Source of the DNA: Lachnoclostridium sp. An76
GTDB taxonomy: Bacteria > Bacillota > Clostridia > Lachnospirales > Lachnospiraceae
Direction: 5' to 3'
Length of the DNA stretch: 64,000 nucleotides
Assembly: GCF_002161355.1 (NCBI RefSeq)
Contig: NZ_NFHL01000002.1
Span: 248,001 to 312,000 of the forward strand
Part shown: in pieces, positions 1 to 64,000 of the stretch
Layout: each line of letters starts with the position of its first letter
Position numbering within the stretch: position 1 is the stretch's first letter
Made by a program: the position numbers and the translations under genes
The notes under the pieces: generated by a model
What the model saw: only the letters and a program-made list of their open reading frames with translations
Told to the model about the DNA's origin: nothing
Database searches by the model: none

Positions 1-1182
1 AGCCTTGTATGCTTTTATGGAATGGATCGGTGAGATCGTGGACTCGAAGAATACCCATCTCGCTATTGATGGGAAAGCATTACGCGGCGCAGCGGAAAAG
101 ACGAAAAGCGGGACAGCACCGATGCTGTTGAATGTAGTGGAAACGGTTCGAGGGTTGATACTTGCACAGCTTCCGGTCGATTCAAAGACGAATGAGATTA
201 CGGTGATTCCGGAATTGTTGAAACTTCTGGATATCAGAGGGAGTGTTATAACGATTGATGCGATTGGGACACAGACAGCAATCATGGAACAGATACATGA
301 ACAGGAAGGGCATTTTGTATTTACAGTAAAGAAAAATCAGCCAGACGCTTATGAGGAGATCCATACGTTCCTGGATAAACTGGAAGAAGAAGCAGAGAAA
401 AAAGGAAAAAGTGAAACTCCAGATCCTGTTATGCAGGATTATCTTGGGAAATATGAAGAGATCAATCAGATGGAAAAAAATCGGGACAGAAATGAGTACA
501 GGACTTGCCAGATATGTAATAATGCATTAAATCTGACGAAAAAACAAAAAGAATGGACATACGTTCAGAGCATTGGGCGGATCAAGCAGGTGAGGATTCC
601 TGTTGAAAAAGACAGCCAGGGGAATGATATCACTCCGACAAAAGAAGAGTTTTTGAAAAAAGGCTCAAGAAGAGTCCCAGTTCCTTCTGCTGAAGAGGGA
701 ATTGGAAAAGACATCCAGTGTACGGCACTGATCTCAGACCTTATCCTCACGGCAGAGGAACTGGGAAGCATAAAAAGAATGCACTGGTCAATAGAGAACC
801 GGCTCCATCATGTACTGGACGACACATTCAGGGAAGATCGCTCGCCAGCCAAAAAGTCCCGAAACAATCTGTCGCTCATCAGAAAATTTGCATACAACAT
901 CCTGCGCCTGGCAATGTACGAGACAGGTCTGACAAATATAATGACAGAAATGATGGACTGCTTTTGTGACAATGCCACCTTGCGAGAACAGTATGTATTT
1001 CAAGGCATAGCCAGTCTGTATTGACTATATATAGAGAATACCTCTGAAAAAAAGTCTTGTAAAGAGATAGAGAGATAGTTTGCGTTTTTTTACGTGATCA
1101 GCTTACCAGAAACGATATGGGGATGTAATAATAAGATTATAAAAGGTAGTGCTGCTCATGAATAGTTCATGAAACAACCCTG
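1..1182 (+). mobile_element. ISAs1-family insertion sequence, left end outside window
   Basis: The window opens inside a transposase gene that ends at 1024. The right tip of the element is placed near 1182 because the sequence there ends in AACCCTG; read on the opposite strand this is CAGGGTTGTTTCATG, the kind of CAGGG-starting terminal repeat expected for ISAs1 elements. The left tip is not visible, so neither the paired inverted repeat nor a target duplication can be checked. A small hairpin (CATGAA-tag-TTCATG) lies just inside this tip. The exact end is inference. Confidence 0.6.
2..1024 (+). CDS. ISAs1 family transposase (5' end outside window)
   Basis: This is the C-terminal 340 or so residues of an ISAs1-type DDE transposase. 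The frame is open to the window edge, so the real start lies upstream; a TTG at 5 is not a credible start. Recognisable blocks are AIDGKALRGA near the start, ITIDAIGTQ at about residue 85 (the second DDE acidic residue), FTVKKNQP at about 105, and a C-terminal SIENRLHHVLDDTFREDRS segment carrying the final Glu region. The frame is uninterrupted, so the copy may still be active. Family assignment is by motif recognition; the terminus placed at about 1182 supports it. Confidence 0.85.
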   Translation, partial: ALYAFMEWIGEIVDSKNTHLAIDGKALRGAAEKTKSGTAPMLLNVVETVRGLILAQLPVDSKTNEITVIPELLKLLDIRGSVITIDAIGTQTAIMEQIHEQEGHFVFTVKKNQPDAYEEIHTFLDKLEEEAEKKGKSETPDPVMQDYLGKYEEINQMEKNRDRNEYRTCQICNNALNLTKKQKEWTYVQSIGRIKQVRIPVEKDSQGNDITPTKEEFLKKGSRRVPVPSAEEGIGKDIQCTALISDLILTAEELGSIKRMHWSIENRLHHVLDDTFREDRSPAKKSRNNLSLIRKFAYNILRLAMYETGLTNIMTEMMDCFCDNATLREQYVFQGIASLY

Positions 1183-1215
1183 TTTCCGGCAAACTCCCGC
1201 TTGCACGCAAGCCGG

Positions 1216-1303
1216 CTTAGTGATAAGATATTATCATTGCGCGCGGGCGCGCCGTCCGCTCCCGCGCATAGAAAGTACGGACTGTTTTCCGCTGTCACTA
1301 AGG
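1216..1303 (+). promoter_or_regulatory. Structured mntP leader with stem reaching the ribosome site
   Basis: CTTAGTGA at about 1216-1223 is perfectly complementary to TCACTAAG at about 1296-1303, whose last bases are the beginning of the mntP Shine-Dalgarno. Between them lie three local hairpins: GATAA/TTATC, GCGCGGG/CCCGCGC and CGGA/TCCG. This is a closed multibranch fold that would partly hide the ribosome site. MntP genes in other bacteria are often under the manganese-sensing yybP-ykoY riboswitch; I do not recognise that consensus here, so only the fold is claimed. Confidence 0.35.
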
Positions 1304-1311
1304 AGGAAAAA

Positions 1312-1878
1312 ATGGGATTACTCGAATTATTCATCCTGGCTGTAGGGCTCTCTATGGACGCCTTCGCAGTCTCCGTCTGCAAAGGACTCGCAATGCGCCG
1401 GATCACGTTCGGCAAAACACTGGTCGTGGGACTATGGTTCGGCGGTTTTCAGGCCCTGATGCCTGCTGTCGGCTATTTTCTGGGCGTCCAGTTCCGGGAA
1501 AAGATCACAGCCGTAGACCACTGGATCGCCTTCATCCTGCTGGGCCTCATCGGCGCCAATATGATCAAAGAAGCCTGTTCCGGCGACTGTGAAGAGGAAA
1601 ATGACTCTCTGGACATCAGGACCATGTTCCTGCTCGCAGTCGCGACAAGCATCGACGCTCTCGCAGTAGGGATCACATTCGCCTTCCTGAATGTAAATCT
1701 CCTGTCAGCAGTCTCCTTTATCGGAGCCACAACGTTCATCCTCTCCGCCATCGGCGTGAGGATCGGAAATGTATTCGGCACGCGCTACAAGGCAAAGGCG
1801 GAATTCACAGGCGGGGCTATCCTGATATTGCTCGGGCTGAAGATCCTGCTGGAACACCTTGGAATCCTGGCATTTTAG
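1312..1878 (+). CDS. mntP: MntP family manganese efflux pump
   Basis: This is a 188-residue integral membrane protein of the MntP (formerly DUF204/YebN) family, which exports Mn(II) to prevent manganese toxicity. The start is ATG 1312, preceded by AAGGAGG at 1300-1306; an in-frame extension to 1201 has no ribosome site. The sequence shows six hydrophobic segments and the two characteristic acidic membrane motifs in repeat halves, [14 protein letters not shown] near residue 13 and [14 protein letters not shown] near residue 110, both with the conserved Asp. A soluble acidic linker ([11 protein letters not shown]) separates the halves. An insertion sequence ends only about 130 bases upstream, so native promoter elements may have been displaced. 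Family length and motifs agree well. Confidence 0.93.
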
Positions 1879-1996
1879 CTGAGCGCCCGTTTATGAGGAA
1901 AACAGCGGCGGCAGCCGCAGTAAGCACGCAGTGCGGTTTTCCGAATGGCGTGGGCTGAACTGTTACTTAGCCGTGCCGGGCAGGTAAAACCTGCAA

Positions 1997-2025
1997 TTGA
2001 CTTCACACACACCCTGTGCTATCAT
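1997..2025 (+). promoter_or_regulatory. Sigma-A promoter upstream of MATE gene
   Basis: TTGACT at 1997-2002 and TATCAT at 2020-2025 are separated by exactly 17 bases. Transcription would start near 2032 and enter a perfect small hairpin (ACCGC-aga-GCGGT) and then the terminator at 2064-2114, before the MATE coding region. Confidence 0.7.
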
Positions 2026-2063
2026 AAACACCGCAGAGCGGTCAAAACAAAATAGAACATCAA

Positions 2064-2114
2064 AGTCATATGGTTTTCCTGTTTCAGAATTCAAACAGGC
2101 ATATGGCTTTTTTT
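2064..2114 (+). terminator. Intrinsic terminator or attenuator ahead of MATE gene
   Basis: AGTCATATG pairs with CATATGGCT, and CCTGTTT pairs with AAACAGG around the loop CAGAATTC; a GTTTT bulge sits on the left side and seven T follow directly. It lies about 80 bases after the predicted start of transcription and 65 bases before the MATE start codon. It therefore either ends a short RNA or attenuates the MATE transcript. Confidence 0.7.
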
Positions 2115-2178
2115 ATTGCCCCGGCCTGTTTCCATACAGCGCCGCTTAACCACATACGAAAGGAGACTACTTATCCAA

Positions 2179-3549
2179 ATGCAGGAAAACAATACTTTTA
2201 TGAAAACAAAACCCGTCTTTTCCCTCCTCATCTCCATGTCCGTTCCCATGATGCTTTCCATGCTCATCCAGTCACTCTACAATATCGTGGACAGCATCTA
2301 TGTGTCACGGCTCGGCACGGATGCCCTCACCGCGGTCTCCCTCGCCTACCCTCTCCAGAACGCCATCCTATCCGTTGCCGTCGGCATCGGCGTGGGCATC
2401 AGCTCCGCGATCTCCATCCATCTCGGCGCAGGGAACCAGGAGAAAGCTGACCGCGCCGCCACCATCGGGATCGCGCTGACTGTATTCCACTGCCTCCTTT
2501 TCATCCTGGCAGGGCTTTTCATCACACGCCCCTTCCTCTCCCTGTTTACAGACAATCCGGCAGTGCTGGGGGATTCCTGTGATTACACATACATTGTCCT
2601 GTGCTTTTCCTTCGGCTCCCTTCTCCAGATCGCATTTGAGAAGATCTTCCAGGGGATCGGGCAGATGAAGGTCACCATGTATCTGCTGATCGTGGGATGC
2701 GTGGTCAATATCATCCTTGACCCCATCTTCATCTTCGGCCTTTTAGGCTTCCCCGCGCTCGGAGTCGCAGGGGCTGCCATTGCCACTGTGATCGGACAGA
2801 TCAGTGCCTTTCTCCTCTATATCGTGGTGTATCTGAGGAAGCCTTACGCCATACACATCCAGGCAAAACATCTCCGTTTTGACTGGAAGATAATCCGGCA
2901 GATATACAGTGTGGGGATCCCGTCCAGTATCATGATGCTGCTCCCCTCTGTCCTCATCAGTATCCTGAACAGTATCCTTGCCGCATTTTCCGAAGTATAT
3001 GTGGCTGTGCTCGGCGTTTATTTTAAACTCCAGACCTTTATCTATATGCCTGCCAACGGGATCGTCCAGGGAATGCGCCCGATCATTGGTTATAACTACG
3101 GCGCGGGGGAGAAATCCCGGGTCCGCACCACGGTCAGGTACAGCCTTGCCTGTGCGGCAGCGCTCATGCTCCTGGGCACGCTCCTGTCCCTTCTCATCCC
3201 GGAGCAGATCTTCGCTCTCTTCGATGCGGATACAGAACTGATGGAGGCGGGAGTCACCGCTCTGCGCATCATCTGCCTCGGATTTTTGGTCTCCGCTGTG
3301 GGCATCATTTACTCCGGGACATTTGAAGCGCTCGGCAGCGGACGGAACTCCCTGATCATCTCTCTGCTGCGGCAGTTTGTGATCACGATCCCTCTGAGCT
3401 TCATCCTCGCAAAGCTCTGCGGCCCCATCGGCGTCTGGATCTCATTCCCCGCAGGGGAGCTGTGCGCATCGGCCGCAGCATTCTTCCTGCTGGCACATTA
3501 TGAAAAAGGGACTCTGTCGCCCTTCCGCCGGCAGGGGCGCATTTCATAG
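2179..3549 (+). CDS. MATE family multidrug/cation antiporter
   Basis: This is a 456-residue membrane protein of the MATE (multi-antimicrobial extrusion, DinF/NorM-like) superfamily, which exports organic cations or drugs using Na+ or H+ gradients. The N-terminus (LLISMSVPMMLSMLIQSLYN) and the following VDSIYVSRLGTDALTAVS are typical of the Clostridia MATE subgroup, and the whole protein reads as twelve hydrophobic helices in two repeats. ATG 2179 follows AGGAG at 2161-2165 with a rather long gap of 13 bases; ATG 2200 is an alternative. It has its own promoter and leader terminator, so expression is probably conditional. The substrate cannot be read from the sequence. Confidence 0.9.
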   Translation: MQENNTFMKTKPVFSLLISMSVPMMLSMLIQSLYNIVDSIYVSRLGTDALTAVSLAYPLQNAILSVAVGIGVGISSAISIHLGAGNQEKADRAATIGIALTVFHCLLFILAGLFITRPFLSLFTDNPAVLGDSCDYTYIVLCFSFGSLLQIAFEKIFQGIGQMKVTMYLLIVGCVVNIILDPIFIFGLLGFPALGVAGAAIATVIGQISAFLLYIVVYLRKPYAIHIQAKHLRFDWKIIRQIYSVGIPSSIMMLLPSVLISILNSILAAFSEVYVAVLGVYFKLQTFIYMPANGIVQGMRPIIGYNYGAGEKSRVRTTVRYSLACAAALMLLGTLLSLLIPEQIFALFDADTELMEAGVTALRIICLGFLVSAVGIIYSGTFEALGSGRNSLIISLLRQFVITIPLSFILAKLCGPIGVWISFPAGELCASAAAFFLLAHYEKGTLSPFRRQGRIS

Positions 3550-3564
3550 GCCGGAGCATTAAAA

Positions 3565-3617
3565 AATACCCTGGCAGTAAGACACATCCTTTTTCCGTGT
3601 CTCACTGGCAGGGTATT
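3565..3617. terminator. Strong bidirectional terminator hairpin
   Basis: AATACCCTGGCAGTAAGACAC pairs almost completely with the inverted copy ending at 3617, around a T-rich loop, with A-rich and T-rich flanks on either side. It ends the MATE transcript on the plus strand and the HPr-like gene on the minus strand. Confidence 0.85.
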
Positions 3618-3654
3618 TTCCCCGGATCTGTTCCTTTATGATCACAGTCCTTTA

Positions 3655-3894
3655 TTATTCCATTTCAAAATTCGTAAAATACTGATGCGCAAGGTCCTCG
3701 TCCTCCCCGCTGACGATCAGCCGCATCGGAAGCCCCAATTTGATGGACATCAGCCCGAGAAGAGACTTCCCGTCGATACGGAAATTCCTGTTCGACATAT
3801 CCGTAACGTCAATGTCTGACTTCATCTTCTGGCATGTATTGCAAAAACTCATCAACTGCCCTGATGAGGCAAACCTGATCTTTTTTTCTACCAT
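3655..3894 (-). CDS. HPr-like domain protein lacking the phosphorylatable His
   Basis: This is a 79-residue protein with the HPr fold. The second half is clear (DVTDMSNRNFRIDGKSLLGLMSIKLG, the region around regulatory Ser46, with GKSLLGLMS). The first half should carry the GIHARPA active-site His15, but reads ASSGQLMSFCNTCQ, so it cannot accept phosphate from enzyme I. Such HPr relatives in Clostridia are thought to be regulatory or orphan carriers; the role is unknown. ATG 3894 is chosen because AGGAGG lies 12 bases upstream; an in-frame GTG at 3906 directly abuts the same AGGAGG and could not use it. It stands alone between a terminator and the tRNA cluster. Confidence 0.75.
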   Translation of the reverse strand: MVEKKIRFASSGQLMSFCNTCQKMKSDIDVTDMSNRNFRIDGKSLLGLMSIKLGLPMRLIVSGEDEDLAHQYFTNFEME

Positions 3895-3988
3895 TTCCTT
3901 TTTCACCCTCCTGTCTCACGTATGTATCATACTGACACTGCCACAGTATATAATAAATGCGCCGGACAGGCAAGAGAAAAATAGAACT

Positions 3989-4068
3989 GCGGATAACAGG
4001 ACTTGAACCTGCACGTCATGGACACCAGAACCTAAATCTGGCGCGTCTGCCAATTCCGCCATATCCGC
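3989..4068 (-). tRNA. tRNA-Leu (anticodon TAG)
   Basis: The acceptor GCGGATA pairs with TATCCGC; the anticodon arm CCAGA-TTTAGGT-TCTGG gives TAG; there is a long variable arm typical of a class II tRNA and a T-loop GTTCAAGTC. The 3' CCA is not encoded. It is the last tRNA of the cluster and lies beyond an intrinsic-terminator-like hairpin. Confidence 0.95.
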
Positions 4069-4078
4069 TTACAAAATG

Positions 4079-4110
4079 AAAAACGGAAACCCAATGTCCT
4101 GAGTTTCCGT
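4079..4110 (-). terminator. Intrinsic terminator between tRNA-Lys and tRNA-Leu
   Basis: Read on the minus strand, ACGGAAAC ... GTTTCCGT forms a perfect 8-bp stem followed by TTTTTCATTTT. It lies inside the tRNA cluster, after tRNA-Lys, so tRNA-Leu needs readthrough or processing. Confidence 0.6.
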
Positions 4111-4122
4111 CGTCTCATTTAC

Positions 4123-4195
4123 TGAGCGTGCGGGGATTCGAACCCCGGACAACTTGATTAAAAGTCAAGTGCTCTACCACCTGAGCTACACGCCC
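4123..4195 (-). tRNA. tRNA-Lys (anticodon TTT)
   Basis: The anticodon arm CTTGA-CTTTTAA-TCAAG gives TTT. The acceptor GGGCGTG pairs with CACGCTC, including one G-T pair, with discriminator A. The D-arm is GCTCAGGTGGTAGAGC and the T-arm loop is TTCGAAT. CCA is not encoded. Confidence 0.96.
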
Positions 4196-4224
4196 ATATT
4201 TTCTTTCCCGGCTTCCCAGGTAAA

Positions 4225-4296
4225 CTGGGCTAGCTGGATTCGAACCAGCGAATGCAGGAGTCAAAGTCCTGTGCCTTACCGCTTGGCGATAGCCCA
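4225..4296 (-). tRNA. tRNA-Gln (anticodon TTG)
   Basis: The anticodon arm CAGGA-CTTTGAC-TCCTG gives TTG. The acceptor TGGGCTA pairs perfectly with TAGCCCA and the discriminator is G, as usual for tRNA-Gln. CCA is not encoded. Confidence 0.96.
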
Positions 4297-4346
4297 TCGA
4301 AGACTTATAGCTGACACTGCCTGCCAGTATGAATATAAAAGAAAAG

Positions 4347-4421
4347 GGTGGGTAGTGGGACTCGAACCCACGATATCCAGAACCACAATCTGGCGCGCTA
4401 ACCAACTGCACCATACCCACC
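4347..4421 (-). tRNA. tRNA-His (anticodon GTG)
   Basis: The anticodon arm CCAGA-TTGTGGT-TCTGG gives GTG. The acceptor GTGGGTA pairs with TACCCAC, and the encoded extra G at position -1 can pair with discriminator C73, the identity element of histidine tRNA. Confidence 0.96.
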
Positions 4422-4425
4422 ATAA

Positions 4426-4499
4426 CGAGCCTGGGGGGATTCGAACCCTCGACCTACGGCTTAGAAGGCCGTTGCTCTATCCAGCTGAGCTACAGACTC
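4426..4499 (-). tRNA. tRNA-Arg (anticodon TCT)
   Basis: The anticodon arm ACGGC-CTTCTAA-GCCGT gives TCT. The acceptor GAGTCTG pairs with CAGGCTC and the discriminator is G. CCA is not encoded. Confidence 0.96.
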
Positions 4500-4544
4500 A
4501 TATGCAAATATCCCCTTTTTAAGGCTCCCGCTATTCAGCGGAAA

Positions 4545-4615
4545 AGCGGGTGATGGGAATCGAACCCACGTATCCAGCTTGGAAGGCTGGTGTTCTACCA
4601 TTGAACTACACCCGC
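4545..4615 (-). tRNA. tRNA-Gly (anticodon TCC)
   Basis: The anticodon arm CCAGC-CTTCCAA-GCTGG gives TCC. The acceptor GCGGGTG pairs with CACCCGC and the discriminator is T (U73), as in bacterial glycine tRNAs. CCA is not encoded. Confidence 0.96.
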
Positions 4616-4622
4616 ACATCAA

Positions 4623-4697
4623 TCGGGGTGACAGGATTCGAACCTGCGACCTCCTGGTCCCAAACCAGGCGCTCTAGCCAAGCTGAGCCACACCCCG
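4623..4697 (-). tRNA. tRNA-Pro (anticodon TGG)
   Basis: The anticodon arm CCTGG-TTTGGGA-CCAGG gives TGG. The acceptor CGGGGTG pairs with CACCCCG and the discriminator is A. It is the first tRNA after the promoter at 4739-4767. Confidence 0.96.
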
Positions 4698-4699
4698 GT

Positions 4700-4738
4700 A
4701 ATCCTTGCGCACCCTGTCATTCCCGTAGCGCAAGGATT
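4700..4738 (-). repeat. Perfect inverted repeat in tRNA operon leader
   Basis: AATCCTTGCGC at 4700-4710 is perfectly inverted at 4728-4738, giving an 11-bp stem that spans the start of the tRNA transcript up to the tRNA-Pro 5' end. It probably acts as a leader or processing hairpin. Confidence 0.7.
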
Positions 4739-4767
4739 ATTATATTATAAGCTTTTCATAATGTCAA
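4739..4767 (-). promoter_or_regulatory. Consensus promoter of the tRNA operon
   Basis: On the minus strand TTGACA (4762-4767) and TATAAT (4739-4744) are both perfect consensus and separated by 17 bases. The start of transcription falls near 4732, giving a strong stable-RNA promoter for all seven tRNAs. Confidence 0.9.
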
Positions 4768-4780
4768 CAACTTTTTTTAA

Positions 4781-4808
4781 GATTCCGGTAGGAAGATTCC
4801 GGTAGGAC
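4781..4808. repeat. 14-bp tandem duplication
   Basis: GATTCCGGTAGGAA is followed directly by GATTCCGGTAGGAC, between the tRNA promoter and the 3' end of the GH84 gene. No role is apparent. Confidence 0.8.
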
Positions 4809-4821
4809 TCCTCAAAATCTC

Positions 4822-7800
4822 TCAGGACCTGCGTTTTCTCTTATATAACACCGCCGCTGCCGCGCCGGAAAGCACTGCTGCGTATATCCATCCCGCATTC
4901 GCGGCATCGCCTGTCGGGACAGCCTTACTGCCGTCTCCGCCATTCTGCCCCTCTGTGCCGGGATTATCTGCCCCTTCTGCCTTCGGGTCATCTTCCCCGG
5001 GCTCTTCCGCTCCTGGTCCCTCCGGTTTCGGGTCTTCCGGATCCGGGTCCTCGGTTCCGGGTTCCTCTGGTTTAGGATCTTCCGGATCCGGGTCCTCGGT
5101 TCCGGGTTCTTCCGGCTTCGGGTCTTCCGGATCGGGTTGATCCGGTTCCTCAGTTCCCGCTCCGACTGTCACTGCAAATGCGATCTCGCATCCCTGCGGA
5201 TTCGACAGATTGTAGCGGTACGGCAGGCTGCCCAGCACATCAACCTCTCCGTCCGCGGACGTATCCACCTCCGCCGGATCCCATTCCGGCATTACCATCA
5301 CAGCGGTTTCTTCTCCGTCAGCCTCAGCACGCACGGCGGCCTGTACAAATTCCGGGAGCAGCACCTCTGCCCCGATTTCCACAGTCTGGTCTTCCATCTC
5401 CTGTACCGAGACATACTCCATCTCCGCATGCCTTCTCACGCCGGTCACTTCCAGTTCCTGCAGGCCGATGCAGTTGCCTGCTGCCCCACTGTTGATCGAG
5501 CGGAATAAAAGTCGGACATATCTCGCCATGACCGGAACCGCGAATTCATCCTCCACAGTATCCACCGGATAGGTCGGACCATTGTTCTCATGGGTTATCG
5601 TCTTTACAGTAACCCAGTTTTCTTTATCGTCAGATACCTGGATATCATAATCCGTCGGATAGACTTTATTATAGTAGCTCATCTCTATGCCTGAGATCAT
5701 ATTCGAATATCCTCCCAGGTCCACAATGATCCACTGCGGGCTCGAAGCGCCTGCTCCTTTGAGGGCGCCGCTGTCCCATTTTGTATCCTTTGTCCCGTCT
5801 ACAGCTGACTCCGGCTTCACAGACGGAGTTTCCACGCCGGACACTTCCACCGGCTGGTTCAACGCCAGGTTGACTTTCTCCGCAGAATCCGGGACATTTG
5901 CATCCAGATAGATATTATCGACTGCCTGTCCCACGTCTCCCGAAGCATCCTCTCCGTACGTAATGACGATCTCGCTGATCTCAGCCGGCACGCCCGCTTT
6001 CAATTCAAGCCGCACCGCATAAATGCCGCCCTCCGGGGCTTCAAACGTCTGGTCAGCCTCTGTCAGCGTCCCCAGAGTTTCTTCTGTCCCGTCCGGGCGC
6101 ACTGCCAGCACCGCCGCGCCGCAGGAACCGTTCTGGAGGATCCGGATCTTTTCCACATTCACATTTCCTGTAATACGGTATTCCAGATAATCTCCTTCTT
6201 TTACATCTCCCGCCAGGAATACGCTGGACAGATCCCTGTCATTGATGTTTTCTGTATTCCCGGACGTATTCGTGATCACAGCCGCAGGATCAACCCTTCC
6301 CGGCCTCTGCGCATCCCGGTTCACCTGGATCTCATACAGCCGCAGCGCCGCATCCGCGTCCGCCGTGATCTCCAGCCTGATATACCGGGCGCTGATCCCG
6401 TCCGCGTCCGCCTCATATTTTCTCACCGGCGGCTCCACCACTCCGTCATCCCGGAAGCTTTTGATCTTTTTATACTCTGTATTGTCCGATGAGACAGAGA
6501 GATCCGCCTGGTAGATCCTCTGGGTGCCGTCCGCGGCAAAGATCGCAATATCATGGATCTCCTGCGTCAGTCCCAGATCGAAAATAATATAATCTCCATT
6601 TTTCTGATCCCGGTCCGTTTCAATATAGGTCTCTTTGCTGCCGTCCACTGTTTCACTCCAGTCATCCCCCTGCAGAAGGGACATGCCCGTATCTTCCACC
6701 GTTATCTCCGGGTCCAGGTTTTCCACAGTAACCGCCAGTTTTGACAGTACCGCAGAGACGCTCTCCTGTCCGGCATTGGCCAGCCGCACATATCTCGCCT
6801 GCACAGCTTCTCCAAGTTTCCCGGGTACGGCTTCCGTCCATTTATCCCCGTGCAGGGAGTATTCCAGGCTCAGGCCGTCCAGGCCGCTTCCCTCCAGCAT
6901 GATCTCTGAGATCTCCGCGATATCTTTCTTCTTGATCCCGATATATTCTCCCGGTTCAAGCGTGATCCTGCCAATATTCCGCAGGCCGTATTCTTTCTCA
7001 CAGATCGTAAGCGGCGCGGCGGCATACCCCTCCATATTTGTATAGACTCTGTCCGCAGCGGGCTCTTCATTTGCCTCCGCAAGGATCCCGTCCATGTACG
7101 CGCGCACATCCTCAAGGCAGTATTCCACAAACGGCACGAGCCTCTTGCTCGCCGCTTTTACCGCCGGTCTGCTGGCGCCGTCCGGGTACAGATAAGTCCT
7201 CTCGTTATATCTGCCCATCTCCGCAGAGGCAGACGCGAATGACTCCCAGACTTTTCCCAGGTCAGCGGAGTCTTTCCCCATCTCCATCTCCGCGGCAAGC
7301 AGGAGCTCTCCCGCCTTTGCCACATTTTTCAGCGCCTGGATCCATCCTTCGCCGCCATCCGTATTCCCCGGATTTGACAATTCCCGGACGAGCGCGTCAT
7401 TTTCACAGTATTCCACAAATTCGTCAGCCGCGGACTGGATATGGATAAATTCCGCGAGAAGCTCCAGTGCTTCCCCGTCCTGTGAGATATCTGTCCCGCT
7501 CTCGATCTTTTCCCGGACACTGTCCAGAGTCTCTTTAATGTACAGCGATTCCTCGAAGCCCTGCGGGACCCGTCCCGACCCCGGACAGTCAGACACATTC
7601 CTGGCGATCGTCAGATAAGCGTCATAGACTTCCGGCTGGAGATATTTAAAACACTGTTCCCATATCTCTTCCGTATGTTCCGAATAATTGTTTACATTCC
7701 AGAAATACGCCCCCAGCTGGAAGAGCGCGACCTTATCCGCCTCTGCAAAAAAGATCGGATTCGAAACTGCGCCTGCCAGGCCCGTAATGTTATCCCTGAT

Positions 7801-9102
7801 ATAGTGGGCGCTGCTTCCGAGGAACACGCCGGATTTCGCGTGCTCGCTGCACGGATAGTTCACCCAGAATACCGGGCTGTGGCCCGTATTCTCGATCACA
7901 TAATCAATGGAGCTCTGCTCGAAAGGCGAGTTCACATCCAGCCCCGTCCAGAAGATAAGCACATCCTCGTCAAACCCTCTCATCGCCTCCAGCTCCGCGG
8001 GACGCGCCCAGCTGTTATTATAGCCCTGAGGGCAGTAGATGATATTTTCACAGCCCTTCGGCCCGACATATTCCTCATTCAGGTCATTGATCAGGCTGAC
8101 AACGACCTCATTGGACCCGGACCCGAAATCATCATTCAGGATACAGAAACGCCTCACTCCGATCTCATACAGCTGATCGAACTTATCCATCAGCTGCCGT
8201 TTGCGCTCCTCATAGCGCGGATCCGTAGTTGATGTGATCCCTGAGAGCATATTTGTCAGGTGGACGGACCAGGAGAATTCGCACTTCATCTCTTCCTGGA
8301 GAGCCGTAAGCTCCCTGAATTCCCCGATCATGTCATCAGGATAGAGCTCCGCCCATTTACTCGTATGGTACGGGTCTGTTTTGGACGCATAGACATAGAT
8401 ATTCATTTTAATATCCCGGGTAAATTCCATCAGGCTCTTTCTCTGTTCGTGGGTCCATCCGCCGTAAAAGCCCTCGATATACCCTCTCGCGTCTATGGAC
8501 GCATAATCCAGGATCCGCACAGGCAGGAAACGCTCGCCGGCAAAAGAAGAGAACATCATCTTCAGAGTCGCCACTCCTCGGAAAGCCGCATCCGTGTCCT
8601 TTCCCAGGATGTAGATATTTCCTTCCTCAGCGTACAGCGCATAGGCGTCAGGCTGGTCAAACATCTCCGTATCCAACCCTTTTTCCCGGAACCACAGGTC
8701 CGCCTGGTCCCCGGTTCCCAGGACACCGATCACGATATTTCCTTCTCCCTCAGCTTTTTCGGCAGGCTGCCCGGTCCGACCATATTCCCCGAGGATCTCC
8801 TCCAGGTAGTCAAGGGTCGGCTCATCGATATTTTCCCCTGCCACAACCGCTACCTCATCGGGCAGAACAAAAGCCGCCCCCTCGCTGCCCGTGTAATCAA
8901 CAGACTGAGGGACCGGATAAATCTGGTACGCATCTTCACTGACAGAGTACGCATCCCCTTCCTGCCACTCTGAAACCCAGGGCGACTCCGTCACGCCGGC
9001 AGTCACCTCTTCTGCCCCGGCAGGCAGCGGATACGCCGTGAGCAGTACCGCGGCCGCAGTGCCGGCAGCAAGACTTTTCGTGATTTTTCTCAATTTTTTC
9101 AT
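4822..9102 (-). CDS. Wall-anchored GH84 beta-N-acetylglucosaminidase (NagH/NagJ-like)
   Basis: This is a 1426-residue secreted enzyme. Residues 1-30 are a signal peptide ending AGA. Residues 60-200 form the GH20/GH84 accessory N-domain. The GH84 barrel starts at GYIEGFYGGW (about 208) and has the catalytic Asp pair in ILNDDFG (Asp324/Asp325), used for substrate-assisted hydrolysis of terminal GlcNAc (hyaluronidase/O-GlcNAcase family). Several discoidin/CBM32-like beta domains follow (for example TKWDSGALKG, then VARYVRLLFRS), then a Pro/Asp/Glu-rich wall-spanning repeat of about ten residues (EDPKPEEPGT). The tail is VPTGDAANAG, a hydrophobic helix and KRKRRS, a sortase-type signal with xPTGD in place of LPxTG. 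Transcription starts from the promoter at 9135-9163. Substrates are probably mucin or glycosaminoglycan GlcNAc; the exact linkage is not readable. Confidence 0.92.
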   Translation of the reverse strand: MKKLRKITKSLAAGTAAAVLLTAYPLPAGAEEVTAGVTESPWVSEWQEGDAYSVSEDAYQIYPVPQSVDYTGSEGAAFVLPDEVAVVAGENIDEPTLDYLEEILGEYGRTGQPAEKAEGEGNIVIGVLGTGDQADLWFREKGLDTEMFDQPDAYALYAEEGNIYILGKDTDAAFRGVATLKMMFSSFAGERFLPVRILDYASIDARGYIEGFYGGWTHEQRKSLMEFTRDIKMNIYVYASKTDPYHTSKWAELYPDDMIGEFRELTALQEEMKCEFSWSVHLTNMLSGITSTTDPRYEERKRQLMDKFDQLYEIGVRRFCILNDDFGSGSNEVVVSLINDLNEEYVGPKGCENIIYCPQGYNNSWARPAELEAMRGFDEDVLIFWTGLDVNSPFEQSSIDYVIENTGHSPVFWVNYPCSEHAKSGVFLGSSAHYIRDNITGLAGAVSNPIFFAEADKVALFQLGAYFWNVNNYSEHTEEIWEQCFKYLQPEVYDAYLTIARNVSDCPGSGRVPQGFEESLYIKETLDSVREKIESGTDISQDGEALELLAEFIHIQSAADEFVEYCENDALVRELSNPGNTDGGEGWIQALKNVAKAGELLLAAEMEMGKDSADLGKVWESFASASAEMGRYNERTYLYPDGASRPAVKAASKRLVPFVEYCLEDVRAYMDGILAEANEEPAADRVYTNMEGYAAAPLTICEKEYGLRNIGRITLEPGEYIGIKKKDIAEISEIMLEGSGLDGLSLEYSLHGDKWTEAVPGKLGEAVQARYVRLANAGQESVSAVLSKLAVTVENLDPEITVEDTGMSLLQGDDWSETVDGSKETYIETDRDQKNGDYIIFDLGLTQEIHDIAIFAADGTQRIYQADLSVSSDNTEYKKIKSFRDDGVVEPPVRKYEADADGISARYIRLEITADADAALRLYEIQVNRDAQRPGRVDPAAVITNTSGNTENINDRDLSSVFLAGDVKEGDYLEYRITGNVNVEKIRILQNGSCGAAVLAVRPDGTEETLGTLTEADQTFEAPEGGIYAVRLELKAGVPAEISEIVITYGEDASGDVGQAVDNIYLDANVPDSAEKVNLALNQPVEVSGVETPSVKPESAVDGTKDTKWDSGALKGAGASSPQWIIVDLGGYSNMISGIEMSYYNKVYPTDYDIQVSDDKENWVTVKTITHENNGPTYPVDTVEDEFAVPVMARYVRLLFRSINSGAAGNCIGLQELEVTGVRRHAEMEYVSVQEMEDQTVEIGAEVLLPEFVQAAVRAEADGEETAVMVMPEWDPAEVDTSADGEVDVLGSLPYRYNLSNPQGCEIAFAVTVGAGTEEPDQPDPEDPKPEEPGTEDPDPEDPKPEEPGTEDPDPEDPKPEGPGAEEPGEDDPKAEGADNPGTEGQNGGDGSKAVPTGDAANAGWIYAAVLSGAAAAVLYKRKRRS

Positions 9103-9134
9103 ATTTCACCTTTTCCATCTGAATATTTTGCACA

Positions 9135-9163
9135 ATTATATCATCCACAGCCATCTATAACAA
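9135..9163 (-). promoter_or_regulatory. Promoter of the GH84 gene
   Basis: On the minus strand TTGTTA (9158-9163), 17 bases and TATAAT (9135-9140) lie about 30 bases upstream of the start codon. The surrounding 100 bases are extremely A+T-rich. Confidence 0.65.
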
Positions 9164-9230
9164 CAAAATTTTGCATGATATTTTTATATTTTTTGTCTTA
9201 TTTTTTATATTTTTATCTTTTTTTGCCAAA

Positions 9231-9271
9231 AGAGCTCCCGGGAGTGCGGCCTGCACACTCCCGGGAGCTCT
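9231..9271. terminator. Bidirectional terminator with 16-bp stem
   Basis: AGAGCTCCCGGGAGTG pairs with CACTCCCGGGAGCTCT. Minus-strand transcription continues into TTTT and A/T-rich DNA. It closes the RNA methyltransferase-rdgB-yfcE transcript. Confidence 0.8.
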
Positions 9272-9321
9272 GTCCTCTTTAGATTTGTCTGTATGTTTTC
9301 ATAAATCGTCCATCCCGCAGA

Positions 9322-9813
9322 CTATGCCAGCGGTTCAAGATATCTCTGCTCAAAAGACGGTTCTCCGCCCTCATCGATCTCCATGATCATATAACTCCCC
9401 TTCCGGCCCTCCTGCCTGGGGAATGAGATGCTTCCCGGATTCAGCACTGTGATCCCGTCCTTCTGCTCTAAATACGGCTTATGCGTATGCCCGAACATAA
9501 CGATATCCGCTTTGCGCGCAGCGCCCTCTTCTGTGATATACTCCGGATCCAGGGAAACATAATACGCATGGCCGTGAGTAATGAACACCTTATATTTTCC
9601 TATATAAAACTCTTCCTCCCTCGGAAGGTCTGAGAAGAAATCATTATTTCCCCTCACCATATGCTTTTCGCAGTCCACCACTGCGTTTATGTATTCCTCT
9701 CCGCCCTCCACATCGCCGAGATGGATAAACAGATCGATATCCCCGGCTTCCTCGAGCGCTCTGTCCAGCCCTGTGTGCCGGCCGTGTGTGTCGCTGATGA
9801 TCAATACTCTCAT
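9322..9813 (-). CDS. YfcE/MJ0936 family metallophosphoesterase
   Basis: This is a 163-residue cytoplasmic phosphodiesterase of the calcineurin-like superfamily. The metal-binding motifs are in order: SDTHG near residue 8, HLGDVEGG near 35, VRGNND near 57, and THGH and MFGHTHKPY in the second half, followed by LNPGS. These residues bind two metal ions. The start is ATG 9813, which overlaps the rdgB stop by four bases (ATGA), so the two are translationally coupled; a longer frame to 9924 is the rdgB coding region read out of frame. Relatives hydrolyse model phosphodiesters; the natural substrate is unknown. Confidence 0.88.
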   Translation of the reverse strand: MRVLIISDTHGRHTGLDRALEEAGDIDLFIHLGDVEGGEEYINAVVDCEKHMVRGNNDFFSDLPREEEFYIGKYKVFITHGHAYYVSLDPEYITEEGAARKADIVMFGHTHKPYLEQKDGITVLNPGSISFPRQEGRKGSYMIMEIDEGGEPSFEQRYLEPLA

Positions 9814-10424
9814 AATATCCCCTCTCCGAATTTTTCCCTGAGAATGTCCCTCATGGCGCGGAGCGCTTTTCCTCTGTGGCTGAGTTCGTTTTTCTGCTCC
9901 GGCGTCATCTGGGCGGTCGTGCATCCGTATTCCGGCACATAGAAGATAGGATCATATCCAAACCCATTCTCGCCCTCAGACTCATAAGCGATCTGCCCCT
10001 CGATCGTCTTGCGCACCGTGGACACAGTCCCGTCAGGGAATACTGCCGCCACAGCGCATACGAACCGGGCTGTGCGCTCCTCCTCAGGCACGCCCTCCAT
10101 CCGGTCGAGAAGGATGCGGTTCTTGATATCATAAGAAGTATCTTCCCCGGCAAATCTCGCCGAGTAGATCCCGGGCGCCTTGTCCAGATAGTCAATCTCC
10201 AGCCCGGAATCATCCGCAAGGACTATATCATTCGTGAGCACCCTCGCCACGGCCCTTGCCTTGATCTCCGCGTTTTCCTCGAAGCTCATGCCGTCCTCCA
10301 CGATCTCCACATCGACTCCCGCCTCTTTCATAGACAGGATCTCCATGCCCAGATCCGCCAGGATCATGCGGATCTCCTTCATCTTATTTTCATTCCCTGT
10401 TGCAAATATGATTCTTCTTTTCAT
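9810..10424 (-). CDS. rdgB: XTP/dITP diphosphatase (RdgB/HAM1)
   Basis: This is a 204-residue house-cleaning enzyme that hydrolyses ITP, dITP and XTP to monophosphates, keeping deaminated purines out of DNA and RNA. It has the family N-terminal nucleotide motif FATGNENKMKEI at residues 7-18, the metal-binding and catalytic segment VLADDSGLEIDYLDKAPGIYSARFAG at about 70-95, and the C-terminal GFGYDPIFYVPEYG and LSHRGKALR. It is followed directly by the phosphodiesterase gene with a 4-base overlap. Length and motifs match the family fully. Confidence 0.95.
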   Translation of the reverse strand: MKRRIIFATGNENKMKEIRMILADLGMEILSMKEAGVDVEIVEDGMSFEENAEIKARAVARVLTNDIVLADDSGLEIDYLDKAPGIYSARFAGEDTSYDIKNRILLDRMEGVPEEERTARFVCAVAAVFPDGTVSTVRKTIEGQIAYESEGENGFGYDPIFYVPEYGCTTAQMTPEQKNELSHRGKALRAMRDILREKFGEGIL

Positions 10425-10502
10425 CTTCCCTGCACCCTCTGTCTCTTCTTATTGTAACCTCTTCCCCTGCGGGCCGCGCTGCCTTCATATTATTCTGTCT
10501 CG

Positions 10503-10579
10503 TTTTCTCTTTTCCACCCCGGTTTATTTCTTCTGTTCCGGTTTGTTTCTTCCGCCCCGGTTTATTTCTTCTGTTTCGG
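10503..10579. repeat. Four 19-20-bp tandem repeats over the 3' end of the methyltransferase gene
   Basis: Units at 10503-10522 (diverged), 10523-10541, 10542-10560 and 10561-10579 share the pattern TTTATTTCTTCTGTTCCGG. The unit at 10561-10579 contains the last codons and stop of the methyltransferase gene (C-terminal PKQKK), so the repeat looks like tandem duplication of the gene end into the downstream space. Confidence 0.8.
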
Positions 10580-11734
10580 CGGCTTCGGTCCCGGGAACTG
10601 ATAGAAATACGTCCTGATCATCCCGTTATAGATCTTCCTGTTTTTCTCTGCCTTCCGTCCGAAATACCTCTCCGCGTCGTCATAGCTTGTGATCATGTAC
10701 GCTGACCAGCTGTCCAGCCGGCGGAATGCCTCTCCGAAATCCCGGTATATCTGCGGGAGCGCTGTTTTCTCTTCCAGCCTCTCCCCGTAAGGCGGGTTTG
10801 TAATGATAAAGCCATACTTTTTCGGATGGTTCAGATCCTTCACTTCCCGCTGTTGGAAATGGATCAGATGCGCCACTCCGGCATTTTCCGCGTTGCGGCG
10901 CGCTGTCCTGAGCACGTCCGGATCCGCGTCATATCCCTGGATGTCCGTCTCTATATCGTCCGAGATCATGTCCTGCGCCTCATTGACCGCCTCGTACCAC
11001 ATCTTTTTTGCCGTCAGGTTTGTCCAGTCCTCCGCAGTAAACGACCGGTTCATCCCCGGCGCGATGTTGGCCGCCATCATCGCGGCCTCGATGGGAAACG
11101 TGCCGCTCCCACAGAACGGATCCACAAGGATCCTGTCCTTTCGCCACGGAGTCAGCATGATCAGCGCCGCCGCCAGATTCTCAGCGATGGGAGCCTTCCC
11201 CGCCGCCGGCCGGTACCCTCTCTTGTGCAGGGACACCCCTGTGGTATCGATCCCCACTGTGACAATGTCCTTCATCAGGAATACCCTGACCGGATAGGAT
11301 GCGCCGGTCTCCTGGAACCACTGCGTATGATATTTCCCCTTCAGGCGTTCCACCATCGCCTTTTTCATAATGGACTGGATATCAGACGGGCTGAAAAGCC
11401 TGCTCTTTACTGATGCTGCTTTTGTGACCCAGAATTTCCCATCCTCCGGAATGTAGGCTTCCCACGGGATTTCTCTCGTCCTCTCAAACAATTCATCAAA
11501 AGTCACCGCCCGGAAACTCCCCACCTTCAGCAGGATCCGCTCCGCTGTTCTCAGGAAAATGTTTGCCCTGCATATGGCATCCATGCCGCCGCGAAACGTC
11601 ACTCTCCCGTCTTCCACCTGTGCGATCTCATACCCAAGGTCCTGGACCTCTCTCTTCAGTACAGACTCCAGCCCAAAGTGGCAGGGTGCGATCCATTCCA
11701 TTTTATCCATCCGTTTTTCCGTCCTTATTTTCAT
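10562..11734 (-). CDS. THUMP-domain class I SAM-dependent RNA methyltransferase (RlmL N-domain/YpsC type)
   Basis: This is an approximately 390-residue RNA N2-guanine methyltransferase. The N-terminal half has the ferredoxin-like plus THUMP RNA-binding region (from WIAPCHFGLESVLKREV to GVSLHKRGYR). The Rossmann methyltransferase domain has SAM motif I in DPFCGSGTFPIEAAMMAAN at about 215, acidic motif GYDADPDVLRTARRNAENAG at about 277, and the catalytic motif IV NPPYGERL at about 325, typical of base-amino methylation. The enzyme is predicted to modify 23S rRNA (m2G); the exact site is not certain. Start choice is uncertain: ATG 11734, or downstream ATGs near 11710 or 11701, all with weak ribosome sites. 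The last codons lie in a tandem repeat. Confidence 0.88.
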   Translation of the reverse strand: MKIRTEKRMDKMEWIAPCHFGLESVLKREVQDLGYEIAQVEDGRVTFRGGMDAICRANIFLRTAERILLKVGSFRAVTFDELFERTREIPWEAYIPEDGKFWVTKAASVKSRLFSPSDIQSIMKKAMVERLKGKYHTQWFQETGASYPVRVFLMKDIVTVGIDTTGVSLHKRGYRPAAGKAPIAENLAAALIMLTPWRKDRILVDPFCGSGTFPIEAAMMAANIAPGMNRSFTAEDWTNLTAKKMWYEAVNEAQDMISDDIETDIQGYDADPDVLRTARRNAENAGVAHLIHFQQREVKDLNHPKKYGFIITNPPYGERLEEKTALPQIYRDFGEAFRRLDSWSAYMITSYDDAERYFGRKAEKNRKIYNGMIRTYFYQFPGPKPPKQKK

Positions 11735-11758
11735 ACTGTATCCATATTACTATAAATT

Positions 11759-11814
11759 GGGGACGTAGTAAAGTTGAACTTTACTACGTCCCCAATCAAA
11801 CTTTACGGTGTCCC
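11759..11814. repeat. Palindromic interspersed repeat, copy 1
   Basis: GGGGACGTAGTAAAGTT is perfectly inverted around a single base, followed by an arm ending CTTTACGGTGTCCC. The hairpin core GGGACGTAGTAAA and the arm end GGTGTCCC recur at 58167-58221 and 63748-63824. It lies just upstream of the methyltransferase start codon. Confidence 0.85.
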
Positions 11815-11876
11815 AAATCGGGATTTCCGTGCTTTTCCGCGCTTCTGCCAGCAGCAGAAAACAGCGTTACAGAGCT

Positions 11877-12062
11877 TTAATAGCGGTCAGACTCATCAAA
11901 AGCATCGTGTGTCCTTCCGCAGTTTTTGCTGTTTGACGCATTGCTGCTGTTCTTGTTTGCGTTTTTGTTCTTATTCTGTGTATCCGCATAGGAAGAATAA
12001 GAGCCATTCTTTGAATTTGTGTTTTTGTTTGAATTGTTTGTGTTGCTGTAATTCTTTGCCAT
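11877..12062 (-). CDS. Small Asn/Ser/Lys-rich protein of unknown function
   Basis: This is a 61-residue, highly polar low-complexity protein. Most of it is Asn, Ser and Lys (SNTNNSNKNTNSKN, NKNKNANKNSSNASN), and it closes with a distinct tail CGRTHDAFDESDRY. A good ribosome site (AGGAGG) lies eight bases before ATG 12062, which supports real translation. There is no signal peptide or membrane segment. Short Asn-rich proteins with a CGRT(N/H)D tail occur in Clostridia and may be spore-associated, but that is a loose recollection and no function is claimed. It sits alone between a palindromic repeat and the GH51-like gene. Confidence 0.65.
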   Translation of the reverse strand: MAKNYSNTNNSNKNTNSKNGSYSSYADTQNKNKNANKNSSNASNSKNCGRTHDAFDESDRY

Positions 12063-12133
12063 GAGTATCCCTCCTGTTTTTTTTGGTTCAGTGTTAGTAT
12101 CTCAACCCACGGCATTTTTTATTCATTTTTAAT

Positions 12134-15100
12134 TTATCCGTTTTTCACCCTGCGGTATCCCAGGTATACAGCACCCATCCCGGAAAAGATACACAGTATG
12201 GCAAACATTGCCAGACCGCGCCCTTCTCCTGTCACCGGAACATCTGTATCCTTCCCCGCGTCTGCGGACGAGCCCGCATTCTGGGAACCTTCTGCCCCTG
12301 ACGGCTTCCCTGGGCCAGCCGGATCTCCTGCTCCCGGATCTTCCACGTCCGGATCTTCTCCGCCCGGCTTCTCCGGATCCGGATCTGTCGGGATTTCCGG
12401 ATCCGGTTCTTCAGTCCCGCTTCCGCCTTCACCCTGGGCAGCGTGGATCTTTACAACTGTAAACGAATGCGGCGCCAGCGTGACAACGGCATCCGTCCCG
12501 CCGATCTCCGCTTCACTCCTGTCGATCTTTACATTGTCAGGATGGTCCAGCGTATTCTCCGCGTAGAACGAATCCCCTGACAGGCTCTGCACTTCCATGG
12601 TCCTTCCTGTCAGATTCTGTCCTTCGATCCGGATGTTCATTTTATTCTCGCCTTCCAGGTTCAGGTTTACGATCGCCGCATAGATATTTCCTTCTGCATC
12701 TTTTGACGTCATCACAGAATACTGATCCACTCCGTTGTCCAACTGCTGCTCATAATTCAGGGAACTGCTGATGACCTGGTCGCCGAAAGAGCCGTTCAAC
12801 ATCTCAAACACACTGGCGCTCGGCGTTGAGAAGAAGCGGAACTCTCCTGTGCCGTCCGCCGTCGAGCCTCCGGTGCTCACCGCCTGGATCACTGCCTGCT
12901 GAGTAGGCCCGAGCGAATCTGCCCCTTCCGAATACCAGTCCACAAGGCAGTGTTTCTGGATATATGGGCTGCCGAGCCGCACGTACTCCATGATCGCACG
13001 CGCGATGTACAGTGCATGCGTCTGAGACCGCACCATAGTATCCGTCGAACGGAAGATCCCATACTCTGAGATCACCGGGACTTTGGTCTGGTCATATTTC
13101 TGCATAAGGGTCACATAATTTTCAACGTCAGCCGCTTTTGCGTCGCCCTTGAGCATCGCATCGTAATAGAAGGTTTTCCTGGACTCTTCCGTGCTGCTCC
13201 CTCCCGCCGGAGTACCGGAATACGGATGGATCGTCAGTCCGTCGTACAGATCATCATTCCCGCTTTCATGCATCTGGTTGACGAAACCTTCCGTCTCAAA
13301 GCTGGAGTAAATATGGATCTCTTTCTCTGCCAGCCCGTTCCCGCTGTTATATTCATTGATCTGATCCATCGTGCTGCGCATCGCCTGAGAGATCTGTACA
13401 AATCCGTCCCGATCCACACTGTAATCGGCAGTGATCTGCTGACCGCTCTGAGGGATTGCCCCGTGCGTGCCGTCTCCGAAATGCACTGCCCCCGTCTTGT
13501 AGTCTACGGAGTAAACCTGCGCATCCGCCCCGGCTGTTTCCAGATCAGGTACTTCCGTCCACTGAGTACCTCCCGCATAGATCTTCACGCTTCCTTTATT
13601 TACCGCCGTGAAGGATGCATAGTCCTCAGCCTTCTCGTCCCGTTCTACGCGCGCATAGCGCAGATAGAACGTCTGATCCGCCGTGCCGTCTGAGTAGGAA
13701 GCCGTCTGGTTCCAGTCATCCTTCGCCACCACATACTGACCGGAAAAAGACGCTGTGCCGCCATTGATATATCCAGTAAGCGCACCGCCCGGTACATCAT
13801 CGATCCAGTAGGTCTGCGCGGTCGTTCCGTCCGCTCCGCCCTGGTTCATCTCATTTCCGATCTCAAAGTACCTCACATTGTACGGAGCTTCATGACCGTT
13901 CGCCGCGCGCACTTCAGCCCATGCCGTGCCGCCGTTCGGGTTGGATCCCACCTCCGCGTTCAGATACTCGATCAGGTCCGCCGCATCGTCCGCATCCCCG
14001 CGCGCCAGGGCGTATACATATACCAGCTCCGAGTCATGCTCCCGCGTGAACTCCGCCGCCTCGTCAAGCCCGAAGTTTGGCTCAATGCCGTGCTGGCCGG
14101 AATTATTATAAAATCCGTGGATCTGGGCCACACGCTCTTCCTTCGGTCCGATCGTATCCTTCCAGTTAAACAGATTCGAGATCGTGCCGCCCGGATATCT
14201 CAGGGAACCGAATCCCGCCTGCGTATATAATTGTGAGAACTCTTCTTTGATCTGCATCGTTTCCGGGTCAAAACTCCCGTATCCGTTAAATGCATAACGG
14301 TGGTTGATGCCGAAGATGCCGTCGTCGATCTCCCGGGTCACATCCTGGGGATCCACAGTAAGCGTAAGAGAAACATCCATGTACTCATCCAGCGCGTTTT
14401 CCAGCGCATCCAGAGCAGCCGTGACCGCTGAGGCATCCGTGCTCTCCAGGACTTCTTTTGCGCTGTCGATCGCGGCTGTCAGCGCATCCCTCTCGGGAAC
14501 TGCCGGATCTTCCTCTCCCTGTGCACAGAGTTCCTCCGCCCTTTGGATCAGGGCTGACAGTTCATCCCGGATCCCCTGGATCTGCTGTTCCAGCACCACA
14601 TCCTCATGCTCTGCATAGAGAGCCTGCACTTCTTCCTGAGACAGAGCTCTGTTATACAGGCGCAGCTCGTCCACATCCCCTACAAACTGGCCGGTATCAC
14701 CGGCATTTTTGTGGGCGCCGATCAAAAGATCCGTCACCGCATTTACAGCACCGGAACTCAGATCCTTTGTGCTTTCCTCCTCACCGTTCACATAGAGCGT
14801 CACCTCATACGCAGACGGCTCTCCTGTTTTTACGAGCACAAGATGCTCCCACACATCCGAGCCTGTGCTGCTGCCCATCGCGACGTCCGCTGCCGAAATG
14901 TAAGTTACATACTGACCGTTCTGTCTGTACAGCAGTGTCCGTCCGTTTCCTGTCTGCTGCAGGACGACTGTTTTCACTGAGCCGTTCTGCGCCGGGGAAT
15001 TGTTCACCCACAGGCTGACCGAAAAATCTCCGCCGCCCGAATTCAGCCCGGAAGCCACCGTCATCTTCGCACTTTCCCCCTGCCTTTCCCCGAACCGCAG

Positions 15101-15349
15101 GACATTTCCGAAGCCCTCATCCTCTGACGGCTGGACGCTGACCGCGCTGCCGCTCAGAGAAGCAGTCAGGCTGGCCTCCGGGGCCAGATTCGCCATAGGG
15201 TCCCCGCCGTCGAAATTCCAATACCCGGTAAGTCCCTCTTCCAGAGACACAGCTGCGGACACTTCCGCCTGCACCGGGAGAACACCCACTCCCGGGACTG
15301 CGCACACTGCTGAAAGCAGCAGCGCCAATGCTTTTTCTTTCCTTTTCAC
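12134..15349 (-). CDS. Wall-anchored LamG plus clan GH-A (GH51-like) glycoside hydrolase
   Basis: This is a 1071-residue secreted enzyme. GTG 15349 is the chosen start because GGAGAGG lies six bases upstream; the upstream in-frame ATG at 15364 has no such site. It has a signal peptide (1-28), a LamG/concanavalin-like domain (about 38-245, ending DVDELRLYNRALSQEE), a helical linker (250-322), and a TIM barrel starting FGINHRYAFNG. Barrel motifs are LRYPGGTISNLFNWKDTIGP, the acid/base Glu500 in FEIGNE and the nucleophile Glu762 in VISEYG, a retaining clan GH-A layout resembling GH51 arabinofuranosidases. A beta-rich insert of about 140 residues (510-650) interrupts the barrel. A C-terminal beta-sandwich, a Pro/Asp-rich spacer, VPVTGEG and a membrane anchor follow. 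The substrate is unknown. Confidence 0.85.
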   Translation of the reverse strand: MKRKEKALALLLSAVCAVPGVGVLPVQAEVSAAVSLEEGLTGYWNFDGGDPMANLAPEASLTASLSGSAVSVQPSEDEGFGNVLRFGERQGESAKMTVASGLNSGGGDFSVSLWVNNSPAQNGSVKTVVLQQTGNGRTLLYRQNGQYVTYISAADVAMGSSTGSDVWEHLVLVKTGEPSAYEVTLYVNGEEESTKDLSSGAVNAVTDLLIGAHKNAGDTGQFVGDVDELRLYNRALSQEEVQALYAEHEDVVLEQQIQGIRDELSALIQRAEELCAQGEEDPAVPERDALTAAIDSAKEVLESTDASAVTAALDALENALDEYMDVSLTLTVDPQDVTREIDDGIFGINHRYAFNGYGSFDPETMQIKEEFSQLYTQAGFGSLRYPGGTISNLFNWKDTIGPKEERVAQIHGFYNNSGQHGIEPNFGLDEAAEFTREHDSELVYVYALARGDADDAADLIEYLNAEVGSNPNGGTAWAEVRAANGHEAPYNVRYFEIGNEMNQGGADGTTAQTYWIDDVPGGALTGYINGGTASFSGQYVVAKDDWNQTASYSDGTADQTFYLRYARVERDEKAEDYASFTAVNKGSVKIYAGGTQWTEVPDLETAGADAQVYSVDYKTGAVHFGDGTHGAIPQSGQQITADYSVDRDGFVQISQAMRSTMDQINEYNSGNGLAEKEIHIYSSFETEGFVNQMHESGNDDLYDGLTIHPYSGTPAGGSSTEESRKTFYYDAMLKGDAKAADVENYVTLMQKYDQTKVPVISEYGIFRSTDTMVRSQTHALYIARAIMEYVRLGSPYIQKHCLVDWYSEGADSLGPTQQAVIQAVSTGGSTADGTGEFRFFSTPSASVFEMLNGSFGDQVISSSLNYEQQLDNGVDQYSVMTSKDAEGNIYAAIVNLNLEGENKMNIRIEGQNLTGRTMEVQSLSGDSFYAENTLDHPDNVKIDRSEAEIGGTDAVVTLAPHSFTVVKIHAAQGEGGSGTEEPDPEIPTDPDPEKPGGEDPDVEDPGAGDPAGPGKPSGAEGSQNAGSSADAGKDTDVPVTGEGRGLAMFAILCIFSGMGAVYLGYRRVKNG

Positions 15350-15500
15350 CTTTTCCCTCTCCATTTCATATACCGATTGATAGTAACGTAAAAATAATAA
15401 CATTTTGTCCCTGCTTTTACCAGATTACAATCCACTTACTGAAATCTTTTCAAAATAACGGATTTATTTTATTTTTTGCTTGCTTTTTCCATTTCCGTAT

Positions 15501-15536
15501 ATTATACTATTTTTTGTAGAAAGGTTATTTTCTACA
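15501..15536 (-). promoter_or_regulatory. Promoter -10 with overlapping operator-like dyad
   Basis: On the minus strand TATAAT lies at 15501-15506, with a perfect 8-bp dyad TGTAGAAA-N6-TTTCTACA (15515-15536) occupying the -35/spacer region. There is no good -35 match, which suggests an activated or repressed promoter for the GH51-like gene, leaving a leader of about 145 bases. The remaining 15350-15801 gap holds this site, the terminator at 15566-15596 and A/T-rich DNA; no gene is seen. Confidence 0.5.
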
Positions 15537-15565
15537 ACCCCTTATTAATTATTTATACTCCCCTC

Positions 15566-15596
15566 AAAAGACCGATGGCTCCCCCATCGGTCTTTT
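15566..15596. terminator. Bidirectional terminator
   Basis: AAAAGACCGATGG pairs perfectly with CCATCGGTCTTTT around a 5-base loop. It terminates the kinase-like gene on the minus strand and insulates the GH51-like promoter. Confidence 0.85.
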
Positions 15597-15801
15597 ACCG
15601 TTTTCATACGTTCATAATTTGTTCATTTATTGTATAAAAATCTTTCACCAACTCATCATGTTTTCTTCATTTCTCTCCCATATACTGTAACCATCGAAAG
15701 AGAAACAGCCAATGACCAAGACGTTAACAAGTTGTTTTGAATAAACTTTTTCATAATACATGCCGGGGACCGAGCCGATCGGTCACCCGGCATCCTCCCT
15801 T

Positions 15802-16962
15802 TTACGGGATGTTTTCTTCCTCTTCTTCCATTTCCGCATCCTGCTGTCCCGACGCTTCTTCTCTCTCCAATATGCCTTCCGCTTCCAGTTCCTCTTTTCT
15901 CCCCAGCGCATCTTCCAGCTTCTCCGGATCTTTTTCAATCTGTATGAGCCTTTCGTATGTCTCCAGAGCTTCTTCCATATCCAGCTTATCATATGTCTCA
16001 GCCAGGCACCACACGGCATTGAGCTCGATCTCCCGGACCATCCCCAGTGTCCCGCGGAGTTCTCCCAGGTCCTCACTCGCCGCATACTCTTTCAGCAGCC
16101 TGTCCGCGGCTGCCAGGACGTCCACTTCCCCCGCCAGCTTCCCGGCGGACAGATCTGTACCGGTGGGAAGGTCTGTGCCGGCAGACAGATCCTTGCCGCC
16201 GGGAAGGCCTGTGCCGGCAGACAGTCCCGCACTCCCTGACAGGACGCCGCCATCCACGGCACTTCCAGGGATCTCCCCGCCCGAAGCCGCCCCGTCATTT
16301 CCCAATGTCAGGAATGCACACACAGCGGTACACGCACTCGCCGCTGCCAGCAGCTTTTTCCTTCTCTCCCCGGATCTGCCCGGATCTCTGCTCCTCACTC
16401 CTGCCCGTTTCTTTACCCGCACCGCTGGCAGATCCCGCAAGACCTGGCTGATATCCCCGTAGGGCTTTCCTGCTTCTCCCGTACACCGGTCTATCACCCT
16501 GGAGAGGCGTATCTCCTCCCATCTCGTAAGGTCTGCATCCGTCTGCGTATACGCCAGAAGGAACTGGATCGTCTTTCCATAGGCAAAGAGATCCGCACTC
16601 TGGCCGCCCGCACGCATCTCGCAGACAGGTTTTACAAAGCCCTCCCTGACAGCAGGCCTCTGCATCTGCTTCAGCACATCCCCATTGCCCGGAGCTTCCA
16701 GATCCAACAGGCAGAGCCCGCCTTCCTCAGAGACCACTATGCTGTATGGATTCAGATACCGGTACTCCCTCTGCTTCCGCGATCTGTGATACTGGTCTAC
16801 GCATACGCCAAGCTGACGGAACCACCGGAACAGTTCCGCCTTCCCAATCCCCTGGTGTTCCTTCAGATAATGGACCAGAAGTTTCCCCCGTATACAGTCC
16901 ATGCTCTGCCTGCAGTGCGCCCCATGCTCGATAAACCTCAGAACTTCATACATTTCTTCCAT
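15802..16962 (-). CDS. Degenerate protein-kinase-like membrane protein
   Basis: This is a 386-residue protein I can only partly place. The first 180 or so residues resemble the C-lobe of a Ser/Thr kinase: YLNPYSIVVSEEGGLCLLDLEAPG (about 69-92) aligns with the HRDxxPxN and DFG-like region, and SADLFAYGKTIQFLLAY and the ending VLRDLP follow kinase patterns. The glycine loop, the catalytic Lys and the HRD Asp are absent, so it is probably a pseudokinase. A single membrane helix lies at about 203-220. Next comes a Gly/Ser/Leu-rich tandem repeat (LPGGKDLSAGTDLPTGTDL), then a TPR-like acidic helical segment (WCLAETYDKLDMEEALETYE) and an extremely acidic tail. The start is uncertain: M1 or M4 (16953). 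There is no operon partner, and function is unknown. Confidence 0.65.
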   Translation of the reverse strand: MEEMYEVLRFIEHGAHCRQSMDCIRGKLLVHYLKEHQGIGKAELFRWFRQLGVCVDQYHRSRKQREYRYLNPYSIVVSEEGGLCLLDLEAPGNGDVLKQMQRPAVREGFVKPVCEMRAGGQSADLFAYGKTIQFLLAYTQTDADLTRWEEIRLSRVIDRCTGEAGKPYGDISQVLRDLPAVRVKKRAGVRSRDPGRSGERRKKLLAAASACTAVCAFLTLGNDGAASGGEIPGSAVDGGVLSGSAGLSAGTGLPGGKDLSAGTDLPTGTDLSAGKLAGEVDVLAAADRLLKEYAASEDLGELRGTLGMVREIELNAVWCLAETYDKLDMEEALETYERLIQIEKDPEKLEDALGRKEELEAEGILEREEASGQQDAEMEEEEENIP

Positions 16963-17118
16963 ATGCTGTTGTCCGCGGCTGCGATATCAGCGGCCGCGGA
17001 AGCTCCCTCTGCTCCCGCGCCGCCTGTGCATCCGTCCATGCCCTAATGAAATCCATCAGAAACTGATGATGAACAGATACCCGGACAGACCGTCCAGATT
17101 ACAGATATCATACCCTGA

Positions 17119-18219
17119 TCACTGCATTTTTTCAAGCTGTTCCAGCGCCGCAGCGATGACCTTATCCATATCATAATATTTATAGCTGCCCAGCCTTCCG
17201 CCAAAGACTACGTTTTCTTCTTTTTCCGCCAGTTCTCTGTATGCCTGGAACAGCTCATTATTCTTCTCATCGTTCACCGGATAATAAGGCTCCATGCCCA
17301 CACTCCACTCAGAGGAATACTCCCTGGATATAACGGTTTTTTCCTGTGTCCCGAACTCAAAATGCTTGTGCTCGATCACACGGGTATAGGGCACTTCCCG
17401 GTCCGTATAGTTCACGACCGCATTCCCCTGGTAATTCTCACAGTCCAGCACCTCTGTCTCGAACCGCACAGACCGGTATTCCAGCGCGCCGAGCTTATAT
17501 CCGAAATATTCATCGATCTGTCCCGTAAAGATGATCTTCTCCGCGATATCCGGCTCTTCCTCGCGAAGGCGGAAGAAATCAACTCCTGTCCTCACATCCG
17601 CGCCCTCAAGCATCTTCTCAACGATGGGAGTATACCCTCCGATCGGGATCCCCTGATACCGGTCATTAAAATAATTGTTGTCATAAATAAAGCGGAACGG
17701 CAGTCTTTTGATGATAAACGCCGGGAGCTCCGTGCATTTCCTGCCCCACTGCTTCTCCGTATACCCTTTGATCAGTTTCTCATAGATGTCGCGCCCGCCC
17801 AGATACAGTGCCTGCTCCTCCAGATTCTTCGGCTCCGTGATCCCGGTCTCTTTCCTCTGTTTTTCAATGATATCTTTCGCCTCCTGGGGAGTGCGGATCC
17901 CCCACATCTTGCTGAACGTATTCATGTTAAACGGAAGGTTATAAAGTTCATCCCTGTAGACCGCGACAGGAGAGTTGATATAATTATTAAACTCCGCAAA
18001 CTGATTGATATAATCCCATACCTTTTTATCAGAAGTATGGAAAATATGTGCGCCATATTTATGCACATGGATCCCCTCGACATCCTCGCAGTAAATATTG
18101 CCCGCGATGTGGTCCCGCCGGTCAATGACCATGCATTTCCTGCCCTTCTTCCCCAGCTCATATGCCATGACCGCACCATACAGCCCGGCTCCAACGATCA
18201 GATAATCATATTTTTTCAT
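17119..18219 (-). CDS. glf: UDP-galactopyranose mutase
   Basis: This is a 366-residue FAD-dependent enzyme converting UDP-galactopyranose to UDP-galactofuranose, the donor for galactofuranose in surface polysaccharides. The N-terminal dinucleotide fold reads YLIVGAGLYGAVMAYELGKKG, followed by the acidic turn MVIDRRDHIAGN. Family motifs are HKYGAHIFHT (about 56), the FNMNTF segment, QWGRKC and RFIYDNNYFNDRYQGIPIGGYT, and GRLGSYKYYDMD at the C-terminus. ATG 18219 is preceded by GAGAGGCGG; a longer frame to 18300 lacks a ribosome site. It is a single gene, divergent from the phosphofructokinase; no other cell-wall polysaccharide genes are nearby. Confidence 0.95.
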   Translation of the reverse strand: MKKYDYLIVGAGLYGAVMAYELGKKGRKCMVIDRRDHIAGNIYCEDVEGIHVHKYGAHIFHTSDKKVWDYINQFAEFNNYINSPVAVYRDELYNLPFNMNTFSKMWGIRTPQEAKDIIEKQRKETGITEPKNLEEQALYLGGRDIYEKLIKGYTEKQWGRKCTELPAFIIKRLPFRFIYDNNYFNDRYQGIPIGGYTPIVEKMLEGADVRTGVDFFRLREEEPDIAEKIIFTGQIDEYFGYKLGALEYRSVRFETEVLDCENYQGNAVVNYTDREVPYTRVIEHKHFEFGTQEKTVISREYSSEWSVGMEPYYPVNDEKNNELFQAYRELAEKEENVVFGGRLGSYKYYDMDKVIAAALEQLEKMQ

Positions 18220-18447
18220 TTCCGCCTCTCTTTCCGCACTGCCTTTCGCGGACAGCGCCCTCTTGTCTGATTTTATCCCAGTATAACACGTCCCGCCCAT
18301 CCGATTCCTGTCGTTTGCCGTCTTTCGTTATTTTGCACATATATTCTATTTTATCATTTACAAATTCGTGATTATGCACTAAACTGTTAGTATAGCGCCG
18401 CGGGAAACAGTTTCCGTGGCAGCATCACAGAACGGAGGTACTATGAC

Positions 18448-19680
18448 ATGAAAGGAAATGTAATCGTCGGGCAGTCCGGTGGGCCGACCGCTGCCATTAA
18501 CTCAAGCCTGGCAGGCGTATACCGCACCGCCAGAGACCGCGGAGCAGCTAAGGTATACGGAATGCTCCACGGGATCCAGGGACTGCTCCAGGAGCGCTAT
18601 ATCGACCTGGCCGAATATATCACCAACGACCTCGATGCAGAACTCCTGAAGCGGACGCCCGCAGCCTTCCTCGGCTCGTGCCGCTATAAGCTGCCCGAGA
18701 TCCATGAAGACAGAGAAGTCTACGAAAAAATATTCGGCATTCTCGAAAAGCTGAACATCGAAGCCTTTATCTACATCGGCGGGAACGATTCCATGGACAC
18801 GATCAAAAAACTGTCTGATTACGCCATTGTCACCGGATATAAGACCCGGTTTATCGGATGCCCGAAGACCATAGACAATGACCTGGCGCTCACTGACCAC
18901 ACACCGGGATACGGGAGCGCCGCAAAATATATCGGCACTTCTGTCAAGGAGATCATCCGCGACAGCTTCTGCCTTGAATACAGCAAAGGGCTGGTGTCCA
19001 TCGTGGAGATCATGGGACGCAATGCCGGCTGGCTTACCGGCGCGGCTGCCCTCGCAAAAGGCGAAGACTGCGCAGGCCCGGATCTCATCTACCTGCCAGA
19101 ACTGCCCTTCGACGTCGAGGCATTCGGGAATAAGGTAAAAGAGCTCCTGTCCCGGAAGCCATCCGTCGTAGTCGCCGTATCCGAAGGGATCCGCCTGCCG
19201 GACGGCCGCTATGTGTGCGAGCTCGGGCAGAGCATTGACTTCGTCGACGCATTCGGGCACAAACAGCTCTCCGGCACAGCGAATTATCTCGCAAGCTACA
19301 TCGCAGGAGAGATCGGATGCAAGACACGCTCCATTGAGCTGAGCACGCTCCAGCGCTCTGCTTCCCACTGCTCTTCCAGAGTAGATATCCTGGAGGCTTC
19401 CCAGGTCGGAGGCGCGGCAGTAAAAGCGGCGGACGAAGGCGACTCCGGTAAGATGGTAGTCCTGAAACGCATCTCAGATGATCCGTATCAGTGCAGCACC
19501 GAAGTCAAAGACGTACACAAGATCGCCAATGACGAAAAGCTCGTGCCGCGTGAATGGGTGACAGAAGACGGCACTTATGTGACAGATGAATTCATCAGCT
19601 ATGTACGCCCCCTCATCCAGGGTGATGTATCTCCTATCGTAGTGGACGGTATACCGCGTCATCTCTACCGCCACGTATAA
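18448..19680 (+). CDS. 6-phosphofructokinase, predicted PPi-dependent
   Basis: This is a 410-residue glycolytic enzyme that phosphorylates fructose-6-phosphate. The N-terminal motif is VGQSGGPTAAINSSLAG. Two positions suggest pyrophosphate rather than ATP as donor: GGNDSMD at 111-117 (Asp after the Gly pair, where ATP enzymes have a small Gly) and PKTIDND at 139-145 (Lys where ATP enzymes have Gly). TPGYGSAAKYI and EIMGRNAGWL are also as in the PFP-type clade. ATG 18448 follows GGAGGT with an 8-base gap. A 2-codon ATGACATGA overlaps the start. A reversible PPi enzyme is common in anaerobic Clostridia. Donor assignment is from motif rules, not measured. Confidence 0.88.
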   Translation: MKGNVIVGQSGGPTAAINSSLAGVYRTARDRGAAKVYGMLHGIQGLLQERYIDLAEYITNDLDAELLKRTPAAFLGSCRYKLPEIHEDREVYEKIFGILEKLNIEAFIYIGGNDSMDTIKKLSDYAIVTGYKTRFIGCPKTIDNDLALTDHTPGYGSAAKYIGTSVKEIIRDSFCLEYSKGLVSIVEIMGRNAGWLTGAAALAKGEDCAGPDLIYLPELPFDVEAFGNKVKELLSRKPSVVVAVSEGIRLPDGRYVCELGQSIDFVDAFGHKQLSGTANYLASYIAGEIGCKTRSIELSTLQRSASHCSSRVDILEASQVGGAAVKAADEGDSGKMVVLKRISDDPYQCSTEVKDVHKIANDEKLVPREWVTEDGTYVTDEFISYVRPLIQGDVSPIVVDGIPRHLYRHV

Positions 19681-19716
19681 AACACGGAGGAGAGGATACA
19701 CATTGCCCGGATATGA

Positions 19717-19765
19717 GCCGGGAGGGATGTCTGCGGTACGCAGGCGCTGCCCTCCCGGCATTTTT
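19717..19765 (+). terminator. Intrinsic terminator after phosphofructokinase gene
   Basis: GCCGGGAGGG pairs with CCCTCCCGGC, with an inner CTGCG/CGCAG stem, followed by ATTTTTAT. Downstream, two copies of CCTTCCCCTCTCCGCG lie at about 19835-19866. Confidence 0.85.
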
Positions 19766-19936
19766 ATGCTTATGCAATAGTAACGCTGCCCCCTGCCCAT
19801 TCTTCTTTCTCCCGCGCCTCCTCCCCCCCGCACCTTCCCCTCTCCGCGCCTTCCCCTCTCCGCGCCTTGCCAGCCCGGCCGGGATAAGATATACTGAAAC
19901 CGGAAACATTTAAAACATTCTCTCAGGAGGTTGCTT

Positions 19937-21190
19937 ATGCTCATTAAAAATGGTTTTGTAACAGATCCCGGCACTCAGCGTGCCGGAGTATATGATATCC
20001 GTATAGAAGACGGCGTGATCCGCGAGATCTCCGCAGACATCCCCGCCACTCCGTCAGAAGAAGTCCTGGACGCCGGCGGACTGACGGTGGCTCCCGGGCT
20101 CATTGACACTCATGTCCACTTCCGCGACCCGGGATTCACCCACAAGGAGACACTCCACACAGGTGCGCTCGCCGCCGCGCGCGGAGGCTTTACCTCTGTC
20201 ATATGCATGGCAAACACTTCGCCGGTCGTTGATTCCCTGCCGGTGCTGAAGGATATCCTTACCCGCGCAGAAGAAGAAAAGATCCACATCTACCAGGCTG
20301 CATCCGTGTCACGCTCTTTAAAAGGCGAGGAAATGACTGACATGGCGGCCCTGAAGTCCGCAGGAGCCTGCGGCTTTACGGACGATGGCATTCCGCTCCG
20401 CAATGCCGCCTTCCTTTACAGCGCCATGGAAAAAGCCAGGGAACTGGATGTGCCGGTCAGCCTCCACGAAGAGGACCCTTCCTTCATAAAAAATAACGGC
20501 ATCAACCACGGCCCCGTCTCCGATCAGCTCGGCATCTACGGTTCACCGTCCATCGCCGAGGAATCGCTGGTCGCAAGGGACTGCATGCTCGCCCTGCGCT
20601 CAGGTGCCCATGTGGTCATACAGCACATCAGCTCCGGCCGCTCCGTCGAGTTGGTCCGCATGTTCAAAGCAATGGGAGCGAATCTCCACGCAGAGGCAAC
20701 GCCCCATCACTTTACACTGACAGACGAGGCAGTCCTCAAATACGGCACCCTGGCAAAGATGAACCCACCCCTGCGCACGGAGGCTGACCGCCAGGAGATC
20801 ATCCGCGGCCTCGCCGACGGGACCATCGATATCATCGCCACAGACCACGCCCCTCACAGCAGGGAAGAAAAAGAGCGTTCCATCACAGCAGCGCCCAGCG
20901 GTATCATCGGCCTTGAGACCGCCCTCGCCCTGGGCATCACCTCCCTGGTACGCCCGGGACATCTGACGCTGATGCAGCTCCTCGAAAAAATGACCCTGAA
21001 CCCCGCTGCGCTGTACCATCTCCCCGCCGGGCAGATCAAAGAAGGCATGCCAGCGGACCTGGTGCTCTTCGATCCGGAAGAAAAATGGATCCCCACAGAG
21101 TACGCTTCAAAATCCTCCAACTCACCATTCACAGGGTGGGAGCTCTACGGGAAAGTCAAAGCAACCGTGTGCGGAGGGCGCATCATTTAA
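19937..21190 (+). CDS. pyrC: Dihydroorotase
   Basis: This is a 417-residue zinc amidohydrolase of pyrimidine synthesis, converting carbamoyl aspartate to dihydroorotate. The class I pattern is complete: the metal-binding HxH in IDTHVHFRDPG (His59, His61), GFTDDGIPL, the His ligands in VIQHISSG and EATPHHFTLTD, and the catalytic Asp in IIATDHAPHS. ATG 19937 sits six bases after AGGAGG at 19925-19930; the upstream TTG directly abuts that site. It stands alone, without other pyr genes. The stop codon is only seven bases from the first foldback repeat, so transcription probably ends within that repeat block. Confidence 0.95.
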   Translation: MLIKNGFVTDPGTQRAGVYDIRIEDGVIREISADIPATPSEEVLDAGGLTVAPGLIDTHVHFRDPGFTHKETLHTGALAAARGGFTSVICMANTSPVVDSLPVLKDILTRAEEEKIHIYQAASVSRSLKGEEMTDMAALKSAGACGFTDDGIPLRNAAFLYSAMEKARELDVPVSLHEEDPSFIKNNGINHGPVSDQLGIYGSPSIAEESLVARDCMLALRSGAHVVIQHISSGRSVELVRMFKAMGANLHAEATPHHFTLTDEAVLKYGTLAKMNPPLRTEADRQEIIRGLADGTIDIIATDHAPHSREEKERSITAAPSGIIGLETALALGITSLVRPGHLTLMQLLEKMTLNPAALYHLPAGQIKEGMPADLVLFDPEEKWIPTEYASKSSNSPFTGWELYGKVKATVCGGRII

Positions 21191-21196
21191 ATCTGT

Positions 21197-21559
21197 AAAT
21201 CTGTATTTGTGGGGGGGAGCCTTCAGTAGAGTCAAACGTCCGAAAACACCGAAGCGTGTGTACCGAAGACGTATTCAGCACGGGTGTGTGGGTGGCTTCG
21301 GCTCCGGGGCTCCGGGGCAGCAAAAACTAAGAAATCCGGGACTATGCTAAAAGCAGAGATCAGCAGGGAGCAACTCGGCGTTGCCTCAGACAAGCCCCCT
21401 GCTGATCTTAACGCATAGTCCCGGATTTCAAGTTTTTTCAAGCCCCTCCGCAGTCACCTCAGACACCCACACACCCGTGCTGAAAGGTTTTCGAAAAAGG
21501 CGCTTCGCTGTTTTCTGGTTTTGTTCAAGACGGAAGGTCCCCCGACAAATGCAGCGTTT
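21197..21559. repeat. Long foldback element A (nested inverted repeats)
   Basis: The 363-bp segment folds on itself almost end to end. The outer arms of about 60 bp are imperfect (AAATCTGTATTTGTGGG at the left; AAACGCTGCATTTGTCGGG when the right end is read inverted). Inside are 21-bp perfect arms 21274-21294/21464-21484, 16-bp arms 21332-21347/21413-21428, 12-bp arms 21357-21368/21397-21408, and a small GCAAC/GTTGC tip. No convincing gene is present. Confidence 0.85.
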
Positions 21560-21806
21560 AAAAACGTAGTGAGAGAGGGGAACTTCTTCGACAAAAAGCA
21601 ACCTTCTCCAACCAGCAGAAACATACCCCAAGGAAAACCTTTCCGCCAAAAGAAGCCCTCCCCCAGCTGGCAGAATTCTATAACAAGAGAGGCGCAGCTC
21701 GCTGCGCCAAATCGAACGGCTACTCCTCTCCCGGAAGTCCATGCCACCTTCCGTTTAACAAAGCTTCCTGTTCCGCCGTCGAAGCTCCCCTTTCATCCAA
21801 CTTTCG
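21560..21806. other. Spacer between the two foldback elements, no gene seen
   Basis: The 247-bp spacer holds a local hairpin GGCGCAG-ctcg-CTGCGCC but no ribosome site or recognisable protein. The open frames crossing it on both strands are by-products of the inverted repeats. Confidence 0.5.
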
Positions 21807-22159
21807 AAATCCTGCATTTGCCTGCGGGGACCTTCCGATCGGATGCGCGCAGAAAACCGGTCCCCTTTGATGCGCCTTTCGCGGCGGACGGGGATATGGC
21901 GACGGTGACTTGGAGTAATCTGCCGGAAAGACTTAAAGGGAGGAAGCGTGGCGTTAATTGTCCGGCGGATGCCTGAGGCGGAGCCGAATCTTCCGCCGGA
22001 CAATTGCTTTTAGCCATGCTTTCTCCCTTTTACGTCTTTCCCAGATTACGGAACCGGAACCTGAGCCATATCCCCGTCCGCCGCGAAAACGTCCCGCATC
22101 ACATCAACGGTTTTCGGACGTCATATTCACAAGGAAGGCTCCCCCACAAATACAGATTT
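21807..22159. repeat. Long foldback element B (nested inverted repeats)
   Basis: This 353-bp element has the same terminal design as element A: the left end AAATCCTGCATTTGCC and the right end, read inverted, AAATCTGTATTTGTGGGGG. Inner arms are 21-bp perfect 21880-21900/22065-22085, an imperfect arm of about 38 bp 21914-21952/22013-22049, and 14-bp perfect 21956-21969/21992-22005. The right edge coincides with the stop codon of the hemerythrin gene. The outermost ends of A and B are also nearly perfect inverted copies of each other. Confidence 0.85.
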
Positions 22160-22572
22160 TACAGTTTCTCGTTCATGAATTTATACTCTGCCACTGACCG
22201 GTCAAATCCTTTGATATGCCTGTACAGCCACTCAATGACGTTCTTATTGACCTGCTCTACGAACGCAGCGGAGGGGCCTTCTTCTTCCTCCAGCATATTA
22301 TAGAGGTCTTTTACGACTCCGCGCAGTTTCTCATGCTCTTTTTTGTGGGCTTCGATCCCCGGGTACTGGATAGACTCCTGGAGCTTTTCCTCTTCCCCGA
22401 AGTGGAACTCCGTATAATCCGCCAGGTAATCCAGGGTCTTCACTGCGACCACTTTGTCCTTGCTTGTCTCGCAGCTGTCGAGGAGTTTATTGATCTTATC
22501 GATCAGCTCCCTGTGCTGTGTATCGATCATCTCATTGCCTGTTACCAAACTTTCATCAAATTCTGCTCTCAT
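22159..22572 (-). CDS. Bacteriohemerythrin
   Basis: This is a 137-residue four-helix protein binding a di-iron centre that reversibly carries O2. All expected ligands are present: His20 in DTQHRELI, His57 and Glu61 in FHFGEEEKL, His76 and His80 in HKKEHEKL, and His119 and Asp124 in YRHIKGFDRS. ATG 22572 follows an AGGAGG-like site (GGAGG) ten bases upstream. In an anaerobe it probably scavenges or senses oxygen. It is a single gene whose stop codon lies on the edge of foldback element B. Confidence 0.95.
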   Translation of the reverse strand: MRAEFDESLVTGNEMIDTQHRELIDKINKLLDSCETSKDKVVAVKTLDYLADYTEFHFGEEEKLQESIQYPGIEAHKKEHEKLRGVVKDLYNMLEEEEGPSAAFVEQVNKNVIEWLYRHIKGFDRSVAEYKFMNEKL

Positions 22573-22685
22573 AATTCATAGCCTCCTTAAATGTTTTCTA
22601 TACTGACCAGCCAGGGGATCCCTGCTGTTCCAGACTTTTTATCCCGCATTCTCTGCCCTGCGGCGCGCATTGAATACTGTCCGCT

Positions 22686-23522
22686 TTAAACCTCGCCCAG
22701 CTTAAACTTTATGATCATCTCATTCGTCAGGCTGTCTCGCGACGGCTCGACCGGGATTTCCTCACGCTCAAACCACTCTGCCAGAGAGAGTTCTTCCCGG
22801 TCAAGGGTGATCTCATCGCTGCCATCCAGATCGCAGTAAAAGCCCATGAGCAGTGTATCGCTGAACGCCCACGGCTGGCTTTTATAATACCGGATATTCT
22901 TGACCTTCAGCCCGACTTCTTCCATTACTTCCCTTGCCACTGTCTCTTCCACAGTCTCCCCGATCTCAGTGAATCCGGCGAGCAGAGCGTATTTTTTGTA
23001 CGTCCGGCCCGCGTACTTGGACATCAGGATCCGGTTCCCGTCCGTCACCCCGATGATCACTGCCGGACAGATCTTCGGGAATTCCATATTGTGGCAGGAA
23101 TCACATCTGAGCATCCGCTCTTTGTCATCCCTCACCATCATCTTACCACACCTGCCGCAGTATTTGTGATTTTTATACCAGTTATAAAGCTGATATCCTG
23201 TAATCCCTGCAAACGCATGATACTGGGGATCTGCCGCCCGGAAGATTTCCGTATTCTCCATTGTAAGATCCGAGAGAGGCTCCCTGTTGATATCCCTCAC
23301 CAGGTAATAGCGCTCATCATCCACAGAAAAAAGATATATGTAATCCTCGTAGATCTCCTCATTAAGCCGCTCCAGTTCCCCGAACTTAGGGAATGTGATC
23401 CCTGACGGAGTTTTCTTCACAAGCACCCTGTGATCCTCATAGTATAACGCCCAGCTGTCCCTGTCCGGCGGAACAGGCCTGTACTGGTTATCCAGATGTC
23501 TCGGCTGTATGTCCTGTATCAT
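22686..23522 (-). CDS. nudC: NADH pyrophosphatase NudC-like Nudix hydrolase
   Basis: This is a 278-residue enzyme hydrolysing NAD(H), and in known relatives removing NAD caps from RNA. A zinc ribbon (CGRCGKMM ... LRCDSC) at about 120-145 precedes the Nudix box [20 protein letters not shown] (about 188-207), which has the metal-binding REVMEE. The NudC-specific motif after the box reads [14 protein letters not shown]. The start codon overlaps the smpB stop by four bases (ATGA), so it is translated from the rnr-smpB-nudC message. This coupling places an RNA-cap/NAD enzyme with trans-translation and RNase R genes. Confidence 0.92.
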
Positions 23523-23983
23523 CTCAGTCTCTCCTTAAATTCTCTCTGTGCTTCCCGCCTCTGGTCTTTTTTCGCGATATCATCCCTCTTGTCATAGAGT
23601 TTCTTACCTTTTGCCAGTCCGATCTCCAGCTTTACGAGGCTTCCGCTGAAATAGACCTGGAGAGGCACCACTGTGATGCCCTGCTCCTTCATCTTCCCGA
23701 AGATCTTATTGATCTCCTTTTTATGGAGGAGCAGTTTCCTGACACGGAGAGGATCTTTATTAAAAATATTGCCTTTCTCATAGGGAGAAATATGCATGCC
23801 GTAAATATACATCTCTCCGGATTCCACCCGTATGAACGCCTCTTTGATGCTGCACTTTCCCATTCGGAGAGATTTGACCTCCGTGCCGTGGAGGACGATC
23901 CCCGCCTCATACTTCTCGAGTATAAAATAATCATGATATGCTTTTTTATTGTTTGCGATCAACTTTGTCTCTGCCTTTGCCAT
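23519..23983 (-). CDS. smpB: SsrA-binding protein SmpB
   Basis: This 154-residue protein binds tmRNA and delivers it to stalled ribosomes. Typical motifs are [29 protein letters not shown] at residues 11-39, [16 protein letters not shown], and the basic C-terminal tail [23 protein letters not shown], which inserts into the mRNA channel. It lies 12 bases after rnr and overlaps nudC. The ssrA tmRNA gene, often next door, is not in this neighbourhood. Confidence 0.97.
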
Positions 23984-23995
23984 AGTTACTTCTCC

Positions 23996-26107
23996 CTAAA
24001 CGATCTCAAAATCCACCGTGCGCTGCACCTTATCCGCGCCAGTCACCCGGACTTTCACGCTCTGCCCGAGCTTATATGTCCTTCCGGTGTGCACTCCGGC
24101 CAGCTCATAATCCTGCTCTATGAACTCATAGTGGTCGTCCCGCATATCCGCCACATGGACGAGCCCTTCCACTGTATTGGGCAGCTCCACATAGATCCCC
24201 CACCGGGTCACGCCTGAGATCACGCCTTCATATTCCTCTCCGATGTGTCCTCTCATATATTCCGCTTTTTTCAGCTTCACGACCTCCCGCTCCGCTTCCT
24301 CGGCAGTCCTTTCCTTCGTGCTGCACTGGACAGCCGCCTGGGGGAGGATCTCCGCATAATGAGAGATGCGCCCTTTCCCAAGCCTGCCGCGCAGATTGTC
24401 CTTGATGATCCTGTGGATCTGGAGATCCGGGTATCTTCGGATGGGGGAAGTAAAATGGGTATAATACTTTGCCGCCAGGCCGAAATGTCCCGTATTCTCC
24501 GTGGAATACCTCGCCTGCTTCATGGAGCGCAGGGCAAGGCGGCTGATCAGCGCCTCCTCCGGAGTGCCGTCCGCTTTCCCGAGGAGCTTCTGGATCTCCT
24601 TGGGCTTCACTTCATTCCGCACATGGATGTGATAGCCGAAATTATTGATAAACGCCGAAAGCTGACGCATCTTCTCCCCGTCGGGCGTATCATGCGTCCG
24701 ATAAAGAAAGGGTACATCCCGCCAGAAGTATTCCTCGGCAACCGTCTCATTCGCCATGAGCATAAAATCCTCTATGATCTTAGTGGCTGCATTTCTCTCG
24801 TAGGGCCTGATCTCCAGCGGCTTCCCGTCCTCGTCTAAAACAATCTTCGTCTCCGGGAAATCAAAATCAATAGATCCTCTGCGCCCTCTTCGCTCTCTTA
24901 AGATATCTGAGAGTTCTTTCATCTGCCGGATCATGAGGACGACCTCTCCGTTTTCACGCAGAGCCTCTTCCTCTCCCTCCAGGATCTTCGCGACACCGTT
25001 GTAGCTCATCCTTTTATCCACACAGATCACCGTTTCTGCGATCTCATGGTCCAACAGTTCCCCCGAGGGGCTGATCGTCATAATGCACGAGAGCGCCAGC
25101 CTGTCCTCCCCGGCATTCAGGGAACAGATCCCGTTCGACAATACATGAGGCAGCATGGGGATCACACGGTCCGCCAGGTACACGCTCGTCCCCCTCTCGA
25201 ACGCCTCCCTGTCCAGAGCGCTCCTCTCCTGCACATAGTTCGCCACATCCGCGATATGCACGCCCAGCCGGTAATTTTCCCCTTCTTTCACAAGAGATAC
25301 CGCATCATCCAGGTCCTTCGCGTCTTCTCCGTCGATCGTCACCATCTGCCAGGCCCTCAGGTCCTTTCGTCCCGCGCAGTCCGCCTCGCTGACAGGTTTG
25401 CCGACCCGCACAGCCTGCTCAAGGACTTTCTCCGGGAATTCCGTCTTTATCCCCATATCCATCACGATCGAAAGGATATCCGTACCCGGATCATTGACAT
25501 GTCCGATGATCTCCGCGACTTTCCCCTCCGGCTTCATATGCTCCCCGCCATAGGAAGTCAGCTCCACTGCCACCTTATGCCCGGTCATCGCTCCCATTTC
25601 CTTTCCGGCAGGGATATAGATGTCGTGCAGATACCTCTGGTTATCCGGGCGGACAAAACCATAATTCCCGCAGCTCTCATACAGTCCCACTACGCGCGTG
25701 ACACTGTGCGAGATGACGCGCACGACCTTACCTTCCCTGCGCCTGCCGTGCGGCGCCGCAGTGATGACAAACTCCACCTCATCCCCCTGGAAAGCCCCGC
25801 TTAAGTTTTCTTCCGCGATAAATACGTCTCCGCCGCCGTCTTCCGGCGTCACAAAGCCGAACCCTCTCATGTTAGCCTGGAACACCCCTCTCAGGCGTTC
25901 CGCATGCCCTTTACTGTACTTCCCGCGTTTCGAGAGCGTGATCTTACCTTCTTCCACCAGGGCGTCCAGCACTTCCTTAAGTTCGCCCCTCTGTTCCCCC
26001 GGGATCTGGAGCACAGCGGCGATCTCCTTTATCTTCATCGGCACATAGAGATCATCACAGATAAAATCAAATATCACCTTTTTACGTTTTTCAAATGTCT
26101 GGTCCAT
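23996..26107 (-). CDS. rnr: Ribonuclease R
   Basis: This is a 703-residue 3'-to-5' exoribonuclease of the RNase II superfamily that degrades structured RNA. In order it has a winged-helix N-domain (about 1-65), two cold-shock domains (RGVFQANMRGFGFVTPED, about 72; RVVGLYESCGNYGFVRPD, about 140), the RNB catalytic domain with the Asp cluster in TIDGEDAKDLDDAVSLV (about 255), HYTHFTSPIRRYPDLQIHR near 550, and a C-terminal S1 domain (GEYEGVISGVTRWGIYVEL). It is slightly short of the E. coli enzyme but complete for Firmicutes. It is clustered with secG and smpB as in many Gram-positives. Confidence 0.97.
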   Translation of the reverse strand: MDQTFEKRKKVIFDFICDDLYVPMKIKEIAAVLQIPGEQRGELKEVLDALVEEGKITLSKRGKYSKGHAERLRGVFQANMRGFGFVTPEDGGGDVFIAEENLSGAFQGDEVEFVITAAPHGRRREGKVVRVISHSVTRVVGLYESCGNYGFVRPDNQRYLHDIYIPAGKEMGAMTGHKVAVELTSYGGEHMKPEGKVAEIIGHVNDPGTDILSIVMDMGIKTEFPEKVLEQAVRVGKPVSEADCAGRKDLRAWQMVTIDGEDAKDLDDAVSLVKEGENYRLGVHIADVANYVQERSALDREAFERGTSVYLADRVIPMLPHVLSNGICSLNAGEDRLALSCIMTISPSGELLDHEIAETVICVDKRMSYNGVAKILEGEEEALRENGEVVLMIRQMKELSDILRERRGRRGSIDFDFPETKIVLDEDGKPLEIRPYERNAATKIIEDFMLMANETVAEEYFWRDVPFLYRTHDTPDGEKMRQLSAFINNFGYHIHVRNEVKPKEIQKLLGKADGTPEEALISRLALRSMKQARYSTENTGHFGLAAKYYTHFTSPIRRYPDLQIHRIIKDNLRGRLGKGRISHYAEILPQAAVQCSTKERTAEEAEREVVKLKKAEYMRGHIGEEYEGVISGVTRWGIYVELPNTVEGLVHVADMRDDHYEFIEQDYELAGVHTGRTYKLGQSVKVRVTGADKVQRTVDFEIV

Positions 26108-26163
26108 GTTCCACTCCTCGCTGCACGTACCTGGTGCTCCTGAAATTGCCTCTAAAATAATTT

Positions 26164-26191
26164 AAGCACCCTATACCATTATAGAGTGCTT
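26164..26191 (-). terminator. Weak terminator or processing hairpin between secG and rnr
   Basis: On the minus strand AAGCACTCTATA pairs with TATAGGGTGCTT, followed by AAATTATTTT. The U-tract is poor, so partial readthrough from secG into rnr is likely. Confidence 0.45.
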
Positions 26192-26228
26192 ACGTTGATC
26201 ATTATCTTCTGATATAGTACTTTTCATA

Positions 26229-26471
26229 CTAATTAAAGATTCCCAGATTGAGTACGACTGCCAGAATGATAAACAGGGCTGCCACTATCCTGGTAACTTT
26301 TACGAGTGTTCCTTCCATGGAACGTCCTTTATTATGCCCCCAATACGTATCTGCCGCACCGCTGATCGTACCAAGGCCTGCCGATTTTCCCTCCTGAAGC
26401 AGAATGATCGCAGCTAACGCAATACAGTCTATAACAAAAATGATCGTTAAAACAATCTTCAATACATCCAT
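26229..26471 (-). CDS. secG: Preprotein translocase subunit SecG
   Basis: This 80-residue inner-membrane protein of the SecYEG channel assists protein export. It has two membrane helices (about 4-24 and 57-77) around a loop with the conserved LLQEGKSAGLGTISGAADTYWG, typical of Firmicute SecG. It is first in the secG-rnr-smpB-nudC cluster, with its own promoter at 26502-26530 and AGGAGG before the start. Confidence 0.95.
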   Translation of the reverse strand: MDVLKIVLTIIFVIDCIALAAIILLQEGKSAGLGTISGAADTYWGHNKGRSMEGTLVKVTRIVAALFIILAVVLNLGIFN

Positions 26472-26501
26472 TTTTACACCTCCTGCGGATAAACCACGAT
26501 T

Positions 26502-26530
26502 ATTCTATCACAGTCATCGCTGCTTTGCAA
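26502..26530 (-). promoter_or_regulatory. Promoter of secG
   Basis: On the minus strand TTGCAA (26525-26530), 17 bases, then TAGAAT (26502-26507), about 30 bases before the secG start. Confidence 0.6.
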
Positions 26531-26552
26531 GTCCCAAAAGCGCTAAAAATCC

Positions 26553-26996
26553 CTAAAATATCCCAAATATCTTTTCCCGGAACGCTCCGTAAAGGGTATC
26601 ATAATCCGTATACTGGATCTTGCTGTCCTTAAACCGGCCGCCCCACTCATCCCTGAGATGGTCCGCGATCAGCACAGCGTCCCCGTGGCCTGTCATCAGG
26701 ATTGCCGGGAAGACGTAATAGATCATAAAGAAATTCAAATCCATCTGGAGGGCTCCGCCTATCCTTCCGTTCCGGGGAGACGCAAATTTTTTCTCTACGC
26801 TCTCCGCGAAAACCCTGGCGATCTCTGCCGCAGCTTCCGGCTTATCCTCCGCGCTTTCCGTTATCTGTGTCATCTCCCGGAAATAATGCCCGTGTTCTCT
26901 CACAAACATTTCCATATTTTCTTTATAAGAAGCTTTCTTAAGCTTCTTCATCATCGGTTTCATATTTTCAAAAATACGCTCCACGTGATCCAGCAT
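26553..26996 (-). CDS. Uncharacterised protein of the fucose cluster
   Basis: I do not recognise this family. It is 147 residues long and mostly helical. The first half is charged (MKPMMKKLKKASYKENMEMF), the middle has a hydrophobic, possibly buried stretch (NFFMIYYVFPAILMTGH) and the end is DTLYGAFREKIFGIF. The start is ATG 26996, with GGAGG seven bases upstream; the in-frame ATG at 27017 has no suitable site. It follows fucU by 25 bases and is probably co-transcribed, so it may relate to sugar metabolism, but it could equally be a passenger. Cytoplasmic location is likely because no signal peptide is present. Confidence 0.75.
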   Translation of the reverse strand: MLDHVERIFENMKPMMKKLKKASYKENMEMFVREHGHYFREMTQITESAEDKPEAAAEIARVFAESVEKKFASPRNGRIGGALQMDLNFFMIYYVFPAILMTGHGDAVLIADHLRDEWGGRFKDSKIQYTDYDTLYGAFREKIFGIF

Positions 26997-27021
26997 GCCG
27001 CAACCTCCATCTGTCATCTTC

Positions 27022-27462
27022 TCAATCTGTAACTACGCCCTTCTGAAGCATGATATTGGCATAGAGCGCCGACTCTCCTGTCGCAATGATCGCATATACT
27101 TTTTTTGCCTCTTCATAGAAGGCAAAGCGCTCGATATGTCCTACCGCGGCGTCTCCTCTGTCATCATACTTGCGGATGATCTCTTTATAAGTATCCCAGA
27201 TCGGCGTTTCCACGTCATCACCAGGCATCACTTCCATCAGGTTCACCGGATGCTCCACATAGGTATCCAGAGGGAACACCTGAAGGATCGCGTCAAGGAG
27301 CTCCGGTACGCCGTGCCCGTCGCAGCGGATCACGATCGCGTCTTTTCCCATGGACTCAGCCGGGAAATTCCCGTCGGAGATAACCAGCCTGTCGCTGTGT
27401 CCCATTTCTGAAAGCACCATCAGAAGCTCAGGTGAAAGTATTTTCGGAATCCCTTTTAACAT
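27022..27462 (-). CDS. fucU: L-fucose mutarotase (FucU/RbsD family)
   Basis: This 146-residue cytoplasmic enzyme interconverts alpha and beta anomers of L-fucose, feeding the isomerase. The family pattern is KILSPELLMVLSEMGHSDRLVISDGNFP (His22 and Asp24 in the sugar site) with the C-terminal VIATGESALYANIMLQKGV. The length suits the FucU branch (about 140 residues). It lies 130 bases after the binding-protein gene, beyond a terminator, so its expression probably depends on readthrough. The genomic neighbours (fucI and kinase) support fucose rather than ribose. Confidence 0.92.
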   Translation of the reverse strand: MLKGIPKILSPELLMVLSEMGHSDRLVISDGNFPAESMGKDAIVIRCDGHGVPELLDAILQVFPLDTYVEHPVNLMEVMPGDDVETPIWDTYKEIIRKYDDRGDAAVGHIERFAFYEEAKKVYAIIATGESALYANIMLQKGVVTD

Positions 27463-27501
27463 ATCCCAAATCCTCCTCGATCATAAGATTTCTTCTTTTA
27501 A

Positions 27502-27530
27502 AAAGGAACCGGGAATTTCCCGATTCCTTT
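27502..27530 (-). terminator. Intrinsic terminator after the binding-protein gene
   Basis: On the minus strand AAAGGAATCGGGA pairs with TCCCGGTTCCTTT, followed by TTAAAAG. It separates the highly expressed transport genes from fucU. Confidence 0.7.
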
Positions 27531-27594
27531 CTGTTTTCAGTTCCGTCTGTATCAGACTTCACTTATCTGCACGTTTTGTTCTGATAACTGCTGA

Positions 27595-28704
27595 TTAGTC
27601 GTACAGGTTCGGAGCGATGTCGTCCTCTTCCATATTCTCAGCGTCATACCAGTAGCTGTCTGTTGCGATATCTTTTACTTCATTTCCTTCGCAGTAGTCA
27701 TACAGAGCCTGGATTGCAAGGCTTCCCTGGTCAACCGGAGCCTGTGTAACAGCGCCGATGAGTGTGCCGTCAGCAACAGCTGCCTTCAGTGTAGCGCCAG
27801 CGTCAAATCCGACACCAACAACACCTTCTTCCGGTGTAGCTGCGAGTACGCTTAAGTTCTGGTTTGCTGTGAGGACACCCTCAGCTGTAACCTGGTTAGA
27901 ACCGAAGATCGCGATCGTATCTTTTTTTGTCATGATGTTGGAAGCCTCTGTGGAGGACAGCTCAACTGTTGTCTGAGCCGGTACGGCAACCTCGATGATA
28001 ACGTCAGCGGATGCCTCATCGCCGTTGTTCTCTACCTGGTCAACATAGTACTGGTTTCCTACAACTGCAACTGTCTTTCCGTCAGCCTCGATGAGCTCTT
28101 TCATCTTGTTGATGAATCCCATTCCACGTCCGGAGATGTTAGCGGATGTAGCGTCCTGGTTAACCTCACCGATCCTTACCTGCTCTGTCGCGTTTGCGAT
28201 CGTATCTTTGATCACTTCATACATATTCTCAGCCGCAACTGCTCCGGCAGCCTCATTGTCTGTAGCGATCGTAGCGATGACAGATCCTTCCGGAGCATCC
28301 GGCACGCCTGTATCGAAGCATACAACCGGGATCTCTTTGTCAAGCGCTGTCTGGAGAGCCTCAAGAACTGCGTCCTGGCTGTTCGCTGCGAGAGCGATAC
28401 CGTCCGGATTCTGGTTGATCGCGTTGTTCAGCATCTGAACCTGGTCAGCGATATCAGACTCAGCGTTCGGGCCTGTCTTATTTACTGTAACGCCAAGTTC
28501 CTCAGCTTTTTCATCAACGCCTGTGATAGCTGCCTGCCAGTATGTGGACTGGAAGCTCTTAACTACGACTTCAAAATGATATCCGCCGCCTTCGCCGCTG
28601 TCGCCGCCGTCAGTTGCTTTTCCGTCATCCTTGCTGCCGCATCCTGCTACTAATCCAGCTACCATACATCCGCCAAGTAACACTGCTAAAACTTTCTTTT
28701 TCAT
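27595..28704 (-). CDS. Lipoprotein sugar-binding protein of ABC importer
   Basis: This is a 369-residue extracellular lipoprotein of the periplasmic-binding-protein-like I (RbsB) family. The signal peptide has a lipobox LVAGC with Cys22, followed by a Gly/Ser/Asp linker. The domain begins YHFEVVVKSFQSTYWQAAITGV and shows the usual DGIALAANSQDAV, PVVCFDTGVPD and VVGVGFDAG segments. It is the ligand-capturing subunit for the two permeases and ATPase encoded upstream. L-fucose or a fucosyl oligosaccharide is the likely ligand from context only; the family also binds ribose, xylose and autoinducers. A 240-base spacer with an AACAGCCGG/CCGGCTGTT hairpin precedes it, perhaps stabilising its message. 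Confidence 0.92.
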   Translation of the reverse strand: MKKKVLAVLLGGCMVAGLVAGCGSKDDGKATDGGDSGEGGGYHFEVVVKSFQSTYWQAAITGVDEKAEELGVTVNKTGPNAESDIADQVQMLNNAINQNPDGIALAANSQDAVLEALQTALDKEIPVVCFDTGVPDAPEGSVIATIATDNEAAGAVAAENMYEVIKDTIANATEQVRIGEVNQDATSANISGRGMGFINKMKELIEADGKTVAVVGNQYYVDQVENNGDEASADVIIEVAVPAQTTVELSSTEASNIMTKKDTIAIFGSNQVTAEGVLTANQNLSVLAATPEEGVVGVGFDAGATLKAAVADGTLIGAVTQAPVDQGSLAIQALYDYCEGNEVKDIATDSYWYDAENMEEDDIAPNLYD

Positions 28705-28944
28705 ATTTCATATCCTCCTGAAATAATTTTTTCCGCCATGTTCGAAGTTCTGCGCTTCTGCAGCCAGACAGGCTTTTCCCGGATACCGTGCACATATCCG
28801 CCTTTTTCTGTCTCTGCCTGCGATCCGCCCCTTCAAGGCATGGCCCTCCTTTGTTTATATAGTAACAGCCGGCAGTTCGTCCTTTTTCATCCGAGATCCT
28901 CTCCCGGCTGTTATCTATCACATTGACCTGTTATTCAGTTTTTA

Positions 28945-29952
28945 CTATTTTGCCTCTTTCTCTCTCTTCAGGATATCGATCAATACGGAGATGATCAGCA
29001 CGATACCAGTAATGATCTGCTGCCAGTTCGCCGTCAGTCCGATAAACGGAAGACCTGTCTTCAGCAGACAGATGACGAATACTCCTGCCAGCGTACCTGT
29101 GATGCTTCCTACGCCGCCGGTCATGGACACGCCGCCGATGATCGCTCCGCCGATCGCGTCGAGCTCGAAGCCCGCGCCGCTTCCCGGCTGAACCGTAGCG
29201 AAGATCGCGGAGTATGCGATCGCTGCAAGTCCTGTAAAGAAACCGCAGATCACGTACGCCATGATGTGGTAGAATTTCACATTGACTCCGGAGAGCCTTG
29301 TCGCTTCTTTATTGCTTCCGATCGCCAGCGTGTAGCGTCCCATCTTCGTGTGGTTCAGGACAAATGTCATGATAATGACAAGAATGATGATCCACAGGAA
29401 GCCGATGGGGATATTCTGACCGCCCATCTTGATCTTAAAGATACTTCTGAACCAGCCGCCCGGAGCTGCCGCTGTCGGCCACGGGATACCGAACCCGCCT
29501 ACGATCAGCGACCCGAATCCGCGGGTGATCATACATGTACACAGCGTCGCCAGGAACGGCGGCAGATCCATCAATGCTACCAGGCATCCGTTGATCACGC
29601 CGAAGGCAACGCCCAGCAGGATGCTTACCACCATACCTGCCCCGGTCGGCCAACCCTGATGTACGACGAGATATCCGCCGATCAGAGAATAGCAGATCAG
29701 GCCTGTACCGATGGAGAGGTCAACGCCTCCCGTCATCAGCGGGAACGCAACACCGATCGCCATCAGGGCAATGTAGTAGGAATAATCCAGGATACTTACA
29801 ACCGTTGTATATTTTCTAAACTGAGGGCTCATTGCACAGAAGAAGATAAACATTGCGATCACGATGAGCAGGACGATGAATTTCTGTCCGCCCATGCGGT
29901 CAATGAATGACTTGTTCGTGCCGGCCGTTTTTGTTACTGATTTATTTGCCAT
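28945..29952 (-). CDS. ABC sugar importer permease (RbsC family), second copy
   Basis: This is a 335-residue membrane subunit of the RbsC/XylH/AraH family with about ten hydrophobic helices. Family signatures are GVAFPLMTGGVDLSIGTG near residue 70, the ATPase-contact loop region HTKMGRYTLAIGSNKEATRLSGV near 205-227, and GGVSMTGGVGSITGT near 275. ATG 29952 follows GGAGG by eight bases; the preceding GTG at 29955 is less likely. It lies 13 bases after the ATPase gene. With the first permease (31516-32490) it probably forms a heterodimer, since the same operon encodes only one ATPase and one binding protein. Confidence 0.92.
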   Translation of the reverse strand: MANKSVTKTAGTNKSFIDRMGGQKFIVLLIVIAMFIFFCAMSPQFRKYTTVVSILDYSYYIALMAIGVAFPLMTGGVDLSIGTGLICYSLIGGYLVVHQGWPTGAGMVVSILLGVAFGVINGCLVALMDLPPFLATLCTCMITRGFGSLIVGGFGIPWPTAAAPGGWFRSIFKIKMGGQNIPIGFLWIIILVIIMTFVLNHTKMGRYTLAIGSNKEATRLSGVNVKFYHIMAYVICGFFTGLAAIAYSAIFATVQPGSGAGFELDAIGGAIIGGVSMTGGVGSITGTLAGVFVICLLKTGLPFIGLTANWQQIITGIVLIISVLIDILKREKEAK

Positions 29953-29965
29953 CACGTTTTCCTCC

Positions 29966-31462
29966 CTAATTTATCTCTCTCGTAGCCATGTTCATGATAT
30001 TTTCCTGGGTAGCTTCGGAAATATCCAGCTCGCCGGTCTTCTTACCTTCGCACATAACGACAATTCTGTCGCTCATACGCAGGATCTCGGTCATTTCAGA
30101 GGAAATCATGATAATCGCCTTGCCTTCAGACGCCAGCTGGTTCATCAGCTTATAGATCTCGTTCTTCGCGCCTACGTCGATACCTCTTGTCGGCTCATCG
30201 AAAATGAGGATATCGCAGTTCCTTGTCAGCCACTTGGCGATAACGACTTTCTGCTGGTTACCTCCTGACAGGTTCACAACAAGCTGGTCAACGCTCGGCG
30301 TCTTGGTCGCGAGTGACTCTACATATTTCTGCGCGATCTCTTTCTCTTTCTTCTTGTCAATGAACGGTCCGTTTGAGAACTCGTCCAGGTCAGCCATTGT
30401 CGTATTCTCAGCGACCGACTTCTGTACAACGATACCATACCTCTTTCTGTCCTCAGACAGATAGCCGATCCCGCACTTAACCGCATCCTGCGGATTTCTG
30501 ATCGTAACCTTCTGACCGTTGACATAGATATCACCGCTGTCGACCGGATCCGCGCCGAAGAGCGCTCTCGCCGTCTCAGTACGCCCTGCGCCCATCAGCC
30601 CTGAGAAGCCGAGGATCTCGCCCTTGTGCAGTTCAAAGCTTACATCCTGCACCATCTTGCCCGCGTTAAGGTGTTCCACCTTGAGCACGACCGGGGCTCC
30701 CGGAGGCGTCATGTTCTTGGTCTTCGGATCTTCGTAGATCACACGTCCGACCATCATGTTGATGATATCATCCTTTGTGGAATCCTTGGTGATCAGAGTC
30801 CCTACATATGTACCGTCACGCATGACTGTCACGCGGTCCGTGATAACCTTGATCTCATCCATACGGTGGGAGATATAAACGATCCCAAGTCCCTGCGCCC
30901 TCAGGTCGCGGATGATCTTGAACAGCTCCTCGATCTCCGCCTCTGTCAGCGCTGCTGACGGCTCATCGAAGATAATGACTTTCGCCTCATGGGAGATTGC
31001 CTTCGCGATCTCGCACATCTGCTGCTTACCTACCGTCAGGCGGCTCATCGTCTCTGTCGGGTCGATATCGATATGCATCCTCTCAAAGAGCTTTTTCGCC
31101 TCTTCGTTCATTTTCTTATCATCAATACGGATGCCTTTTTTAAATTCTCTTCCGATGAAGATATTCTGGGCAACTGTCAGATGCCCCAGCATGTTCAGCT
31201 CCTGGTGCACAATAACGACGCCCGCATCCTGAGCCTCACGTGTATTGTGGAATTCCACTTCTTTTCCTTCATATGTAATGGTTCCGGAATCCTTTTTATA
31301 GATACCTGTCAGCACCTTCATCAGCGTTGACTTGCCGGCTCCGTTCTCTCCCATCAGCGCGTGTACTTCGCCTTTCCTGACTTCCAGATCTACATGGTCC
31401 AGCGCATGAACACCCGGGAAAGATTTGTCGATCCCTTTCATTGTTAATATAACTTCGCCCAT
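29966..31462 (-). CDS. ABC sugar importer ATPase (RbsA/MglA type)
   Basis: This is a 498-residue double ATP-binding cassette. The first half has Walker A GENGAGKST (about 38-46), a signature around LTVGKQQMCEIAKA and Walker B VIIFDEPSAAL. The second half has a degenerate Walker A region GLMGAGRTETARALFG, signature LSGGNQQKVVIAKWL, and Walker B ILIFDEPTRGIDVGAK, exactly as in carbohydrate-uptake family 2 ATPases. It powers import by the two permeases. It is the second gene of the importer operon, 53 bases after the first permease. Confidence 0.95.
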   Translation of the reverse strand: MGEVILTMKGIDKSFPGVHALDHVDLEVRKGEVHALMGENGAGKSTLMKVLTGIYKKDSGTITYEGKEVEFHNTREAQDAGVVIVHQELNMLGHLTVAQNIFIGREFKKGIRIDDKKMNEEAKKLFERMHIDIDPTETMSRLTVGKQQMCEIAKAISHEAKVIIFDEPSAALTEAEIEELFKIIRDLRAQGLGIVYISHRMDEIKVITDRVTVMRDGTYVGTLITKDSTKDDIINMMVGRVIYEDPKTKNMTPPGAPVVLKVEHLNAGKMVQDVSFELHKGEILGFSGLMGAGRTETARALFGADPVDSGDIYVNGQKVTIRNPQDAVKCGIGYLSEDRKRYGIVVQKSVAENTTMADLDEFSNGPFIDKKKEKEIAQKYVESLATKTPSVDQLVVNLSGGNQQKVVIAKWLTRNCDILIFDEPTRGIDVGAKNEIYKLMNQLASEGKAIIMISSEMTEILRMSDRIVVMCEGKKTGELDISEATQENIMNMATREIN

Positions 31463-31515
31463 ATTCTTTACCCTTGCCTTTCTTAATCACACTCTCTGAT
31501 TGCCATGTACCGTCA

Positions 31516-32490
31516 TTAATTCTTCCTGCGTCTTGAAACAACGTCAGCGAATACTGCAACGATAACGATGATACCAGTGATGACAAGCTGAAGGTTCTTA
31601 TCCAGGCTGAGAGCTAAAATACCCTCCTGGAGAAGAGAGATGATGAGGACACCGATGATCGTACCGCTGATCGAAGCAAGTCCGCCTGCCATCGAGGTTC
31701 CGCCCATTACGCAGCCCGCGATCGCCTCATTGTTGTACTGATCGCCGTAGCCCGGCTGTACCGTTGTGTATGCAGCTACATAGAAGATCGCCGCGATACC
31801 TACGAGGAGGCCGCATACAACGTACGCTGACATCTCCCACTTCTTTACATTAACACCGGAAAGTCTCACTGCTTCTTTATTGCTTCCAAGCGAAAGGATA
31901 TAACGTCCCATCTTCGTCTTATTCAGGATGATCGCACAGACAACCGCAACTGCCAGCAGGATGATCAGGCCGACCGGGATGTCTCCCATCCTGACCATGT
32001 TCCTGTACCAGCCGCCCTCTGCGCTGGCCTGCGGCCAGTTTACGGACTGTGTCTGTGTGAACACAGATGCAAGTCCTTTGGAGATATTCATGCTCGCCAT
32101 AGAAGTGATGAATGACGGCACGTTCCAGTACGCGACCAGATATCCGTTAAATACGCCGAACGCAAGCCCTACCACAAGGCTTATGATAAGCGCCAGCGGC
32201 ATTGACACGCCATGGTTCACCAGGCTGAATCCCGCGATCAGGGCACAGCAGAACATGACCGGCCCGATCGAGAAATCGATCCCGCCTGTCGCGATGACAA
32301 ATGTAACTCCCAGTGATAAAAATCCAAGGAAGTATGCATAGTTCAGCGCGCTTAAAATACGGCTTATCCCGACAAAGCTTCCGCCTGTCAGGGCACAGAA
32401 CAGTCCGTACAGCAGGATAAGCACGATGCACAGTACGATCCTGTTAAAGCCTACCTTTTTGACTAAAGGATTTTGTTTGATACTTTCCAC
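31516..32490 (-). CDS. ABC sugar importer permease (RbsC family), first copy
   Basis: This is an integral membrane permease of about 324 residues, paralogous to the one at 28945-29952. Motifs: GVTFVIATGGIDFSIGP, NKTKMGRYILSLGSNKEAVRLSGVNVKKWEM, MGGTSMAGGLASISGTIIG and the C-terminal basic RRRKN. GTG 32490 is chosen because GGGAGG lies seven bases upstream; the in-frame ATG at 32535 has a weaker site (GAGG, four bases) and would add 15 residues. It is the first gene after the consensus promoter at 32670-32698, so it heads the importer operon. Confidence 0.88.
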   Translation of the reverse strand: MESIKQNPLVKKVGFNRIVLCIVLILLYGLFCALTGGSFVGISRILSALNYAYFLGFLSLGVTFVIATGGIDFSIGPVMFCCALIAGFSLVNHGVSMPLALIISLVVGLAFGVFNGYLVAYWNVPSFITSMASMNISKGLASVFTQTQSVNWPQASAEGGWYRNMVRMGDIPVGLIILLAVAVVCAIILNKTKMGRYILSLGSNKEAVRLSGVNVKKWEMSAYVVCGLLVGIAAIFYVAAYTTVQPGYGDQYNNEAIAGCVMGGTSMAGGLASISGTIIGVLIISLLQEGILALSLDKNLQLVITGIIVIVAVFADVVSRRRKN

Positions 32491-32573
32491 TTTTCTTCCT
32501 CCCATCTTTTGCTTCGATGCATTGTTTCGATTCATGGTGCCTCACTTATTTTGATTCCCCCATTCCTCGCTTT

Positions 32574-32595
32574 TTCGTGTAACGGTTCGCTTTTT
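32574..32595. promoter_or_regulatory. Second LacI-type operator in importer leader
   Basis: GTGTAACGGTTCGC matches the operator at 32715-32736 (GTGAACCGGTTCGC) at 12 of 14 positions and lies about 70-80 bases downstream of the predicted start of transcription. Confidence 0.6.
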
Positions 32596-32669
32596 CCCTA
32601 TCCTTATTTATTTGTTTTTTTCAGGCACATTCCACATTATTCACAAATGCAAATCAGCTTTCTTGTCAA

Positions 32670-32698
32670 ATTATACAACTCACTCCTGCCTTTGTCAA
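32670..32698 (-). promoter_or_regulatory. Perfect consensus promoter of the importer operon
   Basis: On the minus strand TTGACA (32693-32698), 17 bases, TATAAT (32670-32675): full consensus at both boxes. A LacI-type operator lies upstream and another in the leader, so strong repression is expected without inducer. Confidence 0.9.
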
Positions 32699-32714
32699 TA
32701 AACCACACTTATTT

Positions 32715-32736
32715 GAAAGTGAACCGGTTCGCTTTC
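32715..32736. promoter_or_regulatory. LacI-type palindromic operator
   Basis: AAAGTGAACCGGTTCGCTTT is a palindrome with a central CCGG, the arrangement bound by LacI-family dimers, about 17 bases upstream of the -35 box. The gene for a LacI-family protein ends less than 70 bases away. Confidence 0.75.
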
Positions 32737-32804
32737 GTTAATCTGCCATATCATTTCACTTTTCCACTCAGTTTCAGCAGAATTATTTGTGCAATCTGCC
32801 GGAT

Positions 32805-33806
32805 TCACAAAAGTCTCCTGACAGAATCTCCCTGCCGTATAGACGCGGCAAAACTGACCCTCACGGGTCCGCCTTCTTCCTGATGCGTTATCCTTTCCAG
32901 AAGCATCTGTACAGCCCTGGACGACATCTCCCTCATCGGCTGGGATACGATCCACAGCCGCGGCCGTATGACTTTCGACAAAAGCAGATCATCGAATCCT
33001 ATGACAGAGATATCTTCCGGGCAGTTCCTGCCAGACTCATTCAGCGCAAGTATCCCGCCCAGGGTCGTATCGTAGTTGCTCAGGATGACCGCTGTAGGCG
33101 GTCCCTCCATCGTCAGCAGCCTTTTTATCCCCTGATAGCCAAGCTCAAAGGAATGCCGGCCGCCCACCCGGTATTCTTCCGGGACATGGATCCCATAAGT
33201 CCGGAGAGCATCCTCGTACCCCTTCTTTCTCTCCATCCCGGTATACTCGACATCGGATGAAATAAGGGCGATCTTCCTGTGCCCGTACTCGATCAGCATC
33301 TGTGCCGCGCGGAATACTGCTGTACGGTTATCCACTTCCACACAGTCCGCTTCCTCTCCGCGGAAAGCCCGGTCAAGAAGGACTACCGGCACTCCCGCCT
33401 TCTTTGCCGGCCTGAGGAAATCTCCGGTCAGACTCACCGCAAACACCAGGATCCCGTCCACCTTACGGCTCAGAAGGAACTGAAGATTTTCTTTCTCCAT
33501 CTCCTCATTATTACACGAGTCACAGATCAGCATCCCATACCCGTTTTTGTGGAGCTCCTGCCCCAGATAATGCAGCATATTTCCCACAAAGAGACACTGT
33601 ATATCATAGACGAGCACTCCGATCGTCTTTGTCCGGTTCGTCACCAGCCCTCTTGCCAGCTCGTTCACCTCATAGTGCAGTGCATCAATCGCCTCTTCGA
33701 TCAGTTCCCGGTTCCTCGGAAGGACATTCCCGCCATTCAGATACTTTGAGATTGTCGCCAGGGATAACCCAGTCCTGTCCCTGATATCGCGAATTGTTGC
33801 TGCCAT
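32805..33806 (-). CDS. LacI family transcriptional regulator
   Basis: This is a 333-residue repressor. The N-terminal helix-turn-helix is TIRDIRDRTGLSLATISKYLNGG (residues 4-26), followed by the hinge helix region ELARGLVTNRTKTIGVLV, then a periplasmic-binding-like sensor domain (LLDRAFRGEEADCVEVDN, GHRKIALISSD, ISVIGFDDLLLSKVIRP). It lies directly upstream of the importer promoter, which carries two palindromic sites suitable for it, and between the kinase and importer genes. It is therefore the likely local regulator of fucose uptake. The inducer is unknown; L-fucose or fuculose phosphate would fit. Confidence 0.93.
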   Translation of the reverse strand: MAATIRDIRDRTGLSLATISKYLNGGNVLPRNRELIEEAIDALHYEVNELARGLVTNRTKTIGVLVYDIQCLFVGNMLHYLGQELHKNGYGMLICDSCNNEEMEKENLQFLLSRKVDGILVFAVSLTGDFLRPAKKAGVPVVLLDRAFRGEEADCVEVDNRTAVFRAAQMLIEYGHRKIALISSDVEYTGMERKKGYEDALRTYGIHVPEEYRVGGRHSFELGYQGIKRLLTMEGPPTAVILSNYDTTLGGILALNESGRNCPEDISVIGFDDLLLSKVIRPRLWIVSQPMREMSSRAVQMLLERITHQEEGGPVRVSFAASIRQGDSVRRLL

Positions 33807-33906
33807 AATTACTCCTTTCAGGGAGCAGCGTACCGTTTATTGTGCATTTTGTTTAACACAATCACTGTTTTTATTAAAACACACAGCACTTTGACAAGTC
33901 AAGCTT

Positions 33907-35373
33907 TTATACCAATATCTTCTTAAATCTCTCGTAAGCCTCGTCCCACGCTTCCGCATCCTGCGGCTCGTAAATCTTGATATCCTGTGAACGTTTAATG
34001 ATCTCTCTCGCCTCGCCAAGAGACTTGATATCGCCTGAAGCCATCAGCTGCAGCGCTACGTTTCCAAGCACGGTAGCCTCGACCGGGCCGGCGCTCACGC
34101 GGCATCCGCACGCATTTGCCGTAAACTGGCACAGCAGTGCGCTCTGTGTTCCGCCGCCCACCATGTAAACCGTCCCGTAATCTCTGCCCGTACAGTCTTT
34201 GATCTCTTCCATCGCATGGCGGTACTTCATCGCAAGACTCTGGTTGATGCAGCGCACCACCTCGCCGACCGTCTCCGGAACCGGCTGCCCTGTCCTCTTA
34301 CAGAACTCGCGGATACGGTTCGGGATATCGCCCGCCGGCGTAAACTCCGGTGCGTCCGGATCGATAAAGCTCTTCAGCGGCTCTGCTTCTTTCGCCATGA
34401 TCTCCAGTTCGCCGAATCCGTATTCCTGGCCCTCGCGGATCCACTGACGGCGGCTCTCCTGGATGCACCACAGGCCGATGATGTTTTTCAGGAAGGAGGT
34501 CTTCCTTCCATATCCGCCTTCATTGGTGATATTGTAATGCTCTGATTTCTCATTGATGATCGGGGCCGGAAGTTCGGTTCCGAGCAGGGACCACGTTCCG
34601 CAGCTCAGGAAGATGAAGTCATCCTCTGCTGCCGGTACCGCTACGAGGGCGGACTGTGTATCATGTCCGGCAACCGCCATGACATCGATCTTGTCAAGTC
34701 CGAGCTCATTGCAGATCTCATCGGTGAGCTCGCCGATCTTCGTTCCCGTCGGAACGATCTCCGGGAAGATATTCTTCGGAAGTTTCAGCGCGTCGATCAC
34801 TTCGTCCGACCACTCGCCCTTCTTCGCATCGAGAAGCTGTGTCGTGGATGCGATGGAATACTCGGCCATCTTCTGTCCTGTAAGGAAGTAATTGAAGAGA
34901 TCCGGCATCAGGATCATCTTATCCGCGCGGTCAAGCAGGTCTTTCCTGTTCTTCAGGAGATAGAGCAGCTGGAACGCCGTATTGATCTCCATGAACTGGT
35001 TTCCTGTGATCTCATAGAACTTCTGCTTATCGATCATCTTGAAGCTTTCTTCAAGCATGCCCTCTGTACGGCTGTCACGGTAGTGGACCGGGTTCTCAAG
35101 GAGTCTGCCCTCGGCATCCACCAGGCCGAAATCCACGCCCCATGTATCAATACCGATACTCTCGATCTTTCCGCATTTTTTCGCTTTGATGAGCCCCTGT
35201 TTGATCTCAAAGAAGAGGCGGAGCACATCCCAGTACATGGTGCCGTTTAAGATAACCGGGTCATTGGAAAAGCGATGCAGTTCCTCGATCGTGATCTTCT
35301 CACCGTCAAAAGTCCCGCACATTGCCCGGCCGCCTGAAGCGCCAAAGTCAAATGCCAATACTTTCTTTTCCAT
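33907..35373 (-). CDS. FGGY sugar kinase, probable L-fuculokinase (RhaB-like)
   Basis: This is a 488-residue carbohydrate kinase. The start ATG 35373 has AAAGGAG nine bases upstream; the longer frame to 35421 is unsupported. Motifs: the N-terminal phosphate loop LAFDFGASGGRAMCG (residues 5-19), GIDTWGVDFGLVD near 70-82, MAVAGHDTQSAL with the catalytic Asp near 240, FLSCGTWSLLGTE, and the second ATP loop VYMVGGGTQSALLCQ near 400. The sequence is closest in pattern to rhamnulokinase, but the neighbour is fucI and no rhamnose genes are present, so phosphorylation of L-fuculose is inferred. It lies 101 bases after fucI. Confidence 0.85.
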   Translation of the reverse strand: MEKKVLAFDFGASGGRAMCGTFDGEKITIEELHRFSNDPVILNGTMYWDVLRLFFEIKQGLIKAKKCGKIESIGIDTWGVDFGLVDAEGRLLENPVHYRDSRTEGMLEESFKMIDKQKFYEITGNQFMEINTAFQLLYLLKNRKDLLDRADKMILMPDLFNYFLTGQKMAEYSIASTTQLLDAKKGEWSDEVIDALKLPKNIFPEIVPTGTKIGELTDEICNELGLDKIDVMAVAGHDTQSALVAVPAAEDDFIFLSCGTWSLLGTELPAPIINEKSEHYNITNEGGYGRKTSFLKNIIGLWCIQESRRQWIREGQEYGFGELEIMAKEAEPLKSFIDPDAPEFTPAGDIPNRIREFCKRTGQPVPETVGEVVRCINQSLAMKYRHAMEEIKDCTGRDYGTVYMVGGGTQSALLCQFTANACGCRVSAGPVEATVLGNVALQLMASGDIKSLGEAREIIKRSQDIKIYEPQDAEAWDEAYERFKKILV

Positions 35374-35397
35374 AATATTCTCCTTTATTTGTGGCAA

Positions 35398-35426
35398 GAG
35401 GGCTGAAAGATCTGCTTTCAACCCTC
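35398..35426 (-). other. Stem-loop between fucI and the kinase gene
   Basis: GAGGG-ct-GAAAG-atctg-CTTTC-aa-CCCTC forms a two-part stem without a T-tract. It is more likely an mRNA-stability or processing element than a terminator. Confidence 0.5.
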
Positions 35427-35474
35427 TCCTTTCTCAAATCTCAAATCATACTTTATGCAGAAATTATGCTTTTA

Positions 35475-37280
35475 TTATTTGTACGGTTTGTAGAGTGCGC
35501 CGTAGTTTGCGCATGCTCTGTAGTCAGCGCCTTCCTTGTCCATTCCGAATGCGTTCCATGCTGCCGGGCGGAAGATCTTCTCTGTCGGCACATTGTGCAT
35601 AGCAACCGGGATACGGAGCATAGATGCGAATGTGATCAGGTCTGCGCCGATGTGTCCGTAGGAGATCGCACCGTGGTTAGCGCCCCAGTTGTTCATTACG
35701 TCATAAGCTGACTTGAACGCGCCTTCCTTGCCGTCGCATCTCGGAGCGAACCATGTACACGGCCATGTGTAGTCTGTACGTTTCCAGAGTGTATCGGATA
35801 CATCTTCCGGAAGACCTACTGTCCAGCCCTCTGCGATCTGAAGCATCGGTCCAAGGCCCTTTACAAGGTTCAGACGGATCATTGTAGCCGGCATCTGTAC
35901 TTTCGTCTCGAAACGGCTGGAGTATCCGCCGCCGCGGAAGTATCCGAGGTCAGCCATGTTCCATGTGGTAGCGTCCATGATCGCCTGCTGGTCTTCTTCT
36001 GTTACATTCCACCACTCTTTCATAACGCCGTTGCCGTTCTCATCTTTTGCAGCGCCGCATGCATCGAGGCAGCATGCACCGGAGTTGATCAGGTGGATGA
36101 TACCGCCGTTCTCTTTCGCAACACCCTCAAGGTCGTAGCCCGTCACTCTCTTAACAGCCTCCGGGCTCCAGTATGTACGAACATCCGCGAACATCTGAGC
36201 GCGGTTTGTAAGGAGTTTCATAAACAGCATTCCAAGACCGTTGAGTACGTCGTTCTCTGTAGCCAGGATGTACGGCTCACGTGCTCCATCCCAGTCGAAG
36301 GAAGAGTTGAGCATTGCCTCTGCGAAGTCTCCGTTCGGATAGAAGTCTGTCCACTGTCTCTGTCCCTGGAAACCTGCTGCGATCGCGTTGTGTCCGATCG
36401 CTTCCTCGGAAAGCTCCTCCGGGAAGTTCTTGTTGCCCTGCATCAGGTCTTTGATGATAACAGCCATCTTAACAACGAACTCGAACTGTTTCTCTTTCTC
36501 TTCCTGAGATTTCTGCAGTTCAACCGGGTTCTTGTCGAATCCGATGTGGCATTTCTCTTTTGCCCATGCAAGAGCTTTCTGATACTCAGCCTCGTCGTAG
36601 ATGCCTTCTGTCATGCGGCGGATGATCTCAACCTCGTCAACAGACTCAACGCGCATGCCAAGATAGGACTCGATGAAATCCTGATCAATGATAGATCCGC
36701 CGATACCCATTGTAACGGAACCGATCTGCAGCCATGATTTTCCTCTCATGGAAGCAGCTGCAACTGCTGCACGGCCGAATCTTAACAGTTTCTCTTTAAC
36801 GTCTTCCGGGATCGTCATATCGTCAGCATCCTGAACATCATGTCCGTAGATACCGAATGCCGGAAGGCCTTTCTGAGCGTGTGTGGCAAGAACGGATGCC
36901 AGGTATACAGCGCCCGGCCTCTCTGTCGCGTTCAGGCCCCATACAGCCTTGATCGTCTGCGGATCCATATCCATTGTCTCTGAGCCGTAGCACCAGCACG
37001 GTGTAACTGTAAGTGTAATGTCAACGCCTTCTTTTCTGAACTTGTCCGCACAGGCAGCGCTCTCGCCCACACGTCCGATCGTGGAGTCAGCGATCACAAC
37101 CTTAACCGGCTCACCGTTTGAGTATTTCAGGTTCTCCTCAAACAGTTTCGCAGCATTCTTAGCCATAGCCATTGTCTGGTCTTCCAGAGATCCTCTTACA
37201 TCGAGAACACCTTTTCTTCCGTCAATGGTAGGCCTGATGCCGATCACCGGATAAGAGCCTACGTATCTGTTTTCTGCCAT
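35475..37280 (-). CDS. fucI: L-fucose isomerase
   Basis: This is a 601-residue cytoplasmic enzyme converting L-fucose to L-fuculose using Mn2+. The family landmarks are [21 protein letters not shown] at the N-terminus, [16 protein letters not shown] near 105, [22 protein letters not shown] near 195, [15 protein letters not shown] (metal-binding Glu and Asp region), the GGGYSSRFE segment near 440 and the terminal [20 protein letters not shown]. The length equals that of other FucI proteins. It is the first gene of fucI-kinase, transcribed away from the AraC-type gene; a -10 (TATAAT near 37333-37338 on the minus strand) lies in the shared A/T-rich intergenic space. Confidence 0.96.
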
Positions 37281-37419
37281 AGTAACATTCCTCCTATTCT
37301 CTGGCTTTGTAAGATTTATACCTTGGTTATTATTATAATACTATTTTTTTGATTTGTCTCGTGATATAATAGAATAAAAATATAACGATATTCACTTTTT
37401 ATACAAAGGAACGAAAGAT

Positions 37420-38274
37420 ATGAAATACATGAGCTACCGAGAGGACAAGAAGCACGGGACCTTTGACTTCCCCATAGAATTCTACCATGTAGGACCCACC
37501 CATCCCCGGTATGAAATGTCGTACCACTGGCACATAGAATACGAGATCATCCGCATATTAAAGGGCGGATTCCTCATGACGATCAGCGAAGAGGAATTCC
37601 TCGCCAAAGAGGGGGATATCATCTTTGTCAAAGGCGGGCTGCTCCACGGCGGGATCCCAGAGAACTGTCTCTACGAATGCATCGTCTTTAACCTGGACTC
37701 GCTGATGACCTCCAGCCTTGCCGGCGAACGGCTCCTCAAAAAGATCCGGAGCGACTCCATACTGATCCGCAGCCACTTTTCTCCCTGCGACTCCGAACTC
37801 ACCCATATCACGGACCGCATGTTCGGGCAGATGAAACTGCGGGCCGAAGGACATGAACTGTTCGTCATCGGCACTTTTTATGAATTTTTCGGGTATATCC
37901 TTGAACATGGCTGCTATGCCGCCACGGAAGAGGTCTCCACAAAGGAAGGCCGGAGGATCGAACATCTGAAAAAAGCTCTTGAAGTAATCGAAAATTCCTA
38001 CCCCGACTGCATCACACTGGACGACCTTGCAAAAGCGGCGGGGATGAATTCCAAATACTTCTGCCGGTATTTCCGGGAGATGACACACCGCACCCCCATT
38101 GATTACCTGAACTACTACCGGATCGAGCAGGCATGCTTCAAGCTCGCCACCACCAACAGCTCCGTCGCGGATATCGGGATGAGCTGCGGGTTCAACGATG
38201 TAAGCTACTTTATCAAGACCTTCAGGAAATATAAAGGGATGACGCCGAAAAAATACCTGAGCGCACCGCTGTAA
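37420..38274 (+). CDS. AraC family transcriptional regulator
   Basis: This is a 284-residue regulator with an N-terminal cupin sensor domain (HWHIEYEIIRILKGGFLMTI, with His-x-His, followed by GDIIFVKGGLLHG) and a C-terminal double helix-turn-helix: ITLDDLAKAAGMNSKYFCRYFREMTH and SVADIGMSCGFNDVSYFIKTFRKYKGMTPKKY. AAAGGAAC lies upstream of ATG 37420, and a TATAAT is at 37365-37370. It is divergent from fucI with a 139-base shared control region, so activation of fucI in response to fucose or a related sugar is the natural guess. Its downstream space is occupied by the integrated element beginning about 25 bases later. Confidence 0.93.
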   Translation: MKYMSYREDKKHGTFDFPIEFYHVGPTHPRYEMSYHWHIEYEIIRILKGGFLMTISEEEFLAKEGDIIFVKGGLLHGGIPENCLYECIVFNLDSLMTSSLAGERLLKKIRSDSILIRSHFSPCDSELTHITDRMFGQMKLRAEGHELFVIGTFYEFFGYILEHGCYAATEEVSTKEGRRIEHLKKALEVIENSYPDCITLDDLAKAAGMNSKYFCRYFREMTHRTPIDYLNYYRIEQACFKLATTNSSVADIGMSCGFNDVSYFIKTFRKYKGMTPKKYLSAPL

Positions 38275-38399
38275 ATCTGGATTAAAAACTCAAAATTCCT
38301 AAAACCATTGATATTACAAGGCATTTCGCCTGTCCAATGCTCGGTTTTCATGTATTTTCCCTTGTTTTTGCCCTTACGAGCCGAAACAAGGGAAAGTTT

Positions 38400-39698
38400 T
38401 TATGCCCCGCCGACTACCTTGTCCAGCAGCCTTGCGGAAGTACGCTTCGCTTCCCTTGTAGCGTGAGCGTAGATGGACATTGTGGTATTGACATCGGAGT
38501 GCCCTAACAGCTCCTGCACATCGGTGGGCTTTGCCCCGCCCGACAGCAGGTTGCTCGTGTAGGTGTGCCGCAGCATATGGAAGTGGAAATCCTCAAGCCC
38601 CTCGACCTGTTTCCTCGCCTTCTGGCATACCTGACCGACCGCCCCGGTGCTTTCAAACATCCCGTTCGGCCTGACGCAGACAAAGGATAATTCCTTGTAC
38701 CCTTCAGGGACTTCCGCCGTCCTCGGCAGGCTGTAAACCTCGTAGTAGCTGCGGTCTTTTTCCTTCACTACAGTATAGTAGTTCAGGTGGTAAAGCTCCC
38801 CGTACTGGAAACGGTTTTTGTGCTGCTCCACCTTCGCCGCCCGCAGGATTTCCGCCAGCGTGTCGCAGAAGTCCACTGTGCGGACTTTGCTCCGCTTGGT
38901 CGTCCCTATCTCGGTCTTGTGCCTTGTGCCGTTGTACCGCATACTGCGGCGTACCGTCAGGTACTGCTCGTCCAGATTGATGTCCTGCCATGTCAGGCCG
39001 CAGACCTCGCCAATGCGAAGCCCCGTGTAGTAGGCGATCTGTACGGGCAGCAGCGCAGGGTTTTTCCTGTCTTTCAGATAGCCGGTCAGCTTCAGGTATT
39101 GCCCGTGGGTAATGGTCGGTCGGGAAACCGCCTCGGCTTCCTCCCCGCAGAAGATGTCCGCTTCCTCTTTCCGTCCCCGCAGCCGTACATACTGCATCGG
39201 GTTGAAGGTAATCAGCCGCTTCGGGAACACCGCAAAGCGGAACGCCCCTTGCAGCACCGCAGAGAACTGGAGCATATATCCCTTGCTCATAGGGGGAGAG
39301 GCCGTCCCGTCAGGGTTTGTGCCGCCGTAGCTCATAAAGTCAAGGAACGCCTGCAAATGGTCGGCTGTGACCGTTTTCAGCCTGCGGCTGCCTATCGGGT
39401 ATTTCTTGATTTTTTTGACCGCCGCCGTGTACGCCATGACCGTCCCGTTGCTCAGGCTGCTGGGCTTTAAATCTTCCTCAATCCACAGATCCAGCATTTC
39501 GCCTACGGTAATGTTCTCCGCCTTGCCTACAAACCTTTTGGCTTCGTAATCTTCCATCGCCTTGCGGAGCAGGGCTTCCGTTTCGCTCTTGCTCTCCGTG
39601 CCCGCAAACTCCTTCTGTACCTGCCTGCCGCTTTCATCTTCGATATAAAAGCGGTAATACCACTTCCTGCCTTTTTTCCTTACAGAACCTTTTGCCAT
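38400..39698 (-). CDS. int: Tyrosine recombinase/integrase of the mobilizable element
   Basis: This is a 432-residue site-specific recombinase. It has an N-terminal arm-binding domain (GSVRKKGRKWYYRFYIED), a SAM-like core-binding domain (about 65-160) and the catalytic domain with the Arg in YYTGLRIGEVCGL, the HxxR motif HMLRHTYTSNLL, LLGHSDVNTT and the nucleophile Tyr in MSIYAHAT. The catalytic set is complete, so it should be active. It ends about 100 bases from the predicted left tip of the element, and would use the inverted and direct repeats seen at both ends. Confidence 0.95.
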   Translation of the reverse strand: MAKGSVRKKGRKWYYRFYIEDESGRQVQKEFAGTESKSETEALLRKAMEDYEAKRFVGKAENITVGEMLDLWIEEDLKPSSLSNGTVMAYTAAVKKIKKYPIGSRRLKTVTADHLQAFLDFMSYGGTNPDGTASPPMSKGYMLQFSAVLQGAFRFAVFPKRLITFNPMQYVRLRGRKEEADIFCGEEAEAVSRPTITHGQYLKLTGYLKDRKNPALLPVQIAYYTGLRIGEVCGLTWQDINLDEQYLTVRRSMRYNGTRHKTEIGTTKRSKVRTVDFCDTLAEILRAAKVEQHKNRFQYGELYHLNYYTVVKEKDRSYYEVYSLPRTAEVPEGYKELSFVCVRPNGMFESTGAVGQVCQKARKQVEGLEDFHFHMLRHTYTSNLLSGGAKPTDVQELLGHSDVNTTMSIYAHATREAKRTSARLLDKVVGGA

Positions 39699-39806
39699 AG
39701 ATAAAAATTCTCCTTCCTATCCGTGGCAATCGGAACTGTGACATATGGTGTGCGTAAAGTAATGGTGTCACTTCCGCCGGTTGGTTTCAACCGGCCTGTT
39801 TTTTTG

Positions 39807-40472
39807 TCAAGGTGCCACGGAATTTTCTTTTTCGGACAGCCGTGCTTCGGCTTCCGCCACTATCCCGAAGAGATCGCCCATGGATACCTTTGTGCGTCCC
39901 TCATCGTAGATATGTAAAATCCCGTCAAGAAATCGCTTCATATCTTCGATAGGCTGTTCCATTTCCTTGCGGTATACCCGTTCGGTAATCGCTCCCGACT
40001 CAATCGCATACCGCCTGAGCGACTGCTTCAAGCCTTCGTCCTCCGCCACACGGTCAACCTCTGCCATAGCGTCTGCGAAATGGCAGGTCAGGACTGTGTA
40101 GAGGTCAATCAGCTTTCCGAGAAAGGTTGTCATAAGCTGTTGGTGCCCGTCCCCTTTGACGGCGGAAGTAACCGTATCCAGATACTTCCTGATGTGCTCC
40201 GTTAGTTCGTTTTCACAGAGCGTCGGGACGGAATACTCTTTTTCTTCCGAAAGGCCGGTCAGCCATTCGGGAGTGGTCAGCAGCGCTTCCGCAAGCCCGT
40301 TGATGACCATGCTTCTTGTGGGATTTACCCCGTCTGTTTCATACCGCTGAATGGTGGACTTGTTCACGCCCACACGCCTGCCGAGTTCGGGCATGGAGAT
40401 TTTCAGTTCGTTTCTCCGTTCCTTGATCCGCAGCCCTACCTCTTTTGCGGTAAGCATTTTCCTGTCATTCAA
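39807..40472 (-). CDS. XRE family regulator of the mobilizable element
   Basis: This is a 221-residue protein with an N-terminal lambda-repressor-like helix-turn-helix (VGLRIKERRNELKISMPELGRRVGVNKSTIQRYETDGVNP) and a long helical C-terminal region of unknown role. TTG 40472 is the chosen start: AGGAGG lies eight bases upstream, whereas the upstream in-frame GTG overlaps that site and the downstream ATG is too far. It lies next to the integrase gene on the same strand and divergent from the excisionase-like gene, the usual layout of an element's lysogeny-type switch. It probably controls excision and transfer. Confidence 0.88.
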   Translation of the reverse strand: MNDRKMLTAKEVGLRIKERRNELKISMPELGRRVGVNKSTIQRYETDGVNPTRSMVINGLAEALLTTPEWLTGLSEEKEYSVPTLCENELTEHIRKYLDTVTSAVKGDGHQQLMTTFLGKLIDLYTVLTCHFADAMAEVDRVAEDEGLKQSLRRYAIESGAITERVYRKEMEQPIEDMKRFLDGILHIYDEGRTKVSMGDLFGIVAEAEARLSEKENSVAP

Positions 40473-40655
40473 GGCTTTCACCTCCTAACGAGTATTATCA
40501 TAGCACAAATAGATTGAATTTACAACCCTATTTTGCGTATTTCTTTGTAAAAATTTATTGAATGGGCTTAAAACGAGTTGACAAACAATGGCAATATAAG
40601 TGTAATAACAATGCAAAAGTTGCAAAATGAGTATTCCAAGAAGGAGGTCGAGAGA

Positions 40656-40871
40656 ATGAGCACAGTCAAAATGGGATTTACCATAGAGGAAGCGGCGGAA
40701 TGTACGGGTATCGGCAGGAATACCATGCGGAAGCTGGTGGACTGGGGCAAGCTGCCCGTGCTGAAGGTTGGGCGCAAGACCATTATCCGCAGGGACACGC
40801 TGGAACGGTTTATGACCGTCAATCAGGGGAGGAATCTTCTGAAGCCCGATGATGTCCGAAAGGTGGAGTAA
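40656..40871 (+). CDS. Excisionase-like DNA-binding protein
   Basis: This is a 71-residue MerR-like winged helix protein (excisionase family, HTH_17): FTIEEAAECTGIGRNTMRKLVDWGKLPVLKVGRKTIIRRDTLERFM. ATG 40656 sits eight bases after AGGAGG; the longer frame from 40578 is unsupported. It is probably the directionality factor that promotes excision by the adjacent tyrosine recombinase. It is transcribed away from the XRE gene, toward the presumed oriT and relaxase. Confidence 0.88.
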   Translation: MSTVKMGFTIEEAAECTGIGRNTMRKLVDWGKLPVLKVGRKTIIRRDTLERFMTVNQGRNLLKPDDVRKVE

Positions 40872-40901
40872 ACCCGTCCTCAAAGCCCTCGGCGTTTGAG
40901 A

Positions 40902-41030
40902 GCGAAATACACCACTCGCACAAACCTGCGGTTTGTACTCAGGGTATTTCGCCCCTGCGGGGAGCCTGTATCACAGCTTGCAGGGCTGCCGCCGCCGCTG
41001 TGATACAGAGAAAATTGCGGTGCAATTTTC
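40902..41030. other. Candidate origin of transfer with three inverted repeats
   Basis: Upstream of the relaxase gene: GCGAAATAC at 40902-40910 inverted at 40944-40952, enclosing ACAAAC/GTTTGT; TGTATCACAGC at 40967-40977 inverted at 40997-41007; and GAAAATTGC at 41010-41018 inverted at 41022-41030. Relaxases usually nick near such repeats next to their own gene. The nick site is not identified. Confidence 0.5.
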
Positions 41031-41130
41031 TTTGGCTGCTCCTTTGTCAAATGCCATCGGAACAGCCGCAGCCGGCAAGCCGGTTGCAAAATGAGGCAGG
41101 CATTTTACCAAACAGAAACGGAGATGATTT

Positions 41131-42558
41131 ATGACACGCCACAGCTTTATCCAGATGTCAAAGCTGTCCAATGTCAGGGGAAGAATATCGTATATTACAA
41201 GCCACGCCAAACAGGAAAACCTCTATGCCACCTACCGCACCGCAGACCATTCCTTTTGGAGCAACCTCGCAAGGGAAAGCCAGCAGGAGTTTAAGAGAAG
41301 CGGCGCAGAGGGGAAGTGTATCGAAGCGAGGGAACTGATTATCGCCCTGCCCGAAACCTACACGCAATACGAGCCGCAGCAGGTGCTGGAAGATTTCACG
41401 GAGGAATTCCGCAGGCGGTATGATGTGGAATGCGTGTCGGCGCTCCATCACAACAAGCGAAAGACCAATTACCACATCCACCTTATCTTCAGCGAACGGC
41501 GGCTGCTTGCCGAGCCAGAGGTTAAGATTGCAACCCGCAGCGTATTTTTTGACGAAACGGGCAAACGGGTACGCACCAAAAAAGAAATCACGGGGGAGGA
41601 CGGGCAGATACGGAAGGGCTGCACCGTTATCCCGAAAGGCGGCGTTTACGAGCAGCACCTTTTCACGGTAAAGGACGGGCGTTTCAAAAGCGAGCCGTTT
41701 TTAGAGGAAGTCAAGCGGAATTATACCGCCCTTATCAACCGGCATATCGCTGATCCTGAGCAGCATTTACGGGTTTTTAATCCCGACAGTATCTACTTGC
41801 CGACCAAGAAGATCGGCAAGAACAATCCCAAAGCCGCCGAGATGGAAGCGGACAACGCCGCAAGGCAGGAGTGGAACAGGACGGCGGATATGGCGCTCTT
41901 ATCGGGAATAGAGGAGGCAAAGATACTGGAAGTCAAAAAAGAGGAAATCCACCAGAAAGCAAGCCAGTCCATTAAGTCGCACGGCTGGCTGCCCAGCCTG
42001 TTCCGCAGTATCGTAAACAAAGCGAAGGAATTTTTGCAGAATCTGATACGCCAGACGGAGCTGCCGCCCAAGCCGGTGCTCAATCTGGATATGGCGGAGT
42101 TTGGTGCCATGCAGAAGCTGATGATACGGGTACAGGACAGGGCACGGGAAATCCGCAGCTTGCAGGAGGAAGTCCCCAAGCTGAAAACGCAGCTTGCCGA
42201 AACAAAGGGTATTTTCAAAGGCAGGGAGCGGAAAGAGCTGGAAGTAAAAATCCGGCGGACGGAAGAAAAAATCTCCGCCATGCTGGAAGAACTGCCCGAA
42301 ATCTTAAAAGAGGACGGCTATCCCGATGTACGGGCGTTTATGGCGACCTACCGCAAGGCGGAAGCCGTGGTAGAGAACTACAACCGGGAGCTTGCCGAAT
42401 GGGAACGCAAGGTCAGGGAAAAAGGGAAACCTGCCGAAAAAGAACAGGCAGCGCCGCCCCAGAGGGAGAGCGTATTGAAGCGCCTGCGCCAGCTTCAGGC
42501 GGAGGGCAAAAGTCAAAAGCCAAAGTCAAAGCGCAGAACCTACGACATGGAACGATAG
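41131..42558 (+). CDS. MobA/MobL family relaxase
   Basis: This is a 475-residue conjugative relaxase that would nick oriT and pilot the DNA strand. The N-terminal HUH-type nuclease domain has the metal-binding motif ALHHNKRKTNYHIHLIFSERR at about 105-125, and an early Tyr candidate in ISYITSHAKQENLYATY. The C-terminal half is a long charged coiled coil (REIRSLQEEVPKLKTQLAET), ending in a basic tail. Weak GGAGATG lies before ATG 41131. With no secretion genes in the element, it is mobilizable rather than self-transmissible. Confidence 0.93.
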   Translation: MTRHSFIQMSKLSNVRGRISYITSHAKQENLYATYRTADHSFWSNLARESQQEFKRSGAEGKCIEARELIIALPETYTQYEPQQVLEDFTEEFRRRYDVECVSALHHNKRKTNYHIHLIFSERRLLAEPEVKIATRSVFFDETGKRVRTKKEITGEDGQIRKGCTVIPKGGVYEQHLFTVKDGRFKSEPFLEEVKRNYTALINRHIADPEQHLRVFNPDSIYLPTKKIGKNNPKAAEMEADNAARQEWNRTADMALLSGIEEAKILEVKKEEIHQKASQSIKSHGWLPSLFRSIVNKAKEFLQNLIRQTELPPKPVLNLDMAEFGAMQKLMIRVQDRAREIRSLQEEVPKLKTQLAETKGIFKGRERKELEVKIRRTEEKISAMLEELPEILKEDGYPDVRAFMATYRKAEAVVENYNRELAEWERKVREKGKPAEKEQAAPPQRESVLKRLRQLQAEGKSQKPKSKRRTYDMER

Positions 42559-42613
42559 CTTTCACATCGAAAACAACACCGCAGGCTTCCTGCGGTGCAT
42601 AATACTATAGAGA

Positions 42614-42646
42614 ATGCGCCCCGTGGCTTCCTTCCGCAGGGCGCAT
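42614..42646 (-). terminator. Terminator of surface-protein cargo gene
   Basis: ATGCGCCC at 42614-42621 pairs with GGGCGCAT at 42639-42646 just beyond the cargo gene stop. A second hairpin (CCGCAGG/CCTGCGG, near 42575-42595) follows the relaxase stop on the other strand. Confidence 0.6.
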
Positions 42647-42658
42647 GGTTATATGGAT

Positions 42659-44275
42659 TTATTTGCTGTATTTTCTCTTGCGGCTGTAAACGGCTGTGCC
42701 GGTCAGGGCTGCGCCAGCAGCCAGCAGTACCGCAATCCAAAGAGCGATATTGCTGTCATCGCCGGTCTGCGGAGAAGTGGTATCTCCCGTCTGGTCGCCG
42801 CTTGGCTTATCGGTATCTGTCGGTAGCTCAGACGGTGTTTCGCTCGGCTTTGAAGGCTTGGACGGTTCTTCTGTTGTCCCCGTTGCGGGAATTTCCACCG
42901 CTGCTTTCTCATAGCCGCAGACGGTGCATTCCTCGTGCTTGGAACCTGCTTCTGTGGCAGTCGCTTCCTTATCCGTTACCCACGTAAAGCTATGTCCAAG
43001 AGCAGCAATTTCTTTTACTTGTTTATCGTCGCAAATCTGGCAGACGCTTTCTTCATAGCCTGCTTCTGTACAGGTAGCCGGCTTTTCATCTACTACTTTA
43101 TATTCATGCTGATGTTCCGCCGGATAAACCACATGGCCGCTTGCAGGTAATTTTACATCTGTAAGTACGTAGGCGGAACAATGCGTCAGGTTCATTGTTA
43201 CCCGACCATAAGCAGTACTGAGTTCGCCGACATACTCCAGCTTATTTTCACTTGCATTGTGGTGATACAGATAGGAGGTTTCTCCGAATTTTCCGGAAGG
43301 AAGTTCTGTCATGAAGCTGGTTCCAGCCGGAAGCACGCCGCTGTGGGAAAACTCAAAAATCTGCGTGGCTGTGCCCTCCGGTATCAAATCAGAAATTCCC
43401 TCCGCAGCTTCACTTGTCGTGACCCCTAAATGAACGTCTCCCGTTACATCTGCAATTGCATTTCCGGTAAACGTCCATTCGGTCTCATACATACCCGTAT
43501 AGCTTACAACCAAGTTTTTTTGGTTTGTTTTCAACTGGTTAAGTACAGTTTCCGACAAAATGTTCTCCGCCGAAAGTCCGTTTGTCATATGCACTTTTAT
43601 TGTAGTTGCCCGGTTAGTAGTAACCGCCTGAAGAACATCTTCTTCGGCTGCACTCATACCATTAAAATATCCAACATCATACGGCCATGATTCATCAACT
43701 GTCAGAGGAAGTATTTCGACCTCACAGTAGACCTGTAAACTACCAGCGGAATCGTCATTTAAATTTTTTAAATAGAAGTGTATTTGTGCAGTCCCACCAT
43801 TTAGATCATTCCTATTCTGAAAGAATTCTCTAAGGCCGGATTCCGTTAATGTAACCGTCTTATTTGTATTGGAAATCATGATCCCATTCACAATTACCGG
43901 ATCATAGCCCCATGCCATCATCGCACTATCAACGATTATATAATCGGGACAATCAATATCAACGACAATATCCCCATTTCCGTCCCACGTGTCGTTTTTC
44001 GGTATAGTGTGGATCTGATCGATGATGTCATCCCAGCTGCCGTTTCCCGCTTTCGAATCGACCTGATTCGTTACATCCTGCGCCTGTGACGCGATACTGT
44101 TTTCACCGCGCAGCACACACTCGCCGTCATGTCCTGCTTCCAGCGTGCAGCCCTCTGTTGCTTCACAGGCAACTGAGGGTGTTCCCGCTTCCGCTGCCAG
44201 TACAGCGCCGGGAAGCAGCGTTACCGACATAACCAGCGAAAGCAGCAGTGCCGGTATCTTTTTTCCTGTTTTCAT
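42659..44275 (-). CDS. LPxTG-type surface protein carried by the mobilizable element
   Basis: This is a 538-residue secreted protein. ATG 44275 has AAGGA upstream and starts a good signal peptide (MKTGKKIPALLLSLVMSVTL). The central part (about 80-390) is a beta-rich region I do not recognise. Two Cys-pair repeats follow, of the pattern ATCTEAGYEESVCQICDDK and EATATEAGSKHEECTVCGYE separated by IAALGHSF, common in Firmicute surface proteins. A Ser/Thr/Pro-rich spacer, SPQTGDD, a hydrophobic helix and a basic tail (RKRKYSK) form a sortase signal. It may be an adhesin or host-contact protein conferred by the element. A 12-copy TTGC microsatellite lies about 145 bases upstream. Confidence 0.85.
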   Translation of the reverse strand: MKTGKKIPALLLSLVMSVTLLPGAVLAAEAGTPSVACEATEGCTLEAGHDGECVLRGENSIASQAQDVTNQVDSKAGNGSWDDIIDQIHTIPKNDTWDGNGDIVVDIDCPDYIIVDSAMMAWGYDPVIVNGIMISNTNKTVTLTESGLREFFQNRNDLNGGTAQIHFYLKNLNDDSAGSLQVYCEVEILPLTVDESWPYDVGYFNGMSAAEEDVLQAVTTNRATTIKVHMTNGLSAENILSETVLNQLKTNQKNLVVSYTGMYETEWTFTGNAIADVTGDVHLGVTTSEAAEGISDLIPEGTATQIFEFSHSGVLPAGTSFMTELPSGKFGETSYLYHHNASENKLEYVGELSTAYGRVTMNLTHCSAYVLTDVKLPASGHVVYPAEHQHEYKVVDEKPATCTEAGYEESVCQICDDKQVKEIAALGHSFTWVTDKEATATEAGSKHEECTVCGYEKAAVEIPATGTTEEPSKPSKPSETPSELPTDTDKPSGDQTGDTTSPQTGDDSNIALWIAVLLAAGAALTGTAVYSRKRKYSK

Positions 44276-44300
44276 TTTCGTCCTTTCCTTTCTTTTACAG

Positions 44301-44492
<192 letters not shown>

Positions 44493-44682
44493 TTTTGTCA
44501 AGCCCCTTTCTGAATATAAATATACATATAAAATTTTACCACAAATCCCGCTGGATTTCAACCTCTTTTCGAGAAAAAATGGGTGCGCTATCAACAATTC
44601 AGGTCAAACCTTCTATTCCGCTGCGTCGACATTTAGAGGTCAAAAAAACCTGATTTTAAGCCGCATTTTGAGCCTGAACTTT

Positions 44683-44712
44683 GAGGGGCAAGGTGTTTGT
44701 ACCTTGCCCCTC
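44683..44712. terminator. Hairpin downstream of TnpV gene pair
   Basis: GAGGGGCAAGGT pairs perfectly with ACCTTGCCCCTC around a 6-base loop, 28 bases beyond the end of the small gene at 44740. A/T-rich flanks fit a terminator. Confidence 0.6.
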
Positions 44713-44739
44713 AATTTTGCGTCTGAAAGCGTTACAGGC

Positions 44740-44886
44740 TCAATTTTGCAGCTTTATCATTACCTCGTCTATAAGGTCTGTGTATCTGCCCTGCGTCAGC
44801 AGCTTATTGCGGTAAGCCAGCAGAGCGTTGAAAAGATACCGTCTTTCTTCTGCCGTCAAATAAAGGTGGTATTTCTTTTTTCTCAT
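44740..44886 (-). CDS. Small basic protein co-translated with TnpV
   Basis: This is a 48-residue protein (MRKKKYHLYLTAEERRYLFN, then ALLAYRNKLLTQGRYTDLIDE) that I cannot name. Its ATG overlaps the tnpV stop codon by four bases (ATGA), a sign of translational coupling. It is basic and predicted helical, without a signal peptide. Similar small partners accompany TnpV in mobile elements of Clostridia, but their role is not known to me. Confidence 0.7.
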   Translation of the reverse strand: MRKKKYHLYLTAEERRYLFNALLAYRNKLLTQGRYTDLIDEVMIKLQN

Positions 44887-45263
44887 ACGAAGATTACCTC
44901 GGCATTGACGGTTTCTATAACCGCTGACCGCAGGGCGTTCATTCTCTGCACCCACTCCATTTGATTGTCGGCTTTCAGCGTTTCGGTAATGCCTTCACGC
45001 TCTGCCCACTGTTTCATAAGCCGGTCAAACAGCTCCTGCGCCTGTTCTTCCACATCGGCAAGATAGGATTGCAGCTTGCCGCTTGTCAAAAGGTTGGTAT
45101 AAAGAGCCTTTTTATACTCTCGGATATACCGCAAATGACGCTGCCCCCATACGCCGATAGACCGTTCTTCTTTTTCGGCTGGTAATTCCAAGCAGGGGAT
45201 ATAATAATCGCCCCGCAGCTCATACCAAAGACCGTTTTGCTGGTTATAGATGTACTGTTCCAT
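44883..45263 (-). CDS. TnpV family transposon-encoded protein
   Basis: This is a 126-residue protein of the TnpV family found in clostridial transposons and integrative elements. Its typical N-terminus is MEQYIYNQQNGLWYELRGDY, followed by YIPCLELP and IGVWGQRHLRYIREYKKALY. Its biochemical role is unknown. ATG 45263 has GGAGG eight bases upstream; the longer frame to 45296 is unsupported. It lies near the right end of the mobilizable element. The following 45264-45637 holds the element end, a small hairpin AGGTGG/CCACCT and the GH20 terminator, and no gene. Confidence 0.88.
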   Translation of the reverse strand: MEQYIYNQQNGLWYELRGDYYIPCLELPAEKEERSIGVWGQRHLRYIREYKKALYTNLLTSGKLQSYLADVEEQAQELFDRLMKQWAEREGITETLKADNQMEWVQRMNALRSAVIETVNAEVIFV

Positions 45264-45557
45264 TTTGTAATCCTCCAAAATCATATATTCGCACATACAT
45301 CACAGTTTCCCGATTGCCACACCTTGTTATATCGTGTTATCAGTTTTTCCTGCCCTTGCTTTTGCCCTTATAACTTCTCGGAGCAAGGGTAAAGCGGTGT
45401 GAAATCGTATAAAGGGATAAGGCGAGCAGAGTGCGAAAAATCCTTTATTTTCAACGGTTTTGGAGGCCTTTATTAAATCCCTATGAGGTGGTATAACCAC
45501 CTACATAATTTGAGGTTTCAAATCTGTATTTAAGGGAAAACCGTGATTGAGAAAATC

Positions 45558-45597
45558 GGGGCTGTCACACCAAAAATTCACTTAGTGTGACAGCCCC
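45558..45597 (-). terminator. Hairpin terminator of GH20 gene
   Basis: GGGGCTGTCACAC pairs perfectly with GTGTGACAGCCCC around a 14-base loop, 40 bases after the GH20 stop. It is followed on the minus strand by GATTTTCTC. Confidence 0.7.
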
Positions 45598-45637
45598 ATG
45601 CTTCCTTCACAAATGCTTCCTTTTTAATTTTACCGGA

Positions 45638-48600
45638 TCATTTTCTGCGTCTGACGATCACACCTCCCGCCAGAAGCGCTGCCAGCGCCGCAGCCGCCGC
45701 AAGCGACCCGAGTGCTCCGACTGGAGCGCTGTCCCCGGTCGGCACTGCCCCCTTGTCAGCGGGATCATTTTTATCAGCATCAGGTTTCTCTGGCTGTGGA
45801 TCCGGGTCTTCCGGCGTTGGGTCCGGATCTTCAGGTGCCGGATCCGTCCCCTCCTCTGCCTTATCCTTCAGCACAACATTCACCGTCACGCCTTCTTCCG
45901 GCATGATAAATGTATATTCGGTCTCACTTACTTTCGTTACGGCCACATCACCGGATACCCCAGTGACCGTTACAGCCGCGATCTCTTTATCTGTATCCGT
46001 GACTTTGACTTTCACTGTCACAGTCTCTCCGGCCTTACTTTCCTGGGGGAGCGTGATCTCCGCCCCTTCTGTTGTCCCGGCTGTAACAGTAAAGGTTTCT
46101 TCCGGCTCTGGCTCGGGTTCCGGTTCTGGTTCCGGCTCCGGCTCCGGCTCAGGTTCCGGTTCCGGCTCTGGCTGGGCATCAAGCGCTGCCGTAAGCTCTG
46201 TGAGTGCCTGCCCGATCTCATCTTCTGTGGTGAGGAGATTGCCCTGCACTGCCCTTGCCTGCACGACTGCCTCGAAGAGCGCTCTGTCCGCCCCGTCCTC
46301 TGTCTCAAAGCCAAGGCCTTTTTCCGCGACGATCTGCTCTGCCTCCGCAAGCTTGTCCGCAAGCTCTGCCTTATCCGTGACTTCATAGATCATGAACTCC
46401 TGGATCATGTACCCTGACACAGAGTTGGACGAAATCCCCTGCATGCGGACGCAGCGCGCCTGCACCGGCTCTCCGTCAGCGGATATGATGCTGAGGAAAT
46501 CCTGGTTCCCGCGGATCTCTTTCCATGTTTCCCAGTTTTCCCCATCCTCTGAGATCTGGATGTCAAAGTCTTTGCCCTTTCCGCCGTATCTCCACTGGAT
46601 CTGTACCTCGCTGACATTCCTCATCTGGCCCAGGTCGATGTTCAGGGCGCTGTCCGTGCGGTTTCCTTTCCAGTAGGAATAAATGTCAGATGTGGACTCA
46701 TCCATCCGATCCGCCGGACTTGCCGCCTGTGCGAATCCATCCCCGTCCACTGCCTTAAATGCCACACGCACACGGCCGTCCGCATTGTCGTAAGCGGATG
46801 CGTCTCCCACGGTCCTGGAAATCCCGCCTGCATACGCATCCTGCGCTACGTTGATCTTCGAAGTATCCGATGTCCATGCATCTGTATAGTAGGCCGCCGC
46901 TTCTTCCGCGGAGAATGCCCTGTTATACACCTGGAGATCCGCGATCTCGCCGTGGAGCCCTTCCCCGATCTTCTCGAGCGGAAGCGGGAAGGACGAATAC
47001 ATGGATGTGACATTTCCCGGCGCCACTCCGTCCTGGTCGGATTTCTGCGACAGGAACGTCTGGAGCTGGCCGTTGATATACAGCTTTGTCCCCTGGAAGG
47101 TTCCCACGAGCATCACATTTACTTCTGTGCCGTCCGTGGGGACATTGTAGTTAAAATCTCTCGTAAAGTAATTCACGTTCGCGGAAAGACTGCCGTCTGC
47201 CGTCCCCGCGATCTGGAGCTGTCCGTCATAACCCGAGAACACGGAGGACGCCGTCGTATTCTGCTCTGCCTCCTCTGCATCGATGCGGACTGTAAACGCC
47301 GCTGTGTACGGATAGGACAGTGTCTTGAGCGGTGTGCTCAGCACGCCTCCGTCAAAGGTCAGCCAGCCGTCCCCGCTTACTGTCCCCGCTTTGCTCAGCG
47401 TGCCGTTATATCCATTCCCGCTGGTATCATAGACTGTCATGCCGTCTGACGAAAGATTGTCAAAATCATAGTCCAGCACAAGGGAGGTCCCGGAATCGAT
47501 CTCCATGGCGATCTCCGTGCCCGGTCCCTCTGCCAGCCGCGCTGCCCTCTGCTCGAATTCCTCGAAAGGCTCGCTCTCATCCGTGCCGCCCCATGTCTTT
47601 TCACTGACAATGGACACTGCGCGCAGCACTCTCTGGTTTACATCCCTCTCCGTCATCCCTTCCTGGCTCTGGTCACCCCAGATCACAGTCTTGGCTCCCA
47701 GAAGCCCCGGCTCGCCCAGGAGCGGATTGCTCCCGGTCCCCGGCGCCCCGTCCTGGAACATGGCAGGGTTCCACTCATTATAAACATATTCCGCGTTGGG
47801 CACATCGCGGTTCGTGCGCCCCGGATTTCCGTACATGTAGGCATCGCGGCAGTTGATCACCTCATAGCCTTCCCGGATCCTCTCCTTTGCATTTTCATAG
47901 CCGTGATACCAGACATCCAACTGATAATTTTCCTGGAGATCCACGCCTTCCAGGGCCGTCTCAGCGGTGGAGAACATTCCTTCCCCCGCACCCCACATAC
48001 GGATCTTGGTGTCTGCGCCAAGGTTGCCCTGGATCACCTGCCGCAGGCTGTCCGCGAAGTTTGCGAAAGCATCCCGGATCCCCGCTGTATTGTGATCCCA
48101 GTACTCATCCGCGCCGATGTGCACCACACTGCCGGAAATGACCGGGTCGCTGCCTTCTGTGTATTCATCCCAGAGTTCCTCCGCGAACCAGAGGGCTCTT
48201 TCCGAATTTTCGCCCACCAGGTCCATGAGCTCCGCCCCGCCGTTATTTCCGAGCCCGCCGGACGTATAACGGATACCGCCTTCCAGCTCGGGGATATTGT
48301 CCGGGTTCTCGTCCGCATACTCATTATAGAGCAGGGAGTGTCCGGGCAGATCCAGTTCCGTGATCATATTGATGCCCAGACCGCTGCACAGCTCGCGCAG
48401 CTCTCTCCATTCTTCTTTCGTATACTGCGGATTCCCCTGATAATCCTCATTGTTGAGATAATAATCCGCATTGATCAGATCCGACGGCACGCCCGCGTGT
48501 TTTACCCCGGATTCCAGGGACGGGAATCGGTCGCTCTCCAGCCGGTGGAATCCCACATGGTCCTCCACAGAGGCGCTGATATTCGCATTATCATTGTCAT

Positions 48601-50131
48601 TGACATGCAGGTGGTACTCATTGATCTTATACCAGAGCAGCACTTTCGCATAGTCGTGAAGCTGCTGCAGACGGTAAGGCGTGCGCGCCACGTCAAGCAT
48701 GACGCCTCTTACCTCATACGCCGGATAGTCCCTCGTGATCCCCTTTGGCACTGTGCGGTTTCCGTCCGCCTGGTACAGGATCTGCTCTGCCGTGATCGTT
48801 CCGTAGAGGCAGCCCGTATATGACGGAGCGTAGATCTTAAGGCCGCTGTCATCCGTCACCATGAGGTAGCCCTCACCGCCGACTCTGTATGTATCTTCAG
48901 CCTGTGATTCGATATAAATATCATCTGCTCCGGCAGCGTCCTCTGTCCCTGCCTGCACCGCCAGGTCCAGTCCTGTGATCTCAAGAAGGTCTGCCTTCAT
49001 GTTCGCAGCCACTGCCTCGATCCCTGCGCCCGCCGCGTCATTGTAGATGATCCTCGATGTCTCTTTCAGCTCGAAATCGCCGCTGTAGCCGTACCATTCC
49101 TGCAGGGAAGGGATGACCTCCGGCTTTCCGTTCGGCTCCGCTGTTTCCGGGAAATACGCCGCCGGATAGGCGGAACTGTTGTCCGGGACAGTGACCGCCA
49201 TGTTCTTCTCCGCATACTGCGACGGATCTGACTCGCTCTCCACGCGCACGATCACAGTGACGTCCCGGCTGCCGATATTAAAGCCGGTCAGGTTTCCGTC
49301 ATTGTCCACCACATTTTCCAGAGTGCTTCCCCTGACACTGATCCTCGCTCCCGGGACTTCTTTATCTACTGCCACCCTGCCGTCCGAGACTGCCAGGTCC
49401 GCTTCCGTGATCGAGCCGAGGACTGCGTTGACATCCACATCGACCGTATCGTCAAAGATCTCGATCTCGCGAAGGTTCACATTATTTCCCGGCGCCTGCG
49501 CGTTTACCTTTGTGACATAGACAAGGACATATCTCTGGATCTGAACACCTTCGTTCAGGGCGGGGGTTGTATCCGCTGTGATCGTGTCTGTATTCGCATC
49601 CGTGTCCGCGATATCCTGTCCTGGCCCGTTGACAGCAAACCCGTTGGACGACGGCCGGTCCACGGAGATGACTTCCGTCCATTCTCCGAGGTCCACAGAT
49701 GTGTCTGCCGGGTCAGCAGCCAGATCAGATGTCTGTGCTGTCAGGATCTTGTACTCCATGGGCCAGACTTTCATGTTATACCAGAGCTTGATCGATGTAA
49801 TGTCTGCCGGTTCTGCATCCGCTCCCCGGTCGATCTGGATCCACTGCGGAGTCTGGGCATCTTCGTCCCTGCCTGTATCCGGGGCTTGTCCCCAGTCTTT
49901 CATATCCGCTGAGTTCCATTGCTGGGTCTGGTCCTTCACGCCGTCAACGGTAAGTTCCGGTCCGGCGTTGTTCGCCGTCGATGATGCTATGACCTCTTTT
50001 CCAAGGACAATATTCTCGCCCACCGTCCCCGGAGCTGCCTCTGCCGTTTCTGCTCCCTGCAACGGCAATCCGGACGCAGTCATCGCTGCCGCCAGCAGGA
50101 AGGCAAAAAGCCTCTTTTTTCTCCTTTTCAT
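45638..50131 (-). CDS. Wall-anchored GH20 enzyme (beta-N-acetylhexosaminidase / lacto-N-biosidase-like)
   Basis: This is a 1497-residue secreted enzyme; ATG 50131 begins a signal peptide (MKRRKKRLFAFLLAAAMTAS). In order: a discoidin-like domain (about 40-225), an Ig-like domain, the GH20b domain (about 330-470) and the GH20 barrel with GVMLDVARTPY, WYKINEYHLHVND and the catalytic Asp675-Glu676 in VVHIGADEYW. A LamG domain (about 890-1110), a CBM32-like domain (WRYGGKGKDFDIQISED), a FIVAR-type helical bundle, a (PE)n spacer, a small beta domain and AVPTGDSAPV plus a membrane anchor follow. The GADEY active site and domain set resemble bifidobacterial lacto-N-biosidase, but GlcNAcase activity is equally possible. 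It lies directly downstream of rpoC, beyond that gene's terminator. Confidence 0.9.
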   Translation of the reverse strand: MKRRKKRLFAFLLAAAMTASGLPLQGAETAEAAPGTVGENIVLGKEVIASSTANNAGPELTVDGVKDQTQQWNSADMKDWGQAPDTGRDEDAQTPQWIQIDRGADAEPADITSIKLWYNMKVWPMEYKILTAQTSDLAADPADTSVDLGEWTEVISVDRPSSNGFAVNGPGQDIADTDANTDTITADTTPALNEGVQIQRYVLVYVTKVNAQAPGNNVNLREIEIFDDTVDVDVNAVLGSITEADLAVSDGRVAVDKEVPGARISVRGSTLENVVDNDGNLTGFNIGSRDVTVIVRVESESDPSQYAEKNMAVTVPDNSSAYPAAYFPETAEPNGKPEVIPSLQEWYGYSGDFELKETSRIIYNDAAGAGIEAVAANMKADLLEITGLDLAVQAGTEDAAGADDIYIESQAEDTYRVGGEGYLMVTDDSGLKIYAPSYTGCLYGTITAEQILYQADGNRTVPKGITRDYPAYEVRGVMLDVARTPYRLQQLHDYAKVLLWYKINEYHLHVNDNDNANISASVEDHVGFHRLESDRFPSLESGVKHAGVPSDLINADYYLNNEDYQGNPQYTKEEWRELRELCSGLGINMITELDLPGHSLLYNEYADENPDNIPELEGGIRYTSGGLGNNGGAELMDLVGENSERALWFAEELWDEYTEGSDPVISGSVVHIGADEYWDHNTAGIRDAFANFADSLRQVIQGNLGADTKIRMWGAGEGMFSTAETALEGVDLQENYQLDVWYHGYENAKERIREGYEVINCRDAYMYGNPGRTNRDVPNAEYVYNEWNPAMFQDGAPGTGSNPLLGEPGLLGAKTVIWGDQSQEGMTERDVNQRVLRAVSIVSEKTWGGTDESEPFEEFEQRAARLAEGPGTEIAMEIDSGTSLVLDYDFDNLSSDGMTVYDTSGNGYNGTLSKAGTVSGDGWLTFDGGVLSTPLKTLSYPYTAAFTVRIDAEEAEQNTTASSVFSGYDGQLQIAGTADGSLSANVNYFTRDFNYNVPTDGTEVNVMLVGTFQGTKLYINGQLQTFLSQKSDQDGVAPGNVTSMYSSFPLPLEKIGEGLHGEIADLQVYNRAFSAEEAAAYYTDAWTSDTSKINVAQDAYAGGISRTVGDASAYDNADGRVRVAFKAVDGDGFAQAASPADRMDESTSDIYSYWKGNRTDSALNIDLGQMRNVSEVQIQWRYGGKGKDFDIQISEDGENWETWKEIRGNQDFLSIISADGEPVQARCVRMQGISSNSVSGYMIQEFMIYEVTDKAELADKLAEAEQIVAEKGLGFETEDGADRALFEAVVQARAVQGNLLTTEDEIGQALTELTAALDAQPEPEPEPEPEPEPEPEPEPEPEPEETFTVTAGTTEGAEITLPQESKAGETVTVKVKVTDTDKEIAAVTVTGVSGDVAVTKVSETEYTFIMPEEGVTVNVVLKDKAEEGTDPAPEDPDPTPEDPDPQPEKPDADKNDPADKGAVPTGDSAPVGALGSLAAAAALAALLAGGVIVRRRK

Positions 50132-50222
50132 AAACTCTTTCCTTTCTCCCACTTTTTTGTAGTTTTTTACATATATCTGTTTTATCATATCAAATTTTTG
50201 TGGATATTTAAATTATTTTTTC

Positions 50223-50271
50223 AAAAAAAGAGCAGAAACCCGTCAGTTTTACTGATATCGGATTTCTGCTC
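50223..50271 (-). terminator. Intrinsic terminator of rpoBC
   Basis: On the minus strand GAGCAGAAATCCG pairs with CGGGTTTCTGCTC, followed by seven T. It separates rpoC from the GH20 gene. Confidence 0.9.
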
Positions 50272-50320
50272 CTAAATTGCAGTCTCTATTTTCTGTTTTC
50301 TTCAGGCAATCTCAGGACAT

Positions 50321-53300
50321 TTATTCCCCATCGTGACTGATCTCGTCTCCGCCTGCCTCTTCCTCGCTGTCCGCGTCTTCCGCACTGTCTGCTGCTTCCG
50401 CATATTCCTTACCCTCCACTGGCGTATCATTCTTCTCTGATACCGCAGTGTCAGCTGCTGTCTCTTCTGACGCTGTCAGCTCTGTCCCATCTTCCGGTAT
50501 TTCCGCATCTTCCTCATCCAGGTTCAGCTCGATCAGCTCTTCCATATGCGCATCTGTGTTGAGCGCCACATCGCGGTATTTCTTCATACCCGTACCAGCC
50601 GGGATATGCTTACCGATGATGACATTCTCTTTCAGGCCGACCAGATGGTCTACCTTACCCTTGATCGCTGCCTCTGTCAGGACTTTTGTCGTCTCCTGGA
50701 AGGACGCCGCTGACAGGAAGGAATCCGTAGCAAGGGATGCCTTTGTGATACCGAGCATGATCTGCTCGCCGGCAGCAGGAGCTTTGCCCTCTGCCTCCAT
50801 CTGCTCATTGACCTCGTTGAACTCAAGCACATCCACCATGGTGCCCGGCAGGAAGTCTGTGTCTCCCTTCTCCTCGATGCGGACTTTCTTCAGCATCTGG
50901 CGCACGATGACCTCGATATGCTTATCATTGATATCAACACCCTGCAGGCGGTATACGCGCTGCACTTCCTGGAGCATGTAGTCCTGCACTGCGCGCAGTC
51001 CCTTGATCTTCAGGATATCATGCGGGTTTACGCTACCTTCGGTCAGCTCGTCGCCGGCCTCCAGCATTGCGCCGTCCTGCACCTTGATGCGGGATCCGTA
51101 CGGGATGAGGTAAGCTTTGGACTCGCCTGTCTCGTCGTTTGTGACGATGACCTCGCGCTTCTTCTTTGTATCAGAGATTGTCGCTTTTCCGGCAAACTCT
51201 GTGATGATCGCAAGTCCCTTCGGCTTTCTCGCCTCGAAGAGCTCCTCCACACGGGGAAGACCCTGCGTGATGTCATCGCCGGCAACACCGCCGGTATGGA
51301 AGGTACGCATGGTAAGCTGTGTACCCGGCTCACCGATGGACTGTGCGGCAACGATACCGACAGCCTCGCCGACCTGTACCGCCTCGCCTGTCGCCATGTT
51401 GGCTCCATAGCACTTCGCGCACACACCGTTCTTGCACTTACACGTAAGGATCGTACGGATCTTCACTCTCTGAAGCGGCTCGCCGTTCTCATCCACGCCT
51501 CTCTTTGTCACGCGCTCCGCGCGGTGCGGAGTGATCATGTGGTTCGCCTTCACGAGTACATTGCCGTCTTTGTCCTTGATATCTTCACACGCGAAGCGCC
51601 CTGTGATACGCTCCTGGAGACTCTCGATCTCCTCGTTGCCGTCCATGAATGCATGCACATACATTCCCGGGATCTCCTGGCCCGGCTCCACACAGTCGGA
51701 ATCGTGGATGATCAGCTCCTGGGATACGTCGACAAGACGTCTTGTCAGGTATCCGGAGTCCGCTGTACGCAGAGCCGTATCGGACAAACCTTTACGCGCT
51801 CCGTGGGCGGACATGAAGTATTCCAGTACATCCAGACCTTCACGGAAGTTGGACTTGATCGGCAGCTCAATGGTACGTCCTGTCGTATCCGCCATCAGTC
51901 CGCGCATGCCGGCAAGCTGTTTGATCTGCTTGTCAGAACCGCGGGCTCCGGAGTCCGCCATCATGAAGATATTATTATATTTATCCAGACCGGAAAGCAG
52001 GGCCTCTGTCAGCTTGTCATCGGTTGCTTTCCATGTCTCTACGACTTCTTTGTAACGCTCTTCCTCTGTGATGAGACCGCGCTTGTAGTTCTTTGTGATC
52101 CGGTCCACAGTGTTCTGGGCTTCCTCGATCATCTGCGGTTTCTGCGGCGGCACAGTCATATCAGAGATGGATACGGTCATTGCCGCTCTCGTGGAGAACT
52201 TGTATCCGATCGCCTTTACATCATCGAGCACTTCCGCTGTCTGCGTCGCACCGTGTGTATTGATGACCTTCTCGAGGATCTGCTTTAACTGCTTCTTTCC
52301 TACGTGGAAATCGATCTCCAGAAGGAGTTCATTTCCCTCCACTTCTCTGTCTACGAAGCCAAGATCCTGCGGGATGATCTCATTGAACAGGAGCCTTCCC
52401 AGTGTCGCGTCGATCACACCTGTCTTCACCGTGCCGTCCGGCATTGTCCTGGACACACGCACTTTAATCTTGGAGTGGAGCGTGATATAGCCGTTCTCGT
52501 AAGCAAGGATCGCCTCGCTGGTGCTCTTGAAGAACATGCCCTCGCCCTTTGCCCCGGGTCTCTCCTGTGTCAGATAGTAGATACCGAGGACCATATCCTG
52601 TGACGGAACAGCCACCGGACCGCCGTCTGACGGTTTCAGCAGGTTGTTCGGGGAGAGCAGCAGGAAACGGCACTCAGCCTGCGCTTCCTGGGACAGCGGT
52701 ACATGGACCGCCATCTGGTCTCCGTCGAAGTCCGCGTTGTACGCTGTACATACGAGGGGATGCAGCTTGATCGCCTTACCCTCTACAAGGATGGGCTCGA
52801 AAGCCTGGATACCGAGTCTGTGCAGCGTGGGGGCGCGGTTGAGCATTACCGGGTGCTCTTTGATCACTTCCTCGAGCACATCCCACACCTCCGGCTGGAG
52901 CCTCTCGACCATTTTCTTTGCATTCTTTATATTATGAGCCGTACCGTTTGCCACCAGTTCTTTCATAACGAATGGCTTGAACAGCTCGATCGCCATCTCT
53001 TTCGGCAGACCGCACTGATAGATCTTCAGCTCCGGTCCTACGACGATAACGGAACGCCCCGAGTAGTCGACACGTTTTCCGAGCAGGTTCTGACGGAAAC
53101 GTCCGGACTTACCTTTCAGCATATCTGAAAGGGATTTCAGTGCACGGTTTCCGGGTCCTGTGACCGGACGTCCGCGGCGGCCGTTGTCGATCAGGGCGTC
53201 CACCGCCTCCTGGAGCATACGTTTCTCGTTGCGCACGATAATGTCCGGCGCGCCCAGCTCCAGCAGTCTTTTCAGACGGTTGTTCCTGTTGATGATCCTT

Positions 53301-54100
53301 CTGTACAGGTCGTTCAGGTCAGACGTAGCGAAACGTCCGCCGTCCAGCTGTACCATCGGACGCAGGTCCGGCGGGATCACCGGGATCGCTGTCAGGATCA
53401 TCCACTCCGGGCGGTTGCCTGACTCGCGGAATGCCTCCACGACCTCAAGACGCTTCACGATCCTCGCGCGCTTCTGGCCTGTCGCATTCTCCAGCGTGCC
53501 CTGGAGTTCATCATATTCCTTGTCAAGATCGATCGCCTCGAGGAGCTCCTTGACAGCCTCAGCGCCCATTCCTACGCGGAATGCGCCGCTGCCCCATTTC
53601 TCCTTCTGCTCCTGGTACTCAGCCTCGGAGAGGATCTGCTTGTTCTGCAGGTCTGTCTCCCCTTTGTCGAGCACGATATAAGAAGCAAAATACAGCACCC
53701 TCTCCAGGGTCCTCGGAGAGATGTCAAGGATCAGACCCATGCGGCTCGGGATCCCTTTGAAATACCAGATATGGGATACCGGGGCCGCCAGGGCGATATG
53801 CCCCATACGCTCGCGGCGTACGCTGGACTTTGTGACTTCTACGCCGCACCGGTCGCAGACAACGCCTTTGTAGCGGATCTTCTTATATTTCCCGCAGTGG
53901 CACTCCCAGTCTTTGCTGGGCCCGAAGATCCTCTCGCAGAACAGACCGTCTTTTTCAGGCTTTAATGTCCTGTAGTTGATCGTCTCCGGCTTTGTCACTT
54001 CGCCTCTGGACCACTCCATGATTTTTTCAGGTGAAGCCAGTCCGATCTTGATCGCATCAAATGTTAACGGCTGATATTGTTGTTCATTATTATTTGGCAT
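50321..54100 (-). CDS. rpoC: DNA-directed RNA polymerase subunit beta'
   Basis: This is a 1259-residue subunit holding the catalytic Mg2+. The zinc-binding N-terminus has [23 protein letters not shown] (about 70-92), the active-site loop [12 protein letters not shown] near 449, the trigger-loop region after [11 protein letters not shown], and the second zinc site [11 protein letters not shown]. It ends with a strongly acidic tail ([17 protein letters not shown]) typical of Lachnospiraceae. It starts 17 bases after rpoB and is transcribed with it. Confidence 0.99.
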
Positions 54101-54117
54101 AAATATGGCTCCTCCTA

Positions 54118-57100
54118 TTAATCTTCATCATAACCGGAAAACTCCTCGAACTCAATGGCATCGAGATCGCTGTCATCCGGCTCCTCGTCCTCAGGTTCCA
54201 CATCTTCAAGCTCTTCGCCCACAAACTCCTGCTCTGTGAATCCGTGGTCGCCAAACGATTCATTCTCATCACGGTATTTCCTGTCGCCCTCGATAATGTG
54301 GCGCAGGTCCGTCTCGCCGTAGTCCACGTTCTCCATGATCTCCACTTCTGTGTTGTCGTCACGCAGCACGCGCACATCCAGGGCAAGTGACTGGAGCTCT
54401 TTTAAGAGCACCTTGAAGGATTCCGGGATACCAGGTTCCGGGATATTTTCACCCTTGATGATCGCTTCGTATGTCTTCACACGTCCGATCACGTCGTCGG
54501 ATTTCACTGTCAGGATCTCCTGCAGTGTGTAGGATGCGCCGTAGGCCTCGAGAGCCCACACCTCCATCTCTCCGAAACGCTGTCCGCCGAACTGTGCTTT
54601 ACCGCCCAGCGGCTGCTGTGTGACAAGAGAATACGGACCGGTAGAACGTGCGTGGATCTTATCGTCTACAAGGTGGTGCAGTTTGAGGTAATGCATGTGT
54701 CCGATCGTTACCGGGCTGTCGAAGAACTCTCCGGTACGGCCGTCGCGCAGGCGCACCTTACCGTCTCTGGAGAGCGGCACGCCCTTCCACAGCGCTCTGT
54801 GATCCCTGTTGTCAGACAGGTACTGGAGCACCTCCGGGAGCAGTTCCTCTCCGTGCTTCTTCTCAAATTCTTCCCACTCAAGATTTACATAATCATTTGC
54901 CAGATCGAGGGTATCCATGATATCCACCTCGTTGGCGCCGTCGAATACCGGCGTGGAGATATTGAATCCCAGCGCTTTCGCCGCAAGGCTCAAGTGGATC
55001 TCAAGCACCTGCCCGATATTCATACGGGACGGCACTCCCAGCGGGTTCAGCACGATATCCAGCGGACGTCCGTTCGGCAGGAACGGCATATCCTCCACCG
55101 GAAGCACGCGGGAAACAACACCCTTGTTACCATGGCGTCCTGCCATCTTATCTCCGACGGAGATCTTTCTCTTCTGCGCGATGTAGATGCGCACTGCCTG
55201 GTTTACGCCCGGAGACAGCTCATCACCGTTCTCCCTTGTGAACACTTTGGCATCCACAACAATACCATACTCACCGTGGGGCACTTTCAGGGAAGTATCC
55301 CTTACCTCGCGCGCCTTCTCGCCGAAGATCGCGCGGAGGAGCCTCTCCTCTGCGGTCAGCTCTGTCTCTCCCTTCGGAGTCACCTTTCCGACAAGGATAT
55401 CCCCTGCGCGCACTTCTGCGCCGATCCGGATGATTCCTCTCTCATCCAGGTCTTTCAGGGCATCGTCGCCCACGCCCGGGATATCTCTTGTGATCTCCTC
55501 TGGCCCGAGCTTTGTATCTCTCGCCTCTGCCTCATATTCCTCGATATGGACAGAAGTATATACATCATCCTGTACCAGTCTCTCGCTTAAGAGGACCGCA
55601 TCCTCGTAGTTGTAGCCTTCCCATGTCATGAAGCCGATGAGCGGGTTCTTGCCAAGCGCCATCTCGCCGCCGGATGTGGACGGACCGTCTGCGATGACCT
55701 GTCCCTCTTCCACTACGTCGCCCTTGTTGACGATCGGTCTCTGGTTGTAGCAGTTGCTCTGGTTGCTCCGCTGGAACTTTGTCAGCCTGTATGACTGCTT
55801 TGTCCCGTCCTCATGACGGATCACGATCTCCTTGGATGTAGAACTCTCGACAGTTCCCGCCTTCTCTGCAACCACGCACACACCGGAGTCAACGGCAGCC
55901 TTCACTTCCATACCTGTTCCCACGACCGGAGCTTCCGTCGTAAGGAGCGGCACTGCCTGACGCTGCATGTTGGATCCCATGAGGGCACGGTTCGCATCGT
56001 CGTTCTGCAGGAACGGGATCAGCGCCGTAGCCACGGAGAACACCATCTTCGGGGACACATCCATGTAATCAAATTTATTTCTCTCGTACTCCTGTGTCTC
56101 TTCGCGGTAACGACCGGACACATTTTTATTTACGAAATGCCCTTCCTCATCCAGAGGCGTATTCGCCTGAGCCACATGGTAGTTATCTTCCTCGTCCGCT
56201 GTCATGTAGACAACCTCGTCCGTTACGCGCGGGTTCTGCGGATCAGACTTATCGACCTTGCGGTACGGCGCCTCGACAAACCCGTACTGGTTGATCCTCG
56301 CATAGCATGCCAGCGAGTTGATCAGACCGATGTTCGGTCCTTCAGGCGTCTCGATGGGGCACATCCTTCCATAGTGGGAATAATGTACGTCGCGGACCTC
56401 GAATCCGGCACGGTCCCTTGACAGACCGCCGGGGCCCAGTGCGGAGAGACGTCTCTTGTGGGTCAGCTCGCCCAGCGGGTTGTTCTGGTCCATGAACTGG
56501 GACAGCTGGGAGGAACCGAAGAATTCCTTCACTGCCGCGGTCACCGGCTTGATGTTGATCAGAGACTGCGGGGAGATCCCTTCCTGGTCCTGTGTGGTCA
56601 TGCGCTCGCGCACGACTCTCTCCAGTCTGGACAGACCGATCCTGTACTGGTTCTGGAGCAGCTCGCCCACCGCGCGGATACGGCGGTTGCCCAGATGGTC
56701 GATGTCATCGTCATTTCCCATGCCATACTCAAGATGCATGTTATAGTTAATGGAAGCAAAGATGTCTTCCTTTGTGATATGCTTCGGGATCAGGTCGTGG
56801 ATGTCGCGGCGGATCATCCGCTTCATCTCATCGATGTCTCCCGCGGACTCCTCGATGATCCCTGCCAGCACCGGATAGTATACCTGCTCTGTCACTCCGA
56901 CTTCCTTCGGGTCGATGTCAACGACAGCCTGGAAGTCTACCATCATATTGGAAAGGATCTTGATGTTCCTGGACTCGTCCTCTCCCTCTACCCACAGATA
57001 CGGCGCGGCAGAATTCTGGATCGCGTCCGCGATCTCGCGTGTGATCTTTGTCCCTTTCTCAGCGACAACCTCTCCTGTCAGCGGGCTTACTACATCCTCC

Positions 57101-57984
57101 GCAAGGATCTGCCCGTTGACACGGTTCCTGAGCATAAGCTTCTTATTGAATTTATAGCGTCCTACCTTTGCCAGGTCATAACGTCTCGGGTCAAAGAACA
57201 TGCTGTTGATCAGGCTCTCCGCGCTGTCAACTGCCAGCGGCTCGCCCGGACGGATCTTTTTGTACAGCTCTAACAGACCCTCCTGATAATTCTCAGCAGT
57301 GTCCTTCCCAAAGCTTGCGAGGATCTTAGGCTCCTCACCGAATAAATCTATGATCTCTGCGTTCGTCCCGATACCGAGGGCACGGATCAGCACTGTGATC
57401 GGCACCTTCCTCGTACGGTCTACACGCACATAAAAAACGTCATTGGAGTCAGTCTCATACTCAAGCCATGCTCCTCTGTTCGGGATCACTGTCGCCGAAT
57501 AGAGCTTCTTTCCAAGCTTATCGTGGGCGATGCCATAGTAGATGCCCGGAGAACGCACAAGCTGGCTGACGATGACACGCTCAGCCCCGTTGATGACAAA
57601 TGTACCTGTCTTTGTCATCAGAGGGAGGTCTCCCATGAAGATCTCATGTTCATTGATCTCATCAGTCTCTTTATTGTGGAGCCTTACCCTGACTTTCAGG
57701 GGTGCCGCATAAGTTGCGTCGCGTTCTTTGCACTCATCGATCGTATATTTCACATCTTTTTCGCAAAGTGTAAAGTCCACAAATTCCAGACTCAGATGTC
57801 CGCTGTAATCAGCGATCGGGGAAATATCGTCGAACACCTCTTTGAGTCCTTCGTCCAGAAACCACTGGTAGGAATCCTTCTGAACTTCAATGAGATTTGG
57901 CATTTCCAATACTTCCTTCTGCCTGGAATAGCTCATGCGGAAGCTTTTTCCGGTTTTAATGGGACGGATCCTGTTTTTCTCCAT
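54118..57984 (-). CDS. rpoB: DNA-directed RNA polymerase subunit beta
   Basis: This is a 1288-residue core polymerase subunit. The rifampicin-binding cluster reads [20 protein letters not shown] and [12 protein letters not shown], with the usual Asp, His and Ser residues, a wild-type-looking pattern. The flap and C-terminal motifs ([20 protein letters not shown]) are intact, followed by an acidic tail. AAGGAG precedes ATG 57984. Unlike the common rplJ-rplL-rpoB order with a short gap, rpoB is separated here from rplL by 5.9 kb containing one large gene and two palindromic repeats. It has its own promoter at 58128-58157. Confidence 0.99.
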
Positions 57985-58127
57985 TGACGTTTCACTCCTT
58001 ATATTTTTCTCAGCCGCAGAAAACTTTTTTCAGCCTCCCGGCAGTCTGAACCCTACAAGTGAAAAGACTGCTGTACCGGCAGTTTTCCTGCTGATATGGC
58101 ACACCTTTCCACAATAGTGCATTTTTT

Positions 58128-58157
58128 ACTATATCACACCAAACTTTTAATTGTCAA
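58128..58157 (-). promoter_or_regulatory. Dedicated rpoBC promoter
   Basis: On the minus strand TTGACA (58152-58157), 18 bases, TATAGT (58128-58133). The start near 58121 gives a leader of about 137 bases before rpoB, with short stem-loops (ACTGC/GCAGT, TTCAG/CTGAA) but no clear terminator. It sits 10 bases from palindromic repeat copy 2. Confidence 0.8.
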
Positions 58158-58166
58158 CAACTTTTT

Positions 58167-58221
58167 GGGACGTAGTAAAATTCGATTTTACTACGTCCCA
58201 AATCCGATTTCAGGGTGTCCC
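58167..58221. repeat. Palindromic interspersed repeat, copy 2
   Basis: GGGACGTAGTAAAA at 58167-58180 is inverted at 58186-58199, followed by an arm ending CAGGGTGTCCC at 58221. It shares its core with copies 1 and 3 and lies between the PL8 gene and the rpoB promoter. Confidence 0.85.
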
Positions 58222-58260
58222 TTTTCACTCTGTACGTTATTTATTTTTCAGCCGCGCCTG

Positions 58261-61200
58261 TTATCTCACTCTCCTGAACCTGCCTGCGAGCACCGCGATC
58301 ACCGCCGCGCCTGCTGCCAGGAATACATACAGCATGATCGGCGCCGCATCTCCGGTCTGTACTGCTGCCGGAGCATTGCCGTCCGCGCCGTCATCGGAGC
58401 CATCCCCGGTATCGCCGCCAGGGGTATCACTGTCCTCGCCGCCGTCGCCGGTTTCACCTTCCTCGATCGCTTTCTCCACTGCATCGATCGCTGCCTGAAG
58501 GTCCGCGGTCATCGCCTTAGCCTCATCGGCGCTGATATTCTCCGCGCCTTTCGCCAGCATCTCGTCCGCTGCCGCGAGTACATCCCCCGCGGAGCCGAAC
58601 TGCTCGTCCGTCGCTTTTTCTCCCAGCGCCCGGAGCTCGTCCGCCGCTGCCTGGAGCTGTGCGAGCGTCTCTGCATCCGCCCGGAGCACAAGCCCTTCTA
58701 TCGCTGTATCCAGTGTTTCTTTTGCGGCGTCAACCGCTGTCTGGTCTGCCGCGTCATTGTCCAGCACTTCCTTTGCCGCTGCCATCGCCCTCTCAAGCGC
58801 TGCGGTGCTGTCTGCTGTATAAACGTTTCCGTCAGCGAGCTTCTCCGCCGCAGCGTCATAGCTTTCCTGAAGTGCGGAGTTGTCTGCCGGCATCCTTACC
58901 TGGATGATAAAGGACGCTCCCGCGCTGTCTGTCGTGTCGACCGTGAAGCTTCCGTCTTCATTTACTGTCACTCCCTCATCCGCAGAAAGGACTTCAACAT
59001 AACCGTCTGTCAGTGTCAGGCCGATCTGCACATCTTTCTGCTTCGGATCGCTGATGGCGATGGTCATTACGCCGTCCTTTGTCTGCGTATAGATGGATGC
59101 AGATGCGTCCACGGCAATGCCGTTTACACTTTCGCCGCCTGTGCCGTCTGTCGGCCATACGTTCATCGCGAACACGCCGCTCTGTGTATCCTTCACAGCC
59201 TGCACATCCACATCGTTCCTTACGTTTTCGACCGTGCTGTTTTCAGCAAATGCCGCTGTCTCTTCCTCTGTGCTTCCCGGAAGCAGGACATAGCCGTAAG
59301 TTCCATTGTCCACACTGTCTCCGTGGTTGATGCCCATCTTGAAGAATGTATTTGTGTACTCTTTATCGCTTACGAAATACTCATTGATATCTGTGTATTT
59401 CCCGCTGCGTGTCTCCTGTGCGAGGTAGATGTCCGCATCGTCTAAATACACATATCCGATGTCGTTCCCTTCTCCTGTACCTTTGAAGAATGCATAGTCT
59501 CCGGCTTTTGCCTGCTTTTCCTCTTCTGTCTTATCCCACGCCTCGCCGTTGTAGCTGATGGCATTGTCATCGCCGGTCATCATGCGGTTCTCAACCGTTG
59601 TCTCGATCGCTGCGTCCGTGGTCCCGGTAATGCCCGCGCCCAGAGCCACGATCTTTCCGTCAAGGAAGAACCAGGACTTCTGCGCTTTGAGATCCATATC
59701 CTGCCCCAGGTTTGTCGTATTGTAGTACATAGCGGCTGTGCCGTTTGTCCCGTCGGTCGCTCCTCCTACCCATGACTGCGGAGAAGTCTTGTTATACCCG
59801 GAACCGTCCGTCAGCTCTTTTGTATCCACTGTCGTTCCCGGCAGGCGGTACGGATCTACTGTCGGCCAGTAGCCTTCTCCGTACTGCTTCAGGTCATTGT
59901 TATAGATATACAGGACTCCGTCGCCTGTATGCCAGCCTTTCTTATTTTCCGTATTGCCGAACTCATAATTGTAGATCCTGGATGAGTACATGGCAAGACC
60001 GGCTGTATAATCTTCATTTACCTGTACGACTCTGTCCATGGAGCCGTACACTTTCATGCCCTCGTATTTTTCCGCTGTGACAGAGTCATCGTTCATGATC
60101 TCTTTTGCTCCGAGGAGCGCGTCAAAGTCTCTCGCATTTCCATAGAAATCATACGCGCCGTCACTCTCCTCCAGCCAGTACTTGACCGCTGACTTAAACG
60201 CGGAGCTGTACTCTTCCGGCGCGCCTGACGCCAGCAGCATGATATTGGAGATGGTCTCAGACCCTGCCGCGAATTCCGTTGTGAACGGGTTCGTTCCCGG
60301 CGCCCTTGAAATACTCCTTCCATTGACCATGGACATCATCTGTCCTTTGTGCATCAGCGGGATATATCCGTTGATCACAGTTTCATATACATTGTTGATC
60401 CTCTCGTCCGTGATATCAAAGGATGTGCCCGCGATAATGGACTGGATCCTGCCCACGCCTTTCAGGAGCTCATTGCCGTAGCTTCCGGTATAGGCATGTT
60501 TTGTATGCTGGATCACAGATCCGTCCGCATACAGGCCGTCGCCTGAGGTCACCAGTTTCATGACATCAGGTACCTCAGTCTTCACAAGGTTCATTCTCTC
60601 ATCATTCTTAGCGATGATCGCGCTTCCCAGCACGGAGAGTCCGATATCTGTGCGGTTGGCTCCTGTCGCCGTGTAGCTCGGCCACTGCTTGCTCGGTTTC
60701 TCCGCATACCCTTCGATACTCTTTACCGCGGGCTCGATCTCGCTGTAATCCACATAATCACTGATGACCATCAGGGTGTCAACAAGCGGCTGCGTACATC
60801 CGATCTGCCAGTCCCACCAGTTTCCGGTAGAATAGCTTCCGTTATAGTTTTTCTCTGTTACCATGAACTGGATGGCATCTACGATATCACCCAGCAGCTC
60901 TTTGTTTTCATAGAGCGCGCTTCCCTTTACACCAAAGGCAAGGGCAAGCTTTTTGATCTTTGTGAACTGTGTCGTATAGTCAGCGCTCGTAGTATCGCTC
61001 GCGACTTTCTCCCACAGATACTCTCTGTCTCCGCTCTTATTGAGCGACTCCCAGAGTTCCTCGCCTTCATCAGAGATTTTCCGGACATATGCCTTGATAT
61101 CCTCATCTTCCATGTCCAGGTCATCCCCGCCTGTCACGCGTGTCTGCCAGCGGTCCATCATCGTGTCATACTCTGTATTGTAATCCGGAGCATTTACATG

Positions 61201-63630
61201 AAGGGTGATCTCGCCTTTTACATCGGCATCATCCGCGCTCTGCACTGTGATCACCGCTGTTCCCTCGGACACTGCCTTTACAAGCCCATCCTCGTTCACT
61301 GTGGCAACATCCTCATCAGAGCTGCTCCATTCCACTTCCACATCCGGGTTGACCGCATTAGCCGGATATACAGAATACTCAAGGAATCTCGCCTCTCTTG
61401 ATGTGATATCTTTCTCTTCCTCGTCAAAGACAAATCTGGAAACTTCAATCTCTCCTTCCACTGCCTGGATTTCCATCTCTGCCTTGATCTGCGGATCTGC
61501 CTGGTCGGCAACAGTGATCACTGCCGTACCTTCTTTCAGCGCTTCCAGCGTTCCCTCATCATCCACAGAGATCACGTCTTCATTGCTGCTGGAATAGGTC
61601 AGCGGATTATTGCCCGCCAGCTCCGGAAGGATCTTCACTTCCAGTTTGTAGGTATCGCCGACGGAGATCGCGTCTGTCGGATTTGTGATCTCAATGCTCT
61701 CTGTGTCAAAGCTGTGGTAAACTTCCAGCTCATAGATACTTGTGCTGTACTGTTTACCGTTTGAAGCATGGTTCCACATCTTATTCTGCTGATATTTTAC
61801 ATATCTTGCTTCCTGCATCGGGAAGGTGATCTGTTTTGTGATCGTGGGACCGTGGTCTTCCCCATCCTTCTCTTCATAAACAGTCGTCCATTCTTTTCCG
61901 TCCTCAGAGATCTGGACATTCCAGTCAGTTGTCGCTGCATGGAAGTAGATCAGGATCTGTGAGATCTCTTTCACTTCTCCCAGGTCTACTGTAAGCCACT
62001 GCTCGTCCGTCTTCGCAGCAGACCACCTTGTCCCCTGGTCTCCGTCCACTGCCATCTCGCCGACAAACTGTGGATAAACCCAGCTTCCGTCTGAGTTTTT
62101 GTCTCCCTCCACGCCGGAATAGGTCACTGTTTTCCCGGCTGCAAGATTAAATTCTTTCAGACCGTCTATTGCAGCGAGCACTGCCCTTGCAGCGTCATCC
62201 ACTGTACCCTGGTCCGCCGGGTTCTCCATAACAGCTTTTCCCGCATCTACCGCGCTCTGTAGCGCCGCGTAACTCTCTGCTGTATAATCGTCTCCGCTGA
62301 TATCCTCTGCTTCTCCGATCACAGCTCTGAGCCATTCTGTGGATACCTGAGGCTCGTCAAGGAACTTCAGCTCCGCCATGAACAGATTGTGGTCCGACAG
62401 CCCGGACTCATCCATTTCCACGGACTCAATGCTCAGGTTGCGGGTCACAAAGATATTGTCAATGGTATTGACCTTCATTGTCTCGTCTACGCCATTGAAC
62501 GTATCATACCATACACCCTCATAGCCGTTCGCCATGTCCATGGACTCCAGCATGGTATAAAACTCGCTCTGGTACTGATCCGCATTGAAATCGCCCACAA
62601 CGATCTTGTATTCTGTATCGTCCTCTGCAAGTGCCTCTTTCAGCTGTGTGAACTGCACCACACGCACTTCCGGGTTCTCATAGCTGAAATGTGTATTGTA
62701 GAAAGCGATCTCTCTGCCTTCCTTTTCAAACACCGAGCGCTGGAACACTCTGTCCTCGCTGTCCGGTCCCGCTGCTTCCGTATCCAGAAGCGTCTCGCTG
62801 TTTTCCGTAAAGTCATATTTTGCCACAGTGGCAATCCCATACTCACCGCCGCCGTAATCGATCGCCTTGGAGAAATATCCCGCGGGATATGTATCTCCCT
62901 GGAAAGCTTTGAGCATATCGTAGTCATTCCTGTCCGTGTTCATATCCACTTCCCGAAGACCTACGACTTCCAGATTATACTTCTCTGTCAGTTCCCGCAG
63001 CTCATCCACATCCGGCTTCTTATTCGCCGCAATGTTGAATGTACCTACACGCAGGGTATCCGGCGCAGTCTCATAATCCTTGCTCTCCGTAACTGTCAGT
63101 TCGATGATACTGCTTCCATAATACTGCCCGTTTCCGGAATGCTTCCACATGCTGTGCTGCTGGTACTGCACATATCTTGCAGAAGCCCCATCCACGTCAA
63201 AAGTCTTTGTCACAGTATCGCCCTGGCTCCCATCTGTCACTTTCGCCACAGAGGTATACTCCTGCCCGTCCTCGGATACGAGGATCTCGTACTCCGGCGA
63301 CTCTGCATGGAAATCGATCGTGATCTCGCCGAGCTCATACACAGCTCCCAAATCCACGGTCAGCCACTGCTCGTCTGTCTTCGCAGCGGACCATCTGGTA
63401 TCAGACTTGCCGTCAACCGCAGACTCACCCACAAACTGAGGGTATTTCCACTCGCCGTTGACTTTGTCTCCCTCCACGCCGGAATAAGTCACCGTCTTAT
63501 TCAGCGCCAGGTTGGAGGAACTGCCCGCGCTGCCGCCTGCCGCCAGAACGACCGGCTGCGCCTGAGCCACGCACATGGCAAAGGCAAGAAGCAGCGCTGA
63601 CACGCTTTTCCAAAATCCTTTCTTTTTCAT
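58261..63630 (-). CDS. Wall-anchored fusion of EEP nuclease/phosphatase domain and PL8 hyaluronate lyase
   Basis: This is a 1789-residue secreted protein with signal peptide 1-30. A CBM32/discoidin domain (about 38-182) is followed by an endonuclease/exonuclease/phosphatase domain (191-425) with the full motif set: GTFNI, Glu227 in GLREVD, NTHFS (His314), GDFNAD (Asp347, Asn349) and SDHN (Asp413, His414). After a helical FIVAR-like linker comes a second CBM32 (about 495-640) and two Big_2 domains (about 643-812). The PL8 lyase domain (about 820-1500) has GNWWDWQIG, Asn992 in TGANRTD, and His1042/Tyr1051 in QHTKHAYTGSYG, matching the Asn-His-Tyr set of pneumococcal hyaluronate lyase. Helical repeats, a Gly/Asp spacer, VQTGDAAP and an anchor close it. 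It is inserted between rplL and rpoB. Confidence 0.92.
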   Translation of the reverse strand: MKKKGFWKSVSALLLAFAMCVAQAQPVVLAAGGSAGSSSNLALNKTVTYSGVEGDKVNGEWKYPQFVGESAVDGKSDTRWSAAKTDEQWLTVDLGAVYELGEITIDFHAESPEYEILVSEDGQEYTSVAKVTDGSQGDTVTKTFDVDGASARYVQYQQHSMWKHSGNGQYYGSSIIELTVTESKDYETAPDTLRVGTFNIAANKKPDVDELRELTEKYNLEVVGLREVDMNTDRNDYDMLKAFQGDTYPAGYFSKAIDYGGGEYGIATVAKYDFTENSETLLDTEAAGPDSEDRVFQRSVFEKEGREIAFYNTHFSYENPEVRVVQFTQLKEALAEDDTEYKIVVGDFNADQYQSEFYTMLESMDMANGYEGVWYDTFNGVDETMKVNTIDNIFVTRNLSIESVEMDESGLSDHNLFMAELKFLDEPQVSTEWLRAVIGEAEDISGDDYTAESYAALQSAVDAGKAVMENPADQGTVDDAARAVLAAIDGLKEFNLAAGKTVTYSGVEGDKNSDGSWVYPQFVGEMAVDGDQGTRWSAAKTDEQWLTVDLGEVKEISQILIYFHAATTDWNVQISEDGKEWTTVYEEKDGEDHGPTITKQITFPMQEARYVKYQQNKMWNHASNGKQYSTSIYELEVYHSFDTESIEITNPTDAISVGDTYKLEVKILPELAGNNPLTYSSSNEDVISVDDEGTLEALKEGTAVITVADQADPQIKAEMEIQAVEGEIEVSRFVFDEEEKDITSREARFLEYSVYPANAVNPDVEVEWSSSDEDVATVNEDGLVKAVSEGTAVITVQSADDADVKGEITLHVNAPDYNTEYDTMMDRWQTRVTGGDDLDMEDEDIKAYVRKISDEGEELWESLNKSGDREYLWEKVASDTTSADYTTQFTKIKKLALAFGVKGSALYENKELLGDIVDAIQFMVTEKNYNGSYSTGNWWDWQIGCTQPLVDTLMVISDYVDYSEIEPAVKSIEGYAEKPSKQWPSYTATGANRTDIGLSVLGSAIIAKNDERMNLVKTEVPDVMKLVTSGDGLYADGSVIQHTKHAYTGSYGNELLKGVGRIQSIIAGTSFDITDERINNVYETVINGYIPLMHKGQMMSMVNGRSISRAPGTNPFTTEFAAGSETISNIMLLASGAPEEYSSAFKSAVKYWLEESDGAYDFYGNARDFDALLGAKEIMNDDSVTAEKYEGMKVYGSMDRVVQVNEDYTAGLAMYSSRIYNYEFGNTENKKGWHTGDGVLYIYNNDLKQYGEGYWPTVDPYRLPGTTVDTKELTDGSGYNKTSPQSWVGGATDGTNGTAAMYYNTTNLGQDMDLKAQKSWFFLDGKIVALGAGITGTTDAAIETTVENRMMTGDDNAISYNGEAWDKTEEEKQAKAGDYAFFKGTGEGNDIGYVYLDDADIYLAQETRSGKYTDINEYFVSDKEYTNTFFKMGINHGDSVDNGTYGYVLLPGSTEEETAAFAENSTVENVRNDVDVQAVKDTQSGVFAMNVWPTDGTGGESVNGIAVDASASIYTQTKDGVMTIAISDPKQKDVQIGLTLTDGYVEVLSADEGVTVNEDGSFTVDTTDSAGASFIIQVRMPADNSALQESYDAAAEKLADGNVYTADSTAALERAMAAAKEVLDNDAADQTAVDAAKETLDTAIEGLVLRADAETLAQLQAAADELRALGEKATDEQFGSAGDVLAAADEMLAKGAENISADEAKAMTADLQAAIDAVEKAIEEGETGDGGEDSDTPGGDTGDGSDDGADGNAPAAVQTGDAAPIMLYVFLAAGAAVIAVLAGRFRRVR

Positions 63631-63680
63631 AGCAACAACCTCACTCCTGTTTCTATTAAAAATTTTATTTGTGCGAATCT

Positions 63681-63709
63681 ACCATATAGAAAATTTCGCA
63701 AGAAGTAAA
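63681..63709 (-). promoter_or_regulatory. Probable promoter of the EEP-PL8 gene
   Basis: On the minus strand TTTACT (63704-63709), 17 bases, TATGGT (63681-63686), about 50 bases before the start codon. A TGCGAA ... TTCGCA dyad (63672-63677 and 63695-63700) brackets the -10 box and may be an operator. Confidence 0.5.
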
Positions 63710-63747
63710 TGCACTAATTTCAGATGCTGTTACTATTTTTATAATTA

Positions 63748-63824
63748 GGGACACCGTGAAACCGGGTTGGGGACGTAGTAAAATTGGATTTTACTACGTC
63801 CCCAACCCGGTTTCACGGTGTCCC
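63748..63824. repeat. Palindromic interspersed repeat, copy 3 (perfect 37-bp arms)
   Basis: Arms 63748-63784 and 63788-63824 are perfect inverted copies around a 3-base loop. The inner part has the GGGGACGTAGTAAAAT core shared with copies 1 and 2, and the outer part is GGGACACCGTGAAACCGGGTT. It lies between rplL and the EEP-PL8 promoter. Confidence 0.95.
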
Positions 63825-63827
63825 AAA

Positions 63828-63856
63828 ACGCAAAATTACGGAGCCCTCAGCTCCCG
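63828..63856 (-). terminator. Possible terminator of rplL
   Basis: On the minus strand GGAGC-tgag-GGCTCC is followed by GTAATTTTGCGTTTT, 27 bases after the rplL stop. The stem is short; together with the adjacent 37-bp palindrome it probably blocks readthrough into the EEP-PL8 gene. Confidence 0.5.
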
Positions 63857-63882
63857 CAATCTCAATCCTCTGACAAGGATTA

Positions 63883-64000
63883 TTATTTCATGTTAACTTC
63901 AGCGCCCTCAGCCTCGAGTTTAGCCTTGATCTCCTCAGCCTCTGCCTTGGAAACAGCCTCTTTCACTACCTTCGGAGCGTTGTCTACGAGCTCTTTAGCC
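63883..64000 (-). CDS. rplL: Ribosomal protein bL12 (L7/L12), C-terminal part
   Basis: The last 38 codons of the gene are visible before the window edge: [20 protein letters not shown], then [18 protein letters not shown] and stop. This matches the conserved C-terminal domain of L7/L12, the ribosomal stalk protein that recruits GTPase translation factors. The start and, presumably, rplJ lie beyond the window. Its position upstream of rpoB on the same strand is the ancestral order, interrupted here by the EEP-PL8 gene. Confidence 0.95.

What the first reader, a model, noticed from the sequence alone, without database searches (positions are those of the whole stretch)
58261..63630. Single protein combining an EEP nuclease/phosphatase domain with a PL8 hyaluronate lyase
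The sequence shows a complete EEP motif set (GLREVD, NTHFS, GDFNAD, SDHN) in residues 191-425 and a complete PL8 catalytic set (Asn992, His1042, Tyr1051, WW patch) in one wall-anchored polypeptide with two CBM32 and two Big_2 domains. Both activities attack host matrix or debris polymers: PL8 cleaves hyaluronan/chondroitin, and the EEP domain could be an extracellular DNase or a phospholipid/sphingomyelin phosphodiesterase. I do not know this fusion as a described enzyme. It suggests joint degradation of glycosaminoglycan and DNA (for example in mucus or neutrophil traps), or release of phosphate alongside sugar.
Basis: partly seen in the sequence, partly recalled or inferred. Interest (0 to 1): 0.85.

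Follow-up and report, generated by a model that had tools for sequence, protein, structure and literature searches.

The report
Glycan-cutting lyase fused to phosphoesterase domain
A chicken-gut bacterium carries one large surface protein that joins a lyase for host sugar polymers to a metal-dependent phosphate-cutting domain; the pairing is real and kept in related species, but what the second domain cuts is not known.

Summary
One 1,789-aa frame (58261-63630, minus) has a signal peptide, CBM32, an EEP domain (191-425), a FIVAR-like linker, a second CBM32, two Big_2, a complete PL8 lyase (819-1580), FIVAR and a C-terminal anchor. Two other Mediterraneibacter assemblies carry the same fusion directly upstream of rpoB, so it is no artefact. 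The EEP is under purifying selection (dN/dS 0.057-0.124; PL8 0.054-0.082) and keeps all nine expected catalytic residues. The backbone matches Enterococcus faecalis HylA (45% in PL8), not other Lachnospiraceae PL8s; HylA showed no hyaluronan cleavage in print, so 'hyaluronate lyase' is unproven here. The EEP looks like an added module. Its only near relatives (45-49%) are fused to GH16 or LamG domains in one other genome; the next ones are ordinary stand-alone EEP proteins, and weaker ones end phage tail fibres. I favour a phosphoesterase on glycan-borne phosphate over DNase or sphingomyelinase, but only modestly; none is excluded. New variant of a known kind.

The parts
58261..63630 (-). whole gene, 1,789 aa
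   Evidence: homologues L033 and L034/L035
63538..63630 (-). signal peptide, residues 1-31 (cleavage site by eye)
   Evidence: sequence
63076..63510 (-). CBM32 (F5/8 type C) copy a, residues 41-185
   Evidence: Pfam; 56% to the CBM32 of L140
62356..63060 (-). EEP domain, residues 191-425; expected catalytic set N199 E227 Y264 H314 D347 N349 D391 D413 H414 (roles recalled)
   Evidence: Pfam; all nine residues kept in 7 of 7 rows of A2
62146..62343 (-). FIVAR-like linker, residues 430-495 (limits by eye)
61711..62145 (-). CBM32 copy b, residues 496-640, 58% identical to copy a
61186..61695 (-). two Big_2 domains, within residues 646-815
58891..61176 (-). PL8 lyase, residues 819-1580 (N992, H1042, Y1051, R1105, R1109)
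58690..58878 (-). FIVAR, residues 1585-1647
58264..58359 (-). putative sortase/wall anchor: QTGD 1758, hydrophobic stretch, RRVR
   Evidence: sequence
58128..58157 (-). sigma-70-like promoter (TTGACA-18-TATAGT, 11 of 12) between this gene and rpoB
   Evidence: a consensus match only
50321..57984 (-). rpoB-rpoC directly downstream (context; names by sequence, recalled)

Best explanation
A secreted, probably wall-anchored enzyme of a chicken-gut Mediterraneibacter lineage. Two CBM32 modules hold it on a host or digesta glycan. The PL8 domain cleaves a uronic-acid polymer, most likely a glycosaminoglycan, by beta-elimination. The EEP domain is an added divalent-metal-dependent phosphoesterase that removes or cleaves phosphate mono- or diesters carried by the same glycan or its matrix, so that the lyase or later enzymes can proceed, or so that phosphate is won. 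The gene arose from a HylA-type lyase (CBM32-Big2-PL8-FIVAR-anchor) by insertion of an EEP-FIVAR-CBM32 unit. Shown: the fusion, its conservation and place, selection on both domains, intact catalytic residues, near relatives in glycan-enzyme fusions. Inferred: activity of either domain, wall anchoring, glycan phosphate as target, the order of events.
For: Domains and residues. Same fusion in L033 and in L034/L035, whose contig ends overlap by 131 identical bases, directly upstream of rpoB. dN/dS against L033: EEP 0.057, PL8 0.054, CBM32a 0.097, C-tail 0.54; against L034: EEP 0.124, first 255 codons of PL8 0.055. HylA-type backbone: PL8 45%, CBM32 56%, no EEP; tree 98/98. EEP relatives at 45-49% identity fused to LamG+GH16+FIVAR and to LamG+FIVAR, both in genome G141. 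Phage relatives: 8 of 17 records named tail fibre or tail protein; 5 of 7 proteins tested have a tail-fibre or tailspike N-terminal domain before the EEP; eight of nine catalytic positions kept in all 8 phage proteins aligned. The genome has two GH88 genes, one near heparinase II/III and PTS EIIC/EIID genes, the other next to UxaC.
Against: No structure and no assay. After the G141 pair, the best-scoring relatives are not glycan fusions: stand-alone or membrane-type EEP frames of 236-747 aa score 75-114 bits with the A3 profile, and Pfam sees no glycan domain in those scanned; the phage tail proteins score only 27-53 bits. Two of seven phage proteins tested carry no recognised tail domain. Closest solved relatives include sphingomyelinases. 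No phosphorylated glycan target for a PL8 user is known to me; the xylose-2-phosphate of the proteoglycan linkage region is only a thought.
Confidence: 0.38

Rival explanations
1. The EEP is an extracellular DNase: the protein degrades glycosaminoglycan and DNA together in mucus, shed-cell debris or neutrophil traps.
For: The EEP fold holds many nucleases (recalled). Streptococcal surface nucleases exist: SpnAi/SpnA with a C-terminal nuclease domain (PMC7564053, two passages; their wall anchoring is recalled) and the S. sanguinis cell wall-anchored nuclease (PMC4118848, search listing). Weak ExoIII-type model matches for two homologues, 17-18 bits at best; tyrosyl-DNA phosphodiesterase at E 0.0085.
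Against: NF033681 (ExeM/NucH DNase) gives no match to this gene at E<=1 while 9 of 14 controls ring. No DNase I in the PDB profile lists. The two near relatives sit in glycan-directed architectures.
Confidence: 0.27
2. The EEP is a phospholipid or sphingomyelin phosphodiesterase acting on shed epithelial membranes next to the matrix lyase.
For: Profile matches to beta-hemolysin and sphingomyelinase C chains, E 7e-8 to 3e-2 and 3e-10 to 1e-4; TIGR03395 at 9e-4.
Against: TIGR03395 scores 18.8 bits against a cut-off of 248.2; the match covers the middle of the domain only.
Confidence: 0.18
3. The EEP is a binding module that has lost or does not use its activity.
For: No activity is shown; the domain lies between two CBM32 copies.
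Against: All nine catalytic positions kept in 7 of 7 rows; dN/dS 0.057-0.124.
Confidence: 0.08
4. Assembly or frame artefact joining two genes.
For: G000 is a draft of 26 contigs.
Against: Two further assemblies, 87% and 95% identical in the EEP, carry EEP and PL8 in one frame.
Confidence: 0.01

Closest known systems
Enterococcus faecalis HylA (EF3023)
   Same: CBM32/discoidin-Big2-PL8-FIVAR order; 45% identity in PL8, 56% in CBM32 (L140; taken as HylA from its architecture and its 36.4% identity to the HylB-type L139, where PMC11238560 gives 36%)
   Different: HylA has no EEP and one CBM32
Enterococcus faecalis HylB (EF0818)
   Same: PL8, 40% identity (L139); NCBIfam HylB model 737 bits
   Different: No CBM32, Big2, anchor or EEP; the 737 bits miss the model's 1350 cut-off
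Bacterial EEP sphingomyelinases (beta-hemolysin, sphingomyelinase C)
   Same: EEP core; beta-hemolysin tops the five-row profile list
   Different: Partial match; far below the curated family cut-off
EEP mannosyl-6-phosphatase (4c1r) and 3g6s
   Same: EEP; 3g6s shares NTHF, GDFN, ID-IFV and SDHN active-site motifs (alignment; 4c1r listed only)
   Different: Low scores; separate proteins of 267-290 aa
YafD-like EEP family (NCBIfam PRK05421)
   Same: Best NCBIfam match of the EEP, over nearly the whole domain
   Different: 32.1 bits against a cut-off of 144; the YafD name is recalled
EEP tail fibres of Citrobacter phages CR8 and CR44b (gp17), Cronobacter phage B1, Escherichia phage BEK2, Salmonella phage Se-J
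   Same: EEP appended to a surface-directed protein, catalytic positions largely kept
   Different: About 25% identity for CR8 and CR44b, 32-52 bits with the profile, less than stand-alone EEPs
SpnA-type surface nucleases of streptococci
   Same: Surface protein with a C-terminal nuclease domain (PMC7564053, passages)
   Different: Sequence not compared here; no glycan lyase known to me

Membership tests
Polysaccharide lyase family 8 | all three Pfam PL8 domains over cut-off | tested here: met
   342.5, 241.8, 50.9 bits against 24, 27, 22
Polysaccharide lyase family 8 | Asn/His/Tyr plus Arg catalytic set (recalled) | tested here: met
   N992, H1042, Y1051, R1105, R1109 align with the same residues of xanthan lyase 1j0m
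Hyaluronate lyase HylB (NF053732) | curated equivalog cut-off | tested here: not met
   737 bits against 1350
HylA-type lyase | nearest PL8 clade and backbone order | tested here: met
   HylA identity of L140 inferred, not by accession
EEP superfamily (PF03372) | Pfam cut-off over the whole profile | tested here: met
   47.7 bits against 24.5, profile 1-225 of 225
EEP superfamily (PF03372) | metal and catalytic residues | tested here: met
   nine positions, 7 of 7 rows; their roles recalled from EEP enzymes
EEP superfamily (PF03372) | formed metal site in a structure | not testable with these tools
   structure prediction switched off
ExeM/NucH secreted DNase (NF033681) | model match | tested here: not met
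   no match to this gene at E<=1; the only match in the genome lies on contig C20
Sphingomyelinase (TIGR03395) | curated cut-off | tested here: not met
   18.8 bits against 248.2
Sortase-anchored surface protein | sorting motif, hydrophobic stretch, basic end | tested here: inconclusive
   QTGD, not LPxTG; sortase genes not searched

The most novel reading that the evidence does not exclude
Some EEP domains work as glycan phosphoesterases: modules that cut phosphate esters of complex polysaccharides. Gut Lachnospiraceae attach them to PL8 and GH16 enzymes, and phages of several families attach them to tail fibres in place of a classical depolymerase.
Probability: 0.28. Interest if true: 0.8.

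Novelty: new variant of a known kind. Interest (0 to 1): 0.52.

Why it matters
A lyase and a phosphoesterase in one surface protein suggest that some glycans met in the gut carry phosphate that must be dealt with during depolymerisation. It gives a handle on the unknown substrate of HylA-type PL8 enzymes. It also draws attention to EEP domains at the end of phage tail fibres, whose substrates can be tested on known O-antigens.

Tried and rejected
PDB rank as a guide to PL8 specificity: xanthan lyase is the best hit for this protein, but a xanthan lyase is also best for the two other Lachnospiraceae PL8s tried, so it says little. Artefact: rejected. The fusion on plasmids: 0 of 369 matching plasmid records cover 80% of the protein. 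Viral contigs: the scan with the EEP alone confirmed no relative; scans with alignments found five loci and four, the four lying on contigs that are among the five. Plasmid EEPs: 41 records, all under 60% identity; the two opened are stand-alone EEPs. Literature: searches gave no paper, (mannosyl-6-phosphatase) none; the listings showed nothing on this fusion.

Limits: genome searches drew samples (391 class, 397 family, 398 phylum genomes); EEP-PL8 fusions outside the phylum, for example in Bacilli chromosomes, were not searched. A blastp test with this EEP at 1e-4 found it in 0 of 14 other PL8 loci (L036-L049), some partial; a very different EEP could be missed. The PL8 tree left out L039, L045, L046 (split or partial) and the fragments L034, L035; L139 is flagged for odd composition and L047 for a long branch. 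dS against L033 is 1.1-1.4 in the main domains, so those ratios are rough.

Full report
OBSERVATION. The gene at 58261-63630 (-) is one open frame of 1,789 aa. Pfam finds two CBM32, EEP (profile 1-225 of 225), two Big_2, the three PL8 domains and two FIVAR stretches, each over its curated cut-off. The anchor is QTGD, a hydrophobic stretch and RRVR, not LPxTG.

IS IT REAL. The EEP was found in 4 of 58 genomes of the genus at E<=0.001: the window's own, two close matches (G349, 87%; G352, 95%) and one weak 30% match in a 385-aa frame (G340). PL8 was found in 6 of 58. In both close matches the EEP and PL8 share one frame. In G352 the gene is split between two contigs, one holding CBM32-EEP-CBM32-Big2 and the first 255 residues of PL8, the other the rest; their ends share 131 identical bases. 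Contigs of the same lengths appear under names in the GTDB set: Candidatus Mediterraneibacter tabaqchaliae and stercorigallinarum MAGs. In all three genomes the gene ends just upstream of rpoB. In the window's genome rplL (named by its sequence, recalled) lies on the other side, so the gene interrupts the usual rplJL-rpoBC order; in the other two the contigs do not reach that far. Of 30 rpoB loci held from the genus (51 of 58 genomes matched), 22 have rplL 251-504 bases upstream of rpoB, 3 have the fusion, 4 end at a contig edge and 1 (G348, L123) has another gene there.

SELECTION. Against L033, dN/dS is 0.057 for the EEP, 0.054 for PL8, 0.097 and 0.085 for the CBM32 copies, 0.092 for Big_2 and 0.54 for the C-tail; dS is 1.1-1.4 in these and so near saturation. 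Against L034 (dS 0.19 in the EEP) the EEP has 0.124, about twice the 0.055 of the first 255 codons of PL8; against L035 the rest of PL8 has 0.082. Both enzyme domains are under purifying selection, the PL8 more strongly in the closer pair.

THE PL8. NCBIfam's HylB model reaches 737 bits, below its 1350 cut-off. The best PDB hits are xanthan lyases, but so they are for the two other Lachnospiraceae PL8s tried. In a tree of 15 PL8 rows the fused PL8 (window, L033) groups with an E. faecalis protein (98/98) and then with HylB (100/100), apart from 11 other Lachnospiraceae rows; three split or partial loci were left out. That E. faecalis protein (L140; deposited as a phage contig, without annotation) has CBM32-Big2-PL8-FIVAR order and 36.4% identity to the HylB-type L139. 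PMC11238560 (abstract, sections 5 and 8, passages) gives this architecture and a 36% identity to HylB for HylA, so I take L140 as HylA; it is not verified by accession. That paper found that HylB cleaves hyaluronan and chondroitin sulfate, while no HylA construct cleaved hyaluronan and the only phenotype of HylA was a slight fall in heparin; a later passage still credits either enzyme with a modest effect of added hyaluronan on NF-kB. So calling the fused PL8 a hyaluronate lyase goes beyond the evidence.

THE EEP AS AN ADDED MODULE. L140 has one CBM32 and no EEP. The fusion has two CBM32 copies, 58% identical, on both sides of the EEP and a FIVAR-like linker. The simplest history is insertion of an EEP-FIVAR-CBM32 unit into a HylA-type gene; this is inference. 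Of 14 other Lachnospiraceae PL8 loci, some partial, 0 have a detectable EEP of this kind in the frame.

WHAT THE EEP MIGHT DO. All nine expected catalytic positions are kept in 7 of 7 bacterial rows. In the family 9 of 299 genomes match at E<=0.001; apart from the own genome only G141 is close (49% and 45%): a 1,800-aa LamG-EEP-GH16-FIVAR protein and a 911-aa EEP-LamG-FIVAR protein. In the class 33 of 391 match. At 1e-20 with the five-row profile, 4 of 397 family genomes match (own, G141, G051, G211) and 5 of 398 phylum genomes (own and four with frames of 287-365 aa). These next relatives are not glycan fusions: frames of 236-747 aa score 75-114 bits with the profile, and Pfam sees EEP models and no carbohydrate domain in L094-L099 and L136-L138 or in the two plasmid proteins L151 and L152. 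Against solved structures the profiles meet beta-hemolysin, uncharacterised EEPs 3teb and 3g6s, mannosyl-6-phosphatase 4c1r, sphingomyelinase C and, last, tyrosyl-DNA phosphodiesterase, all weak. The best NCBIfam match is PRK05421, 32.1 bits against a cut-off of 144. The secreted DNase model NF033681 does not match this gene, with 9 of 14 controls ringing.

A LEAD FROM PHAGES. A tblastn of the EEP against 50,697 phage records gave 8 records: Citrobacter phages CR8 and CR44b (gene 17, tail fibre) and CrRp3, two records each, plus two faecal phage contigs; one of these (L150) holds three EEP frames in a row without tail domains. Starting from CR8 the group widens to 17 records, duplicates included: Citrobacter, Cronobacter, Escherichia, Proteus, Salmonella and Pseudomonas phages. 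Eight of 17 are named tail fibre or tail protein, 4 hypothetical, 5 without annotation. Pfam on seven of these proteins finds a T7 tail-fibre or tailspike N-terminal domain before the EEP in five (CR8, CR44b, B1, BEK2, Se-J) and the EEP alone in two (CrRp3, PM 116). Eight of nine catalytic positions are kept in all eight phage proteins aligned; Y264 is replaced in PM 116 and Se-J. Tail-fibre ends are expected to meet surface polysaccharide, so an EEP there most simply cuts phosphate esters of an O-antigen or capsule. I recall, without a call, that the related E. coli O152/C. rodentium O-antigen carries a sugar-1-phosphate. But the Citrobacter phage domains are about 25% identical to ours and the phage proteins score 27-53 bits with the profile, less than the stand-alone EEPs; this shows what EEP domains can be used for, not a special kinship.

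THE ORGANISM. The genome has two GH88 genes. Near one lie heparinase II/III and PTS EIIC/EIID genes, and next to the other a glucuronate isomerase; a further neighbour tested there is unrelated (HD-CE/ATPase). A GH20 surface protein with CBM32 lies in the window on the other side of rpoBC. This suits a user of uronate oligosaccharides from host matrix.

VERDICT. A real, conserved domain combination, not met in the literature searches made here. It is a new variant of a known kind (HylA-type PL8 surface enzymes). The most likely single role of the EEP is a phosphoesterase on glycan-borne phosphate (0.38 for the whole account), ahead of DNase (0.27) and lipid phosphodiesterase (0.18).

Noticed in passing
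L147 2275-3732, L149 1649-3109, L162 1679-3142, L163 1691-3208, L165 1952-3223: Phage tail fibres/tailspikes of several phage families end in an EEP domain with catalytic residues largely kept, a possible phosphoesterase class of depolymerase.
   Followed up: partly
window 58261-63630 and L051 5884-6276: A 5.4-kb surface-enzyme gene sits between rplL and rpoB, interrupting the rplJL-rpoBC order; in three species it lies directly upstream of rpoB.
   Followed up: partly
L123 43-1191: In G348 another gene (a peptidase by eye, no call) lies upstream of rpoB where rplL is expected.
   Followed up: no
L092 3366-8765 and L093 7903-10635: Another Lachnospiraceae genome (G141) carries EEP fused to GH16 with LamG, and EEP with LamG/FIVAR.
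   Followed up: partly
L150 2-2635: A faecal phage-labelled contig holds three EEP frames in a row, one with a secretion sorting domain match below cut-off.
   Followed up: no
L051 8616-9571 and 9680-15976: Beyond rplJ lie transposase-like fragments (IS30-like by eye) and a 2,098-aa multi-domain surface protein.
   Followed up: no
L145 5217-16414: Heparinase II/III, PTS EIIC/EIID, GH88 and a large CBM-heparinase surface protein together, like a glycosaminoglycan utilisation locus.
   Followed up: partly
window 45638-50188: GH20 surface protein with CBM32 directly downstream of rpoC.
   Followed up: no
L146 (G000:C20:33000-46000): A 1,614-aa frame matches positions 31-113 of the NF033681 DNase model weakly.
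   Followed up: no
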